A stretch of DNA of 64,000 nt from Cadophora sp. MPI-SDFR-AT-0126. Its lineage: Eukaryota; Ascomycota; Leotiomycetes; Helotiales; Ploettnerulaceae. Shown one piece after another: positions 1-64,000 of this stretch. The DNA is taken from the NCBI GenBank assembly GCA_020747065.1, contig JAGMVK010000010.1:1-64000 (forward strand). Direction: 5' to 3'. Under the pieces are notes generated by a model, which was not told the DNA's origin, did not search any database, and saw nothing but the letters and a program-made list of their open reading frames with translations. Position 1 is the stretch's first letter, and every line of letters begins with the position of its first letter. The position numbers were made by a program, and so were the translations under genes.

Positions 1-286
1 GGTACGAAAAACAAAAGGGGGGTGGCAATGGAATCACACAGTTCGTTTTAAGTTGATTCACTTTCCCAATCGGGATTAAGAGAAGCAAGGAGGCATTTTG
101 GTGGTACTCCATGGAGGACTGTACCGCGCAGCAAGAAACTCTGCACACCTGCAGAGCGACATTATGACTTCACAAGCAGTGACAAATTATTTAAGAACCT
201 CTAGAGCCACATTATTTATCCATGTCTCACTGGTTCTACATCTCTACTCAATCAGCCAATCATACCTCCGAAGGATCATCAGCATC

Positions 287-1165
287 ATGGCTTCAACCAC
301 CAAACCAAGGACGCTAAACGCCAATCTTGAAGACCTGGCAAAGATGATAGACCACAGTCTCTTGTACCCCACCATGACGGGAAATCAGCAAGAAATATGG
401 AGTAGCTACAGGTAAACATTCCAGATATGCAGTTCCAGCATTTTCGAGCTTTCGTGCTAATAACTCTACAGCCTGCGTGAAACCATATCACATCGTCTTG
501 GCCAAAACGTTTCTCAAGGACTCGTCCGTGCTCGTGTGCCCAGTCATTGGATTTCCTCATGGAAATTCACCGACCGAGATCAAAGTCTTTGAAGCCAAGT
601 GTGCCGCGGAATTAGGCAGCCAGGAAATCGGCATAGTTGTCTTGTCAATATAGAAAGGTTCTGTCTGGGGAATGGGGCTATGTCGAGGATGATATTTTGC
701 AGATCAACAAGGCTGTTATTGAGAACGAAGCAATCCTGAAGGTGATCTTCGAGAACGACTTCAAGTAGCAACTCCTCTCCCGGTTTCAAGCAGAGCAAGC
801 CTCATCGTTTCTCGGCTAGACTCCTCAGAGCAGCATATCATCAAGCTCTGCGACATTTGCAGCCAGGTTGGAGTAGTCTTTGTGAAGACAAGTACGGGGC
901 ACGGCTTTGTCAAGAAGCCAAAGGGAGACTACAACTACAAGGGGGCGACATATCCTCACTTGGAGCTCACGAGGAAGCATTCGAAGGAAATCGTGGAGAA
1001 TAAAGCTGCTAGGGGAGTCAGAACGCTGGATGACTTGTTACGAGTCCGGAGCCTCGGAGTGACTCGTGTTGGGGTACGGCGACAGCTGCAATTCTGGACG
1101 AAGCTGCGAAGAGAGGGATTGGGTTTGAGAGAAAGGACGTTTTTGTCACAGCGTTGGTCATATGA
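287..1165 (+). pseudogene. Decayed deoxyribose-phosphate aldolase (DeoC-like)
   Basis: Fragments in several frames read as a DeoC/DERA aldolase, the enzyme that splits 2-deoxyribose-5-phosphate. The start reads LAKMIDHSLLYPTMT, then VKPYHIVLAKTFLK, VCPVIGFPHGN, ILKVIFEND, FVKTSTGHGFVKK (the Schiff-base lysine region) and AAILDEAAKRGIGF. A plausible intron lies at 412-471 (gtaaac...ctacag). The frame breaks repeatedly: around 385-400, where several residues are also missing; near 640, where a 5-bp duplication and a 1-bp loss give an in-frame stop; at about 766, a TAG; and at about 1072, a missing base. These lesions cannot be explained by introns in matching phase. I infer a recent pseudogene because the residues between lesions are still well conserved. 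The alternative is an assembly with several errors in one spot. Confidence 0.8.
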
Positions 1166-1299
1166 CCATGTCCTTATGTTCAGTATAGTTTTTTTTTGCA
1201 TTCCCAGAGATTCTTCAAAGATATCCCAGTGGCTCTTCACAAGAATACTTGTCTTTTGTGTAGCCTCGATTTCATTTGCATTAGAACTTGCCTCCAACC

Positions 1300-3231
1300 T
1301 TAATGAGCAGCGATGAAGTCTGTGAAGTCAAAGATAGCTCTCTTATAGAACCTTTCTAGTGTCGTATGGTTGACGACTTGTACCCCATAACAGTCATCAT
1401 ACTCGCCCCATTCCCAATTGTTGACGAAGGACCAGCCAAGGAAGCCGATCACATTAATACCATCTTCGTGGATAGACTTTAAGACTTCATTAAGCATGGA
1501 CTGGTAGAAGATGGATTGAGTGATTTCCGATTGCTCTTGCTCCAAGGTCATTTCAGCTGCATTGTAGATTGCGAAACCGATTTCGGTGACCATGATTCCA
1601 TTCTTGGCGGGGTAGATTGAATCGAGGTACTTAAGTACAGTACGGAAGTGTTGATAAAATTGCTGGAAAGGTGATCAGTGCTAGAATGAATTACTGTGAT
1701 AGAGGGCATACTCACCCGGCCACCATTATTGCTCTTAGCTCCTACATCCCAGCCATCTCGAGCTTGCAAATTGACCGTACAATAAGGAAACACTGCATTT
1801 GAAGGGTCTTGGATACAGACCTCGACACCACCTGGTAGTGATGTTTCATAGCTTGTGGTATAGATATCAAATGCGAGGTAGTCACATGTTCCGTTGGCAA
1901 AGGCAAGCTCATCCACGGTGAAATTGGGTGCATGCGCTCCAAGAGTCGATGTTACAGAATCAGGAATTGGAAGACCGAGGAATAGTGGGTTTGCGAGGAA
2001 TCCAATTTCGAAGTCCATGCGTCGGTTGGCTGCAGCAATATCCAGTTCGTTTGTAGGGTCGAGGGGCAGCGAGAATCCCGCGCTGAATTCGAACTTCATG
2101 CTGAACTTGCCAGTGCCATTCAGGACTTCTCGATACCAGTGGACGACTTTTGCGTGTGCCATGACGATATTGTAGCCTGAAGCCCAATTTTTGAAGAGCG
2201 CAGCGTCTCCATTGGGTTCGTTAAAGGTAATCCAGGTACCCACCCGATCTGCATAGTGAGTGAGACAGATTTGGGCGTAGTTAACGAAGCTATCGATAAA
2301 ATCTGGATGATCCCAGCCTCTATTCATTTTTAAGTATTTGAGTATGTGTAGCTTCATGTTCGGATCGTAAGACTTACTGGAAAGAAGTGTTGGTAGCGAG
2401 GGTAATTGGCGTGTCAAAGTGTTGCAACGTCACGACAGGTATCATGCCATACTCCAGAACCGTGTTTATCACATCGTTGTAGTGATCTATTGCTTCTCGG
2501 TTTACTGGAGATCCGACAGTGCCAAATGGTAAAATCCTAGACCAAGAAATGGTAAATGCGTAAGATTTGACGCCAACTGCTGCAAGCCTTGCAATATCCT
2601 GCTTGTAGAGATAGTAGTTCAGGGTGGTGATATCCGGCTTGCCTCCTCCTTTTGCAGTCTCTTCACGAGAAAGCAGAATAAGTTCAGTGTAAGTGGGTCC
2701 CCTTCCTTCATTTTTAACGGCGCCCTCAATCTGGAGTGCCGCACCTGTAAAACCAGAGATGAAATCCACAGGGAATTTGTAGCTTGGAGTTTCTCTTTCT
2801 AGTGAGAGAGGAAGAGGTGTGGGCTTAGCTAGTTCAGATGTTGGGACTGGCGTTGGAAAGGCAGTGGTGGTGAAAGGTGGCGCAGTAATGTTGAAGCCAG
2901 CCCAGAGAGATGACCATGCAACGTTTCCATACTTGGCCGCAGAGTCGGTTGGTGAAGCGATGCTAGCCCAAGTTGTTGTCGATTGATTTTTGACGAGATG
3001 GGCAAGATTTCCGAATGGTGGTGCGTAAGTGGACGTGGGCAAGGGTTTTGGCAACGCCGTCGCATAAGACAACGTTGGATACAAGGGCCATGAAAACAAC
3101 GGGGCATGAGCTGTTGTTGGTCTAATCAAACTGCATAGGCTTTCTCAGCTAGAACAGTAGTAGTGCAAAGATGTAAAGACTTACCGAGCCACTAGCATGA
3201 CACCGAGCAAATGAGCTTCAATGAACTTCAT
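1300..3231 (-). CDS. Secreted GH1 family beta-glycosidase (beta-glucosidase-like)
   Basis: Four exons: 3231-3185, 3130-2378, 2319-1716 and 1662-1300, all in phase, giving 588 residues. The short first exon encodes a hydrophobic leader compatible with secretion. About 130 residues precede the catalytic domain, which is longer than in most GH1 enzymes. The GH1 core is clear: FISGFTGAALQIEGA, then KSYAFTISWSRILP, then TFNEP with the acid/base Glu near 301. The nucleophile region reads GIMVTEIGF, with Glu near 495 where the family normally has TENG; the Asn after the nucleophile is Ile here. The C-terminal part has GFLGWSFVNNWEWGEYDD. GH1 enzymes hydrolyse beta-linked glucosides and related sugars; the exact substrate cannot be read from sequence. 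It converges on the deoC relic. Confidence 0.88.
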
Positions 3232-3590
3232 TTTGATAGTGAAATGAGATCCCAGATATTAGATGAAATGTAGTTCACAGGTTGTTGGCACTTTGATATT
3301 TCATTGGCATCAGGACTGGACAAGTAATAACTTTTATAGAGATTCGTTGCTCTCGGGCCTTTTCACATTTCCAAATCTCTTGACCCCGCAATCTTCGAGT
3401 TCGGTATTTGTGGGTGTAGCCTTGGACATTGCCGGAATGGGGGTGCTTGCTCTGTATGTTTTTTGCCAGTCCATCAGATGAACTTCTCTATGTGAGTTAG
3501 ATTAGTACTGAGCTGTCCAGTCCCTTAGTCTGTTGTCAGTCAGCCCACCCCGGATTCCGCGACAGCCACCTCTACTCGCGCCCTCTAGGG

Positions 3591-3650
3591 CCATCCGGCA
3601 TATCATCCGGCATGTCGTCCGGCATGTCATGCGGCTTGTCATCCATCATC
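3591..3650. repeat. Short tandem repeat, unit about 12 bp
   Basis: Imperfect tandem copies of CATCCGGCATGT occur head to tail, about four to five units, and fade into CATC repeats. No coding context. Confidence 0.75.
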
Positions 3651-4324
3651 CTCATCCTTTCTTTCAACATCCATCCGTCACACAACTCACCCCGATGCCT
3701 TGACCAGACAGTTTTCGTACTGTATTAGTAACAATAAAGGCAAGCGCTTCACCTGCGGCGCAAATAGTAGCAGCTGTATTCCGCCTATCTTGCTGCCAGA
3801 GGCGGTGTCCAAAGGCGCGTCCCCACAAGTCGCCCATATCAAGACTACTCATCGGTCGGTGGGCCAGTCCCAGAACGGGCACGAACGGCTCCATGCAGAC
3901 GTGGTCGCTGGTGAGCGATGCAACGGATCAGTATAGTACTATTGGAGCGATAGACTAAACTTGATGGTATGTCACAGCCTGACTTGGTGAAAGGGTGAAA
4001 GATCTCGGATTTGGAAAGAAAAGGGCCGTGTGCGGTCAATCATTCCAGCATAGCTCCGTCGACGTGCTGCTAATCGGCTGCCGCCCGGGGCAAACTAACT
4101 TTATTGGCGCCAAATAGCCGTTGGGCAGCTTTTGCTAGCCTGGAGGCTGATTAACCTTGTCCTTCTCGGTGTATGTTTGTACCCACGATTGCCATGTGCT
4201 TTGTTCCTCTGATATGATCTGCAGGTCGTGGACGGAGGTGTGGTCTGCTTACGAGTATTCTAGAGCTGTATTAGAAGTCTGAGAGAGTATAGTCTGTCTT
4301 GGTGAGGGTAGCGTCGTTTTGTGC

Positions 4325-4396
4325 AGTCTAGTCTAGAGTATGCTATGTGAAGTCTAGAGTTTGAAGTCTAGAGTCTGGAGTCTGAGGTCTCGTCTA
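4325..4396. repeat. Degenerate AGTCTAGAGT repeats
   Basis: AGTCTAGAGT and close variants recur several times (AGTCTAGTCTAGAG, AAGTCTAGAGTTTGAAG, GTCTAGAGTCTGGAG). The region is non-coding. Confidence 0.6.
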
Positions 4397-4756
4397 CCTA
4401 GAATATAGTTTGTGATGCACTTGCAGTCGTGAGTGTACGAGTATAGTGTGGTGTAGTGTCTTGTAGTATAGCTTTGATTGTGACATGTATAATACACGAT
4501 GCTGTACTATTGAACCGTAGCGCTTTGATTAGTTTCACAGCCACGAAACAGGAAACGCTTTCGGTGCTGGCGAAAGTAAGATCAAGGCGAGCAAGGGATA
4601 GTTGTCGAACAAGGTAGAGCAGAACAAGGTCGAGCAGAGTAACGTTGGGTGAAGTAAAATGATCAAGTATGTCGAAGATGCCGAGTATGATGCGCAGAGC
4701 ACGAGCACAAACGAGCAAGTAGTTGAAGCTATACAGTTAGTATACCGTATACAAAA

Positions 4757-4790
4757 ATGCAAACCCATCATCATCATCATCATCCAGCAG
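4757..4790. repeat. ATC trinucleotide microsatellite
   Basis: A short run of CAT/ATC triplets (CCCATCATCATCATCATCAT). Read on the plus strand it gives a spurious poly-His open frame, so it is not evidence for a gene. Confidence 0.7.
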
Positions 4791-5860
4791 TCACAATGAG
4801 GTGTACAGTACATACCGGTCCTGGCGCCCGGGGCATTATTGCAGACAGCATCTTGCATACCATAGCAAGGCATCGCTTAGTTGCCCTAACCCCCCAGACC
4901 CCCAGTCGCAGCCCCATCTGTATCCCCCATCATCGTCATCTCATATCCCATCCTCCACCCCAGCCCTAGAGAGCCTAGTCTGTTCGGAGTGCGGGGTCAA
5001 GAGGTGGTGCAGCAGCTAGCAAGCAAGCAACCAGTGCATTGCAGCTCCAAACATAAGACGGCCCGAATATAAGGAAGCCGGCCACCCTTGCAACAGAGCA
5101 TTACACTTCAGCTAGTGGCAGATAGATGGCAGATAGCACGGTAGATTTGGCCATAGACAGATATATGTCGAGCAGCGCGGATAGAGCTTTAACATTAGTT
5201 TTTAGTGCTGGGCTATTGTTTCTTGTTTAGTAGTGGAGTATAACCTTGGCCTACTACTAGAATAAGGGTTTTGTCGGTTGTAACATAACCCAGAGATTAT
5301 AGCACCTTCATACGCAAGGGATATATTAGAATACGATAAGTTATATAGTAGAAAATATTTTATCATTTATCTTGAATATTGTTTTATTAGTGAATCTAAA
5401 ATAAAACCTCTCTTAAACTTCTTTCTTACGTGTCTTTAGCTTTTTATAGATTCTACCCTCTATATAAGAGCTCTTTTACAATTTAGAAGAGCGTAGGCCC
5501 TTAGTAACTTCGTACGACTCTAGCGCGTATAGACTTATATTTAAAAAGATTATATTTTAAAAAGATTAGGTTATAGATATAGTTATTTCTTAATTTTAAT
5601 TCACGTCTTATAATATTAAGAGAGTTATTATAATTACGATTAAATTATATATATCTTAGTTCTAAGACTTAATAGTATACTATACAAAAAAGCTAAGACA
5701 AAGGATTTTCTAGAGTAATCACAAGACAAAGAGATCACGTAATAGAGTCTTACTTAGTAGAAGTCCTAAAGATAAAGTTAAACTCTATACTTAAGAACTT
5801 TTTAGTAAGTATAGATATTTTATATAAGCAATAGTATTTTCTACTCTAGATAGAAGTCTT

Positions 5861-6000
5861 ATACTTAACTTAAATATAGTATCTTTATACTATACTTAGT
5901 AACTTGTAATAGTTATTAGTTCTAATTAGTAATAGCGTCTTTATCTACTAATTTACTAATCTTCGTACTCTTAAATAATACTAGTTCGATTATACGTTAT
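5861..6000 (+). repeat. Diverged direct repeat, copy A (more mutated)
   Basis: Matches 6570-6712 in the same orientation, beginning with TACTTAACTTAAATATAGTA in both. Where copy B keeps runs of C (GCGCCCCTATC, AACCCCACTAA, CAGCCCGACCGTACG), this copy has T at most of those positions (GCGTCTTTATC, AATTTACTAA, TAGTTCGATTATACG). CTCGAGCAATAC in copy B is CTTAAATAATAC here, so G-to-A change is present too. Confidence 0.8.
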
Positions 6001-6059
6001 AAGAGTATACTAAAAGAAAGAATAATAATTAAAGAAAATAATATTCTATTATACTTAAG

Positions 6060-6165
6060 AAATATTATAATTAATAATAATTAATTAAATTAAATCTTAT
6101 TACTTATTAAGTAATTTTTTAATTAGTCTTTTAAAGCTCTAGTACAACTTACTTAATAAGTAAAA
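6060..6165 (+). repeat. Left arm of an inverted repeat
   Basis: Its reverse complement aligns to 7768-7876 through TACTAGAGCT, AGACTAATTAA and ACTTAATTTAATTAATAA-like blocks with scattered transitions. The arms lie about 1.6 kb apart and may mark two opposed copies of one element, or the ends of one. Confidence 0.7.
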
Positions 6166-6235
6166 AAAAGAGTATATATATATATAATAGTTAAAGAAAA
6201 AGAAAATAAGTAGTAGTCTAGTATTACGAATACTT

Positions 6236-6330
6236 CTAAGAGGCCGCGAGGCCCTGGAAGGAGAGATCCTGCGAGTAAGCGCACTTCTAAGAACTAGGCA
6301 GCTCTTAGGAGCGCGACTCTCTAAAGCCTA
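6236..6330. other. GC-richer relic inside the AT island
   Basis: About 95 bp with GAGGCCGCGAGGCCCTGGAAG and GCGAGTAAGCGCACTTC stand out sharply from the AT-only surroundings. It is too short to identify and may be a segment that escaped RIP or a piece of unrelated DNA. Confidence 0.5.
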
Positions 6331-6569
6331 AGAGCTTTTAGGAAATATAAGTTACTTAGTTAAGGTTTATAATAGTATTTTAGAATACAGCGATTTAGCT
6401 ATAGGTTTCTACAGCTAAAGTTATATAATAAATCTCTAAATCCTTAAATCCCTTACTTATAAAAGAGATCTAAGAATTTAAGGATCTAAAACTTTAGAAG
6501 ATTTAAAAGATCCTAATACTACAGGAATTCTATATAATTAGATAATATTTCTTATTATAAATAAAAGCC

Positions 6570-6712
6570 TTGTACTTAACTTAAATATAGTATTATTATA
6601 TATACTTAATAATTTATAAACGAGAATTAGTTTAATTAGTAATAGCGCCCCTATCTACTAACCCCACTAACTCTTCGTACTCTCGAGCAATACCAGCCCG
6701 ACCGTACGTTAT
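6570..6712 (+). repeat. Diverged direct repeat, copy B (less mutated)
   Basis: Partner of 5861-6000. It retains cytosines that are thymines in copy A, so it is nearer the ancestral sequence of the element. Confidence 0.8.
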
Positions 6713-7767
6713 ATCTAGTAAGAAATACTTAAAAAAACATTAATTAATTTCCCTAAGTAAGTACTACGCTTTTATCTTTTTAAAATATTAAAGTCTTTAT
6801 ATATTAAAATAAGTAAATTTATTTTTTATTTTTTAGTTAATTTTATAACTTAATAATAGAGTACTATAATAGATAGATCGCGTAGTTATATATATCGCAA
6901 ATCACAAGACTTAAGAGTTATAAGACTAGATAACTAGATATAACGTTATAATAGAACTAGCGACTATATCTTCTATACTTAAGCTTAAGACTTCTTCTAA
7001 ACCTCTTTTTCTCTTATAATAGTTTAATATTTACTCGATATAAATATAAAGATAATAATTAATCTCTAATAATTAAGAAGTAGATATATTATATAGATAG
7101 TAGAATACTCTCTTACTATAATACTTAAGAGCGAGCTTTTTAAGAAAAGAATATATATAGTAGAGATTAATCTTAGTAAACTTTTATTATTTAACTTATA
7201 TATTCTATATTATACTTAAGCTAAGATCTTCTTTTAAAAATCTTAAGAAGATTAATAGTACTTTTTTTTTTAATAAGATTTATACTTTTCTCTTTAATTA
7301 ATAATTTTACTCTTTAAATATATAATATCTTTTAATTTTATTTATCTATTATTTCTTAAATCTTATATCTTATATATTATATATTTACTATTCTTTTATT
7401 ATATAAAAAATTAGAATTCTCTTTTCTATAATACTTAATAACTATCTATAACTATTTATATAATATATCTACTTCTTAATTATTAGAGATTATCGTAGTC
7501 TTTTATATTTATACTAAGTAAACATCGAACTATTATATACTTAAAAGATTATAAAATAAAACTTAGTTATTTTTATATATAAAAATCTTAGTACTTATAA
7601 AGAAAGAAAAAAGAAAAGAAGTAATATATATAAGAAAGTTAGTTAGATATTTCTTATAAACTTCTTACTAGACTTCTTCTTATTTATATTTTTTTTAATA
7701 ATTCTATATATATATACTCTCTTTTCTTTTTAATCCTAACTCTCTTTTCTTTTTTCTTTCTTTTATA

Positions 7768-7876
7768 TACTAAGTAAATAAGCTATACTAGAGCTCTAAG
7801 AGACTAATTAAGAGATTACTTACTTAATAAGTAGTAAGACTTAATTTAATTAATAATAATTAGTTCTAATATTATA
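7768..7876 (-). repeat. Right arm of an inverted repeat
   Basis: Inverted partner of 6060-6165. This arm is less AT-converted (GAGCTCTAAGAGACTAATTA versus the A-rich equivalent in the left arm). Confidence 0.7.
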
Positions 7877-7994
7877 AAGAAGTAAAGTAGTACTATTAAA
7901 TACATAGTAAATAGAGAAATAATCCGCGCGCAGATTAATTAGGTAATAGAAGTAAGAGAAAGAAGATAATAATTACTAGTCTAGCGATACTAAC

Positions 7995-8060
7995 TTATTT
8001 ATCTACGATTAAAATAAAAAAATAAAAACTCTTATAGTAGGCTTTCAACTCTACTATAAT
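7995..8060 (+). repeat. Direct repeat copy 1
   Basis: TTTATCTACGATTAAAATA, then AATAAAAACTCTTATAGTAG, is repeated at 8319-8385 with several G/C-to-A/T changes. Confidence 0.65.
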
Positions 8061-8318
8061 ATTTATCTCTCTATTTCTATAGTATACTCTTCTAAGATAT
8101 ATTAGTCTTAGCTAGAAAAAAGTATTATTTAATATTATAAGATAGATAACTAGAGTAAAGAGAAGAGAAATAGAGCTATACTTATAATCTAGATCTTTTA
8201 GAATATAATCTTTTTAAATATAAGTCTATATATATAAAGAGAGTATAAATCGATTATAGACTTACGCTTCTCTTTTAGACTATAAAAGAGCAATTCTATA
8301 AGTAGTAGTAATATAGAT

Positions 8319-8385
8319 CTATTTACTTATAACTAAAATAAAAAAAATAAAAACTCTTATAATAGATATTTAGCTTTATTATACT
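8319..8385 (+). repeat. Direct repeat copy 2
   Basis: Second, more AT-converted copy of 7995-8060 (TTTACTTATAACTAAAATA, then AAAAACTCTTATAATAG). Confidence 0.65.
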
Positions 8386-8462
8386 ATATTAATAAATTCT
8401 TAATTATTAAATTCTTAATTATTAAATTCTTATAAATTAAATTACTAATTATTAAACTCTTA

Positions 8463-8635
8463 AAAATTAAATTATTAAATTATTAAATTATTAAATTATT
8501 AAATTATTAAATTATTAAATTATTAAATTATTAAATTATTAATTATTAAATTATTAATTATTAAATTATTAAATTATTAAATTATTAAATTATTAAATTA
8601 GTAAATTATTATTAAATTATTAAATTATTAATTAT
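8463..8635. repeat. AT minisatellite (TAAATTAT units)
   Basis: A long run of TAAATTAT units with minor length variants; nearly pure A/T. Confidence 0.9.
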
Positions 8636-9520
8636 TACTTATTAAATTTTAAAAAAAATAAAATTCTAAAATTTTAAATTCTTAATTATTAAACTTTAAA
8701 AACTAAATCTTAAAAGATTAAATCCTAAATTTTTAAATTTAAAATTATTAACTTTAAATCTTTATATTCTAAATATTAAATTTTAAAAAATTAAATCCTA
8801 AAATATTAATTTCTATAATATTAATTTCTATAATATTAATTTCTAAACTATTAAATCTTAAAAAATTAAATTCTAAAATATTTAATTATTTTAAATAATA
8901 ATAAAATCTTATAATAAAATCTTATAATAAAATCAAATATAATAAATATAATTCTTTTTATAAATTATCTCTCTCTTTTTATATTTTCTTTATAAAAATT
9001 CTTTTTTACAAATATTAAAAATTAAACTAAAAATATAGTATATTAGATTAATAAATACTTATCTTAATAATTATAAAAACTAGATTAATTAAGCTAATTA
9101 TCTTCTATTTCTTTACTAAAAGTCTAATATCTTTTTCTACTTTAAGATTATAATACTTATAACTAATAGAAGTAAGTATATCTTTAATCTTTAATCTTTA
9201 GCTTTAATCTATAAGCTTATATATTCTCTTAGTATTATATATCTAGAATTTTACTTAAAGAATATAATACTAGATAAATTACTAGAAATTAAACTAAAAT
9301 TCGAGAGCTATTATAATAATAGTAAATATATACTTATAAGCTTTATTAATATTAACTTTCAAAATCTAACTTTTATAGTAAATAATATTATAGACTATAA
9401 ACTAATCTCTAACTTTATTAGAGACTTCTTTATAAAAAATAAAAAATTTATAGATAAGATAAATCTTAAGTATTATATTAAAAGCTCTTATTAACTAGAG
9501 TAATAGACACTATTGACTTG

Positions 9521-11343
9521 GATTTTAGTAATAGTAATACTACACTTCCAGATCTTTATCCGATGGTAGGAATAAAGCAAAGAGAAACGCGCATTCAGGC
9601 AAACTTCGAATAGCAGGAATTTGTTTATGATATACGTAACACCGTACGAGATCAGCATTTTGTTGTATCGGTCAGAACCCGGAGAGCATTTGATTTGTCA
9701 GACTTCGATGATGAATCGAACTAGACTTGGCTACCAGCCATCGTTGGAACTCCAGTTAATCCAGCCATCATCTCCGCTAAAATTGCTTATAAGCCAGCAG
9801 TTGAAAAAGGCAAGGGTCCTACAACTGGCACGGCAGGGTATGGTGAAGATATTAGTAGTAAAGCCAAGAAGAGGTATACTGTCAATGTTTGAAGTACCGT
9901 CTAGATGGTTCTGGTTCACTATTTCTCAGAATCACGGCTATCCTCAGCATGAAGTACCTAAGATGCTGCAGCGGTGGGAATTCTAGGAATTTTCCAATAT
10001 GAACCATCTGCAAGTACTCCTTTGAAGACAGTTGACCCATTTATCGCTTGATGGCACCAGTCGGCCCTGAACGACCGCATTAGCTTCATCTAAGCTGTGT
10101 AGTTCGAAAATGTTATGCGGTGGTCTGAGTATGGAAGCCAGCCGTCGTCCTTGATCGATTGTAATCTTTTCGATTCTTTTTACTTGATAGTCGTCTGAAG
10201 TCAAGTTGTCTGGTTTCATTCTCATCCGAAGTGTTTCGCGCGGCTTGTCAAGTTCCAGTTTGAAACTTGCACATGATATGATATTTCTTGGCGGCCTAGG
10301 AGAGGAATCACATCCTCGCCTCACCTCAAACGTGCCTTGCTCTGATTTGGAAATTGTGGATTCACCCAGGCTTTTTTGAGACTTGCGGTTCGCTTGGCAC
10401 TTAGTGGAAGAGGAATCTCTTCCCCACATCAGGTTGGGTAGCCCAAATGCTCTCGTTTAATGATGCCTAATTTTAAGCTTATTATCAACTATGCATAATC
10501 GTACATGTGAAGAACCAGGATACCTAACTTACCAGATATGAAAGCGGCTCGATATTTATCGAGACAAAGACATGAGGCTAAGTGGCTTTAATATTCATTC
10601 TTACGGATCCTCACAGCCCAACAGTGTCCCGCGTCACATTCCCATTCGTTACTGGAAGCGTTGCCTCGCCTCGGCAGTTCGGTCCTAATGAATATCAGGA
10701 GAGAAGCTTCGAGCCAAGGCTCTGGGAACCCCCAGCGTGACGCGTACAAACCGCTGCCAAACATCAGACTGAAGCCAAGCATCTAGTGCGGCCACAACGG
10801 GAGCTTGGCCAGAACAACAATATCTTAGCTGTACTGGAGCGTTTGACCTACCGCCTCCCATACCTATCACAGCCCATCTCAAGCTATCTCAAACTGCCTG
10901 GGGCTTGGACCGTTGATTATTCTGGGTGGACAGACAGCCCATCAAGGCGGGGAAGTGGAGATTTTCCGAAGTACGACAACCAGGTTAGGGACTAGACGAT
11001 GTGCACGGAAAATCTGGTGGGCACGGCCTTGTTTGTAGAGGAATGAAGTGATCGATCCCCAGTGTGAGCCCAAGCACGCCACGTCCCCCTATTCGCTGGC
11101 GGGTACAATCGAGATCTTGTTTTTCTAAATTTTCTCCTCTTCTCCTTTTCGTTCAGCAGCTCTCTTGTCATTTGATTCTCGGGCGCGAATCTATTCTTTT
11201 ACAGGACCAATACATTGCATTCTGGCGCTGGCGCTTATTCATACTACTTTGCTTCATTCATACTCCATTTTTCGTTGTCTTCATTTACCTCATAATCTAT
11301 TATGCTGCTGTAAAGACACCCGCGGACACAGTACATCGCCGAT
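9521..11343. other. Region right of the AT island, no confident gene
   Basis: Base composition returns to normal. One open frame on the minus strand (9983-10429) is listed separately as a weak candidate. A plus frame at 9621-9986 has no recognisable motif. The last 250 bp before 11344 are pyrimidine-rich, as expected for a promoter and 5' leader of the large gene that follows. Confidence 0.5.
9983..10429 (-). CDS. Unrecognised 148-residue reading frame
   Basis: An ATG-initiated frame (MWGRDSSSTK...) with balanced amino-acid composition but no motif, signal peptide or membrane segment that I recognise. It lies beside the RIP island in a gene-poor stretch. It could be a chance frame or the relic of a larger gene. 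Confidence 0.25.
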   Translation of the reverse strand: MWGRDSSSTKCQANRKSQKSLGESTISKSEQGTFEVRRGCDSSPRPPRNIISCASFKLELDKPRETLRMRMKPDNLTSDDYQVKRIEKITIDQGRRLASILRPPHNIFELHSLDEANAVVQGRLVPSSDKWVNCLQRSTCRWFILENS

Positions 11344-14300
11344 ATGTCAGTAGCATCATGTCCGATGGGTGGTTCCGACCATGGATCTCGCAGCAGCTCT
11401 TCCTGTCCGGCGGGAAGAGTTGGCCCTCGTGGATGTGCCTTCTCTGCATATCAAATGACAGCTCCCTCTTCGTATACCGCTTATGGTGTAAGCCATTCCT
11501 TCCTTCCTTCTAGCACTCGGCTTGAGCTGACCATTATAGGTCCCCCAAGGTGCACAGTCAGAGCAGTTTCTACGATCTCAAGAACGCAAAACAATGAACG
11601 AGTTATTGCTGCCCGAGGCCCCGCCGAGAGAAGTTACCAAGGGACTGAAGAATGCCGATGGTCTCAATCCAGTTGACACCGACGTACTGGCAATGGCTTT
11701 GGGGGCTCCCGCTCGCCGCGTCCTCACGAGGGCAATGGAACTTGGACCAAGAACCGGGTGGAAAGATGGATACCTTTCTTCACAATGGGGTTTTTGTCCC
11801 CCAGACCCCTCAGCTGCTCCTGTGGCTCTCAGTTTGTCACCAGGCAGGGTGTGGTCTGACTTGTGTGAACGTATGCCTGGCATAGTTGCCAGAGGAAAAG
11901 TGAGGGAGTCCATTCTCGCTCTACCTTTAGTGTTTGGGACGCCCGACATTATACCGGATGAAGCACTATGGGCTGCAACAGTCTGTCTAGGTTTGTCCCG
12001 GCTGTCTAGTCACGGATGTCAGCTAACATTACATAGGCATTCTCGCCAGCATATATCGGTATGAGGAAGCAAATGACGGAAGTGAAGGCATTAGTGTCGC
12101 TGCCCCGCCTGGAGCATTCCACAACCTGGCTGGAGATGCTGATGATGAGGAGGAGGAAACCAAGGGAATCCCTCGCAACGTCGCCATTCCTCTTCGTCAG
12201 ATCTGCACGAGAATGGGAAGAGTCCTACCCCACCTCACCCAATTTGATGTTAGCATCTACAACTACAAGATCAGAGACCACACAAGCATCTATCCGTATC
12301 TCCCTCGCTGCGAAAACATGGACTTGAGATGGCCAGTAAGTGACCAGATCCTGCACTGGAACCACAGCTAACACCTCGCGGGTATTTAATGATCGTGGTG
12401 AGGCTATGTTCCTTCTTTGCATGGCTGAGAGCCACGGATGCTTTATTCCAGGCGTTGAGATAATCGCTCGATGCCAAGAATGTGTAATGTTGAAGGACGA
12501 AGAAGGGCTTCTGCTGGAGTTGGTCAAGTTGAAGCAGGTTGTTGACCAACTTCCTCACGTGTTCCACAAGATCAGTGTGAATCCGAATTCTGGCGAGAAC
12601 TTCGCAAACCCAGTCGAGGCAAGTCCACCCAGGGTTCCAATCTAAGTGAAGACTGACAAGGTCCAGTGGGGGCAGCGATATGCCAAATTCTCCGCGCCAC
12701 TCTCTCGGCGAGTACCAGCACTTTCGGGTCTTGCATTACCACTTTTCCTCCTCATGGACGCGTTCATGGGTCGCACCAAGTACGATAGCTTCCTGGGCTT
12801 GGAAGCTCTTCACTTGAGAGCATGGCTTCCGATGAATATTCGTGCATTTATTGCTGCCGTGGAGTACAACTACAAAGTGCCAGAATTCGTGAACGCCAGC
12901 GATAACCCTCGATTAAAAGGCGTTTTGGAAGGCCTCGTCGAATCATATATGGGGGAGCGAGGATGGATGGGGACTCATAGGTGTATGCTACTCTAGTCAT
13001 GTGCATGACAATGCTGATCGATACTCCAGACAAAGTTTATGGCTTCCTTGAAGTCGTCGCAAAAACTGGCCGAAGCGAGACCAATGGAAACGCAGGAGCT
13101 GGTGACAACGCTGGTCGACCCTGGGAGATGGTACACAAATCATTGTCAGAATCCATGAAGGAACGACTGGATCCATATCGCGGTGCGATATCTCAACAAC
13201 CTCATGAAATGCGCGGATCCTTCGAGGAGTGTCGATTCAGAGCGCTAATCATCAATCGCCAATTCATTGACTCCGATCCCTGCCGATCAACTGCAATGGT
13301 GACTTTCGATCTGCATAACACTGGTATCACCTTCATGCCAGGAGACAGATTAGCCGTCATGCCTCTTAATACTTGGAATGAAGTCGCAAAGGTTGCAGCC
13401 GCTCTGGGTGTTGAGGACATGATGGATCGGCCAGTATCAACAGCCCATGCGCCTGAGTGGGGGAGATTCGCAAAGCACCTTGCTTCAGTGTCCAGAACTT
13501 CGACAATACCCGACTTGACGATCCGAGATATCTTACGAAGAGGCCATCTGGCTCCTCTGACAAAGGATCTCGTCATGGCCTTTCACTCTCTGCTACGTGC
13601 AGCTTCCAGCACCACTTTGAAGCTCTTAGCATGTGAGGAGTGGCCTATACCAGGTACGGTCGGGGATTTGCTTCAACTCGCAGTAGAAGAAGTTCCATCT
13701 TCTGCGTGGGACCAAGCATTCGACCTAAATGATTTGTCGTGGCTCCCAAAGCTCATTCCTATCGAAGTTCCAAGAACATATAGCATTTCCAACTATTCGA
13801 ACGGCCTGCTACCAGACAGTGTCGACTTGACCGTTTCTCGGAGCAACTACCATGTTTCACCTGTCTTGCAGATTGCAGGGCAATCAACGCTAAGACATGG
13901 TGTCAGCAGTGGGTATCTGAACTTTGACCTCACAGAAAGTCATTGTACGGAGGATGAAGAGTCTCTACTCATCGGAGTTTCAAGGCCACTCAATTTCCAG
14001 CTCCCCGTTTCCGTGACCGTTCCGATTGCCATGTTTGCCGGAGGCAGCGGCATTGCACCGTTCAGGGGTTTTTGGCAAAGCAGAACACAATCAGGCTTTG
14101 GTCGAAATATTCTCTTCCTTGGAACACAATCCAGAGACAAATTTCTTTATGAAGATGAGCTTCGGAATTATGTTCGCCATGATATGTTGGAGGTTCACAC
14201 CGCATTCTCCCGGGACAGAAATGGATTAGTGTACGACCCAGTATCCAAAGACCTTGTGGAGAAGGAGATGGAACCTAGGTACATTGATACCACGATAATC

Positions 14301-16546
14301 GAACAAGGCCAAACAGTCTGCAATCTTGTCATCTCCAAGAGCCAAGGTGGGCTTGGAGGATACATCTATATTTGTGGATCTATATCCGTCTATGAATCAA
14401 TCATTTCTGGAATTCGACAGGCTATTTACAACAACTGGGCGTCAACCAAAGAATCTGCTGAGAACCTCCTTGCTGTCGCTTTTGCTGAACGACGATTTAT
14501 GCTTGACATATTCATGACTCCCCAGCCAATTTCTTACAACAGTCCGATCATTACGCTAGCCCAATTGGCGCAACACACTGGTCACAGGGCCAATTCTCAT
14601 ATGTGGCTCGCCGTTCATGGAGGTGTCTATGATGTTACCGACTTCCTTCCAATGCACCCCGGAGGAACCCTGATCGTTCGCGCTTCAGCTGGTCTCGATG
14701 CCACCAAGACTTTCGACGAGCTTGCCCACACCTCGAACCCGGAAGTCAGCTCTCTCCTATCCAAATATTTCATTGGTCACTTAGCACCCAAGCCAAGTTT
14801 CCACTCTCCTGAGTTGTCGGAACTCTATGACACATGGCACGTATATCTCCGTACCTGCGTTGAGTCATTAACCACGCTGCATCTCGAAGTTGACCACATA
14901 ATGAAAGATTCCAAGGTCTGGTTCCAGAATGGTCTATTCAACATGGGTGGTGTGAGGAAGTTCTACCAATTCCAATCTCGTCTAATGCAGAATGGCTTCT
15001 CGATGATTTTCGGAGTCAAGATGCAGGAGTTGCACCTCAAGCTAAGCTATGCACTTGCTTCACTTAAGTCAGGCTCCTCTGGTTCTAGATTTCCCGACAT
15101 CATCGGGATTGTGACGAGGGCACAATCAAGTCCCGCGAGTGCGCAAGCAAGCAATGAGATTGCCCAGATCGGACAATTTGTGTGCAACAGTCAAGGGGCA
15201 CAGTTTCAAGAAAATGGTATCTTGAAGTATGCACAGACAGTGACTGCGTTGGATGTCGAATTCTTGGAGGAGATTCTAGAAGAAGCTTGCAAGGGGATGG
15301 AGTCTTTCGAAGGTATCAATCGACTGGAAGCTGGCCGAGGAAAACAGGTTCGTTAATCTCTGTTCGGCTGCATACATTTGTCCCATATATTTTCACCAGC
15401 AAAACTAACTCAAATTTCATCCAGGGAATTCTCAAAATTTCCGCATACCTTCTTACAGTTCTCGAACGCATCGCCCAACGACTCGAGATATTCTATTCAC
15501 GCCTTGCAACTCATACCATCTACACCCCCTCTCTCGAAGCCAATCCAGCACGGACCCGATGGAATACACTTCGACGCAAGATATTCGATGGTTCATTCTT
15601 CATACTCACGCACGATCACGACTTCGAATCATCCTCCAAAGAATATCAAAACCCTTATCGAGCGACACGCCGCGAGCAACAAGATGTCGATTTCGATGAT
15701 GTGGTCAAACAAGTCCGGGCTGCTCTCTCCGACAATGACAGTATGCTTCCACCCCAAAGCACTACGCGGGTCGAAATTGGCCATTCTGGCAGACAAAAAT
15801 CTTTCCAAGAGCGAAGCGGACTCGCAGCTGAGCATACTCTCCATGCCCAACCAAATCTCAAATCACCATCCAGCTTCGAAGTGCACGAGCAGCGCAGTGC
15901 ACTGAATAGAATCAGTATGTTCATGGACAAGAATACGCAGAATATCAGACGTCTATCCCGGATACCCGATCTTGAAGGTGTGAGTTATCAGGCGATCCTG
16001 AACGCTTACGGAGGCAGGCCAGCAGGAAAGGATAGCCCGCTTCCTCCTGTACCTCCACTTCCAAGCAATGCCAAACCTCTAGGCCAGAGCAAGTCACCGC
16101 TCCCGAGAAACACGACACTGCATCATCGCCGTCAAGAATCATCGGCAGTGAATGTAAATATTTTATCAGGAAATGTTCACTCTCCTCGTCACGTGCAACC
16201 GCGGGATCACTCCCCTGTGGATCTTCGACGAGATCTTTATGCCAGTATCGATGAAAAGCAACCCCGATCCAGAGCAAGTTCCAGAGGTAGTGTAGAGAGT
16301 GACCAATCTCGCCCAATTGGCCTGCGAACCCGTCGACCTACCTTGCTTGGCAACGTTGCTGTGCCTCTTGGTTTGAAAGTCCGCGGTGAAGTTGGAGTCG
16401 GGGGCGGGCCAAGAAGTGAAGGCGGAGGTGGCAGGAGGAGAGGAGATAGTGATCGTGGCCGTGGATTGGGGATTAGGCCCATCACTGTCTTGACCAGTAG
16501 CGGAGGAGGTATGAATTTGAGGGAGTTGCGACTCGGTGGAAACTGA
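11344..16546 (+). CDS. IDO-like dioxygenase / FAD-NADPH reductase / cytochrome b5 fusion protein
   Basis: Seven exons: 11344-11487, 11540-11990, 12037-12335, 12403-12618, 12661-12982, 13030-15347 and 15425-16546; phases agree and give about 1,623 residues. Residues ~50-530 resemble indoleamine 2,3-dioxygenase: WAATVCLGILASIYRYEEA; FLLMDAFMG; LPMNIRAFIAAVEYN; and ERGWMGTHRYKVYGFLEVV, whose His near 476 lines up with the proximal heme ligand. Residues ~535-965 form a P450-reductase-type FAD/NADPH module without the FMN domain: PRTYSIS (~725), GGSGIAPFRGF (~815), YICGS. Residues ~980-1065 are cytochrome b5, with FLPMHPGG (~1020) and the second heme His in FDELAHTSN. A helical stretch and a Pro/Ser/Gly-rich disordered tail follow. 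The predicted role is heme-dependent oxygenation, tryptophan-like substrates being a guess, with built-in NADPH-to-FAD-to-heme electron transfer. Intron 4 is GC-AG; the end of intron 3 is uncertain. Confidence 0.85.
12336..12402 (+). other. Intron 3 of the fusion gene, acceptor ambiguous
   Basis: The donor is GTAAGT at 12336 and there is a good CTAAC branch site at 12368-12372. The best protein continuity (VFNDRGEAMFLL) would need an acceptor just before 12382, but the bases there are GG, not AG. The next in-phase AG ends at 12402 and drops seven residues. The AG at 12366 gives the wrong frame. Confidence 0.55.
12619..12660 (+). other. GC-AG intron (intron 4 of the fusion gene)
   Basis: The donor is GCAAGT and the acceptor ACAAG; 42 bp. 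Removing it joins NPVE to VQWGQRYAKF in phase. GC donors are a known minority class and normally have this strong AAGT context. Confidence 0.75.
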
Positions 16547-16978
16547 CGGATGTAGATATTGGTGGCAAGCAGAAGTGAGGGTTAGGCATTGTACATATCG
16601 CACCTATATTAGGCAGTCGAAGATCCCATTTGAGATGGGCTTTCAATCTTCTATTCTATTCGAGAATATTGGGAGCGCGTCTGGATCTTACAGAGGATAG
16701 GAGGATTGAACAACTTAGATGAAGAGACTTTCCAGAAACTATATTTCGCGAAATATCTCTCAGACTAATCATCTCGAGCTTATGCAACGTCAAGGATATT
16801 TAGAGCTAAAAATAGATACTACGAAGTATCTACTGCATTTTCAGTATTAGGCCACTAAAGGAGCACTTTGTTTAAGTTACTAACCAAAGTATATATTACT
16901 AGTCCTTTAAGAGACAAGCTAAGCAATAAAGATCGTAAAGATCATCATGATGATAAACATGTTAAGCACCGAACATAA
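16547..16978. other. Intergenic, 3' region of the fusion gene
   Basis: No coding signal seen; mostly AT-leaning sequence between the fusion gene and the HET remnant. Confidence 0.6.
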
Positions 16979-17974
16979 TATGGCGTTAGAAACCCTCGAG
17001 ATCGTATCTTCGCACTTCTAGGAATGGCCTATGATATAGACACGCTTAGAATCCTTCCAGACGATGACCCCAACAAGTCCGACTCGCAAATATACACACA
17101 AGTGGCTCGCACCATTATCTTGTCTGGTCAAGTGGATCTATTGTCTTTGTCACAGCCGTCGACGAAAGAAACTGTTGTTCCGTCCTGGGTGCCGGACCGG
17201 CGAGCGGAGGAAATCTTAAGGCCAAGTGGGCAATTACCTTGGGACACGGCTTTCAAAGCTTTCACAAAAAATCTAGAAGGAATCAATCCGACGTCATGCC
17301 CAAAAGGTCCTGAGGAGTCTTGGACCGAGCTGCACCTCCGTGAGTACCAAGTCGATGTTATCGAAGAGCTGGGAGAGCAATGGACGCCAGACTACCTTGG
17401 AGGCTGCTCAGGAGAGGAACACCCACCAATGATTGCCACATACTTCAATGACATCAATGAGTTGTGTTCAAAGGCGGACCAGAAAGTACGCGGAAACAGG
17501 ACGGCAGTAGATGCCTCTACATTTTTCGATTACAACACCGCTCGATAGCGTATTCCCGTAGCCGATCAGGAACAATATGCCATCGGTTTTGTATTACAAG
17601 CTGAAGAAGAGTCTGACAAGGGATACGATGACTTAGTACAGGACATTGCTGGTGTTGTGCGTGGGCCCATCCCGACAACTTCAACGCCCATCCGCTCCGA
17701 ATCTGGCATGGCTTATAGGAACATGTTAGGCTGGCAGCATGATCGACAGCCTTTCCTATCTGAGAAGGGATATGTTGGACTGGCTCCAGTTAATGTACGG
17801 ACGGGAGATACGATTGTTCTCTTCGAGAATGCCAAATTTCCTTACATTCTATGGGAGATGGAAGATGGAAGGTATGAGTTTCGCGGAGAGGCATACGTGC
17901 ATGGGATTATGTACGGAGAGTTCATTAGTGATAAGACTGGAGACAAGGAGATGAGAAATTTTATTCTGGTATAG
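16979..17974 (+). pseudogene. Truncated and interrupted HET (heterokaryon incompatibility) gene
   Basis: The frame opens just after a TAA at 16976 and reads NPRDRIFALLGMAYDID, the conserved C-terminal block of the HET domain. Next come DLLSLSQPS and VVPSWVPD. An in-frame TAG lies at 17546-17548, then the same frame continues to a natural stop at 17974 with the usual C-terminal HET signature: GYVGLAPVNVRTGD, then GEAYVHGIMYGE. The N-terminal half of the HET domain is missing upstream. HET proteins trigger cell death on recognition of non-self during hyphal fusion. Here it is most likely dead: 5'-truncated, with one nonsense codon but otherwise undisturbed frame. A 174-residue product could start at 17024. 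Confidence 0.8.
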
Positions 17975-19159
17975 CTGTTGACAAGTGTCAAATTCACTGC
18001 CTTTCATTCACTCGTTTATTGAATTTTCAGTAATTGTGTAGCCAGATATCCCGCAAGGCTCCTAAAGTTCTATCTAAGTATCTATGACTTCCGAATTAGG
18101 GACCCTGAATCGTATATACTCTGTAAGCTTCGAAATGATTGGAACTACCTTATTTCGTAGATGTAGTAACAGAGCAGTATTGTCCACACCCTTACTTGAA
18201 CTTAATCAGTTTGCTCGAGCCCTCTCCGCCTCTTACCCTGAAGTGTTAGAGTAAAGTAAGGGGATTCATGAACGGGGGCTAGATACGGTCGCGTGATAGA
18301 CTGACACGATGTGCCTTGAAGCCCAGAGGCAATTCTGGGAGACAACATAAAGTCTGTGTCGAGTCGCTGTCTCTAGAAGTAAAGACTAGTAGCAGTGCCA
18401 TCACTCTCTAATTCGGCAGCTTGTATATTTAGTCATATATGACTATATGACTATATGAAGCATCAGACGGGTTTTCTATCTAATTGCACTCCGAGCACAA
18501 CTCTCTACCTCTAGTAAGCCAACTATACTACATTCTTTGGGCAATTCTTCGAGACGACACTTACTCTTTCCATTGAAAGCGACGGATAGTCACCATTGCT
18601 CTTGCCAGCCTCCAGGCTTTACATGAATCAATTATAGCACCGGACCCATTTCGCGAGAAAGCAAGCACAGACCCCGCTTCATGGGCGAAGCCGAATTAGG
18701 AAAAAATGTCATGGAGTGGGACCATGACAAATCAGGGCCAAAAGCTAATGGCAAACTCTACCTCTGCAGTGATTACCATCTTTGAAAAATGCAATCTGTA
18801 TTTCGCGAATCCCTCTTGGTATTTTCCTAATCTTGTTCATCAAGGGTTGAAATATGACCTCCAACAATGCAGCCCAAAGATTCTTCATACTATTCGAAAC
18901 CTCCGATGGACTGATGCATAGTCAACTCCAGTGAATATGTGCCTCGTATCTTAATGTTGGCAATGTCTCTATGGTCCCAGCCTAGACCCCCGAACCGTGG
19001 TAGTAGACGAGGAGAGTAAGATATCGAATAGAATAGAATAAGAACATTTATATAAAGAGGAGAGTGCTCGCAACATGGACCGCTGCAATCTAAAGTGCAT
19101 GTTTCTTGTCATGTTTCTGACAAGGGACAAGTAGTTTGTAAACCAAAGCTTCATATAGA
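17975..19159. other. Intergenic, no gene seen
   Basis: No supported reading frame. It contains a small ATATGACT tandem repeat near 18431-18460. The right part is the 3' flank of the NACHT gene. Confidence 0.6.
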
Positions 19160-22100
19160 TCAGGCGTAAGTCTGCTTTAAGAATCGGAATTTGAAGAGCC
19201 TTTGTCTCCAGGGTCGTTTACGACTTGTCGCTCTGGCCAGTACTTGAACTTTCGCTTCCATCTCGGAGAGGAACTTCTTCGTCTCGTTCTTCATGTTTTG
19301 GCTGTCCGACGTCTGGAATCGTCTTATTTCCCAGAGATCAACTGCTCCTCGTAGCTTGAGCATGTTTCCCAAATCGGTGTCTGGGAGAAGTCCTGAAGCG
19401 GAAAATAGATGCAGCGCAGTGAAGGCGTAAATCGTGTATTTACGAAGTCCGCCTTCGGCTTTTATGTAATGTCCTCGGTACAAGCAGACTACATTTGGAT
19501 CAGCGCCAGTTTCGATCAGAAGCTTGAGTGTAGACAGCCATGGCTCGTAAACCTTGCATTTTGAGGATCTTGCGTAGAAGCGACGAGGGCCTGCGGTAAG
19601 ACAAATGACTCCTGGCTTTGTTTCATCTTCGTCCATATACTCCAGGAGATTCCGCCAAAACGTTCGTGTTCGGAACATCTTGTTTGGGTCAGCACCGGCC
19701 TTCAGTAGAAGAGACACCATGTTCAGTTGATCTTGAATGTCGTGCTGGTAGTGGAAGACGTAGTCAAGGTATGGGCGACCTTTTTTCCGCTGGATCTGTC
19801 GGCTGTCTTCATTTATGCTAGCGGCAACAAACTCAATTAGTCCGTGGGATATTGCTAATCCAAGGAAGTCCACATGATCTTTCTCGGTCCGTCTGTAGCC
19901 TTCTTTGTTGACCCAATCTGCCCAATTCTGTCCTTTAGAGCGACCGGTCTCGCTGTCCGAAACTGGAATTCGAAGCCAATGATCAGTGACACTCTTGTCC
20001 AATTCATCGAGCAATTGATTGTTCAGACCGTATGGAGAGTTTCTCGCGCGGTGAGCAATGACAAGTGCATCTCTCGCTCGACGAGATATAGGTCCGAAAT
20101 CATTATCTTCGCTCAAAGTTGCCACTTTTAAGCTAAGAATATAAGCTCTGAGAAGGCAGTCAGTAGGGTTGAAGTTCTCTCCTTGCCAAGACTTTAAGAG
20201 ACTTTGGATGTCGGATCGATCGAGAAAATCTTTCACGGTACGGTGAAGAAAGGTGACTGTCGCCCCTCTATCGAAGCCGGGAAATCTCTCGACAACGGCT
20301 TCGAACGTATCGATGATCGTCCAGTCTTGAGTTTCATGCTTCGCGATCCTGGGAGCCAACACGACGTCAGCCTGAGGACTTTCGCTACTCTCTAGGATTT
20401 CCAGCAGACCAGCGCATCTGCTTTTCAATCGGGCGGCAATTTCCTCGGCTTTATATAGAACTTTCTTTTCGTTCAATGACAAAAGAATCTGGACGGTTCT
20501 GGCTTCTGGAAGGTTGTCTCTCTCTTCTGCCAACCAAAGGATCAAGAGAGGAAGTTCCAAAGTCTTAAATCCATCTCCCTCGATCTTGCATATGCAGATG
20601 AATTGGAAGATTTGAGATGCCTGGTCTCTGTAGATACGTGGGATGTGATTCAGGAGCATATGTTTGTAGAATCCCTCAAGATCTGTTGGGAACGCTCTCA
20701 CTCTCTTCAATAAATCATGCATCCGATCCCGATTGGCAAAACCATTCAATAACGATTTCACCACCAGCGTTACCCAAAGAAAGACACCCGACGCTTTCGC
20801 CACGATTTCGCGCACAAGTTGCCCAGCATCCTCTGAGTCAAAGCTTCGTAATTCTTTCATTCGTTCGTGATCGGCAACCTTGTCGTGTACATATTGGGCT
20901 ATGTCATTCGAGGTAAGATCTTGAAGGCGTAGCCTGGGGAATGAATGGAATGCTCTCTCAAAGACCAGCCACGGTCGACTCGATAAGCAGATCTTGATCC
21001 CTGAAGATTCAGCCAAGTCGACAAAAAAGGAAGCAATGTCGTCATGACTCTCATCAGGACATTCGTACTCATCAAGACCATCCACAAAGAGACATATTTT
21101 CAGACCGGTGAGAGAACGGAAATTGTGAAAAGCTGGTATAAGCTTTTCCAGAGTCCAATGATGATCCCACGTTTCATCTTCAGAGCCGGCATATTCGTCC
21201 TCCCACTGCTCGGGCAAGACAGTAGAGATATTGTCTTTGTGCTTTGACAGAAGCTCGTATAATAAAGCCCTCAGCAAGCCGACCAAAGATTTTTGTTCCG
21301 ATGTACCGCTGCTCCAGAAAAAGAATGCTGCAACATGGAGAGCCAATGGTCCGGACCACGGTTTCAATAGTTCTCGAGTACGAGAATGGCCGTATAGATA
21401 TTTCATTAGAGTTGATTTTCCCGACCCGGCCTTTCCATTGATCCAGTAAATTGTATTCCCAGATTGAAGCCAGTCTTTGAAGTTACTCCAGGGCCTGTCG
21501 CCTTCATTAGAATCCTTGAAAATCCATTCAAAAGTCGAAGAGTGTGCTTTGGGTATTTGATCGTAGCGCTCTGAGACTGATGGATACTGGAGACTCCGCA
21601 GTATACGGCCTTGTGCTTGCTGCACAAGCTCGGGGCTTTGATATATGTTCCTTGCGTTCGATGGCTTGCAATTCGTAGAACCCATATTTTCAACTGCGGC
21701 CAAAAGAACTCTTCGAGTCCTTTCATGCTCATTGATCACAATGTTCTGGGTATCAACATGAAGGGTCGTAATTTCCAGTGTCTGCGCATTTATCGCTGAG
21801 TCAAACACGCTTTGATTTTGAAGCAAGGTAGTGATTATTTTTTGAGATATATGGTCCGAGCAATGAGGGTGTTCCCTCAAGACGACGAGATCGAACTTCT
21901 CCCTGAGCCATATTAGCAGGCATTGACATCAAAGTGCAGGGCCGTGGATTCAAGATAAGACCGCGGCCAGCAATATAATACTAGGTGCCTGGGAGTTTTG
22001 CTTACTTGAAGGCTACGAGAACGTGAGTCTCCAGTTGACGTTGGTAGGCGGCCAATTGAGTCGCAATCTGTGCGATTTCTTTCCGAGACCACATTATTTT

Positions 22101-22451
22101 AATGGCTTGCTTTAGCATTGTTCGACTCCCAGAGCGATCCTGGATCTTCACTTTGCCCAAACGCTTTAACATCGTCTTGGACAAGGATCGGCAACCTTCG
22201 CACAGTTTCTTCAATGCTTGGTCGCTGCCGCCGTACAAGACTCCATCCACAAAGTTCTCTTGCAAGTTAGCCTCTAACTTCTCACTCAGGTTCAACAGAT
22301 TTCTGGTTATGACTTCATGGGTGTAGAATTCTTCTGATGTGCCGTTCTTGGACTGACTCAGCTCCTGGGTCGTCGAGAAGATCTTGCAGCTGAAATCGAC
22401 GAACTGAACAACAGTCCCAGCAAGGGAAAATGCCGTGAGTGGGTCGAGCAT
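19160..22451 (-). CDS. NACHT-domain NLR-like protein (STAND NTPase) with degenerate ankyrin-like C-terminus
   Basis: Two exons, 22451-22006 and 21902-19160 (intron gtaagc...gctcag), giving 1,062 residues. The start chosen is MLDPLTAFSLAGTVVQFVDF, the common N-terminal motif of fungal NLR-like proteins; the frame upstream of it has no ATG. A helical N-terminal domain precedes FKDWLQSGNTIYWING, then the Walker A motif GKAGSGKST (~305-313), FFFWSSGTSEQKSL, the Walker B region ICLFVDGLDEYE and the sensor-like ICLSSRPW. The C-terminal third has weak ankyrin-like units (LLLKAGADPN, LLIETGADPN, TALHLF). Such proteins are intracellular receptors that oligomerise on ligand binding, often in allorecognition or immunity. 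The frame is intact and it lies 1.2 kb from the HET relic. Confidence 0.88.
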
Positions 22452-23600
22452 TTCTACGACCGTCTCCCAAAGCGACAACTGCCTTACTGATCGAGAATAA
22501 ACAGTGAAGGGGAGCTGAGATTACAACTCACGAGACAAAAAAGGAAGAGAAGAGATGGAGAGATGAGCTTTGATGACGGGCAATCCTTAGCCTGGTCACT
22601 TGACACGGCTGGTAAGCCACCACCAGCAGCGCCTCCTAGTGGGCTCACAGCGAGGCATTCTGCTATTGCAACAGCTGAAAGAATACGAGAAGAGAGCTTA
22701 GAACCACTGCAGCCTGAAGGGGCACGCGACGGAATCGGGGGGCCCGGGGTCGGATCAGGGGTTAGAAACGTTCTACTATTTCAATTCGGGTGATTTCTAG
22801 TGCGTTTTGAAGCTCGTACTTCGGCCCTTTTCAAATTACTCGTTTTCTACGATTTTGTGATATTTACGCGTCGCGATGCACGCGTTTAAAATTAGCGCTA
22901 GATTGCGGGCTAGGGAGTGAAATTAGAATTGAGCCTCGGCGAACCTGGGTTGGTATCGCCCAGCTATAGAGGAGATTAGATACGCAGTAAGTATATGAAC
23001 AAGTCGTCTATAGGTACAGTATTGCTTTAATTTTGAAGAGGAGAAAAGTCCGTAGTGTAAATGAACGTTGATTGAAAGGTAGCATTGAAAGTTTTGTGCG
23101 ACTTAACGGATATCCTTCACAGTAGTATTAGTAACTAGGTTTAACGTCATTTTAGCGAGCCTCACCAAATGTCGGAAAACGCCTTCAATACTTATACCTC
23201 AGGTAAATAACACTCAGCCCCGTTTAGACACTTCAAAACTCTTTCCCACGTTCATATAATTTTTCTAGTCTCAAGGTTGAATGGCAGTATTCTACTCTAC
23301 GTATATTCAACGCTTCGCGAATACAATTTCTGTCTTTTTGATTGGGTGATTGACTGGGTTTGAATTGGATTTAGTAATTGATAGTGGTAAGGCCTAATTA
23401 GCTAATTAGTGGTAGGATGTAGTGTCAATTAAAATAAGTCAAAGGAAAGGAGTTAGTACTTTAGCAAGGCTGAGTACTTGAACATGTTCCCTTGTGGTCT
23501 CTCTTCAAATATTTATTTGCTGACAGTCGACCTATACATCTGCGGAGCCTGAGATTCCTAAACAAGAGGCTAATGATCTATAGTCAAAGCACAGTCCAAA
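22452..23600. other. Intergenic, no gene seen
   Basis: Holds the upstream region of the NACHT gene and the 3' flank of the terpene synthase gene. A plus-strand open frame at 22563-22793 has no recognisable content. Confidence 0.6.
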
Positions 23601-25095
23601 TCAAGTCGGAATATAAGAGTAGAGACCCTCAGCATGCTTCTTGAACATCATCATCCACGTCTGAAATACCGACATGACAGATTTTAGCCCACTTGGCACC
23701 TCCTTAGCCTCTTGTTCCAGAAAGATGAATCTGTGATCCCGTACTATATCCTTCATCTCTCCGAAGTATCTATCAGACCGAAAGCTGGTACATTTAGCAT
23801 AGTCCCAGAAATGATAACTATAACTCACTGCCAATGCAAGCTCGCTAACATGATTGTGCGAGTGCCTTCAACGAACTTCGCCACATCAGTATCTTGTGGG
23901 AATTCTGCCTTTACTTTCAACCACTCCAGGTAGCACTCATCCAGCATGTCTCCAGCACGATTGAATGCTTGTTGCGTCGTCCTGCCGCTGTTGCGAAGGA
24001 CGGTGATCAAGTTGTGAGGGACACCCTCGGCCTAGATTTATCAGCAGAGTCAAGAGACCTAGGTCTGCTCACCTGTTCTTTCTCATACGATATGATATCG
24101 TTTTGGCTGCTCAGAGTCAGAGAAGACTCTCAAGTGAAAAGATAATTTACATTAAGACCGCATCGACCACTACTCTTTTGAGCTTCTCAAAGCACTCCAT
24201 TTCGAACACGTGTGCTGGGATCTTGAGTTGAAGTGCGTATCTGACTTATTAGGCTAACAACAGATATTATGCAACTGTGGCATCTACTCACTCCATTAAA
24301 GCAATCACCGGAGTCACACCGACACCTCGTCTGCGCACGTCGAGATACTCCGATAAGCAGGGATTCCTGGCCTGTGAATGATGGCCGACATGCTCCAGCG
24401 CGCCATCACAGTATTCGGTCATTGCGTCAAGGAATCTGCTTTGAACGGCTGGACGATTTAGCTCATTCTTAAATAGACTTTTTTGCGACCCACGCACCTT
24501 TGGTGGATGCCTTGAATTGTCAGCAAATTTCCTCAAAAGCGAAGCAGACCAACCTTTTCCACACGATCCCACACAGTATCATGAATCTCAATGAAAGCCG
24601 GAACATTGCCATCACGAGTTCCTCCTCTCATGACCAAAAGCAGATCCTCCATCACTCTTCTAGCTCCTTTCGGGTCGTCCTTCAAGTTTCCATTATCGAA
24701 AACTATACCCGTAAGTTACTTTCCATCATTCGCATCGAGACTCACCGTCATCGAATGGAAATACCTGAACAATCAGTAAGTTAAAGTGCGCTATATTTTC
24801 AATGACAAGAAACTCACCCAGTTACCCCAATCGCACAGTGTCCTCAACTCATCCTTTCTTGCATCCGGAACCGCAACGGCACAGAACCAAGCAAAGTCTG
24901 TCTTGGAGATGATCTTCTTCGTCCTGTCACTGGCGTCCAATTTCCTTCATGGTTAGCTTAAACCATCACTGTGTCCAGTACAACTCACTCTGAAATCCAA
25001 CGATCTGCCTCTATCTTCACCTCCTGGTAGAATGGGTTGACTTCTGGTGGAGCCGACATGAACGAAGTGAACATATCAGGTATCTTGATGGCCAT
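23601..25095 (-). CDS. Class I terpene synthase (sesquiterpene cyclase type)
   Basis: Nine exons: 25095-24989, 24944-24818, 24764-24746, 24702-24554, 24497-24292, 24240-24151, 24106-24073, 24031-23829 and 23784-23601, all in phase, 372 residues. The start MAIKIPDMFTSF has a strong AAAATGG context; an in-frame ATG at 25224 would add 43 residues. The metal-binding DDxxD motif is DDVFD (~83-87), split across the 19-bp third exon. The second metal site is NDIISYEKE (~235-243), a full NSE triad. The family's terminal RY pair is present in HFRSDRYFGE (~317-318). These enzymes ionise prenyl diphosphates and cyclise them; farnesyl diphosphate is the likely substrate, but length alone does not prove it. 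It is divergent from the MpaB-like gene, so co-regulation is likely. Confidence 0.93.
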
Positions 25096-25935
25096 TTTGC
25101 CAGGTGGGATGTTGATGTGCGTTGTAGAAGCACTTGGTGATCGACTAGTCTCGCATACTTCTCCTTGTTTAGTTTCCAGTCCCAAGACCGGAAGTAGGGA
25201 GGATATGTGAATTTGCGTCGTCATGCTGACATCAAGAAGAATTCTTGATAGGCAGCAGGTGAAGATGAAAGCTGTGCCTAAAGTAACCTTGTAATTTGAG
25301 GAACTGGCCATATGTTCTTATAGTCATTGACACGGAAGCAATCACCCCGAATTCTATTGGTTCGTTCCATATCTTCCCCCCAGTTCCCCCCGAATTCCCT
25401 CCAGACCTCTGGTTTGTATCATGTATGCTATTCCATCCGTGCTTCCAGACTTGACAAATCGCACAGCGCACACACCAAGCATTTGAATTCTTGCCATCTG
25501 ATTCTAGGAAATCAAGCTAGCTGCAGGGAGAGAATGGGATCGTTTACACATGGTTGGGTGGCTGTTGACGATCTTTACGATGTGCGTCTTTGGCCTCGAT
25601 TACGACGCACTGCGCCCCGATTACACATCGATTGTACAACACATACATCGGGACTCCTTACATTCCTGTCTTGACATTGACAAATGTGGCTGGAAGATTT
25701 GGGGGCATTGCTTACAATATCTCCACAATCTTGCATTCCAATGCAGGCTTTGTGCAACCTTCGGCTAAATTATGCATGGCCCAGACTCCAATTGAGGGCA
25801 TTCCCAAAAACCCACTTTGGGACTCTGTTTACAATATCTGCTCATGGTTCGAATCACCCAGCCTTGGAATCTAGCTATTTAGATGCTCGAGACTATCTCG
25901 TACCCTCTCAGAAAGATCCTCCCAACATAACCATC
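25096..25935. promoter_or_regulatory. Divergent promoter region, terpene synthase / MpaB-like gene
   Basis: About 840 bp between two head-to-head start codons. The likely shared control region of the pair. No specific binding site can be named with confidence. Confidence 0.5.
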
Positions 25936-27384
25936 ATGAACTCCACTAGCGACAATCACTGCGAGCGATGGGGCTACTCATTCGAGTGGACCGATAAACA
26001 CCTCCCTGCAAAAGAGATTGCGGCACTGCGCTCTCACGTAGATGAGCTCGGATCGGCTGCGTTTGAGAAGCTCCAAGCTCTTGCTGGAGGAGGTGACAAG
26101 AAGTGTCCAATCAGACCAGAACTATACACCATTCTTCGAGATCATCACCAAGAAGACCCAACGCTGGAAGCTTTCTGGCACGAGCTTCATTCAGTGCCCG
26201 ATTGGGTAGACTGGACTCAGATCGAACGTGCTCAGAGGTTCTTTGCACGCTATGCTCTCGCCAACAGCACCGCATTTGCTCTCCAAGGCTTCATCCGAGA
26301 GAACTCGGTAAGATCCGCACCCATACCGCGACCATCATCTAATATTCTCAGGCATCTCCAGGAATTGCCGAAGTCTTCGCCCGGACAGGAGGCTTCGCCA
26401 TCAAGAATCTCCTCTCCCGAGTCATCGAGACCTTCACATGGCTCATCCACGTCACCAATTCCCTGGAGTCCATCCAGCCGGGCGGAGAAGGCCACACCTC
26501 AACAATCCGTGTGCGCCTGTTGCATGCTGCAGTCAGACAGAGGATCTTAAAGCTGGCGAGCTCCCGGCCGGAATACTTCTCGGTGGAGAAGTATGGGGCT
26601 CCAGTCAACGACCTCGACGCGATGCATGCCATCTCTCTGTTCTGCTGCAGTCCGATGTGGGACAGCTTTCCAAAGATGGGGATCTACCCTACTAAGCAGG
26701 AGATTGTTGATTTTATTGCTCTTTTCCGCTACATTGCTTACCTCACTGGAACGCCGACCTCGTACTGGGAAACACCGGAGAAGGCCAAGGCGGTGATGGA
26801 GACGATGTTGCTCCATGAGCTGGCTCCAAATGGTACCTCGAAGATCCTAGCTCACAACTTCATCAAATGGATAGAAGACCAGCCTCCGCCATATCTCTCG
26901 CGAGGTTTCCTCGAAGCCGGATGCAGGTGGATGAACGGTCCAGAGATGTGCGATGCACTTGGCTTGGGACATCCAGGTCTCTATTACTATGCTGTGTTTG
27001 CCGGACACAACATCCTAGTATCCTTCTTGGCATACTCGCAGAGATTCATTCCGTCGTTCGATAAGTTGGTCATCAATGTGAAATTCTCCTGCTCTACTAT
27101 GCGCTGCAGTTTCTAATCAAAGCCAGTTTTTTCGAAAGACTCTTTACAACGCGGTCACTGATCATGCTTATCTCTCTGGGGGTAAAGGCCCGTTTGACTT
27201 CAAGTTTGTTCCTCAGCTTAATACGAAGTTTGGGAAAGAGGTTGACCTGGGAGAAGTTGGTGGGACGAGGAGGTTGTTTAGACCGGTAGAGATGGTTTTC
27301 TTCTTTGTCTTCTTGAGTACAGTTCTGATTCTGGGATCCTCTCTCCTTTTCACAGCGCGATGGGCAAAAGGTGTACTCCTGTGA
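25936..27384 (+). CDS. MpaB-like oxygenase (DUF2236 / rubber-oxygenase catalytic fold)
   Basis: Three exons: 25936-26307, 26352-27064 and 27123-27384, giving 448 residues. Family blocks are clear: QRFFARYALANSTAFALQGF, AEVFARTGGFA, VIETFTWLIHVTNSL, then IRVRLLHAAVRQR. The last carries a His expected to bind heme in the DUF2236 fold. The C-terminus has KTLYNAVTDHAY and a membrane helix (VFFFVFLSTVLILGSSLLF) followed by basic residues, suggesting ER anchoring as in MpaB of mycophenolic acid synthesis, which cleaves a farnesyl side chain. The second intron uses a weak GTTGGT donor, chosen because it alone keeps phase. Next to a terpene synthase, a role in oxidising or cleaving its product is a reasonable inference. 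Confidence 0.85.
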
Positions 27385-28180
27385 GTAACAAGTGAAAGCA
27401 CGGAGTATGAAGCAAGGAATAGATTGTGCAGAATCTGGTTTCGTAATGATGATATGTTCGTTGACATTCACTCTCAATCGGATTCAGATCTTTCCTTAGT
27501 TCAAATATTCCCAGCTAACGACGATGTATCCGTATGATTCTCTCAAGAGACACTGAGAGATGCTGCGTAAGGCGGTTAGTGTTGCACTCTGTGAAATACA
27601 ACATCTGCTGACTGCGCTCTTGCTTCGTTCCGAAACCAGCGATGTTCAACCATCTCATGCGATCCTCTCAGAATGTTTGTGTGTTTGAGTAGGTTATGCA
27701 GTGTTCTGTGCATAATTTTATGCTGTGGGAATTCACAAAATTGATGTCGCGAGCCAGAGAGGCAGAGAGCCCGCCGACCGCCCGCAGAATTGGTTTCCAG
27801 CATATCGATCTTGAGGCGACAGTGACCGTCATGCACCCGGCGATGATCATACCGATGTCGCAGAGCCTTCTCGTGTGCTGACTTTGACTGTTATAATGTG
27901 GGACGCTTTGTCGACATCATCGTCGAGACTTCGTGAAGGTACGAGTCCGCGTATCGACCTGTTACTCTGTGCACATTTCCGGTCCTCGGGAATACGTTGT
28001 GAGATCGAAAATTTATACAATGGTTTGATCACGGCTTCGGTGGGATGACGATGCAGGTCACAAAGAAAGCAAAGTCATTTAAGTATGTCACGAGTGATTA
28101 AAAGTCATGTAAAAAGTCCGGAAATAATGGATTCAGAATCTATCTACTGAAAGTATCGATCCACACCAGACAAAACGTCT
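27385..28180. other. Intergenic, no gene seen
   Basis: No supported coding frame; 3' flanks of the two convergent neighbours. Confidence 0.6.
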
Positions 28181-28531
28181 TTAGAATGAGAAGTTGGGAA
28201 AGACCCCTAAGAGACTTCCCCACCACGAGCTGTTTCTCGTGGGTTCTTCGTTCCCACTCACCTCGCTCTCGGTATCCTCAGAGTCACTACTTTGTGAACT
28301 CTCGTTGATCTCCACATTCGGAACGATCTTGACTTCGACCTGAGAGGTCTCGCCGTTCTTGATCTCCTCGTCTCCCTCATTTGGAAGAACCTCTGGTTGA
28401 TCATCAGTCTTGCCGTCCGTATCCTCAGACTCCTCATTTGAAACTGCGATAGTGGACTCGGCCAAAGACTCGGCGGGGTGGTCTTCCTCACCCTTCATCT
28501 CCTCGTTTGGGATAATAGGGAGACTGTTTTC
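28181..28531 (-). other. Acidic reading frame continuing in frame past the TAG
   Basis: After the stop at 28532-28534 the same frame runs on without interruption through MKGEEDHPAESLAES, QSSDSEDTESEVSG and WWGSLLGVFPNFSF to TAA-type termination at 28181. Its composition (Glu/Ser/Asp-rich, Trp-Trp end) looks like genuine protein. It may be a former C-terminus cut off by a nonsense change, a readthrough extension, or be joined by a very short intron of 37-40 bp. Confidence 0.45.
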
Positions 28532-29249
28532 CTACCACCAATCCAAGCCCTTCCATTCAGAAGGAGGCATCTCCATGGTGGCGGGAGGATCAGGGGTAGC
28601 TGGTGGAAGGGCAGTTGCGGCTGCTTTGGAATCCAGCTTTGGAGTTTCGCTGCTTGCCTTGCCATGTCCCGAAGCAACATTTTGCTTCTTGCCAGCGTCC
28701 TGTTTGTTCGAAGAATTGCCTTTCACCTCAGCAGCCTTTTGCTTTGGTGCAGGTTTCTTTGTATCCAAGGATTCGACGCTCACCTCAGCAGCCTTCTGCT
28801 TTGGTGTGGAATCCTTTGTTTTCGAAGATGTGGCAGTCGTTGAACTGTTGTCCTTTGACTGTAGCTTGACTTTCCCAATGGAAAGTTTTGCCTTGGGCTA
28901 GTAGCACAATCTGATCTGTAGTGAGCGGCACCGGCTTCGTCCATGGAAACTTCTCTAAGTTTGGATCGTCCACTGGTCATGGGTCAGTAGAAGCTGATGA
29001 AGATCGAATGGAGTACTTACTGTAGTTCTGCCAGAGCTTGCTCTCTGCATACCAACGCCGGAGGTACTGCTGATCAGGATACTGATCAAGAGCGGCTGCC
29101 TTGAACGCTGCGTACGCTGCTTCGAGCACCTTAGCATTCTCTTTGGTCAGACGACCATCTTCTTTCGCTTTCTTTGACCAAATGGCCCAGAGATCTCTCG
29201 AATGTATATCGTAATACCATTCAGGTAGACTGGAAGCGATGGTTGCCAT
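28532..29249 (-). CDS. Unrecognised protein with Lys/Ala-rich repeats
   Basis: Proposed exons are 29249-29021, 28972-28860 and 28813-28532, giving about 207 residues. The first intron is standard (GTAAGT...ACCAG). The second has a weak GTCAAA donor and was placed because the frame must change there. The N-terminus MATIASSLPEWYYDIHSRDL is aromatic-rich and globular (LWAIWSKKAKEDG, YPDQQYLRRWY). The third exon is low-complexity, with PKQKAAEV repeated twice (a repeat of roughly 26 bp in the DNA). The frame ends at TAG 28532-28534 after KGLDWW, but the same frame stays open for another 116 codons (see next entry). No family recognised; cytoplasmic, with no signal peptide. Confidence 0.55.
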
Positions 29250-29860
29250 CTTTGCAGTTGCGATAGATAGCGTTGTAGTATGAAGGAAGATGGAAGATCG
29301 CGAGGGTAGACATTTGTGGGATTCAAATCAGCTAGCGCGCTTTTGGCGACGGTGAGGTCACCGTGAAGGTGAAGTCTTCACAGCCAGGATAACGATAAGA
29401 CTACGGCAAGGCAACGATCTAATACTTACTTTCTCTGTAAGATACCACCACCAACAACAACAAGTCAACAGCAAAGGTAAGAGTTTCCCTCCAAGGCTTT
29501 GTTTACTTTGATCCAAGTGTCAAGCGAGATATTCCTTAGCTCCTGTAGTTCTTGCTCAATGCTGACGGCCGCTCTTACAGAATTTTGCCCAAGACACCAC
29601 ACAAGGGTAAACATTCCAAGGCATTCGAAAGACCGGATAATTGCCTCGAGAAGGTTGCCGCTAGCTGAGGCTCATTTGACCACGCCCCGGACGATTCATC
29701 AAAACAGGTGAATTCCGCGGGGAGAATGTCACGGGAGTCATGATGGTCAAGAAGAGAATGGATTTTGATACCTAAGGGGTGGATACCATCATACTCTTGA
29801 TACGCCATTTGCTGAGCTACGGTTTCTCCCACAACATCGATAACATGAGCCTCGAGACAG
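29250..29860. other. Intergenic between divergent hypothetical genes
   Basis: Upstream regions of the two flanking genes. A minus-strand frame at 29575-29832 looks faintly protein-like but has no motif. Confidence 0.45.
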
Positions 29861-30742
29861 ATGTCGAAAGGGCCTTTTTTTCAAGCAGCAAATCTAGATC
29901 TAGGACTGGAATCTATGCCTGATTGGCATGTCAAAAGAGTTCTAATCGAGGTTCTTGACCCCGCGAACAAGGATGAGCTCCGGGGAAAACTCCTCTACAG
30001 CTTCCAGTCCTTGCGCAACATGATGCCCAATCTCTTCGGTCGAAGCTGGCAATTAAGATGGCTTCGTGACGATATTCTAGAGATTCTGGAGGATGGAAGT
30101 ACTCATCCGGTGCCCATTCTCGATGTCGATTATGAAGAGTTTCCACGTGAGGTACAACGGCACACAAGACCTTTCGCAATATGTCAAGAGCAGATTCGGG
30201 GCAACGTATAATCAAAAGAGTACATACTTCTGGGATCCCGATCCAAGTTCTTGCAGTTCCGCTTACCCAAAAAGTCTGAGAACAAATCGATCGAAGATTT
30301 CCGCATCCTCAGATACGACCACCTCGAATTTGCGGACGGGCGACCTGTCATGGTACGAAACACCTTCCACCTCACTGCGATTGTTCGACTCGCGCGAGAC
30401 AGCACTTTCAGGGACGAGATCCGGACATACTGGAGGAATGGCTCAGAAGTTGTGCCGGCTGAGATTGGCAGCTTGCGAGGCAAAGAGCGCGGTGCTGCAG
30501 GTCCACAATGGTCAATCAAAGACCACGGCCACGTGCTTTATGCTGTAGTATTTCAGATTGTACTCTACTCTCCAACTGGACTCTCTACTGTGATAAAGAC
30601 TTCTGCCAAAGAGTTTGAAGATCGTTCTTGGGTTCTTCGAGACGCCGCGGAGAGCACTGAAACTGCAAATGCAAGCTTCGAGGCCTCTTTTGGCAGCGAT
30701 AGCCAAAGGAATACTCAATCCACTAAAAGTGGAAGTGGTTGA
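29861..30742 (+). CDS. Unrecognised protein, two exons
   Basis: Exon 1 is 29861-30205. Joining it to exon 2 (30248-30742) across a 42-bp intron (GTATAA...TCCAAG) keeps phase and yields 279 residues. It contains FGRSWQLRWLRDDILEIL, ILDVDYEEFPREVQRHT and FRILRYDHLEFADGRPV, then a Ser/Thr-rich end. No signal peptide or membrane segment. The start could also be the ATG at 29912. The family is unknown to me. Confidence 0.5.
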
Positions 30743-31496
30743 AGCTTCAACACGAATGGCCATTGCCTGAATTCAGGTCTGCTTGGTACCGATTTCCAAG
30801 TCGCTTCAGCTGCGCATCTGACTAGGATCAATGGAGCCGAAGTCAGAGAGGAGAAGTGTTTCGACGACTCGCTGGCTGAATGCCCCTGGTGCTTTTTTCG
30901 GTAGCCCAAATGAACGCTCAATGCGAGATTGAACTGCTCCTCTTCCTGTTCTGTGCTATATCTAATCTGTGACAATCTGCTCGGTGCCCAACATGACCGC
31001 AGGTAACAGCTGGGTGTACAGTGCAACCAGTATACAAGTCCTTCAATTATCGTATGTCGTTGAATGATAGTTTGCGTGGCGATATACAGCAAAGATTTGT
31101 GAGGGGTTCAACAGACTCCATTCAGGATGAAGCGAGCCTGGAGCGACTTCCGCGCTCCCACAAACTCTCTTCACGCAACAACGAAATACATCTCCAAGTT
31201 GACGATTACAATGCCGTCGAAGTCTCGTTCGAAACGATTAAGATCCTTGTTGGTCTTTTCGTGAGACGGAATCCAGAGAGTGATTGGAAATTCGGTGACG
31301 AGTTCCTCACGACAACTCAATGTCAGGTGTGTGAAACGACTTGGACGAAAGTGCATACTCGAGGTTATACATTGCCCACAAACTCCATGAACTAAATACA
31401 GGTGCTTGAAACTCGTTGGTAGGCTGAGGCAATTGACTCACAGCCCGTCTAATGCTCTATTTAAATCCAAAGCGCCTCCAATCTCCCCCAAGCAAA
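30743..31496. other. Intergenic, no confident gene
   Basis: Open frames occur on both strands (for example 31021-31395 plus), but none shows motifs or splice-consistent structure. Confidence 0.45.
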
Positions 31497-32431
31497 TCAC
31501 CATGTTCTCCACGCCCAGAAACTCATCGCTATGCATACCGCCGAAAGCACCGCCATCTGACCCCACCTCACCACCGCCGCCTTAACCATATTCTCAAAGA
31601 ACTCCTGCATAGCCTGCCCATCATTCGCTCTCGGGAACGGCTCATCAGGAACCGGACAATTCAGGATCTTGCACAGCGGTTCCCATCCATCTTTGACGTT
31701 GAAGAAGAAGAGTTTCTCTTCGGGTACGACTCTCCTGACGTAATCTTCGTGAATTTCGAGGAGTTCTGAATATTTAGCTAGAAAGATATTTGGATGGGGG
31801 CGGTGTGACATACGAGGACCATCGAGATTCTTCCTGCTTGTTTGATAGACTTTCTCTAACCTGTACTGAATCAGCCAAAGTCCGCTACAAGCCTACAAGA
31901 TCGACTTCACTCACCTCAAACCAATCGTATCTCTCCATCTCCCAAAATACCTCAGCGTAGGCATCGGCCAAAATACGAAATCCAGCCACCACAACCCCGT
32001 ATTCCGCATCAGGGCTTGGGCGCTATTCCACCAGCCCTCCTTGTCACGCGTCGTGCAGATGACTATGGCACTTGGATACAGCTGCATCAGTTCCTCCGTG
32101 AATTGGATAGCTGGACAATCTGTCGTAGCAACATATCCAGCAGTGAGATTCCGCAGGTTCTCTTCAATTACTTGTTCGCTGGCGCTGGGGTCTTGGATGG
32201 TAATCCATTTCTGGACATATGCTGTCACGTGGTTAGCCAGATTGACTGAACGGATTCGGAGTTTATACCTTCTTCTCGTCGAAGAATGGCAGTTCCACTG
32301 TGACAAACTGGTCCTTTGAGGAGTTTTTCCACTGCAAGAGCAAATGACACGGTGCCCGTTCTTGAGAATCCTGCTCCGATGACCTGGACTTCGCGCGTGA
32401 GATCGGTCGGAATTGATGGTTGTTGGCCCAT
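31497..32431 (-). CDS. Sulfotransferase-family P-loop protein with C-terminal membrane helix
   Basis: Four exons: 32431-32269, 32221-31915, 31860-31814 and 31765-31497, 261 residues. The start is MGQQPSIPTDL. The nucleotide-binding loop is VIGAGFSRTGTVSF (RTGT ~24-27), typical of the fungal and animal Sulfotransfer_4 family, which binds PAPS-like donors. Other family blocks are TTDCPAIQFTEEL, VICTTRDKEGWWNS (the TxRD motif), RRVVPEEKLFFFNVKDGWEP and PFPRANDG. The last 25 residues (VLSAVCIAMSFWAW) form a membrane helix, so it is probably tail-anchored. The third intron is 48 bp, but a 36-bp alternative acceptor is also in phase. Biochemical function is not proven for most fungal members. Confidence 0.82.
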
Positions 32432-32984
32432 CTTGAAAATAACAAAAACACCACACCGCAATATCCACAAAGCAATACAGAAAATGGAGGCAGTAAAAGA
32501 CAACAAGAAAGTATAAAACAAAAGAGAGAGAGAGAAAAGTATCAGACGAAGTGCAACATCGAACGCTCGCACTGTGCCCCATGATTAGTGTTCACGCTAC
32601 ATAGGCGGATGGGAAACTTCCCGGCGCTGGTTGCGGTAGTTAGAGCTTACCAGTCTACCAGTCCCATGTAGGATGACTGGCGGCTGGAATAACACCTGAT
32701 GATCGCTTCGAGATGCCCAAAACTCAAATCATAGAAGATCATTTAAGTTTCTGTCTTGAAGTGAAAGTGACGCGTGGAAAGGCAATTGTCGAGGTAGGGA
32801 GTTTAGGATGATCAGTAACCAGACCCAAACACCTGATGACACTGGCGAGTGTTTCCAGGGGCGTGCTCCCTATCCAGCAGTAGATCCAAGCTTCAAGATC
32901 AGCAATTTTCAGCGTTCCAAGCAGGCCTTGGCAGTGTGAGACCTCCCTAAAAGTGCAGGATTACCCGACCCCACGGAACCCAAC
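32432..32984. other. Intergenic, no gene seen
   Basis: Promoter side of the sulfotransferase-family gene, with a short AG microsatellite near 32520-32537. Confidence 0.55.
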
Positions 32985-34047
32985 CTAAGCTCCACTCAGC
33001 GTTCCCGTTCCGATCCCAGCATAATGCCCTTCTCTCAACAACATGCGGAATGTGTGTTCTTCTTCATATTGTCGTGTCCATGTGTGGAAGTCCTTTGCAT
33101 CGTCATGCAGTGTCACTGTCTCTGGCCATCGAATGCCAGAAGAATCCAGTGTAGTTTGGGGGTTGCATATTGGACGGTGTGTGTGTGTGAAAGACGGATA
33201 TGTCGTCTCTTGTGTCTGTCGAGGAGGTAGAGGATGATGAATACTAGGCAGATGGTGGGGATGCATAACCCAATTATGAGGCCAGCTTGTGCTTCGCTGC
33301 TCATGTTCTGCCAGAGGGAAGATGACGACTGAGACTCATTTATTAGTGAAGATGCCAATTGCGATCTCGTCGGGGTTGGCGGGGTTGACATAGCGTTCGT
33401 AGCAGAAGTTTTTGGCTGATGGGTCGTCGCTGGGGAGCTACGAATGGAAGATATCCTTGAGGCAGATGATATCAATGAAGACGGAGAAGCTATAGTGAGA
33501 CTGGCCAAAATCGAATTGGAAATTGGAGTACTGATTGAAGATGTGGTAACCCCCAGAATGGTGGGAGTCTTCGTTGGCGGGATTGAGAGAGGAGGGGGGA
33601 GGAGGATTGATGCCTTGATTCGTGAAGTCGAGAGTGATTGCGATGGTTGATGAGTTGGCGACGATGGAATCCAGGGAGATCGTGAATTTATCGACGTGGC
33701 TGCGATTCTCTGGGGACTCGAAGCAGCTGTGGGAACTTCCCGCCTGCAATACTCTATTTCAGCCGGTCAGGATACTCAATACGGATCCCAAACCTACACA
33801 CGTCAGCTTTTGACTTCCAGAAGAATCGATCGCATTGCCTCTTGCAATTTCCAATCACCTCGTTCACGGTGTCCAGCTGTGATAGTATAGTCTTGTTTAA
33901 CTCACGATCCTTCCCTTTCCTCAGCAAGAGCTGGACAACCACATCGAGAGTCACAGCAGTACAGCGGAAAGAACGACTCTGAAGAGGTCGCCGCACAAAT
34001 CCTGTTGGAATCTCTATCCAGAGGAACGATCGAATCTCTGGAAGCAT
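32985..34047 (-). CDS. Probable Ser/Thr/Pro-rich single-pass membrane protein, exon structure unresolved
   Basis: The clearest part is 33113-33770, where one frame gives a long Ser/Thr/Pro-rich segment (SPSSLISSASRISSIRSS, TPPTPTRSQL), then a membrane helix (AGLIIGLCIPTICLVFIILY) and a basic stop-transfer LLDRHKRRH. This layout is typical of fungal cell-surface sensors of the Mid2/WSC kind. An N-terminal segment at 33754-34047 has Cys residues (CKRQCDRFFW) and probably joins through one or two introns. A further frame at 32985-33150 (TLHDDAKDFHTWTRQYEEE) looks like a cytoplasmic tail. I could not fix phase-consistent junctions, so coordinates are outer limits. Confidence 0.45.
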
Positions 34048-34693
34048 TCAGACATTCAGCTAGACATCCAACTGTTGCGTCCGGACTCGACTCCGACTTG
34101 GTTTCCAGTACTGGTGACCTTGAAGCTGTCTTCGAAGGATGCCTCCACGATTTATTCCAACCTTCTCTCGGTCACCTCGACATTTCACATCCGCCTTGAA
34201 TCGTCGAAAGAAAAGTTGAGGGCTGCATCCATTCTTGAACAAGGCAATGTGCCCAGATGATGCACCACGAAGGGAGGCTGATACTCGCAACTCAAAATCC
34301 GCATCTTCCTATTCATCCAATTCTCGAGATCGTCCCGAAACTGCATCTTCCCGTTTTTTTTTTTTTTTTGGACCAGTGTCGTGTCCAGATTCTCTCTATT
34401 CTTGGTTTCTAGGCTTTGATGCACGTTTCCGTTCCGCCAACAATTCATATTTAGATTTGGGTGACGGCTTCGAGTCCTTGCTTTGGGTGCTTTCACCGCT
34501 GCTGTGTCCCCTCGAGCCGAATCCAAATTTTGGAAGACTCTCAAGGAGAACCTGACAAGTGCTCAGATTTGTATATAAAATGGATTTCGATTTCCTATCC
34601 AACTTCCTATGTACAAGATCCTCTTTCATCCTATATACAAATTTCCTTCCACCGCTCTACTCACCTTCGGAACCTTAGCCTCACCCACCCCCG
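34048..34693. other. Intergenic, with a 16-17 base poly-T run
   Basis: A poly-T tract lies at about 34353-34369. No coding frame is supported. The right part is the 3' flank of the xylanase gene. Confidence 0.6.
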
Positions 34694-36613
<1,920 letters not shown>

Positions 36614-36629
36614 GCCTCTGTAGCTCAAT

Positions 36630-36686
36630 GTGAGTTTTTCCCAGACATTCGGATTGGATTGAATTTGATTCTAACAATTTCAACAG
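36630..36686 (+). other. 57-bp insert with spliceosomal-intron signals in the tRNA D-loop
   Basis: It begins GTGAGT, has CTAAC at 36671-36675 eleven bases before the end, and ends TTTCAACAG. These are the donor, branch and acceptor signals seen in protein-coding introns throughout this window, and the length is typical. Removing it restores the canonical tRNA D-loop exactly. It does not resemble a tRNA-type intron and lies at a non-canonical position. Confidence 0.8.
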
Positions 36687-36706
36687 GGTAGAGCGCGTCA
36701 CTAGTA

Positions 36707-36725
36707 CTACTGCTTGCAGAATGGT
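36707..36725 (+). other. Canonical 19-nt tRNA intron
   Basis: It follows position 37 of the anticodon loop, where eukaryotic tRNA splicing endonuclease introns occur. Removal gives the loop CTAGTAA, as in fungal tRNA-Thr(AGT). Confidence 0.75.
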
Positions 36726-36781
36726 ATGACGAGGTTGCCGGTTCGATTCCGTCCAGAGGCATGTCAAGTCTGCGGGGCTTA

Positions 36782-36787
36782 TTTTTT
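36782..36787 (+). terminator. Pol III terminator candidate (T6)
   Basis: Six T residues 21 bp beyond the tRNA 3' end. A longer T8 run follows near 36837. Confidence 0.7.
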
Positions 36788-37167
36788 GCAATAAATTTGA
36801 CTTTGTAGTCGCAGGCACATTCTACTTGTGATTATATTTTTTTTGCAGTTTTGGACGGAGAATCGCTTTGGAATTTTGCTCTTTCGTACAATTTTTGAGG
36901 AAAGATCCTGTGCAGTTGAGGCCCACAGTGGAGACCATTGGCCGACGAATGACGACGGGTTGACAGTTTCCAGAAAAGATCGGAAGAAAGTGTGAACATT
37001 CCGATAAATGTTTTGAATTATTAATATTGCATTTACTCAAGATACTTCAAGTCCAAACCCCGCGTCGCAGACTTTGTAGTGACTGAAATCGAAATGGGGA
37101 GATGCCGGAAGCCGGACCGAGAATTCGTGATTCCACAGGTAAAGGACTCGCAACGGATTCCATCACT

Positions 37168-38944
37168 TCAATCAATAATATAATTCTTAAATTCCCTCGT
37201 CTTCACACCTCTCGCAAACATCAAATCCAGCTCCTCAAAAGTCCTACCTTTCGTCTCCGGAACCCTGAACCAACACCAAATCAAGCACACAACGGACAAA
37301 CCACCTATATTTCCCGATTAGTGGTGTTGCGGGCTCGCTTAGCTCTCAGATGTGTAAACTCACCAAAGAAAAATCCCATCTTTCCTCGCATGTTGGCTTG
37401 ATCAGGATTGATCATGTAAGGGATCGCCACGGTCATTACGATGCCTACGAGAGCTTGTGCTGCGGTTGCTACTGCGATGGTTTTGGTGCGGACTTTGGTG
37501 GCTGATACTTCGCAGAAGATGGTGTAGCAGACTGGGCCAATGCTGAGATCGAAGACTCCGTTCCAGATAATCTGAGGGTGCATGTCAGTTGCATGCCACA
37601 CTTGAGAGAGAATAGCATCCTACCATGAGCGTTGACTGTGCCCAGATGACTCCGGGTCTATTCTCGTAGTTGGGAGCGCAATCCAAGATACCGATGATGA
37701 ACATGATGAGTGTGAGGAAAGCGAGTCCAATGTTATAGATTCGCCTTCGGCCCCACGTCGACAGAAAGATCCATGATATACAGGTGCATACCCATCCCAA
37801 GGCGAGATAGCCAACACTCATGTTGAATGACTTTTGTCCGTCGAGGCCAGCGACTGAAAACATGAGTAACAATCCAAGCCACGACTTCAGGAGCACTTAC
37901 GCTGAAAGAACAGTGCCGCATACCCCACCATGTATATTCCACTGAATACCTGAGTAGTAAACACTGCAACCGATATCTCTGTTCGTCGAATATTCACTTT
38001 ATTGAAGACATCCCAATAAGTGACACCCGTTTGCATTTCAAACTCCAGCTTATCCGTTTCTATCATCATCGCTAGAACGAGCTTATTGTTGACTGCTGAA
38101 GACGACAAGCGATTCAAAGATCGTTCCGCCTCCTCTATCCGATTCTGTCTGATCAGCCACCACGGTGACTCCGGCGCAAATGGGATCCCGCAAAGAATGA
38201 TGATAGGCCATAGCCACTGTATGGCAAACGGAGTACTGTACGCCCAGTGATTATCCAGCTGTGAAGAACCGGCAATGACACCGTTTGCAAGGAGCTGGCC
38301 AGTGACAAAACACAAATTGATATACGCTGTGAGATGTCCTCGAAGAGCAATAGGGCACACTTCCGAGGCGTAAGTCGGAGCGATGGTCGTGTACATTCCC
38401 AGGATGAGACCGCCGATTAGCTCGCCGACTAGCAGGACTTCGATGGATCGAGCGAAGAACTGCATGAATATGAACGCTGCCGTACCCACAACACAAGCTG
38501 CGAAGGTCTGAAGAAATCAGCGCGCATTCAATAGAATGAAATGAGGCATACCCATTTCCTACCATACCTCTCCATAGGATAACTAGCCGCCAGCGCACCA
38601 ACAACCTGTCCGATCGGATTTCCCATACCGAGCGCCGTCTGCCATGGCGCGCTGATGATATACGATCCCTTATAGAGATAGCCAAAGTCTCTTTGGAATG
38701 CAGGAGTAGCATACAAGCTGCCGAGCAATTGGGGATCGAAGGCTGTCATGATTACTCCGAGAGAGAAGAAGGCTGACCAGCCGATGGCGGAGGGGTAGAG
38801 CTTGACTCCTTCCATGAAGGTCATTTCGTGCTCGATCTCTGTGGCGCGGCGGGCTTCGTCGCCGATTTCTTTGTGGGAGACGTCATTTCGAGATGTTTTC
38901 TCGGGTGCTGCTTCTTCGGTCAGATTTGCCTCTGGCTTCTCCAT
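37168..38944 (-). CDS. MFS sugar transporter, alpha-glucoside permease type
   Basis: Five exons (38944-38552, 38507-37901, 37853-37624, 37571-37364, 37304-37168), 524 residues. The N-terminus is hydrophilic and charged, then come the 12 helices of a sugar porter. Family motifs are MERYGRK (loop 2-3), PTYASEVCPIALRGHLTAY (after helix 4), PESPWWLIRQNR (after helix 6), then STWGRRRIYN and the C-terminal PETKGRTFEELD. The sequence between helices 1 and 2 (FDPQLLGSLYATPAF) and the central loop are closest to fungal maltose/alpha-glucoside permeases rather than hexose carriers. It should act as a proton symporter in the plasma membrane. It is divergent from the GH27 alpha-galactosidase gene, which suggests joint control and uptake of released oligosaccharides. 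Confidence 0.9.
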
Positions 38945-39683
38945 ATTGTTTTGGGTCTGCTTGGACTGTACGTGTTTGCTGTGTGTGTTCAGAATTCCAG
39001 ATGTCTGCTAGCAAAAAAAGTGGTGAACGGAGGTTTCAAGAAGATATGTCATCCATTATTCGAATGGATGCATATAACACGGGAACTATCCATGATGATC
39101 AAGCATTCCGATAAGCATCGAGATCTCCGAGTTGCTCATCTGGGACTGCAAAACATGACTGGCGATGGGAGCTGATAGCATCGTCGCATTTGTTTCCCAT
39201 TACCCCGCTCTTGGTATCTCATATTTGCTGAAAGCATTCGCCAAAGTAACGTCACAGCAAGATAGCCCTGTAAGTGCATGGATATATATAGTATAAATTC
39301 TTGCCAAGATATGTTGATGGTAGGATTCGTGTGGTATTGGCTTGCAGCAGTGCCGTAGCTCGGCATGATGTTCTGGATAATTTCTCATTGCTGACATGAT
39401 GTCGGGTAAAACACAGAGACCAGCGTGACTTTGACTTTATCCTCAATCAGGGGTGAATGAACGCTTTGAACTTGATTGGAAGAAATGGAAAGAGGCGTTC
39501 AGAACTGAAGAGGTGCTCGTGTTTGATTGATCAATTGAAAAGGCGAAGGTCACACGGCTTTTCACGAGAATGAATCTCGTCAGGAACGAATTTGAAAATA
39601 TTCAGAAATCTACCTGGTTTACAGACAGCGAAAAATTGATGTCTTGTACGTTCTGAGGTGTTTCTGCCCACATAATTTCTAAA
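38945..39683. promoter_or_regulatory. Divergent promoter region, permease / alpha-galactosidase
   Basis: About 740 bp between head-to-head start codons of two sugar-use genes. No individual regulator site can be assigned with confidence. Confidence 0.5.
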
Positions 39684-41033
39684 ATGTCTTTGAACCGAAT
39701 TTTGGTTCTGGCGGTAGCCAGCTTCTTTCCATCCGGACTGTGCAAAACTACCATTTCGCCCTCGGCATCACCAACCATTGACTCGACTACCAGTCTATAC
39801 TCTCCAGGTCCAGCTGAAACAAATGCAGGTGCTTTGAGCAATGGTCTCGCTCTAACACCACCAATGGGTTGGAGCAGCTGGAACCAGTTCGGAGATCAAA
39901 TTGACGAAGACCTGATCAAAGACACCATGGACACAATGGCATCAAACGGCTTGAAAGACGCCGGTTATGTATTCGTCAATCTCGATGATGGATGGCAACG
40001 CTACAAAGGGAACAGATCGGACAATCCCCTGGAAGTCGATCCCGACAAGTTTCCCAGCGGCATGAAATCACTCGCAGACTATGCTCACGCAAATGGCTTC
40101 AAGCTGGGGATTTACTCCGGTCCTGGCCAGATGACTTGTGCTGGGTACACTGGCAGCGAAGGACACGAAGATGAGGATGCAGCGATGTTTGCATCTTGGG
40201 GCATCGATCATCTGAAATACGACAGCTGCTGCTCGAGCGGGGAGGAAGCACCAAGGTCAGAGATGGAAGAGATTGCCATGAAGATGTCGAAGTCTTTACT
40301 TGCACAATCGCATCCAATTGTCTACCATTTCTGCCACTGTGGGTGGGCTGATGTGTGGGAATGGGCTGCAGGTGAAGGTGCCAATCAATGGCGCATTGGT
40401 CAAGACATCTCGGATGACTTCAATTATCCTGGGAATCGGGAGAAGTACTACTTCGATGTGCTAGATATGCTGGATCGTGGAAATGATCTTGTGCAGTATT
40501 CTGGACCTGGGCATTGGAACGACTATGACATGCTGATTGTTGGGCTGAATGGGAACAGCTCTCAGCTTGTGGGAACAGGGGCTTCCAACATCGAGTACAG
40601 GACGCACTTCAGCATGTGGGCAATGGTAGCTTCACCACTTCTCATCGGATCTGATGTCCGTGCTCTCGACGCATACTCTCTAGAAACGCTTTCAAACAAA
40701 GAAGTAATTGCAATCAACCAGGATCCACTCGGAATCTCAGCTGAGAGTGTTGGGATTGGAGAGGATGAGGACCTGCAGGTGTACGCGAAAGAAATGTCTG
40801 ACGGGAGTTATGCTGTCGCTCTCTTGAATCGTGGGAGCTTCACAGCGGAGATGAGCGTGAGTCCACGTCGAGATCTTACCATGGAATGGGATACCTTTCG
40901 AGTTCGGGATTTGTGGAAACACAAGGAGGGGCTGTATGATGTTCCGTACACTGTGGAGGTGATGCCTCATGAAGCGAAGATACTGAGACTGTGGGAGGTC
41001 CCAGCGAACGCGTCAATGTGCTTCTTTCATTAA
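39684..41033 (+). CDS. Secreted GH27 alpha-galactosidase
   Basis: A single exon of 449 residues. The signal peptide is MSLNRILVLAVASFFPSGLC, followed by a short Ser/Thr/Pro-rich spacer to about residue 50. The catalytic domain starts at LALTPPMGWSSWNQFG. It has VNLDDGWQ, GFKLGIYS, the nucleophile Asp in HLKYDSC (~180) and the acid/base Asp in RIGQD (~241), then GPGHWNDYDML and SPLLIGSDVR. The C-terminal beta domain is present (VYAKEMSDGSYAVALLNRG). The enzyme removes terminal alpha-1,6-galactose from galactomannan, raffinose and similar sugars outside the cell. It faces a sugar permease gene on the opposite strand. Confidence 0.95.
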   Translation: MSLNRILVLAVASFFPSGLCKTTISPSASPTIDSTTSLYSPGPAETNAGALSNGLALTPPMGWSSWNQFGDQIDEDLIKDTMDTMASNGLKDAGYVFVNLDDGWQRYKGNRSDNPLEVDPDKFPSGMKSLADYAHANGFKLGIYSGPGQMTCAGYTGSEGHEDEDAAMFASWGIDHLKYDSCCSSGEEAPRSEMEEIAMKMSKSLLAQSHPIVYHFCHCGWADVWEWAAGEGANQWRIGQDISDDFNYPGNREKYYFDVLDMLDRGNDLVQYSGPGHWNDYDMLIVGLNGNSSQLVGTGASNIEYRTHFSMWAMVASPLLIGSDVRALDAYSLETLSNKEVIAINQDPLGISAESVGIGEDEDLQVYAKEMSDGSYAVALLNRGSFTAEMSVSPRRDLTMEWDTFRVRDLWKHKEGLYDVPYTVEVMPHEAKILRLWEVPANASMCFFH

Positions 41034-41117
41034 TGGTAGCTCACACATCAGTTGGAGATGTCAGCAGTGTGCGAAAGTCGATAATTTCAACTCGATATCG
41101 AGGCTTCGCCAAACCAT

Positions 41118-41745
41118 CTAGACCTTATGCTTCTGAGCGTCTGCATCGTAATAACAGTGCATTTCCAGTCCGGCTTTCTCATAGCCGCACTTAACGTAGA
41201 AACCCTCCTTTGCTGGACTACAGTCAAGGATTGTCTGCTTCTGGTCAACATCATGACATTCACGCACGCCGACCAGATAACATACCTTGTAACATGCAGT
41301 CTTCTCAGCAATGTGACCCAAAAATTGGAGTAGCTTCAACCCCAATCTCTTTCCCTGTTGATCTTCAGCGATAGCGATGTCTTCGATGTGCCCCTGGACT
41401 CCTAATTTGTATAGACTAAACTGTCAGCCAACATTCCCGCACGTCGAAGCTCACTCACAATTTCTTTTCCACAACCAGAGTTCCCGTCCCAACGATTCTC
41501 TTCTCAACATCTCCATCCTTCTGAACAAGCACTACCACATAGTACGTGCCATTAGATTCCTTCAACGCATCAAATCGGTCAGTCCATTCCTCCTCGGTGA
41601 TCTCGCCAACGTGGGTGAGCCCACGGAGAACATCCAGATGGCCAAGCTTGAAATCGCCTCGCTGTAGGGGCCGACAAATATATCCTTCAGGAAGCGACTC
41701 CAAGGTCTTCGGAGAGATGAGATCTTTTGAGAAGAGGGTGGCCAT
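41118..41745 (-). CDS. Glucosamine-6-phosphate N-acetyltransferase (GNAT family)
   Basis: Three exons (41745-41459, 41415-41286, 41240-41118), 179 residues, the usual length for GNA1. Motifs are GVQGHIEDIAIAEDQQGKRL (acetyl-CoA binding: ED, then QxxGxxL), HIAEKTACYKK, TILDCSPAKEGFYVKCGY and GLEMHCYY. GNA1 makes N-acetylglucosamine-6-phosphate from glucosamine-6-phosphate and acetyl-CoA, on the path to UDP-GlcNAc for chitin, N-glycans and GPI anchors. Both introns are short and typical. It ends 85 bp from the alpha-galactosidase stop on the other strand (convergent). Confidence 0.9.
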
Positions 41746-43037
41746 TTTGAGGTTGGCAGTGCAGTGATAGTGTGGAAAACTTGACCGTCAAAGGTGGGGG
41801 AGTTAGGTTAGCGCGGGGTTAATCAGAAATTATCCAAGCGGGATTTTGGGAATCTCGCTGGCAAACATCGCCAGGCTATCCGGCGCTGCAAAATCAGGGG
41901 TCGCTCGCCAATCTACAGGCTATTGATCGCTAATGAAGCGCTATAACTGTAGTTTATTCAGCGTGGTGGGGCTGTCAATTTTGAACAACTTTAGGGCGAC
42001 AGAGAAACTTTCTCCAATAATAATCTTTGAAAACCCGTGAGCTTTTGGAAATCCTGGAACTGCTCGGAAGATGTAATGGGAATCAGGTGGCATAAACATC
42101 GGTGGAGGCTCTGCACTTGTGAAGTGATGTGGCAAATTTTTCTCGGCATCTCATCCTAGGCTACGAATCGTAAACAAGTCGATGTAGTATTCGCGACGCG
42201 TCATCTATCATCAACTTTGGCAAAATTCAACCCAATTAAGGTTACTGAATTGTGACAATTTGTATTCTTTTTGTACAGTTTGTCAAGGCACGAAATTAAG
42301 TCCTTGCTAGAGTGGTCATCCACGCCGTAGCTTACCATTCCTCTCATCGGAATCGGAGCTTTCTCAGTGAGGAATTCTACCAACGAACGTGATACCAATC
42401 GCTTGATCCATGCGCCTCAGATCCCCCAAGAACCCCCAAGATTGACCGTAGATCCCAAGACAATCAAGCCTTACGGATCTCGGACAATACTCTACACCCC
42501 ATTCCATGTATCCCTGCTCATCCCAAGGTCGAATCAGGCCTTGTAAACAGCTGTCAAACACGGTTTGAGATCACAAGCCTCAAGTGAGCAGAGCATGTTT
42601 CAGCGTTGTCTGCTGTTTCTTCGTCGCTTACGGGTCTCGACCGGGGGACCGAGTGTTTGTCTCAAGGTCACATGAGTCTTTGATTTGTCGCAAGCAATTC
42701 TGGGGTTGAATGCTCACGTTTGGCATCAATCAAGGATCATTATCGACATTGGGGAAAGTCTTCAAGAATTTTCTGCAAGGTGAAGTTTCAAAGAAGCTCA
42801 GTATAATCGTGTTCCGTGGCAGAGAAGCATGTCAACCAACGGCAGCTGGGCTCGCCAATTGACATCCAGTCCAAGACGATTTCTTTCAATGAAGGTAAAT
42901 ATAGTTGGTATTCTGTTTTAGTGACAGTTGAGTCAGTACTTCCACTAGTCTAGCTCCTGCATTTCTCTACCCTAGGTTTATGACGATGACATATATGTTG
43001 CATGAAAGTCCACAAGTCTACCTGCTACTTGCTTCAA
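41746..43037. other. Intergenic, no confident gene
   Basis: Minus-strand frames at 42201-42398 and 42364-42561 look faintly protein-like (WDEQGYMEWGVEYCPRS) but could not be joined into a model. Confidence 0.45.
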
Positions 43038-44648
43038 CTAACCGACAAATGGAAGAGCCTTGGTTGGACCTTGAACCTTGTTTCGTCGAGTGGAGATTTT
43101 TGGTCCCGATGAAGCTGCTGCTGCTGCTTGTGGGTCAGATCCTCCAAACATTGCCTCGGCCAAGAAAACTCCTCCATTTGCTTGTCTTGCGATCATTGAT
43201 CTCAACTCGCTCATGGTCATCGTGACGCTTCCAGCAGGCTCTGCTACTCCTGTCCCTTCAGTGCCAGATCCACCCGCTGTCGTGGTGCCATTGATCCCAA
43301 CCTCGCCTGCTGGTGGTGTTGATGTCTGGCCAGCCGGTTGTGTGGTCTGTCCAGTTGCCTTTGCCATGGTGACGATGAACTCTCCGTTAATGTTGTTGAC
43401 TGGGATCGCTACTCGTGCATTGACTTGATCAATGGCAGCGCTTGCCGCGATAGGTGTGAATGTTGGGGACAAGAGCAATTGGGTTGCAACAGGGTTGTTT
43501 TGAGTTGGGGTTTGGTCTTGTCTCTTCACCTTGTTGGGCTGGATGTTGGTGGCTCCTCCTGGGTTCAGGAGAAGGGATCTCTGAGCAACGCCGAGAGTGA
43601 TCGCACCATTTGCATCTATGCCCATAGCAGTGGCCATTTGCATCACGCGGTCGGTGTTAACTGGTAGTGTAAGCAGAGAACTGTGAATTATGGAAGTCGA
43701 TACTTACGAGGAAGTTGGACAACGGCCTGCATTTGATTTAGATTAGGCTGAACACCACCCAAGTTGGTCGTAACTAAATACCGATAGTTGTCTAAAATAT
43801 TTCCTTAGCAATTGCGTGAAGAGGAAATACATCAAAGCTTACTGATTGGAGCGCCAACTTGAGAAGTCATCGTCGTACTGACACCATTGACAACGTCGGT
43901 GTTAACGGTCATTTGCTGGGTCGCCTTCAGTGACATGCGGAATCCATCATTGAACTCAATCTCTTGAATGCCAGATCCAGTAACGTTGACCATTTGGCCG
44001 AAGGGGCTCAACACGTTGCTTGTCTCCGTTGTCATGCGTCCAATTGCCATGTATTCACCATCGATGTTTGTCATCTTGACGATACGAACTGTGTTATCGG
44101 TTCTATACTACATGAGAGATGTTTTTAAATCGATCTAGGGGACTCACGTGTTGACACTCTTGATTCCCTCCATGACCATCCATGCTTGCTTGTCGGGAGA
44201 CAGTTTTGCGACGAATGTGTTCTCGGGAGAGATATTGCCAGCCTGCTGAAGCATGGTTGGATCCATTGGAAGCTCAATTTGAGCACCAACGAGATCGATC
44301 GCCCCATTTGTTGCAATTGTCATCGAGTTTTGCTGTAACTGAACAAACGGTTGTCCTGTTGAACCGACAACATGATTTGCAGACAGTGGTGCGGGATTTT
44401 GATTGACGATCAGCTGGCGCTGGGTCTGGGAGAAAGTCTCGACCACGGAATTATCTGGTAATATGACTCGGGTGAGTTGCATCTAAGAATATTAGTGACA
44501 ATCATCTCGAAGGAGTACTAGTAGCTCGTACATTCCCGTTCAAATTGACCACTTGATTCCACCCAACATTTTGATCTTGGCAGGTGACTGAGCCCAAGAA
44601 AATCGAGCTGACCAGCAGAACACGTACGCGAGAATTAAAGTGAAGCAT
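43038..44648 (-). CDS. Secreted protein of unknown family, 472 residues
   Basis: Five exons (44648-44532, 44482-44148, 44102-43843, 43791-43708, 43660-43038), all in phase. The N-terminus MLHFNSRVRVLLVSSIFLGS is a signal peptide with cleavage near TCQ. The first ~290 residues are Gln/Asn/Thr-rich and beta-like (FSQTQRQLIVNQNPAP, SPENTFVAKLSPDKQAW, ATQQMTVNTDV). Then comes KVKRQDQTPTQ, a dibasic site that could be cut by a Kex2-type protease, followed by a Gly/Thr/Ala-rich C-terminal part. No catalytic motif or known fold is recognised. It is the first of four genes for secreted, low-complexity proteins in the next 7 kb. Confidence 0.75.
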
Positions 44649-45697
44649 TATTAAAGGCCACCGGGGCCGTACTAAACGATACTATTGATGTAAACGCAAG
44701 GAATGAATGAGAAAGTATGGTTGGAGATTTAACTTGGCCGAGAACCACCGAATAAAGTAGAAAAGTATGGTGGCTCGGACATCTCGAAGATCACATCTTC
44801 CGTGAAGGCTGGGCATCGTGTTGCATGACTTAAGCGGATAACTAGGCGTCCGAAGTATCATTAAGCTCATGTTTGCGAAGCGTATCCGTATGTACATGGA
44901 CAAGAAGCAGCGCGAGAGGATGGAGGCTGAAATGTTTCAAGCAACCAAACGGCTTGTGCCGCCAGCAGAAAAGATAAATATACAACTTCGCAACCTGGCG
45001 TTTTTAAGCTTCATTTAAAGCTTTGAGTGGACGGCAGACCCCAACAGGTTTTTTGCCGTTTTGAGCATGGGTGGCCTTGTCACCAAGACGTTCATTGCCT
45101 TGGACCAGATCTTGGCAGGCCTATTCCAATGTATCGGACTTGAAACTTCGATGGCAAGGCGTGGCCAGGGCACGCGTTCGCAGATCACGTACCCTGCTTC
45201 AATACCATGGGATTCTGTCCTCGGAACCACTGGAGCCGAGTGATTTGGTACTGTCCGCCAGCAGTCAATCTTGCGAAGTAGATTGTTCATCACCTGGCCC
45301 AAGCGAGGTCAGTGACGACGAGCATGCTTCATGATGTTATTCACACATTGACCTATTTCGAGGGTCAGTATCATTGACAGAGTATTGCGAGATCTTTTGC
45401 GCGTCGGTACTTAGCGATAGTTTCGTGCGTGGAGAGAAGAGTATATCGTTGTGCTCGAGAGCGATTCGGCCGGGTCGAGTCTTGCGAGACAGCAATCTCG
45501 TCGTTTCGACATGACGCTACCTCTGTATATACTGTAAAATCACATCACGTCATGGGGTAAATTTGGTTGAATTCCACAATATTATTATTCATTGTCTTCT
45601 ATATCCTAATCGAGTCCAAATTCAGATTATTGATCTCAAGACACAGTCTTCGAGTGTAAATAAACGGGAGCAAATAGCCGAAAGCTGCAAAATATCA
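44649..45697. other. Intergenic, no confident gene
   Basis: A minus-strand frame at 45015-45302 (CERVPWPRLAIEV) is the only faint candidate and has no recognised motif. Confidence 0.45.
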
Positions 45698-46388
45698 CTA
45701 AATCACAATAAAAACACCTGCCATGATATATCCCACCCATACCATCGCTTTAAATCTTCCCGTATTCATAGTTCCCACGCTGGCTGCAGGTATAGTCGCG
45801 TTTCCTGCTGCAGGCTGCGCCCCTTGAATGCCTCCAGTCGGATTCGTCGTGGTGTTGCTTCCTTGAATAATCCCGGCCGTCGTCAGGGTCGCCGGGTTGA
45901 TTCCAGCTGGTAGCGTAGGAGCTGCAGCCATAGGTACTCCTGCTGAATTCATAGCTGGAGGTGCAGTCGCTTGTGCTGCTGGACCACCGACAATTCCAGC
46001 CACTGCCAGTGAAGCTGAGTTGATCGATGGCGCAGGGGCACTGTCTGGTTGTGGAATTCCAGCCGCCTCATTCAGTTTCATTGAACCAGCAATGATCGCA
46101 GCTGTCATCAAAGGCTTTAAGTCGATAATGGGGTCGCCAGCCGCTGGTGCAGGTCCTGTTGCTAGTGGCATCAATGGTGCCGGCATTGCACCTTGAGGTG
46201 GAGGTGGTTGATTTGATCCTCCAGCAGCGGGAGGAGCGATAATTCCTGCGGTCATCAATGGAGATTCGCTGATGATTGCGGTTTGCGCCTGGTGTCGTTA
46301 GCAAATGATCACAGAGGAAAGTTTCTGTTAAGTTCACCTGTGCTAGGGCGAGCAGTTCCAAGACAATCAAGACGTTGTATGCCCTCAT
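45698..46388 (-). CDS. Secreted or surface protein with repeated TAGII motifs
   Basis: Exon 1 (46388-46338) encodes the signal peptide MRAYNVLIVLELLALAQ. Exon 2 (46288-45698) follows a standard intron; 213 residues in all. The mature part is Ala/Pro/Gly-rich with a repeated short unit: PLMTAGIIAPP, PLMTAAIIAGS, SLAVAGIVGGP, TLTTAGIIQGS, preceded by TAIISES. The spacing is about 40 residues and the spacers are Pro/Ala-rich. The C-terminus is hydrophobic (MVWVGYIMAGVFIVI), so it may be GPI-anchored or membrane-tethered. No known family. It could be a structural cell-wall or hydrophobic-surface protein. Confidence 0.75.
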
Positions 46389-47044
46389 GTTGCCGGTGTG
46401 ATCTAGCGAATTGTTTCTGTTGGAGAAGGTGAAAGTATGATTGAGAGTGGAAATGATAAGTATAGGATTGAAAGAGATTGAAGAGTCCCTCTTGCGCCAG
46501 TGACTGCGCAAAATCCTACCCCGGAAGAGACACCCGTGTTGGCCAGCAAGCATGATTCGTCGAGTCTGACATGAGGTCGAGAAGTGAGTTCCCGTATCCG
46601 GTGTGTCAAGAACGAACTTACTGAAACGAACGCCACAATGGGCATGGTTTCTATAATGCCCGTGCCAAAGTAGTTACAAGCAGAATGGTTTGAAACGTCA
46701 AACAAAATGTTCCGCAACTACTTGTAGGAAACATCCCTGTTCAATAAGCTTATTCAGAGATCGGACGAAAGTCACGAAACAAAGTTATCCATTTACGGCA
46801 GTTGATGCGACACGAGAATCGTGCTTTTTACCCTTCAACGAGACTGCTGTGGCGACTGTTCTATCAACAATGACAATTTTGATGGTCTTGTGTAATCTCG
46901 ATAATTTTCTCTCCTATGTGCAGTCTATGAACAGTAATTAAACGAGTGGAAATATACATTCGCGATTATGATTGATATCCTGTGTCCTGATTCTAATCCA
47001 GTCTGCATGATCTGTTTCGTCGGTCTTCCAGCGATCCGCTTCTT
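46389..47044. other. Intergenic, no gene seen
   Basis: Upstream region of the TAGII-repeat gene and 3' flank of the ferritin-like gene. Confidence 0.55.
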
Positions 47045-48092
47045 CTAAGAAACATTGAGAACTTGAACTCCAGCAACAACAATGTTGTCAGTCAAAATGT
47101 TGCCTTGTGGCACCGAAGATGTCAAGTGCATATATGTGATGCCAGAGACTCCCTGAGGAACAGCGCAGCCGCCATTCTCAAATGTAACATAGATCGTTCC
47201 TCCTGGGGCTCCTCCGTTTGAGAATGCACAATTCGTAGCTCCGGATGGTGTTCCCATCACCGTCAATCGCGTTCCCACGGGCATCGAAGTCGAATTTGCC
47301 ATGGCTGGCATTGGCATCAAAGCAAGTGCTGGAAATGGAGTAATCTTAAGATTGGATCCATCGGGACAGGATGAGATCAGAGGAGCAGCGAGAGAGAAGA
47401 CAGATCGCACTCCAAGCGGGGTGTCGAATGCTGAAGGAATGGCTGCAGTTTTCGCCAGAGTTCGGATCAAAGTTTGATGTCTGGATTCGACCGTCAGGAT
47501 CTGAGCGGCGGCAGTCAAGATAGCTGGCATTTGAACCAAAGGCGCTGCTCCGAGATAGCTAAAAGAATTAGTCTCTGAACGAATCTTTGTCTTGGCAAAA
47601 CATACGCAGATACGCCAATATTCTCTAAATTCCCAGCGGTGGCGACCATAGCTGCTGCTGTCGTGAAGCCGAAGTTGTAAGTACACGGTTGTACCGGTTT
47701 GAATCCAGCTCCAGCGATGGCTGAGGTCAGAGTGGTGACATGAGTTTGTTCTGTGGTCGCGATAGACTTGAGATTTGTGACATCTGCTGACGCCAATCCC
47801 AAAGCCATGAAATCCGAATCAGGAAATTTGCTGAATCCTTGAGCATAGAATGCTCCCTCCAGATTCTCAAGAGTCAGAGCGCTAACACACGTTAGAGCTG
47901 CTGGTAGAAATTCCCATGGTGAACTCACAACTGAAGAATGTCAACATCTGTCAAGCCCGAAGCCGGTGCCGTAGTATTCTGTCTCCTGTGAAGCTCGGCT
48001 TGTTGATATCTTGGTGAACCAGTCGTTGGTAGAGCGGCCACCAGGGTTCCAAGGCTCAATGCTGCAACAACGAAGATAGAACTGGAAGGCAT
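47045..48092 (-). CDS. Secreted ferritin-like (Rds1-type) protein
   Basis: Three exons (48092-47929, 47881-47606, 47558-47045), 317 residues. The signal peptide is MPSSSIFVVAALSLGTLVAA. A dibasic site (LHRRQNTT) may mark propeptide removal. The ferritin-like four-helix region has DILQFALTLENLEGAFYAQG, SIATTEQTHVTTL, YLGAAPLV and ILTVESRHQTLIR, with Glu and His residues spaced as in di-metal carboxylate proteins. The C-terminal ~120 residues form a separate Gly/Asn/Pro-rich segment. Fungal Rds1-like proteins are linked to stress response, and their chemistry is not established. Confidence 0.85.
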
Positions 48093-49158
48093 GGTTGATA
48101 TTAAGAGCCTCGACTGGCTGGTGAATTCAGTGAGAAGGTATTGTTTTCAAGACCAGCTTGAGGTGTCTAAACAATTCAACAACAGAACAAAAACAGAAAG
48201 ATCAACAAGAAAGCAATGATACTGAATTAGATAGCCCAGACCAGCAAGTTGAAGAGCGGATGGTGTTGATAGAGTACCAGAAAGACAGAGAACACCACAA
48301 GAGGCTGAGTTCAGCCGGGAATCAAGCTTCCGGAGCACACATACCGACGGTTCATGGACAAGGTCTATCGATTGCGACGACCAAAGTCGGCGCGTCGGGA
48401 TCTGCCTCCATGCTAGATCCCAGAAACAAGCAATACAAGCAACGGTAAGCACGTCCTTTTGAGGGTTGGCGTTTCCATCGCATCAATGGCCAAGTACAAC
48501 ACAGAGGGCGTTTCAAACATTGCCAAGACTGTAGGGAACAGAAGCTTTAGAACAAATCCAAAGATCGCCACTCCGTGAGGATTGGACTTAGGCCCATTCT
48601 TGACACCATCTGTGCGCATTTCGTTTGAGGTCTTGACGTTAGAATCAATTCCCTTAAGCGAAGCGAGTTTGGCCAATCGCAACAGGATTTATCGCATCGC
48701 AAAAGTTCGTTTTTGTGTAGTTGTTCGACTCGAGGACTCCAGATCGTGACCACGGGGTCTTTTCATCTTTTGGCTATTCGTTATCTCGCCTCACTTACGT
48801 CTGGGGCTGTCAAGCTACGTTCCAAACCTAGAAACATCAGGTTGCGAAGACAGGCACACATACATCTGTCAAACAAAGTCTACACAAGGTACTGAAATTG
48901 TTACTTGTAACAAATTTGCCAAGAGGTTAAGTATACAAGCACATTGTTGCGATACGAGAGCCCAACCTTCGTCTCTTTTCATTATATAACTTCTCTGTAG
49001 ATTCCAACTTGGCGACTCTTCGTCAGTACAACATTCCAGCTCAATCCATCAATCTAGTTCTCTAATCTCATTCGCCGGTCGAATTCTTCTGTTTAATCTT
49101 TTAATATCATCTTCATCCTTTATCTCTCGATACTTCCAAGTTCAAACTACTCAGCAAA
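48093..49158. other. Divergent intergenic region, no gene seen
   Basis: About 1.07 kb between the head-to-head starts of the ferritin-like gene and a small secreted-protein gene. The last 150 bp before 49159 are pyrimidine-rich, typical of a fungal promoter. Confidence 0.5.
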
Positions 49159-49923
49159 ATGAAGTTCCTCTCAGTCGTCATCCTCTCTTTGATTGGCACC
49201 TCGGTCGCCATGCCCTTGAATCCTCGTGCCAGCGCAGCACCAAAGGCACCAGCAAAGGGTTCCGGTACCTCCACCACTCCTGCAAAGGCTTCAGCTCCAG
49301 CTGCTAAAGCTTCTCCATCTAATGCCGCTGCAAGCGACACCGCTACCACCGATACTCCAGCAACAATCCAGGGCAACTCCAACGCCGCCATGGTCATGTA
49401 CGCTGCAGGTGCCTTTGCCAACGATGCTATGACTGTCTCCGCCTCTTTGAACACTCTTGGAACGGAGGTGAGCTACTTCTACATTCAATTCCTTGTGTCT
49501 GTTGACTGACTTTGCTAGACCGACCCCGAGAAGATCAGACAGATCGCTACTACTGCCTTCCAAGCTGAGTCAGATGAGGATCAAAGACGAAATGTGCTCG
49601 CCACAGCTGCAGGTAGCGCTGGAGCCAAGTCCAACGCGCTCATCGTCAAGAACACCCCAGCTGTCCTTGACGGTCTCATGACTATCCAGAATGACCCTAC
49701 TCCAGAGACCGCTGCAGCCGCCCTTCCTGCCATTGAGCAAGCCAGGTATGCTCCTCATCTCTCTGGACTTGCTTCTACTAACTTTGATAGAAACCCCAAC
49801 ATTCTTCCTAGCATCACCCAGCTTTCCCAAGCAGCTTTGGACAATGCTGGTGTCACATCGATGACTGCAGTCACCTTCCCTCTCACTGTCGGGTCTACTG
49901 GAGGTGCACCTGCTGCTCAATAA
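49159..49923 (+). CDS. Small secreted Ala-rich protein of unknown family
   Basis: Three exons (49159-49467, 49519-49745, 49791-49923), 222 residues. The signal peptide is MKFLSVVILSLIGTSVA. A Pro/Ala/Lys/Ser-rich spacer follows (AAPKAPAKGSG, PAKASAPAAKASP). Then comes an Ala-rich helical domain (QGNSNAAMVMYAAGAFAND, TPETAAAALPAIEQA). No Cys pattern, so not a typical Cys-rich effector. The N-terminal part of the helical domain is similar in flavour to the ferritin-like neighbour, but I see no shared metal residues. Confidence 0.8.
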
Positions 49924-50351
49924 AGCCACACATCAGAAGGCGATGTTTAGCCGAGAATGAGATCTAGAGTTTAGATTGGGGCTGCAGGCCAGCGGAGGAT
50001 TTGTAACTCACTATATGTATTAGTCTCTGGTCTGTCTTTGTCGTGTTGATTGGGAGACAAATGCATTGGATCACGCCCATCGGTAATGTATTCAGGAAGA
50101 GGAGAATGGTTCGAGTAGAGTGTATGTAGAGATATGGAAGGCTTTTAAAAACTTTCGTTCAATTATCGAGATAGGCCACGAATATGATTCCACTTCTCAT
50201 CAAACAGACGCAGATAACATCCCATTCTTTAGATAAACACAGTAATTTGACTGTCATCCTGGCTATGGGAGGGAACTTGGCTCGGATTAATAAATTCTGA
50301 CTAATCTATACCATCAACATTCATCTTCATTCAACACTTCTCATCTCCTAC
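49924..50351. other. Intergenic, no gene seen
   Basis: 3' flank of the small secreted-protein gene and promoter of the DUF84 gene. Confidence 0.55.
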
Positions 50352-50945
50352 ATGTCCACAAGCTCAATCATGGAAATACATCCTCCCACAAGCTCGCTGA
50401 CCGAGCAAATAATCGTGGCATCCAAGAACCCCGTCAAAATATCAGCAGCTCTCAAAGGCTTCCAAGCAATGTTTCCATCAAACACCTACACCGCCAAAGG
50501 CATCAGCGTCCCCTCAGGCGTCGCCGACCAACCGTTCACCAGCCAAGAAACCCTACGAGGCGCGCTGAACCGCGCTCAGAACGCACGGAAACAAGAGCCA
50601 GGCGCCGACTACTGGATCGGACTCGAAGGTGGGGTTGAAGACACGCCTGAGAAGACCGCTGGGTCGCTAGAGCTGTTCGCTTGGATTGTGGTGATTGGGA
50701 AGGATGGGCGGGTTGGAAAAGCGAGGACGGGGTCGTATTATTTGCCTGAGGAGGTGGCGAGGTTGGTGAGGGGTGGGATGGAGTTGGGTCCGGCGGATGA
50801 TTTGGTATTTGGGTTGACGAATTCGAAGCAGGGGGATGGATGTGTAGGGTTGTTGACGGGAAATGCGATTACGAGGGAGACAGCTTACGTGCCTGCTGTT
50901 GTGATGGCTTTGATTCCGTTTAGGAATCATACTCTCACTTTTTGA
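50352..50945 (+). CDS. Inosine/xanthosine triphosphatase (DUF84 / YjjX family)
   Basis: A single exon of 197 residues. Family features are IIVASKNPVKISAALKGF at the N-terminus, VPSGVADQPFTSQETLRGA, then NRAQNARKQEPGADYWIGLE, followed by GGVED, FAWIVVIG and the C-terminal LTGNAITRETAY. It hydrolyses non-canonical purine nucleoside triphosphates (ITP, XTP) to keep them out of nucleic acids. A start at the second Met (MEIHPP) is possible. It is a housekeeping gene in the cytosol. Confidence 0.9.
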   Translation: MSTSSIMEIHPPTSSLTEQIIVASKNPVKISAALKGFQAMFPSNTYTAKGISVPSGVADQPFTSQETLRGALNRAQNARKQEPGADYWIGLEGGVEDTPEKTAGSLELFAWIVVIGKDGRVGKARTGSYYLPEEVARLVRGGMELGPADDLVFGLTNSKQGDGCVGLLTGNAITRETAYVPAVVMALIPFRNHTLTF

Positions 50946-52851
50946 CGACTCTGGGGATGTTCTGCTGCTCGTCGGTAGCAATTCCTCCTGGAGGCATTTG
51001 ATGATTGGAGCCTGGGCCTGGAGAGATGAATCAACGGCCCGACAAGAAATTTGGATTGACTGATGGATGGATGGTTCATAGAGAATTGTTTGGCTGGTTT
51101 GAGCCAGGCTTTTACCTGTATATGTAAGTCTCCGCAAGGCGTTGGAAAGCGGTTCTTCTGTCAGCATCCACTGCAAACTCCTCCGCTATCATGAACTCTA
51201 TCAAGCCTCATGCATCTGCTCCTATCACCAAACAGGAAGTTCAAATTTGTGGTGTGAGCCAGCCGTGAGATATGCCTAGCAAGTGACGTCCAACTCGGAT
51301 ACACCTTGGCCATGACAGAGCGGGACGGATAAATATGAAAGCTTATGAAGGTGGCCATGCCGTTAAGGAGATGCACTGAGGCAGTTGCTACAACGATGCC
51401 ACAAGGTATGATCGCCTTCCTAGGAATCAATAACTTTCAGCGCTCGAAAAGTTCATATCTTATTGAGAGAGAATCCTGCCTGTTGACCTTGTTGACACGT
51501 CCCGAGCTGCTCGCTTCGTCGCCCTGGGAACACTTGAACTATAACAAGACCTTCCTTCCTTCCTTCGAATTAGCAATCAGCAGAATTCCCCCCCTCACCC
51601 CCTATTTCCCTAGCGAGCGATCAAAACATCAACTCTCAACCACTCAGCGTCTAACAACGAAGCCAGACATACACCACGATTCTGGAATAGGAGATACACG
51701 TACGAGCTATGTTCAATTTGCGGCAATTCTGGATGGTCGTCGACCCGTCTGTCACGGAATGGAATAGGGTGGGCAGGGGCGGTTTAGAGCTGGCACTGAA
51801 AGTGGAGAACGTACTATCATGTGTACTTTATATCTTGTATCTTGTATTTTAGGTTAGGTCCATCCAATTTTCATTCAAAAACTCAACTCCCAGGGGGAGC
51901 CCGGCCTCGCAAATCGAATGCAAAATACGTCAATCCAAGATGGTAGATATCTATGAGATACGAAAAATGACCGGGAATTCAAGGCCTCGGTACCTGCATA
52001 CAAGTTTTCGGAAAGGACGCTGCTTGATACGTAGAAGGGTTAACGACCAGGCCAATCACCTGGCTTGAGGCTGTGGTTTGAAGCGAGATTATGGGGTCTG
52101 ATATCTTTCCCATATTTAGTCTTTCCTTTGCGATTCGTTGCTCCTCAAATACGATGGATCCACCTGAGTTCATCCATCCAGCACATGCCGTTTCATTGTA
52201 TCACGTGTGGATCAGCTGGCTCTGGTGGCTCTGATGGCTCACTCAGCCCTCCTCTCAGGTGGGTGCTGAGTCAGGTCATCTCCCCCTTCCAGCATCCTAT
52301 TCTTTCAGCTCACCTCCTCCCTCATTGTATTCCAACTGCCGTCTACCATCTCCTATCTCTCATCGCTTCGATTCAAAAGCCGTCAGCTAGGTGATGTGAA
52401 GATCCTCGCATTCATTCATTGTCTAGCTGTCTAGACCTCTCAGGACACAAACAGACAAACAGGAAGCCAGAACGCCACTCCAAATGAGAAATATCTCAGA
52501 AAACACCCATATCCATATCCATACCTGTAACCCATCCATGCCTGCTTGCCAGCCGGCCTGGCTCCAAGAAAATTCCCACCCCAACCATGTCGAACTTGAT
52601 TCGTACAGATGCAGTGTAATGGCACTCTACCTCGAGAGATGCAGGGTGGTATACAGGGAGATGGTTCCGCGCCATTTCGTTACTCCGTCTGCCTGCCTTC
52701 CCGCCCAGAACTCCATTCATTCATTACTTATCTCATGTTGTTATGTTTATGTTAGATACCGTCCATTCCCTTATGTCCAGTTCGCCTTTCCGTATGTACT
52801 GTGCGCCGCGATGCCGAGCCGTGTTCGATCCGTTAAATGCTGGGAAGATGT
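50946..52851. other. Intergenic, about 1.9 kb, no confident gene
   Basis: Open frames on both strands (for example 51345-51767 and 52484-52855 plus) show no motifs. The right part is probably the long 3' untranslated region of the ING/PHD gene. Short CT-rich and CATCCAT-type low-complexity patches are present. Confidence 0.5.
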
Positions 52852-54931
52852 CTAGCGAGTACTGAATCGCTTCTGCTTCATTTTCTCCTTGCAGTCATCA
52901 CAGTACCATTTCGCTGGTTGCCGTTAGCTGCTTTTCAAAGTAAAAGAAAGGGGCAGGAGAATTACCTTTCCCAACAGGCGCAACCTTTAAACCGACACAC
53001 TCGAGATGGAACCATTCCCTCTCGCATGTATCCGAGTCACATCCAACCATTTCGCCATAACTGACATTATTACAATAACAGTACGTCGGTTCATCTTCAC
53101 CGACCTCCATTTCCTCATCTTCATCCACGACATCCGGTGTCCGCTCGTCATCTCCGTTCTGCGTCTGCTGAGCGGCGAGTTGAGCTGCTTGGCCAGCGCC
53201 TTTTTTGTGACTGCGTTTTGAACTCGATGTCTCGACCGCGCGGGAGGATCGAGATCTTTGGACTGGCTCGGGGAATTGCGGTATCGCTGGTGTAGAGGGT
53301 TTGCTGGCTCGGCCGCTCTTGGTGGTGATGGTTGTTAATTGTATGCCTTGCATGGGCTCGGGGTTCTCTTCTTTGGCAACACTATCTCTGCGATTCCCGA
53401 CTATGACTCCGCCGATCATTGTGGGCTCTTCTTGCTCGATGTCTTCCAGGAGATGTTCTTTGGAGTTGTTTGCCGTTTCCTTCATTGTAGCCTTCACTTC
53501 GGGAACTGTTCGCCCTGTAATCGCCGCGGCAGCAACTAAGTCCGGTGTATTTGTTCCGTTTGGCTTGTTGGATGCAGATGACTGCGGCCTCTTCTCTATT
53601 GTCGACTGTGCAGAGTTCTGTCTTCCTCTTGCGACAGGTCTGCCATTTGTAGGTGGTGGTGTGCCCTTCGTCTTGATTTCTGGGAATGTGCTTCGTATTG
53701 GAGAGGAGGCTAAAGATGGAGACATTGCAGAAGTAACCGTATTGTTCCTAGGATTATTAGCAGTTGATTCTTTCTCCGCGACTAGGACGTACCTCTTCCT
53801 TGTCTGTCCATTTGTAGCCGTAGCTCTCGACCTCTTTTTGGCTTCAGGCACAGGCGTCTCTCTTGGACTCGCTGCCTTTCCTTTCGCTGTGCCATTCCCA
53901 AACACCGAGCTGAGTGGCTTCTCCATTATCACACCACCGGCTGGTCCTTTCTCGACTTTGCGACGCTTAGGAGGATTGCCATTCCCATTTGTAATTCCCA
54001 ACCCAACAGCATCAGCCACCTTTCGACCCTTGGTGTTCCCGTGCACTTTCTTCTCCTTGTGCCTTTCCTCGTCAAAGTCGGATTCGGCTTGCTGGTTCTT
54101 GCCTTTTCTCCTCTCGAGGATAGCTTGCTTTCGCGCGTCACTTCTTGCAGCGGCTTCCTCTGCGATCTGTTGAGCAGCCGCAGACAAGCTATTCGCAGCA
54201 GCAATTTCTCTCCTCGAGACACCCGCAGGTGCTTTCGGTTGTCTATTCTCGGGATATGCCCAATGTGTAGTACTTCCATATCGTGCCTCCTCACTAACCT
54301 CGAGCTCGATGTAAGGGAAGCATTCGTCAATGCGCGCGAGTTGTTTATTCAGAGCTTCGCTCGCCGTGGATATGACATGATTCTTTTCGTCCAGCGATAC
54401 CAGCATATTCTGCATCGTGTACGCGCAATGTTGGAAGAGTTGTCGTCGGGGAATATTTTCTGGATCCCACACGTTCGAAGCTTCGGCCTCAGCAGTGGAA
54501 TGAACTGACCCAGCATTTCCATTTACTATAGAGCCATTGTGGCTTCCTTGTGCGCTCATAGGAGCAGATGTTGGACCGAGGGCAAGATGACGTTCTGGTT
54601 GTTGTGGTCTGGGGAGAGGGGCGTTCAGTGCAGCTTCGACCAGCTTTCCTAGTTCTTCTTCCGGCGCAAAGATTTTCGCATCGACTTCCTTGAGGAGTGT
54701 GAAGTGTCTAACGAGTTCCTTTGGTAGAGCAGTGATTGCGTCGGCGAAATGTGTGATCGCGGGGAAGATGTCCACGGGCGTTTCTTCCATGCCTCCACCG
54801 AGAGAGCCTCTTGAACCAAAGTTGCGAGTACCAGAAATTGAGGATCTGGGAGGATTGTTTCGTGTCTGTCGAAGGGGCTGAGCTCTGCGACTCGATGCCA
54901 GATCGACTGGAGGTTGTTTGGCGGTCTTCAT
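52852..54931 (-). CDS. ING-family PHD-finger chromatin protein
   Basis: Two exons (54931-52966, 52913-52852), 675 residues. An ING-type N-terminal domain follows a short basic start: VDIFPAITHFADAITALPKE, LVRHFTLLKEVDAK, then VSLDEKNHVISTASEALNKQ and LARIDECFPYIELE. The middle ~350 residues are disordered and Lys/Ser/Pro-rich, with NLS-like KKRSRA and PPKRRKVEK. The PHD finger is at the C-terminus (YCYCNNVSYGEMVGC, CEREWFHLECVGLK, then KWYCDDCKEKMKQKR) and is split by the single intron. ING proteins are subunits of histone acetyltransferase or deacetylase complexes and read H3K4 methylation. It is much longer than yeast Yng2 because of the disordered middle, as in many filamentous fungi. Confidence 0.92.
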
Positions 54932-56104
54932 GGTTGGGAGAGTGTTTTCGTCAACCAGGGGAGGTGTGATGAAGAGGAGGAGTTGTGGGAGTGTGCGACA
55001 CGCAAAAAGAGTGTTTAAACAGGGTGGCAGTGATTTCTCAGCTCGTGAAGAACATTGAGGATTGATTTGGAGTAGAGGAAGCCACTGCGAAATTTTGAAG
55101 GCGTGTATTGCGTATTGGCAGAGTGAAGAGAGGCGGAGAGGAGTAGAGTGTACGGATGATTGAGCTGGGTGCTGGGCTGGTTTGGCTGGCGGCGGGCGGT
55201 GAGTGAAATCGGCAGAATTGACGCTTATCTGATTTCGTTAATTGCCGACCCCGGCCGACCTGTTGACTTTGGCCTGGATGGTAAAGTGAAAGCGAGAAAA
55301 AGAATTTATGTCGTTGGGGGATCGCTTTCTATGTATTATCCTATTGAAGTAAATTCACAATTGAAAAAATTTACTCTGTCGTCCCTATCATCATAAAATT
55401 TCAACTATGCTAATTCAGAAAATCGCTCTAACCAACTACCGATACTACGCACTCACTACCCAAGTGCTCTCTATGGTCCAGATGGCCAATCTTTTCCATC
55501 TTTTGGGACATTTTAACTTCAAAATTCCGCTATTAAGAAATATGCCAAGAGGTTCAGTCTTCTTGTCCAGAAAGCTGTCAAAAAAAGAATGGTCGCTTTG
55601 ATCGTCTTGATCAACATACATCTCGCATGGCTACTATCAGTACGTCAGGGGTTGGGCCCGAAGCGAACCAAATTCCCATGCTACTTTGACATCCTCACCA
55701 GACTCTCCAGGATTCACGAAGCAGTGGAATCTAATAATGAAGTGAAATACTACCTAAAAGTTTACACTTATACAGTATTGAAAGTAATATCTCGATTCTA
55801 AGAAGCTATATCAGAAGTACAGTACGGTAGTCCACACGATCAAAGAACAAGCCGTCCGTCAAGCCAAGCCAAGCCAATTGTCCTCGAGGCCCATCCCGGC
55901 TCCGTTCCTGTTCAGGCCACGCTACATCATGGACCGAGGAGGCTGAAGCACATCCCCACCATCACCTCTCATCAACATTAACACCAACATCAATCGCAAT
56001 TAACAACCTCCACTCTTGTCCTCATCTCAAACAATGATACCATCCCGACCTTCACTCTTCTAACCCAGCAAACAATCCATCTCATCGTCCACGCCTCTAA
56101 AGCA
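54932..56104. other. Intergenic, no gene seen
   Basis: Divergent promoter region between the ING gene and the rhomboid-like gene; 55280-55800 is AT-leaning and holds only motif-free frames. Confidence 0.55.
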
Positions 56105-57101
56105 ATGCTCTCCACTGGTTTCGCATCAGCGCCCGTCTCTCGCAGCCTCGCGTACGCCATCGTAGCTACATCTCTCCTAGCCAGCATCACCGACACAAAA
56201 CATTACTTTTACATACAAGTCGACCCGCACATATGGCGGTATCACCAGCTGTGGCGTGTGCTGGTCTACCAGCTGTGCTATACGAACTCGACCGAGTGTC
56301 TGTTTGCGGCGATGACCGTGTATAATATGAGGGTTGTGGAGAGGGTTTGGGGGAGTAGGAAGTTTGCTGTAGGTTTTCTCTCCCTACTATGTACGATACA
56401 GTTCCGCTGGAAGAACATTCATTCCCTTGATATGTCTTGTTTACATCAGTCCCTGCTTGTGCTCCTCTCTTTCGAACATTCTGTCCAGTTCGAACATAGA
56501 TGCCAGGTCAAATGCTAACACCCTCCAGTCCTTCCTAGCAATCACCTACCTCCTCACCACCCTCATCCCACCGCTCCTCCTAACCCTTCTCATCCGTCCC
56601 CTCTCTCTCCACACAATCAATTACCTCCCCGCCGGCCCGACCCCCCTAATATTCACCCTCCTCGCACAATACCACGCTCTCATCCCCCACGTCTACAAAT
56701 ACCGCATCGCCGCCTCCCCCTACGACCCCTCCACCTCCATACCTTTCACCGGCCTCACCTTCTCCGACAAATCCTACGTCTACCTGCCCGCGCTACAACT
56801 CTCTCTCAGCCAATTCCCCGGCTCGTTATTGTGTGCTGCTGTGGGTTGGGTGGTGGGGTATTCGTGGCGGAATGAGGTCTTGCCGGGACGGTTGACGAGG
56901 TGGAGGGTCCCGGCTTGGGTCGTTGGGGAGGTGGTTAGGAAGAGGGGGGAGGATTTTGAGGGGTTGAGGAGGAGGTTGGAGGGGGAGAATGGGGGGACGA
57001 CGGCGGAGGCGACGGGGAGTGATGGAAGGTTGGGAGGGGAGGTTGGGAGAAGGAGGCCGTTGGCGAGGCAGCTTGTTGATCAGTTTAGGGGGGCTTTTTA
57101 G
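56105..57101 (+). CDS. Rhomboid-like multi-pass membrane protein (DSC2/UBAC2-like)
   Basis: Exons 56105-56368 and 56529-57101 flank a 160-bp intron, long for this window; 278 residues. The N-terminus is MLSTGFASAPVSRSLAY. Then come HYFYIQVDPHIWRYHQLWRV, a family-typical block, and NMRVVERVWGSRKFA, then several hydrophobic helices (FLAITYLLTTLIPPLLLTLL, GSLLCAAVGWVVGYSW) and a basic, Arg-rich tail. This matches the derlin/rhomboid-like subunit of the fungal Golgi/ER DSC E3 ligase, which handles SREBP cleavage. Rhomboid catalytic Ser/His are not evident. Some members carry a C-terminal UBA domain; I see none here. Confidence 0.82.
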
Positions 57102-57864
57102 GGTGCCCGAGATGGTTACTGGCTGTGAACTTGGAATTCGAAAGGAAGGGGAACGAGGCGGCGAGAGGCATTTATGCTCCTGAATTGCTGGAATGCAAGT
57201 CGTGGATTGGCTAGGCTGGAGAACGGTCACTCGGGGAACCCCTGGCAAGAAATCTTCAACCACGATGCAGGCGTATTAGGGGCGAGTATGGCGTGGCATG
57301 GCATGGAATGAAAGAACTGCGCAGGGAGTTGCGAAGTAGAAACATCTGCTACCCAATGAGGCTTGGACGAGGTGGTCAAGTTCAGGAACATCATCGGGGT
57401 CCATATGGGAAAGTATAGAGCAGGGCAGGATCAAGAGTCGGAGGAGCTCGTGCCGAGCAGCTTGTATCAATTCGGGGAATTGTATGAAGAACGAAGAACG
57501 AATGAAGAACAGTCAATGACTCCAAATATACTTCCTCACGCATCCAACTTTCTAATATGAAAGACTTGAACAGCAGTATCAAAATCCCAGCTTCGCTATG
57601 TCCTTGAATGTATCGGCGTCAAAGGCCGTACGTAAATTCATATCAGCATAGCATATCGTACATGATCATTAATCCCAATCCAAATCCAAATCCAAGGCCG
57701 TTCAACAGGCCATGCACCATTCCAGCTCTTGCCATGCCAATTCAAGGGTGGCATTCCTGCCCATAACAGAATTGCTCTGTCCGTCCCATGCCATCCCATT
57801 TCCAAGAAGCCCGATGCTGAAGCAAAAACGAAATCCACCTTGTCCAAGTTCTCAGAGAACAACA
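57102..57864. other. Intergenic, no gene seen
   Basis: Region between two convergent genes; no supported coding frame. Confidence 0.6.
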
Positions 57865-60328
57865 TCAAAGTATGCCCTCCTCCATCTTCAACCAAGACTC
57901 CTCCCCACCAGACGCCCAAGCTACATCCTCATGCCCCTCCCCCGTCCAATGCACTTCCCCATGGCCCTCTCCATTCACCTCTCCATTCCTATTAAGTCCA
58001 TCCACCCCCTCAGTATCCTTATACACGCCATCCTCTCCAATCTCACCCACGATACTACCCCTCCACTGCCGTGGAGCGACAGGCGCTATAAGTCCCAGTC
58101 CGAGTCCAAGTCCCCCGCCGCCTAGTGCGCCAATACCACCACCACCGCCGCCTAGCTCCATGGCGTCTCCAATTTCTCCAACAATACTACCGCGCCATCC
58201 TCTCGGTACGGGGAGGCCTTGCATGTCGATATCTGAGGTAGCAGCAATGGTGGCTGTAGCGGTATTCATATACGAGTATGCACCAGCGCCTTCAATTGAT
58301 ATCGGGGATGTTAAGCCCTCCGAGCCAGAGACAGATGCCGAGGATAAGGGTGGGTTCAATGGCATACTGAATCTCTGAATCTCCGGCTTCTCCGCCGCCT
58401 TCGCCAGTAACAGGTTTGCGTACTGCCGTTGCGAGTTCGGAGTCTGGCTTAGAGTTTTAACGAAGACTTCAAACGGGTCTTGCACGATGCCGTAGCTCTC
58501 AGACGGGATGTTGGTCCCGCACGCCTGCATGACATCGAGCATGGTGTTTCCAATCTCGAAGATCTTCTCGAAGATGCCCATGCCGTGGACCTCGATGCTG
58601 CGGGTGGGCAGGCTGGAGATGACGTCGAGGAGGGAGTGCGCGATCTTCAGCGGGTAGCGGAAGGTCATGCTTTCGTCTTCGGCGGTGGAGCTCAGGAGGC
58701 CTTGCCGCATGCTGGATTGCCAGACGATGAGGCGGAGCCATTGCTGTGTGACGAGGATGTCGGCTTTTTGGATGCTGGTGAGCGAGATGGATGTCGAGTG
58801 CGGGCGGGAGAGCTGTTGTTGGAGGGAGGTGTAGGTGGCTGTTGAGGCGGGGACGGAGGCGGATTCGTTCCAGGAGTCGACGAAGGAGGAGTCGAGGAGG
58901 TGGTAGGAGTTCACGAGGGCGGTGAAGCCCGAGTGGATGGCGGGGGATTCGTAGGTGTGGAGGGTGGTGGGGAAGGAGGGGGTTTTTTGGAGGGTGAGGG
59001 GTTTGTGGCGGAGGATGGCGAAGGATCTTGGAGGGAGCGTTAGAGAGCTGCTTGGTTTTGAGGGTTTTTAAAAGGGGGATGGTGTATGAGGGCAAAGGAA
59101 GAGGGAAATACCGTTCAGTCACATAGAGAATCCAAAATGTCCGTCTCCTACACAACGCCTCAGTAGCAGATAACCCCTCATACGAAGTCTCGTCATGAAA
59201 CCCCAAATCTTGGCCCATCGTCAACGCCTCCCTCAAGTAATACCAACTCTTCCTATTCTGATTTAACTCAAAGAACGCCGTCGACACGAAATACGACGAT
59301 ATAACAGCCGATAACGTCTTATCCTCTACGAAATCATACGACTGCCGAACGGAGATACATTCGTCTAGGAAGAATCGTCCAGCCGCTTCCCAAGATGGTG
59401 GACCTGGCGCGAGGATGCTCTTTCCGGACATGTGGGTGGATGTTAATGCACAGAGGGAGTATAGTAGATTCTTCTCGTACATTTCGAGAGGGCGAGTGAT
59501 GGATTCGCGGAGCGTAGGCATGTGGACTAACGGCATGATTGGGTAGATGTGTTCCATGAAGAGATCGATGCAGGTGGGGATTAGGTGTAGGTAGGAGGGT
59601 GAGGTCGGGCGGAATTGGTCGGTTGTGAAGATGCTATTTGGTTCGTCTGGGAGGGAGGTTGAGAGGTCGGACATTATGGGATGCCATCTTTGTTGGTGAA
59701 GGGTTGGGGATATGGCATCTGTGGAGTCGGATATCCATTGATCGATTCTAGAGACTGTGTGAGCTGGAAGTACGGTATGGAAGAAGGTTGAGACCATGAT
59801 TGAGATGGCAATATAGGAGGGTCACATGATTGATATCAAGCTCGATTGAACTTCAATCCCTTTCCATTCCAGACAGAAGGGCAGGATATAAAGAGAATAT
59901 ACTTACGATGGTGGACCAGAACTCTGGCTATCCCCTCCAGAACCATTCGAGCCTGGCACCTTTACATTCGGCAATTCATCACTATCCTGAGCTCTCAACT
60001 CATTGATGACCCGACCAGTCCCCCTCTTTGGACCTCTCCTCTTCGGAACATGTTCTCTCTTACACGTCAACGAGGCATTGCCGCACTGATTACACGGGAA
60101 TTCCCCATCACATCTGATTCCTGTTGCTGGTCAGTGCTCAAGCTCAAGCTTCCGATAGTGGCGGGGGTAGATCTGATTGATGGACAAAAGGCAGTAGATA
60201 GATAGATCAGATGTATGCCGGTGCTGGTTTGCGAGGGAAAGAGAAGTCTATCTATCTGACTTACGGCGTCTTCGACAGTGGTCACACACCGTACGGCGGC
60301 CTGTTATTGGTTTGCTTTCTGGAGACAT
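57865..60328 (-). CDS. Zn2Cys6 transcription factor with fungal-specific regulatory domain
   Basis: Four exons (60328-60265, 60120-59907, 59747-59112, 59026-57865), 691 residues. Starting at MSPESKPITGRR, the zinc cluster is CDHCRRRRIRCDGEFPCNQC followed by GNASLTC: CX2CX6CX5CX2CX6C at ~15-42, split by intron 1 between Cys 2 and 3. A basic KRRGPKRG follows. The middle domain (PF04082 type) has YPIMPLVHMPTLRESI, LYSLCALTSTHMSG, SWYYLREALTMGQDLGF and RRRTFWILYVTERS. The C-terminus is Gly-rich with a duplicated WRGSIVGEIG element. Intron 2 (~159 bp) was set by phase, because an upstream ATG frame at 59797 is preceded by a stop. It is a nuclear DNA-binding regulator; the target pathway is not evident, although sugar-use genes lie in the window. 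Confidence 0.9.
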
Positions 60329-61041
60329 GCCGGCCAGGTCCTCCTCTCAGCCGAGGACAACACTGCACTGCACTGCACTACACGACTCAACTCATGCAAC
60401 GCCAGTACTACCGGGAAAACATGGAAAGTATGAAGTTGTGCTTGACGATGGATGGATGATCCAGAGAGAAGAAAGAGCGCAGGATTGAGCGAGAGATATG
60501 GCGAGGGGAAGGGGAGTAGAGGTCAGGTCAGAATGGGAATCTAAAGAGAGGGGTAAGACAGACATCCGGCCTGCCTTGCAGAAGAAAGTGAAAGGGTCAT
60601 GTTTGAGGCGTCGAGCCGTCAAGTAGTCAAGTAGTCGTCCTCCAGTGAAGCTGCTGAAGCATCAGCTGGAGCGGGGGGGCGAAGTGTTGAAATGCGGGGG
60701 GGACGCGAGAGGCTAGGTAAGTTGGGGTTTAGGTGGTGTTGGTGGTGTTGGCGTGGAGCATCAGCCGACCCGCGCCTTTCCTGTTCGCTATCGACAACCA
60801 CACAAAAAGACATCGAGGAGGCAATCCTCGACACATCACATCACATCGTATCGCTTATCAAGGTTATCGCGTGGCAATATTTACCTTCAATGCTCTGCTT
60901 CATCTTTACCACTGTTGAAGGTCTTCTGCTTATGGATGCATCTATCCCAGTACTGCTTTTCTGCTTCATGGCCCATCTTTTGGCATCCCATAATCCCGGT
61001 GGCTCCGACCTGTCGTCAAAACTCTCTGCTTGATCTCTATG
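60329..61041. other. Intergenic, upstream of the Zn2Cys6 factor
   Basis: No supported coding frame; the promoter and probable 5' leader of the regulator gene. Confidence 0.55.
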
Positions 61042-61251
61042 TTAACTAGTCAGTTTCGCGAGTCTTTTCAATCCTTTCTTTCCTTCCTGCTCATATGCTA
61101 GCTTCAGGGGTGTCTGTTGATCGTTGACGTCCAACGCCACCGATGTGGAATTTAGAGCCTCCGAATTTAGCATTTCAGGGTCTTTCTTGGCTGCCTTCCT
61201 ATACTGTTTCGCCGCATACCTCCCGTACTTATCGTTCTTCTTTGAGATCCA
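61042..61251 (-). CDS. Probable terminal exon of an unidentified gene
   Basis: On the minus strand a clear coding-like segment reads WISKKNDKYGRYAAKQYRKA, then LNSEALNSTSVALDVNDQQT, and ends in KKGLKRLAKLTS before TAA at 61042. A plausible acceptor (GTCAAG) precedes it at 61252. Upstream exons could not be joined with confidence. No family recognised. Confidence 0.4.
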   Translation of the reverse strand, partial: WISKKNDKYGRYAAKQYRKAAKKDPEMLNSEALNSTSVALDVNDQQTPLKLAYEQEGKKGLKRLAKLTS

Positions 61252-61761
61252 CTTGACATCGTCTCACTCTCTCACTTGGGACGGACAACTTGTCCGTCAA
61301 TGTGGCCAGTTCAAACTTGTCAAATTCAAGCCCAGAGCAGCAAACAAAGTGTTTGGAAATCTTGGTCAAAGAATCGATCTAAGTACCGTTTATTGGTACA
61401 GGAAATACACAGATACCTACGATACCACGAGATATATCATTCCATCATGTGGCAGTCTTGAGACGAGATGCTAGCATGCTGGTCATTCCATGCGGCTCAT
61501 ATTTAGATGCGTCGTCTAACCTAGTTCTTTGTGGCTCCGTGGCCAGGCTTCACAAGTCATCGCAAGTGTGTTAGATCTTTGTACTTCAGAGAGGAAATGA
61601 TCCAGCGACAGCGGCGAGATGGTATGGAAATGTTTCATTTCGAGTTCTGACAAAAGACAAGACACACGACATGCACCTGCGCCTGCGCCCCTTTTATTCG
61701 CTTCCCGCCAGTGCTCCACGCCTTACTCCTGCTCACGATCTAAATTGCCAACTCTGGAAGT

Positions 61762-62568
61762 TCAGGACGAGAATTGGGTCCCGATGCCTGCATATTCACT
61801 ACTCCATAGATCAAGTACCTGGAACGACACCTCTTTCGGGCCTGAAGGGGAGCTTGACGACGTGGTGTTCGATGGATTGTTGTAGAGCTTGGACTCTGGC
61901 AAGTGGTCGTAGAGGTCGACCTCGTTGATGGCTGTCGGATACGGATGGACGTCTTGGTCCTCGAGCAAGTGGTCGTAGCGGTCGACCTCGTTAATGCATG
62001 CCGGATATGAATGAGCGTGTTGGTCCTCAAGCAAGGGAGAAGGGAGCCCGACATCTGCATTGACAGTATGGTCGTCCACCTTTACTAGTGCAATTGAGAG
62101 GTGATGTTTCGAGCATTGGCGAGGATATGAGTATGGCTCCACTTGCTCCTTCGGCAATGCATGTTTATCCAAGGCAGATGCATACACTGCCGTTTCATCC
62201 AGAAAGCCCTGCCCCATGTAATGTTCATGGAATGTGGTTGTGTTTGTGGTTCTGCCGACTGCAGGTATGTTGTCGATGTTGTGTTGTTGAAGTGCTCCTC
62301 GCGTGAGGGCAAGGGGTGCTTCGTGGCCAGAGTCAGCGACTCGACCAGTGAGGTCGAAGGACTGCGACATCCACGTAGCGCTGAGAAGTTGATATTCTCC
62401 ATGACTGTCGTCCTGGATGTCTTCGGGCAGTGCATTTGCTGTCAATCGTTCGCCGGTAGCATCGTGACCTATGTCGGAGGGGATCGTGGCATCATTCTCA
62501 TGCGAGGTAGTCTCACTAGATACACGGCAACTATCAGATCTTGCACTTAAGAAGGGGTCATGAATCAA
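61762..62568 (-). CDS. Hypothetical acidic protein with an internal tandem duplication
   Basis: A 268-codon open frame. Its 5' end has no ATG (the frame enters at a TTG), so an upstream exon or a later start is needed. A unit of about 23 residues is duplicated: LLEDQHAHSYPACINEVDRY is followed by LLEDQDVHPYPTAINEVDLY, then a partial DHLPESK. Composition is Asp/His/Glu/Ser-rich, soluble, without signal peptide. The repeated DNA itself is nearly identical (about 69 bp), so the duplication is recent. Function unknown. Confidence 0.45.
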   Translation of the reverse strand: MIHDPFLSARSDSCRVSSETTSHENDATIPSDIGHDATGERLTANALPEDIQDDSHGEYQLLSATWMSQSFDLTGRVADSGHEAPLALTRGALQQHNIDNIPAVGRTTNTTTFHEHYMGQGFLDETAVYASALDKHALPKEQVEPYSYPRQCSKHHLSIALVKVDDHTVNADVGLPSPLLEDQHAHSYPACINEVDRYDHLLEDQDVHPYPTAINEVDLYDHLPESKLYNNPSNTTSSSSPSGPKEVSFQVLDLWSSEYAGIGTQFSS

Positions 62569-63700
62569 ATGAAGTTGATGAAGTCACACAGAGCGATTCT
62601 TTCTTATGTGAGGGAGGATGAGTGAAGAGGAGCGGTTGTAGACGGTGAGCCTACCTGACAGGATCTGCGCAGCAAGACGCAATCGTGGAGCGTACAGAAT
62701 GCATTTGCGGGCCGCGTGCAGTGACTGATTTATTTCATGAAAGGTATTGAAGCGAGAGAAAAGGTCTGGCAATCCGCAGATTGACCGTTGGAGTAAACAA
62801 TGGGAAGCACTGTGCAAGGCAAGGAAAGACGCAGAAACGGGTCATCCAGGACTTATAAGAACAATACAAGGAGATGGACCAGCATGTGGCAGATTCATCA
62901 TGAGACAATCCGGTGAGAAGTGCAATACTTACGTTTTTCCGATTCTATGGTCGATCTCGATGAATTTCGTGTTCAAAAAAAGGTATTTGTGGGGTTGTGC
63001 AAATGTTGAGGGTACAATTTGCACCTTTTGGGGGGGAGAACATGGTCGCGGGGGGGGGCATATGAGTACCTGAGGACAACCAAATAGGAAAGAAGAATCC
63101 CTCCAAAAGGTGCAAAATGCACCTTTCTGTGCACGTTTATGCAATTTGCGCAAAGTCGCTATGCGCTAGGCACTGACGCTGTCGCTGGCACAAACGAAGA
63201 CGATGCATTCATCATCCTCTCATGGTTCCAATCATGGACTTCAGAAAGCGCCACATCACTCGTGAATCCTCCCGGCCTGCATCACTTCCTGTTCGATATG
63301 TTACCAACGTGTGTGCCAGACCCATCTCCACCTCACAACGCCCGAGTGGGAAGACCTTAAAACCCCGAGCCTCGAAACTTTTGCTCCATTCCATCTCCGC
63401 TCGACCCGGAATACCAGCAGACAACAAACACTATCCCGGGAGCGTTATGATCTCGACCCCCCGAAAGAGCGCGTAAGGATCACACAAGCTCAGCATCACC
63501 TCTATTCCAGGCAAGGTTGAACCAGAAAAGTATTGGTATTAGGCAAAGGCAGCCATCGTAGCTTCTGGCCCTGGAATGAGTCGGGCGTCGCCCACGTGAC
63601 CCTCTTTCACCTGATCCGGCATTGTCTGGTCTTGGATTGGATCAAGCAACTCTCTTCTGGCAAAATCAAAATCGGGCAACTGGAAACTGAAGTTGGCATC
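62569..63700. other. Intergenic, no confident gene
   Basis: Contains an inverted repeat (63018-63116) and G-rich runs near 63030-63058. Open frames have no motifs. Confidence 0.5.
63018..63116. repeat. Perfect 14-bp inverted repeat, hairpin-forming
   Basis: TTTGCACCTTTTGG at 63018-63031 is exactly reverse-complemented at 63103-63116, with about 70 bp between. Two G runs sit in the loop, and a second GTGCA-type palindrome follows at 63110-63140. No terminal duplication was seen, so a mobile element is not shown. Confidence 0.65.
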
Positions 63701-64000
63701 ATGGCAAAGGATTGGGAGCGATACAAGACCGAAATAAAGACACTCTACATCACCAATGGAAAGTCTTTGGACGATGTTCGACGGATATTGAAAGGGAGAC
63801 ACAATTTCGACGCTTCGTAAGTTTCGCCGTCTATCTTGGAATGCTACTTCCTAAGAATCTCAGCATTAGAGCCTTTCGAATGAAGCTTGAAGATTGGGGG
63901 ATGAAGAAGAACAAAGTTCCAGTTGTTGTTGGGAATCAAACTCGTCCACGACGTAAGAAGAAGCCAGTCACTATCGCCAGCCACTCTTCCGGAGTTCAGC
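63701..64000 (+). CDS. Clr5-domain protein, N-terminal part (cut by window end)
   Basis: The ATG at 63701 begins MAKDWERYKTEIKTLYITNG, then KSLDDVRRILKGRHNFDAS. A short intron (63817-63863, GTAAGT...CTCAG) joins in phase to IRAFRMKLEDWGMKKN. This is the complete Clr5 domain (PF14420), a small helical N-terminal domain found in many Pezizomycotina proteins, often with ankyrin repeats or a regulatory tail. After it the chain is basic (RPRRKKKP) and runs out of the window. The function of the rest cannot be judged. Confidence 0.85.

Follow-up and report, generated by a model that had tools for sequence, protein, structure and literature searches.

Spliceosomal-type introns in tRNA genes suggest that a Cadophora fungus makes tRNAs with its mRNA-splicing machine

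Among the closest described parallels to the genes reported here is the gene for U6 snRNA. The U6 gene of Rhodosporidium contains multiple introns. Tani and Ohshima reportedly found a spliceosomal (mRNA-type) intron in the fission yeast U6 snRNA gene (Nature 1989, 337:87-90). As in the tRNA genes considered here, the fission yeast intron is spliceosomal with GT-AG ends and lies in a fungal Pol III transcript that is short and structured. However, U6 belongs to the catalytic centre of the spliceosome, of which tRNAs are no part, and the genes for tRNAs possess internal promoters and a dedicated splicing enzyme. Spliceosomal introns also occur in ascomycete rDNA (Cubero 2000; Bhattacharya 2000, as cited in a passage of PMC11889510), and likewise interrupt genes for non-coding, structural RNAs that are not transcribed by Pol II. 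The rDNA transcript is a large product of Pol I, whereas the introns described below lie in Pol III tRNA genes, with up to three per gene. Canonical nuclear tRNA introns interrupt some of the very genes analyzed here, but they occupy a single position (37/38), lack GT-AG ends, and are removed without the spliceosome, nuclear tRNA splicing being described as spliceosome-independent in a passage of PMC13149111. Finally, the non-canonical bulge-helix-bulge tRNA introns of Cyanidioschyzon and archaea, described together with permuted tRNA genes in an excerpt of PMC3978253, are also found in the D-loop, the T-loop, the acceptor stem, and the variable region. They differ from the present inserts, which lack the bulge-helix-bulge, by that structure and by removal by the endonuclease. 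Among the papers listed by searches of the open-access full-text literature, subscription papers being mostly outside that collection, none was seen from its title and abstract opening to report tRNA genes with spliceosomal introns.

The window, i.e. the whole stretch of 64,000 nucleotides that was analyzed, contains a tRNA-Thr(AGT) gene. Its parts were assigned with the Rfam tRNA family (RF00005), with R1, our own covariance model built from 22 tRNAs of the same genome, and by comparison with sister genes (L003, L032, and L086).

36565..36574, forward strand: upstream Pol III-like element CCAAATACGA, 39 nt ahead of exon 1; consensus of the family, CCAAATAAGA; PWM score 8.9.
36614..36629, forward strand: exon 1, comprising the acceptor 5' strand, the D-stem 5' strand, and the start of the D-loop (GCCTCTGTAGCTCAAT); Rfam, R1, and sisters L003, L032, and L086.
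36630..36686, forward strand: 57-nt spliceosomal-type intron GTGAGT...CAACAG; splice signals and exact removal by comparison with sister L003.
36671..36675, forward strand: branch-site motif CTAAC (in TTCTAAC), its branch A lying 12 nt from the 3' end of the intron; sequence motif.
36687..36706, forward strand: exon 2, comprising GGTA, the D-stem 3' strand, the anticodon stem 5' strand, and the anticodon AGT; Rfam and R1.
36707..36725, forward strand: 19-nt canonical 37/38 tRNA intron (endonuclease type), after A37, with a possible C32-G(-3) A-I pair; not GT-AG.
36726..36761, forward strand: exon 3, comprising position 38, the anticodon stem 3' strand, the variable loop, the T-arm, the acceptor 3' strand, and the discriminator A; Rfam and R1.
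36740..36750, forward strand: B box GGTTCGATTCC, intact.
36782..36787, forward strand: T6 run, probable Pol III terminator, beginning 21 nt past the gene.

The original prediction had read this locus as a tRNA-Thr(AGT) cloverleaf with two inserts, and the models bore this out. The Rfam family covered positions 36614 to 36761 end to end (39.2 bits for a gathering threshold of 29), its alignment placing one insert in the D-loop and the other in the anticodon loop, and R1 scored the gene at 49.5 bits. The cloverleaf, the intact B box, and the T6 run are those of a Pol III tRNA gene. The upstream element scored moderately; 1.5% of random 100-mers from the window reached 8.9. In its unspliced form, the gene was not called by ARAGORN. 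Excision of the 57-nt D-loop insert yields AAT|GGTA exactly, as predicted, and sister L003, which carries neither insert, has AATGGTA at this place. Assignment of the 19-nt insert to the normal tRNA introns is supported by its position and its possible A-I pair.

The search was extended to the 53.96-Mb assembly (38 contigs; one genome). The arrangement originally predicted, a Pol III tRNA gene split by a spliceosomal-type intron, recurred in at least 22 more tRNA genes, giving a set of 23 genes with 27 inserts. These genes represent 13 anticodons and 10 amino acids: Thr(AGT) (three genes), Thr(TGT), Met(CAT), Ile(AAT) (three), Arg(TCT), Arg(TCG), Arg(ACG), Pro(TGG) (two), Gly(GCC) (three), Ser(GCT), Leu(AAG), Ala(AGC) (two), and Asn(GTT) (three). 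The inserts interrupt the acceptor stem (5/6 and 6/7), position 8/9, the D-loop, position 25/26, the anticodon stem, the variable loop, the T-stem, and the T-loop. Two genes (L086 and L094) contain two spliceosomal-type introns each and one (L096) contains three; canonical 37/38 introns are additionally present in several interrupted genes. The searches that located the inserts relied on covariance models, on similarity to exons, or on the position of the B box and made no use of splice signals. Exon boundaries were set by hand, with GT-AG known beforehand and sister genes as a guide, and the anticodons of Met and some others were also assigned by hand, as ARAGORN misplaces some introns.

The counting base was compiled by hand. 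The 23 interrupted genes belong to about 76 well-formed tRNA genes that were handled (48 from the covariance search, of which 5 are interrupted, 18 more interrupted, and 10 more uninterrupted), a base that is incomplete, 62 of 1988 covariance candidates having been scored, and enriched for interrupted genes, broken matches having been fetched deliberately. A less biased sample, drawn from the first 100 B-box places listed (107 further places lay beyond these, and four places in two palindromes were left out), contained 27 well-formed tRNA genes, six of which had spliceosomal-type introns; by design, genes whose B box is split are absent from this sample. The inventory is incomplete, and no tRNA genes for Phe, Tyr, or His were recognized in it. 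Three loci were omitted from the counts. L067 (G000 C2:545682-545830, minus strand) is tRNA-like, with good acceptor, D, and T arms, an upstream element, and a T-run; its anticodon loop contains an insert of about 77 nt, has no U33, and fits neither the spliceosomal nor the canonical type. L125 (G000 C7:1452880-1453420) consists of two tandem tRNA-like genes with an odd anticodon arm. L105 (G000 C12:3861450-3861850) is an apparently truncated tRNA-Leu(AAG) copy ending after the 5' side of the anticodon stem.

Splice signals were conserved throughout the class. GT, G at +5, and AG were present in 27/27 inserts, as was a CTRAY motif with its A located 9 to 17 nt from the intron end. Length was 49 to 60 nt for 25 inserts, and 96 and 116 nt for the other two. 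GT-AG ends with a 5' consensus, a near-fixed branch distance, and restoration of the tRNA upon removal are, at the sequence level, the characters of U2-type introns. We estimate at about 90% the probability that the 57-nt insert is a genuine U2-type GT-AG spliceosomal intron within a Pol III tRNA-Thr(AGT) gene and belongs to a genome-wide class. The class as a whole suggests that the fungus makes tRNAs with its mRNA-splicing machine. Within 58 kb of the window, the AT-rich block being omitted, GT-CTRAY-AG candidates were modestly enriched (24 for a Markov mean of 12.4 and a maximum of 22 in 40 simulations); an earlier, stricter count gave 5 for 2.2.

The exons flanking the inserts were conserved and compatible with a functional spliced product. 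After intron removal, ARAGORN found all 22 genes tested (L159 was outside this test), with the expected isotype in 21 (Leu was printed for L042) and the expected anticodon in 20 (ggg was also printed for L091). Before removal, the program made a call in 7 of the 22 genes, with the right isotype in 4; it called none of the window gene, L032, and L086, and misnamed both Asn genes tested. Because unspliced genes are missed or misnamed in this manner, annotations of such genomes may lack tRNAs that are actually present. Detection by ARAGORN does not fix the boundaries, as 16 to 22 of the 22 genes were still detected after the excised segment had been shifted by up to 4 nt. The terminal exon nucleotides were 70/70 identical in 7 of 12 paralogue pairs; intron cores of the pairs aligned no better, or barely better, than shuffled sequence, with residual similarity in 3 of the 12 (at most 10 of 500 shuffles aligning as well). 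The three Ile genes matched the intron-free gene L006 at 74, 74, and 72 of 74 positions, and the two differences, both in L046, compensate each other: they affect pair 2-71, whose two nucleotides flank the intron. The acceptor strands of the first and last exons paired 7/7 in 22 of the 23 genes as printed. For the remaining gene (Ser), printed as 3, the string ended one base late and pairing was 7/7 by eye. None of 478 mismatched gene pairs reached 7/7.

The genome search for further Thr(AGT) copies that had been called for at the outset yielded L003 (uninterrupted), L032, and L086, i.e. four copies with the window gene. They differ by compensatory changes at acceptor pairs 4 to 7. A T-stem mismatch had raised the possibility that the window gene is a pseudogene. 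The mismatch (C-T) is real, but it is common to all four copies found and thus does not point to a pseudogene; that reading was dropped as far as it rested on the mismatch. Further points against it are the acceptor pairing of the window gene, which is intact, its upstream element, and its T-run, although an uninterrupted Thr(AGT) copy exists. The intron of L032 is offset by exactly one base relative to that of the window gene, and the intron of the Ile gene L046 by exactly one base relative to those of L040 and L049. These offsets between homologous tRNA genes may reflect sliding or separate gains.

The flanks of the interrupted genes are mostly conserved and Pol III-like. An upstream matrix was trained on 45 tRNA genes devoid of spliceosomal-type introns, in which the consensus element mostly lies 19 to 53 nt upstream of the gene (10th to 90th percentile). 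Element scores above the 95% level of the background were obtained for 18 of 22 intron-bearing genes and 40 of the 45 others; the intron-bearing genes below that level were L086, L087, L088, and L092 (L159, found later, was unscored). In the genes with acceptor-stem introns and in L094, the element lies 27 to 41 nt from exon 1, a normal spacing, although the intron shifts the A box and the A-box side of the intron is 78 to 95 nt away. TATA-like upstream elements are reported to be important for fission yeast tRNA genes in a passage of PMC11346459. A run of five or more T residues was present within 60 nt downstream of 21 of 22 intron-bearing genes (L147 being the exception), 40 of the 45 others, and 5% of random stretches. 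At position 53/54, the intron-final AG rebuilds most of the B box (AG|TTCGATTCC, 9 of 10), and 4 of the 10 T-loop introns therefore leave a near-consensus B box. A partial B box is kept in L099, and no recognizable B box is left in L087, L088, L091, L092, and L097. Because these five genes have lost a recognizable B box, and because the upstream element is weak as well in three of them (L087, L088, and L092), some T-loop-intron genes may be poorly transcribed or decaying.

The latter observation bears on the possibility that the interrupted copies are tRNA pseudogenes, i.e. that introns accumulated in spare Pol III genes and stay unspliced while intact sisters do the work. Twelve of the 13 anticodons (all but Asn) are also represented by copies lacking a spliceosomal-type intron, including L003 for Thr(AGT), so that most interrupted copies could be dispensable; in addition, the B box is damaged in five of them, and truncated copies such as L105 do occur. 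We nonetheless consider this explanation unlikely, as the exons of paralogues have remained identical while their introns diverged to near-random sequence, the acceptor strands still pair and show compensatory changes across introns, and splice signals are retained in every insert. A further counter-example is tRNA-Asn(GTT). All three genes found carry an intron at 25/26 (GCGC|GTAAG...CCAG|GTTCG), the predicted exon junction of the spliced tRNA being GCGC|GTTCGACTGTT. An intron-free query detected no uninterrupted Asn(GTT) gene over the genome, in a search that seemingly wants long exact words (it missed L003) and could let a divergent copy escape; the covariance-search list (62 of 1988 candidates scored) and the ARAGORN lists contained no Asn gene. 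Nuclear genomes are not known to encode a second Asn isoacceptor, and the fungus should therefore require removal of the 25/26 intron. We consider it probable that the spliceosome is an obligatory tRNA-processing enzyme in this organism. In this reading, all genes for at least one indispensable tRNA, Asn(GTT), are split, many other tRNA genes carry one to three such introns, and single pre-tRNAs would pass through both the spliceosome and the endonuclease. Translation capacity would in that case be directly coupled to spliceosome activity.

Introner-like elements of fungi were reportedly described by van der Burgt in 2012. An introner-like origin, as originally proposed for the 57-nt insert, would make the inserts a recent family of DNA elements bringing their own splice sites, in keeping with their uniform length and signals. 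Introners are near-identical repeats; by contrast, each of the 26 inserts that were compared with the genome (all but the repeat-rich L091 intron) matched only itself, in a search that seems to need long exact words and could miss old copies. All-versus-all BLAST of the inserts gave matches of just 10 to 16 nt, mainly at the branch and the 3' end. Paralogues share intron positions and hardly any intron sequence, indicating that many of the introns are old. With no near-identical copies among the 26 introns searched, the introner origin was not supported and appears very improbable. Equally hard to credit is the red algal and archaeal mode, in which the tRNA endonuclease cuts out non-canonical introns: although bulge-helix-bulge introns away from 37/38 are known in Cyanidioschyzon and Crenarchaeota (excerpt of PMC3978253), this identity was dropped because the structure, named beforehand as the finding that would argue for the endonuclease, was looked for at the insert ends and a 4-bp central helix was present in 0/27 inserts (versus 13 of 1071 random cuts), and because GT-AG and CTRAY are universal in the inserts whereas GT-AG was found in 0/21 canonical 37/38 introns of the same genome, even if slid by up to 3 nt.

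For spliceosomal introns in tRNA genes, the following course is the most likely. Pol III would start upstream of exon 1, guided by the upstream element, and stop at the T-run. The D-loop intron would be removed from the pre-tRNA by the spliceosome, in the nucleus. Folding of the cloverleaf would follow, then end trimming by RNase P and RNase Z; the 37/38 intron would be taken out last, by the tRNA endonuclease and ligase. The spliceosome is placed first because introns of the acceptor stem and T-loop should block the fold needed by RNase P and the endonuclease. As to the origin of the introns, reverse splicing followed by reverse transcription and recombination has been proposed for U6 introns. 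A similar route, with reverse splicing of intron RNA into abundant RNAs, may apply here and is favored since the introns are unique (26 searched, self-matches only) and located at exact empty sites. If spliceosomal removal is correct, more than two dozen spliceosomal tRNA introns would break the division between the spliceosome and tRNA splicing, Pol III pre-tRNAs with only 5 to 6 mature nucleotides in exon 1 (Ile genes, 5' leader excluded) would be spliceable, and many insertions with clean empty sites would be available for testing intron gain.

Other Pol III RNA genes of the assembly were inspected for introns. No intron was found in 26 matches to 5S rRNA, all of 119 to 121 nt (47 of 2664 candidates scored). 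For U6, there were at least four matches (L082, L083, L084, and L085; 47 of 3418 candidates scored). L083 showed no intron, and the copy L084 has diverged. GT-AG introns resembling those of the tRNA genes in kind, which adds to the case for spliceosomal introns in the latter, were present in L085 (two) and L082 (one), with sizes of 51, 55, and 51 nt; L085 scores below the family cut-off. U6 introns in fungi are of an already known kind.

In the window, the tRNA-Thr(AGT) gene lies between two gene fragments, and a third gene follows further on.

34694-35269, minus strand: GH10 fragment with CBM1.
37887-38489, minus strand: sugar transporter fragment.
39684-41033, plus strand: GH27 alpha-galactosidase.

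The GH27 protein is 95% identical over 87% to a GH27 alpha-galactosidase of Leptodontidium sp. and 84% identical to one of Rhynchosporium agropyri, which suggests a filamentous ascomycete from the Helotiales or their vicinity. Positions 6001 to 10000 of the window have a G+C content of about 20%, versus mostly 45 to 53% elsewhere in the window, and this block is perhaps a RIP-mutated repeat.
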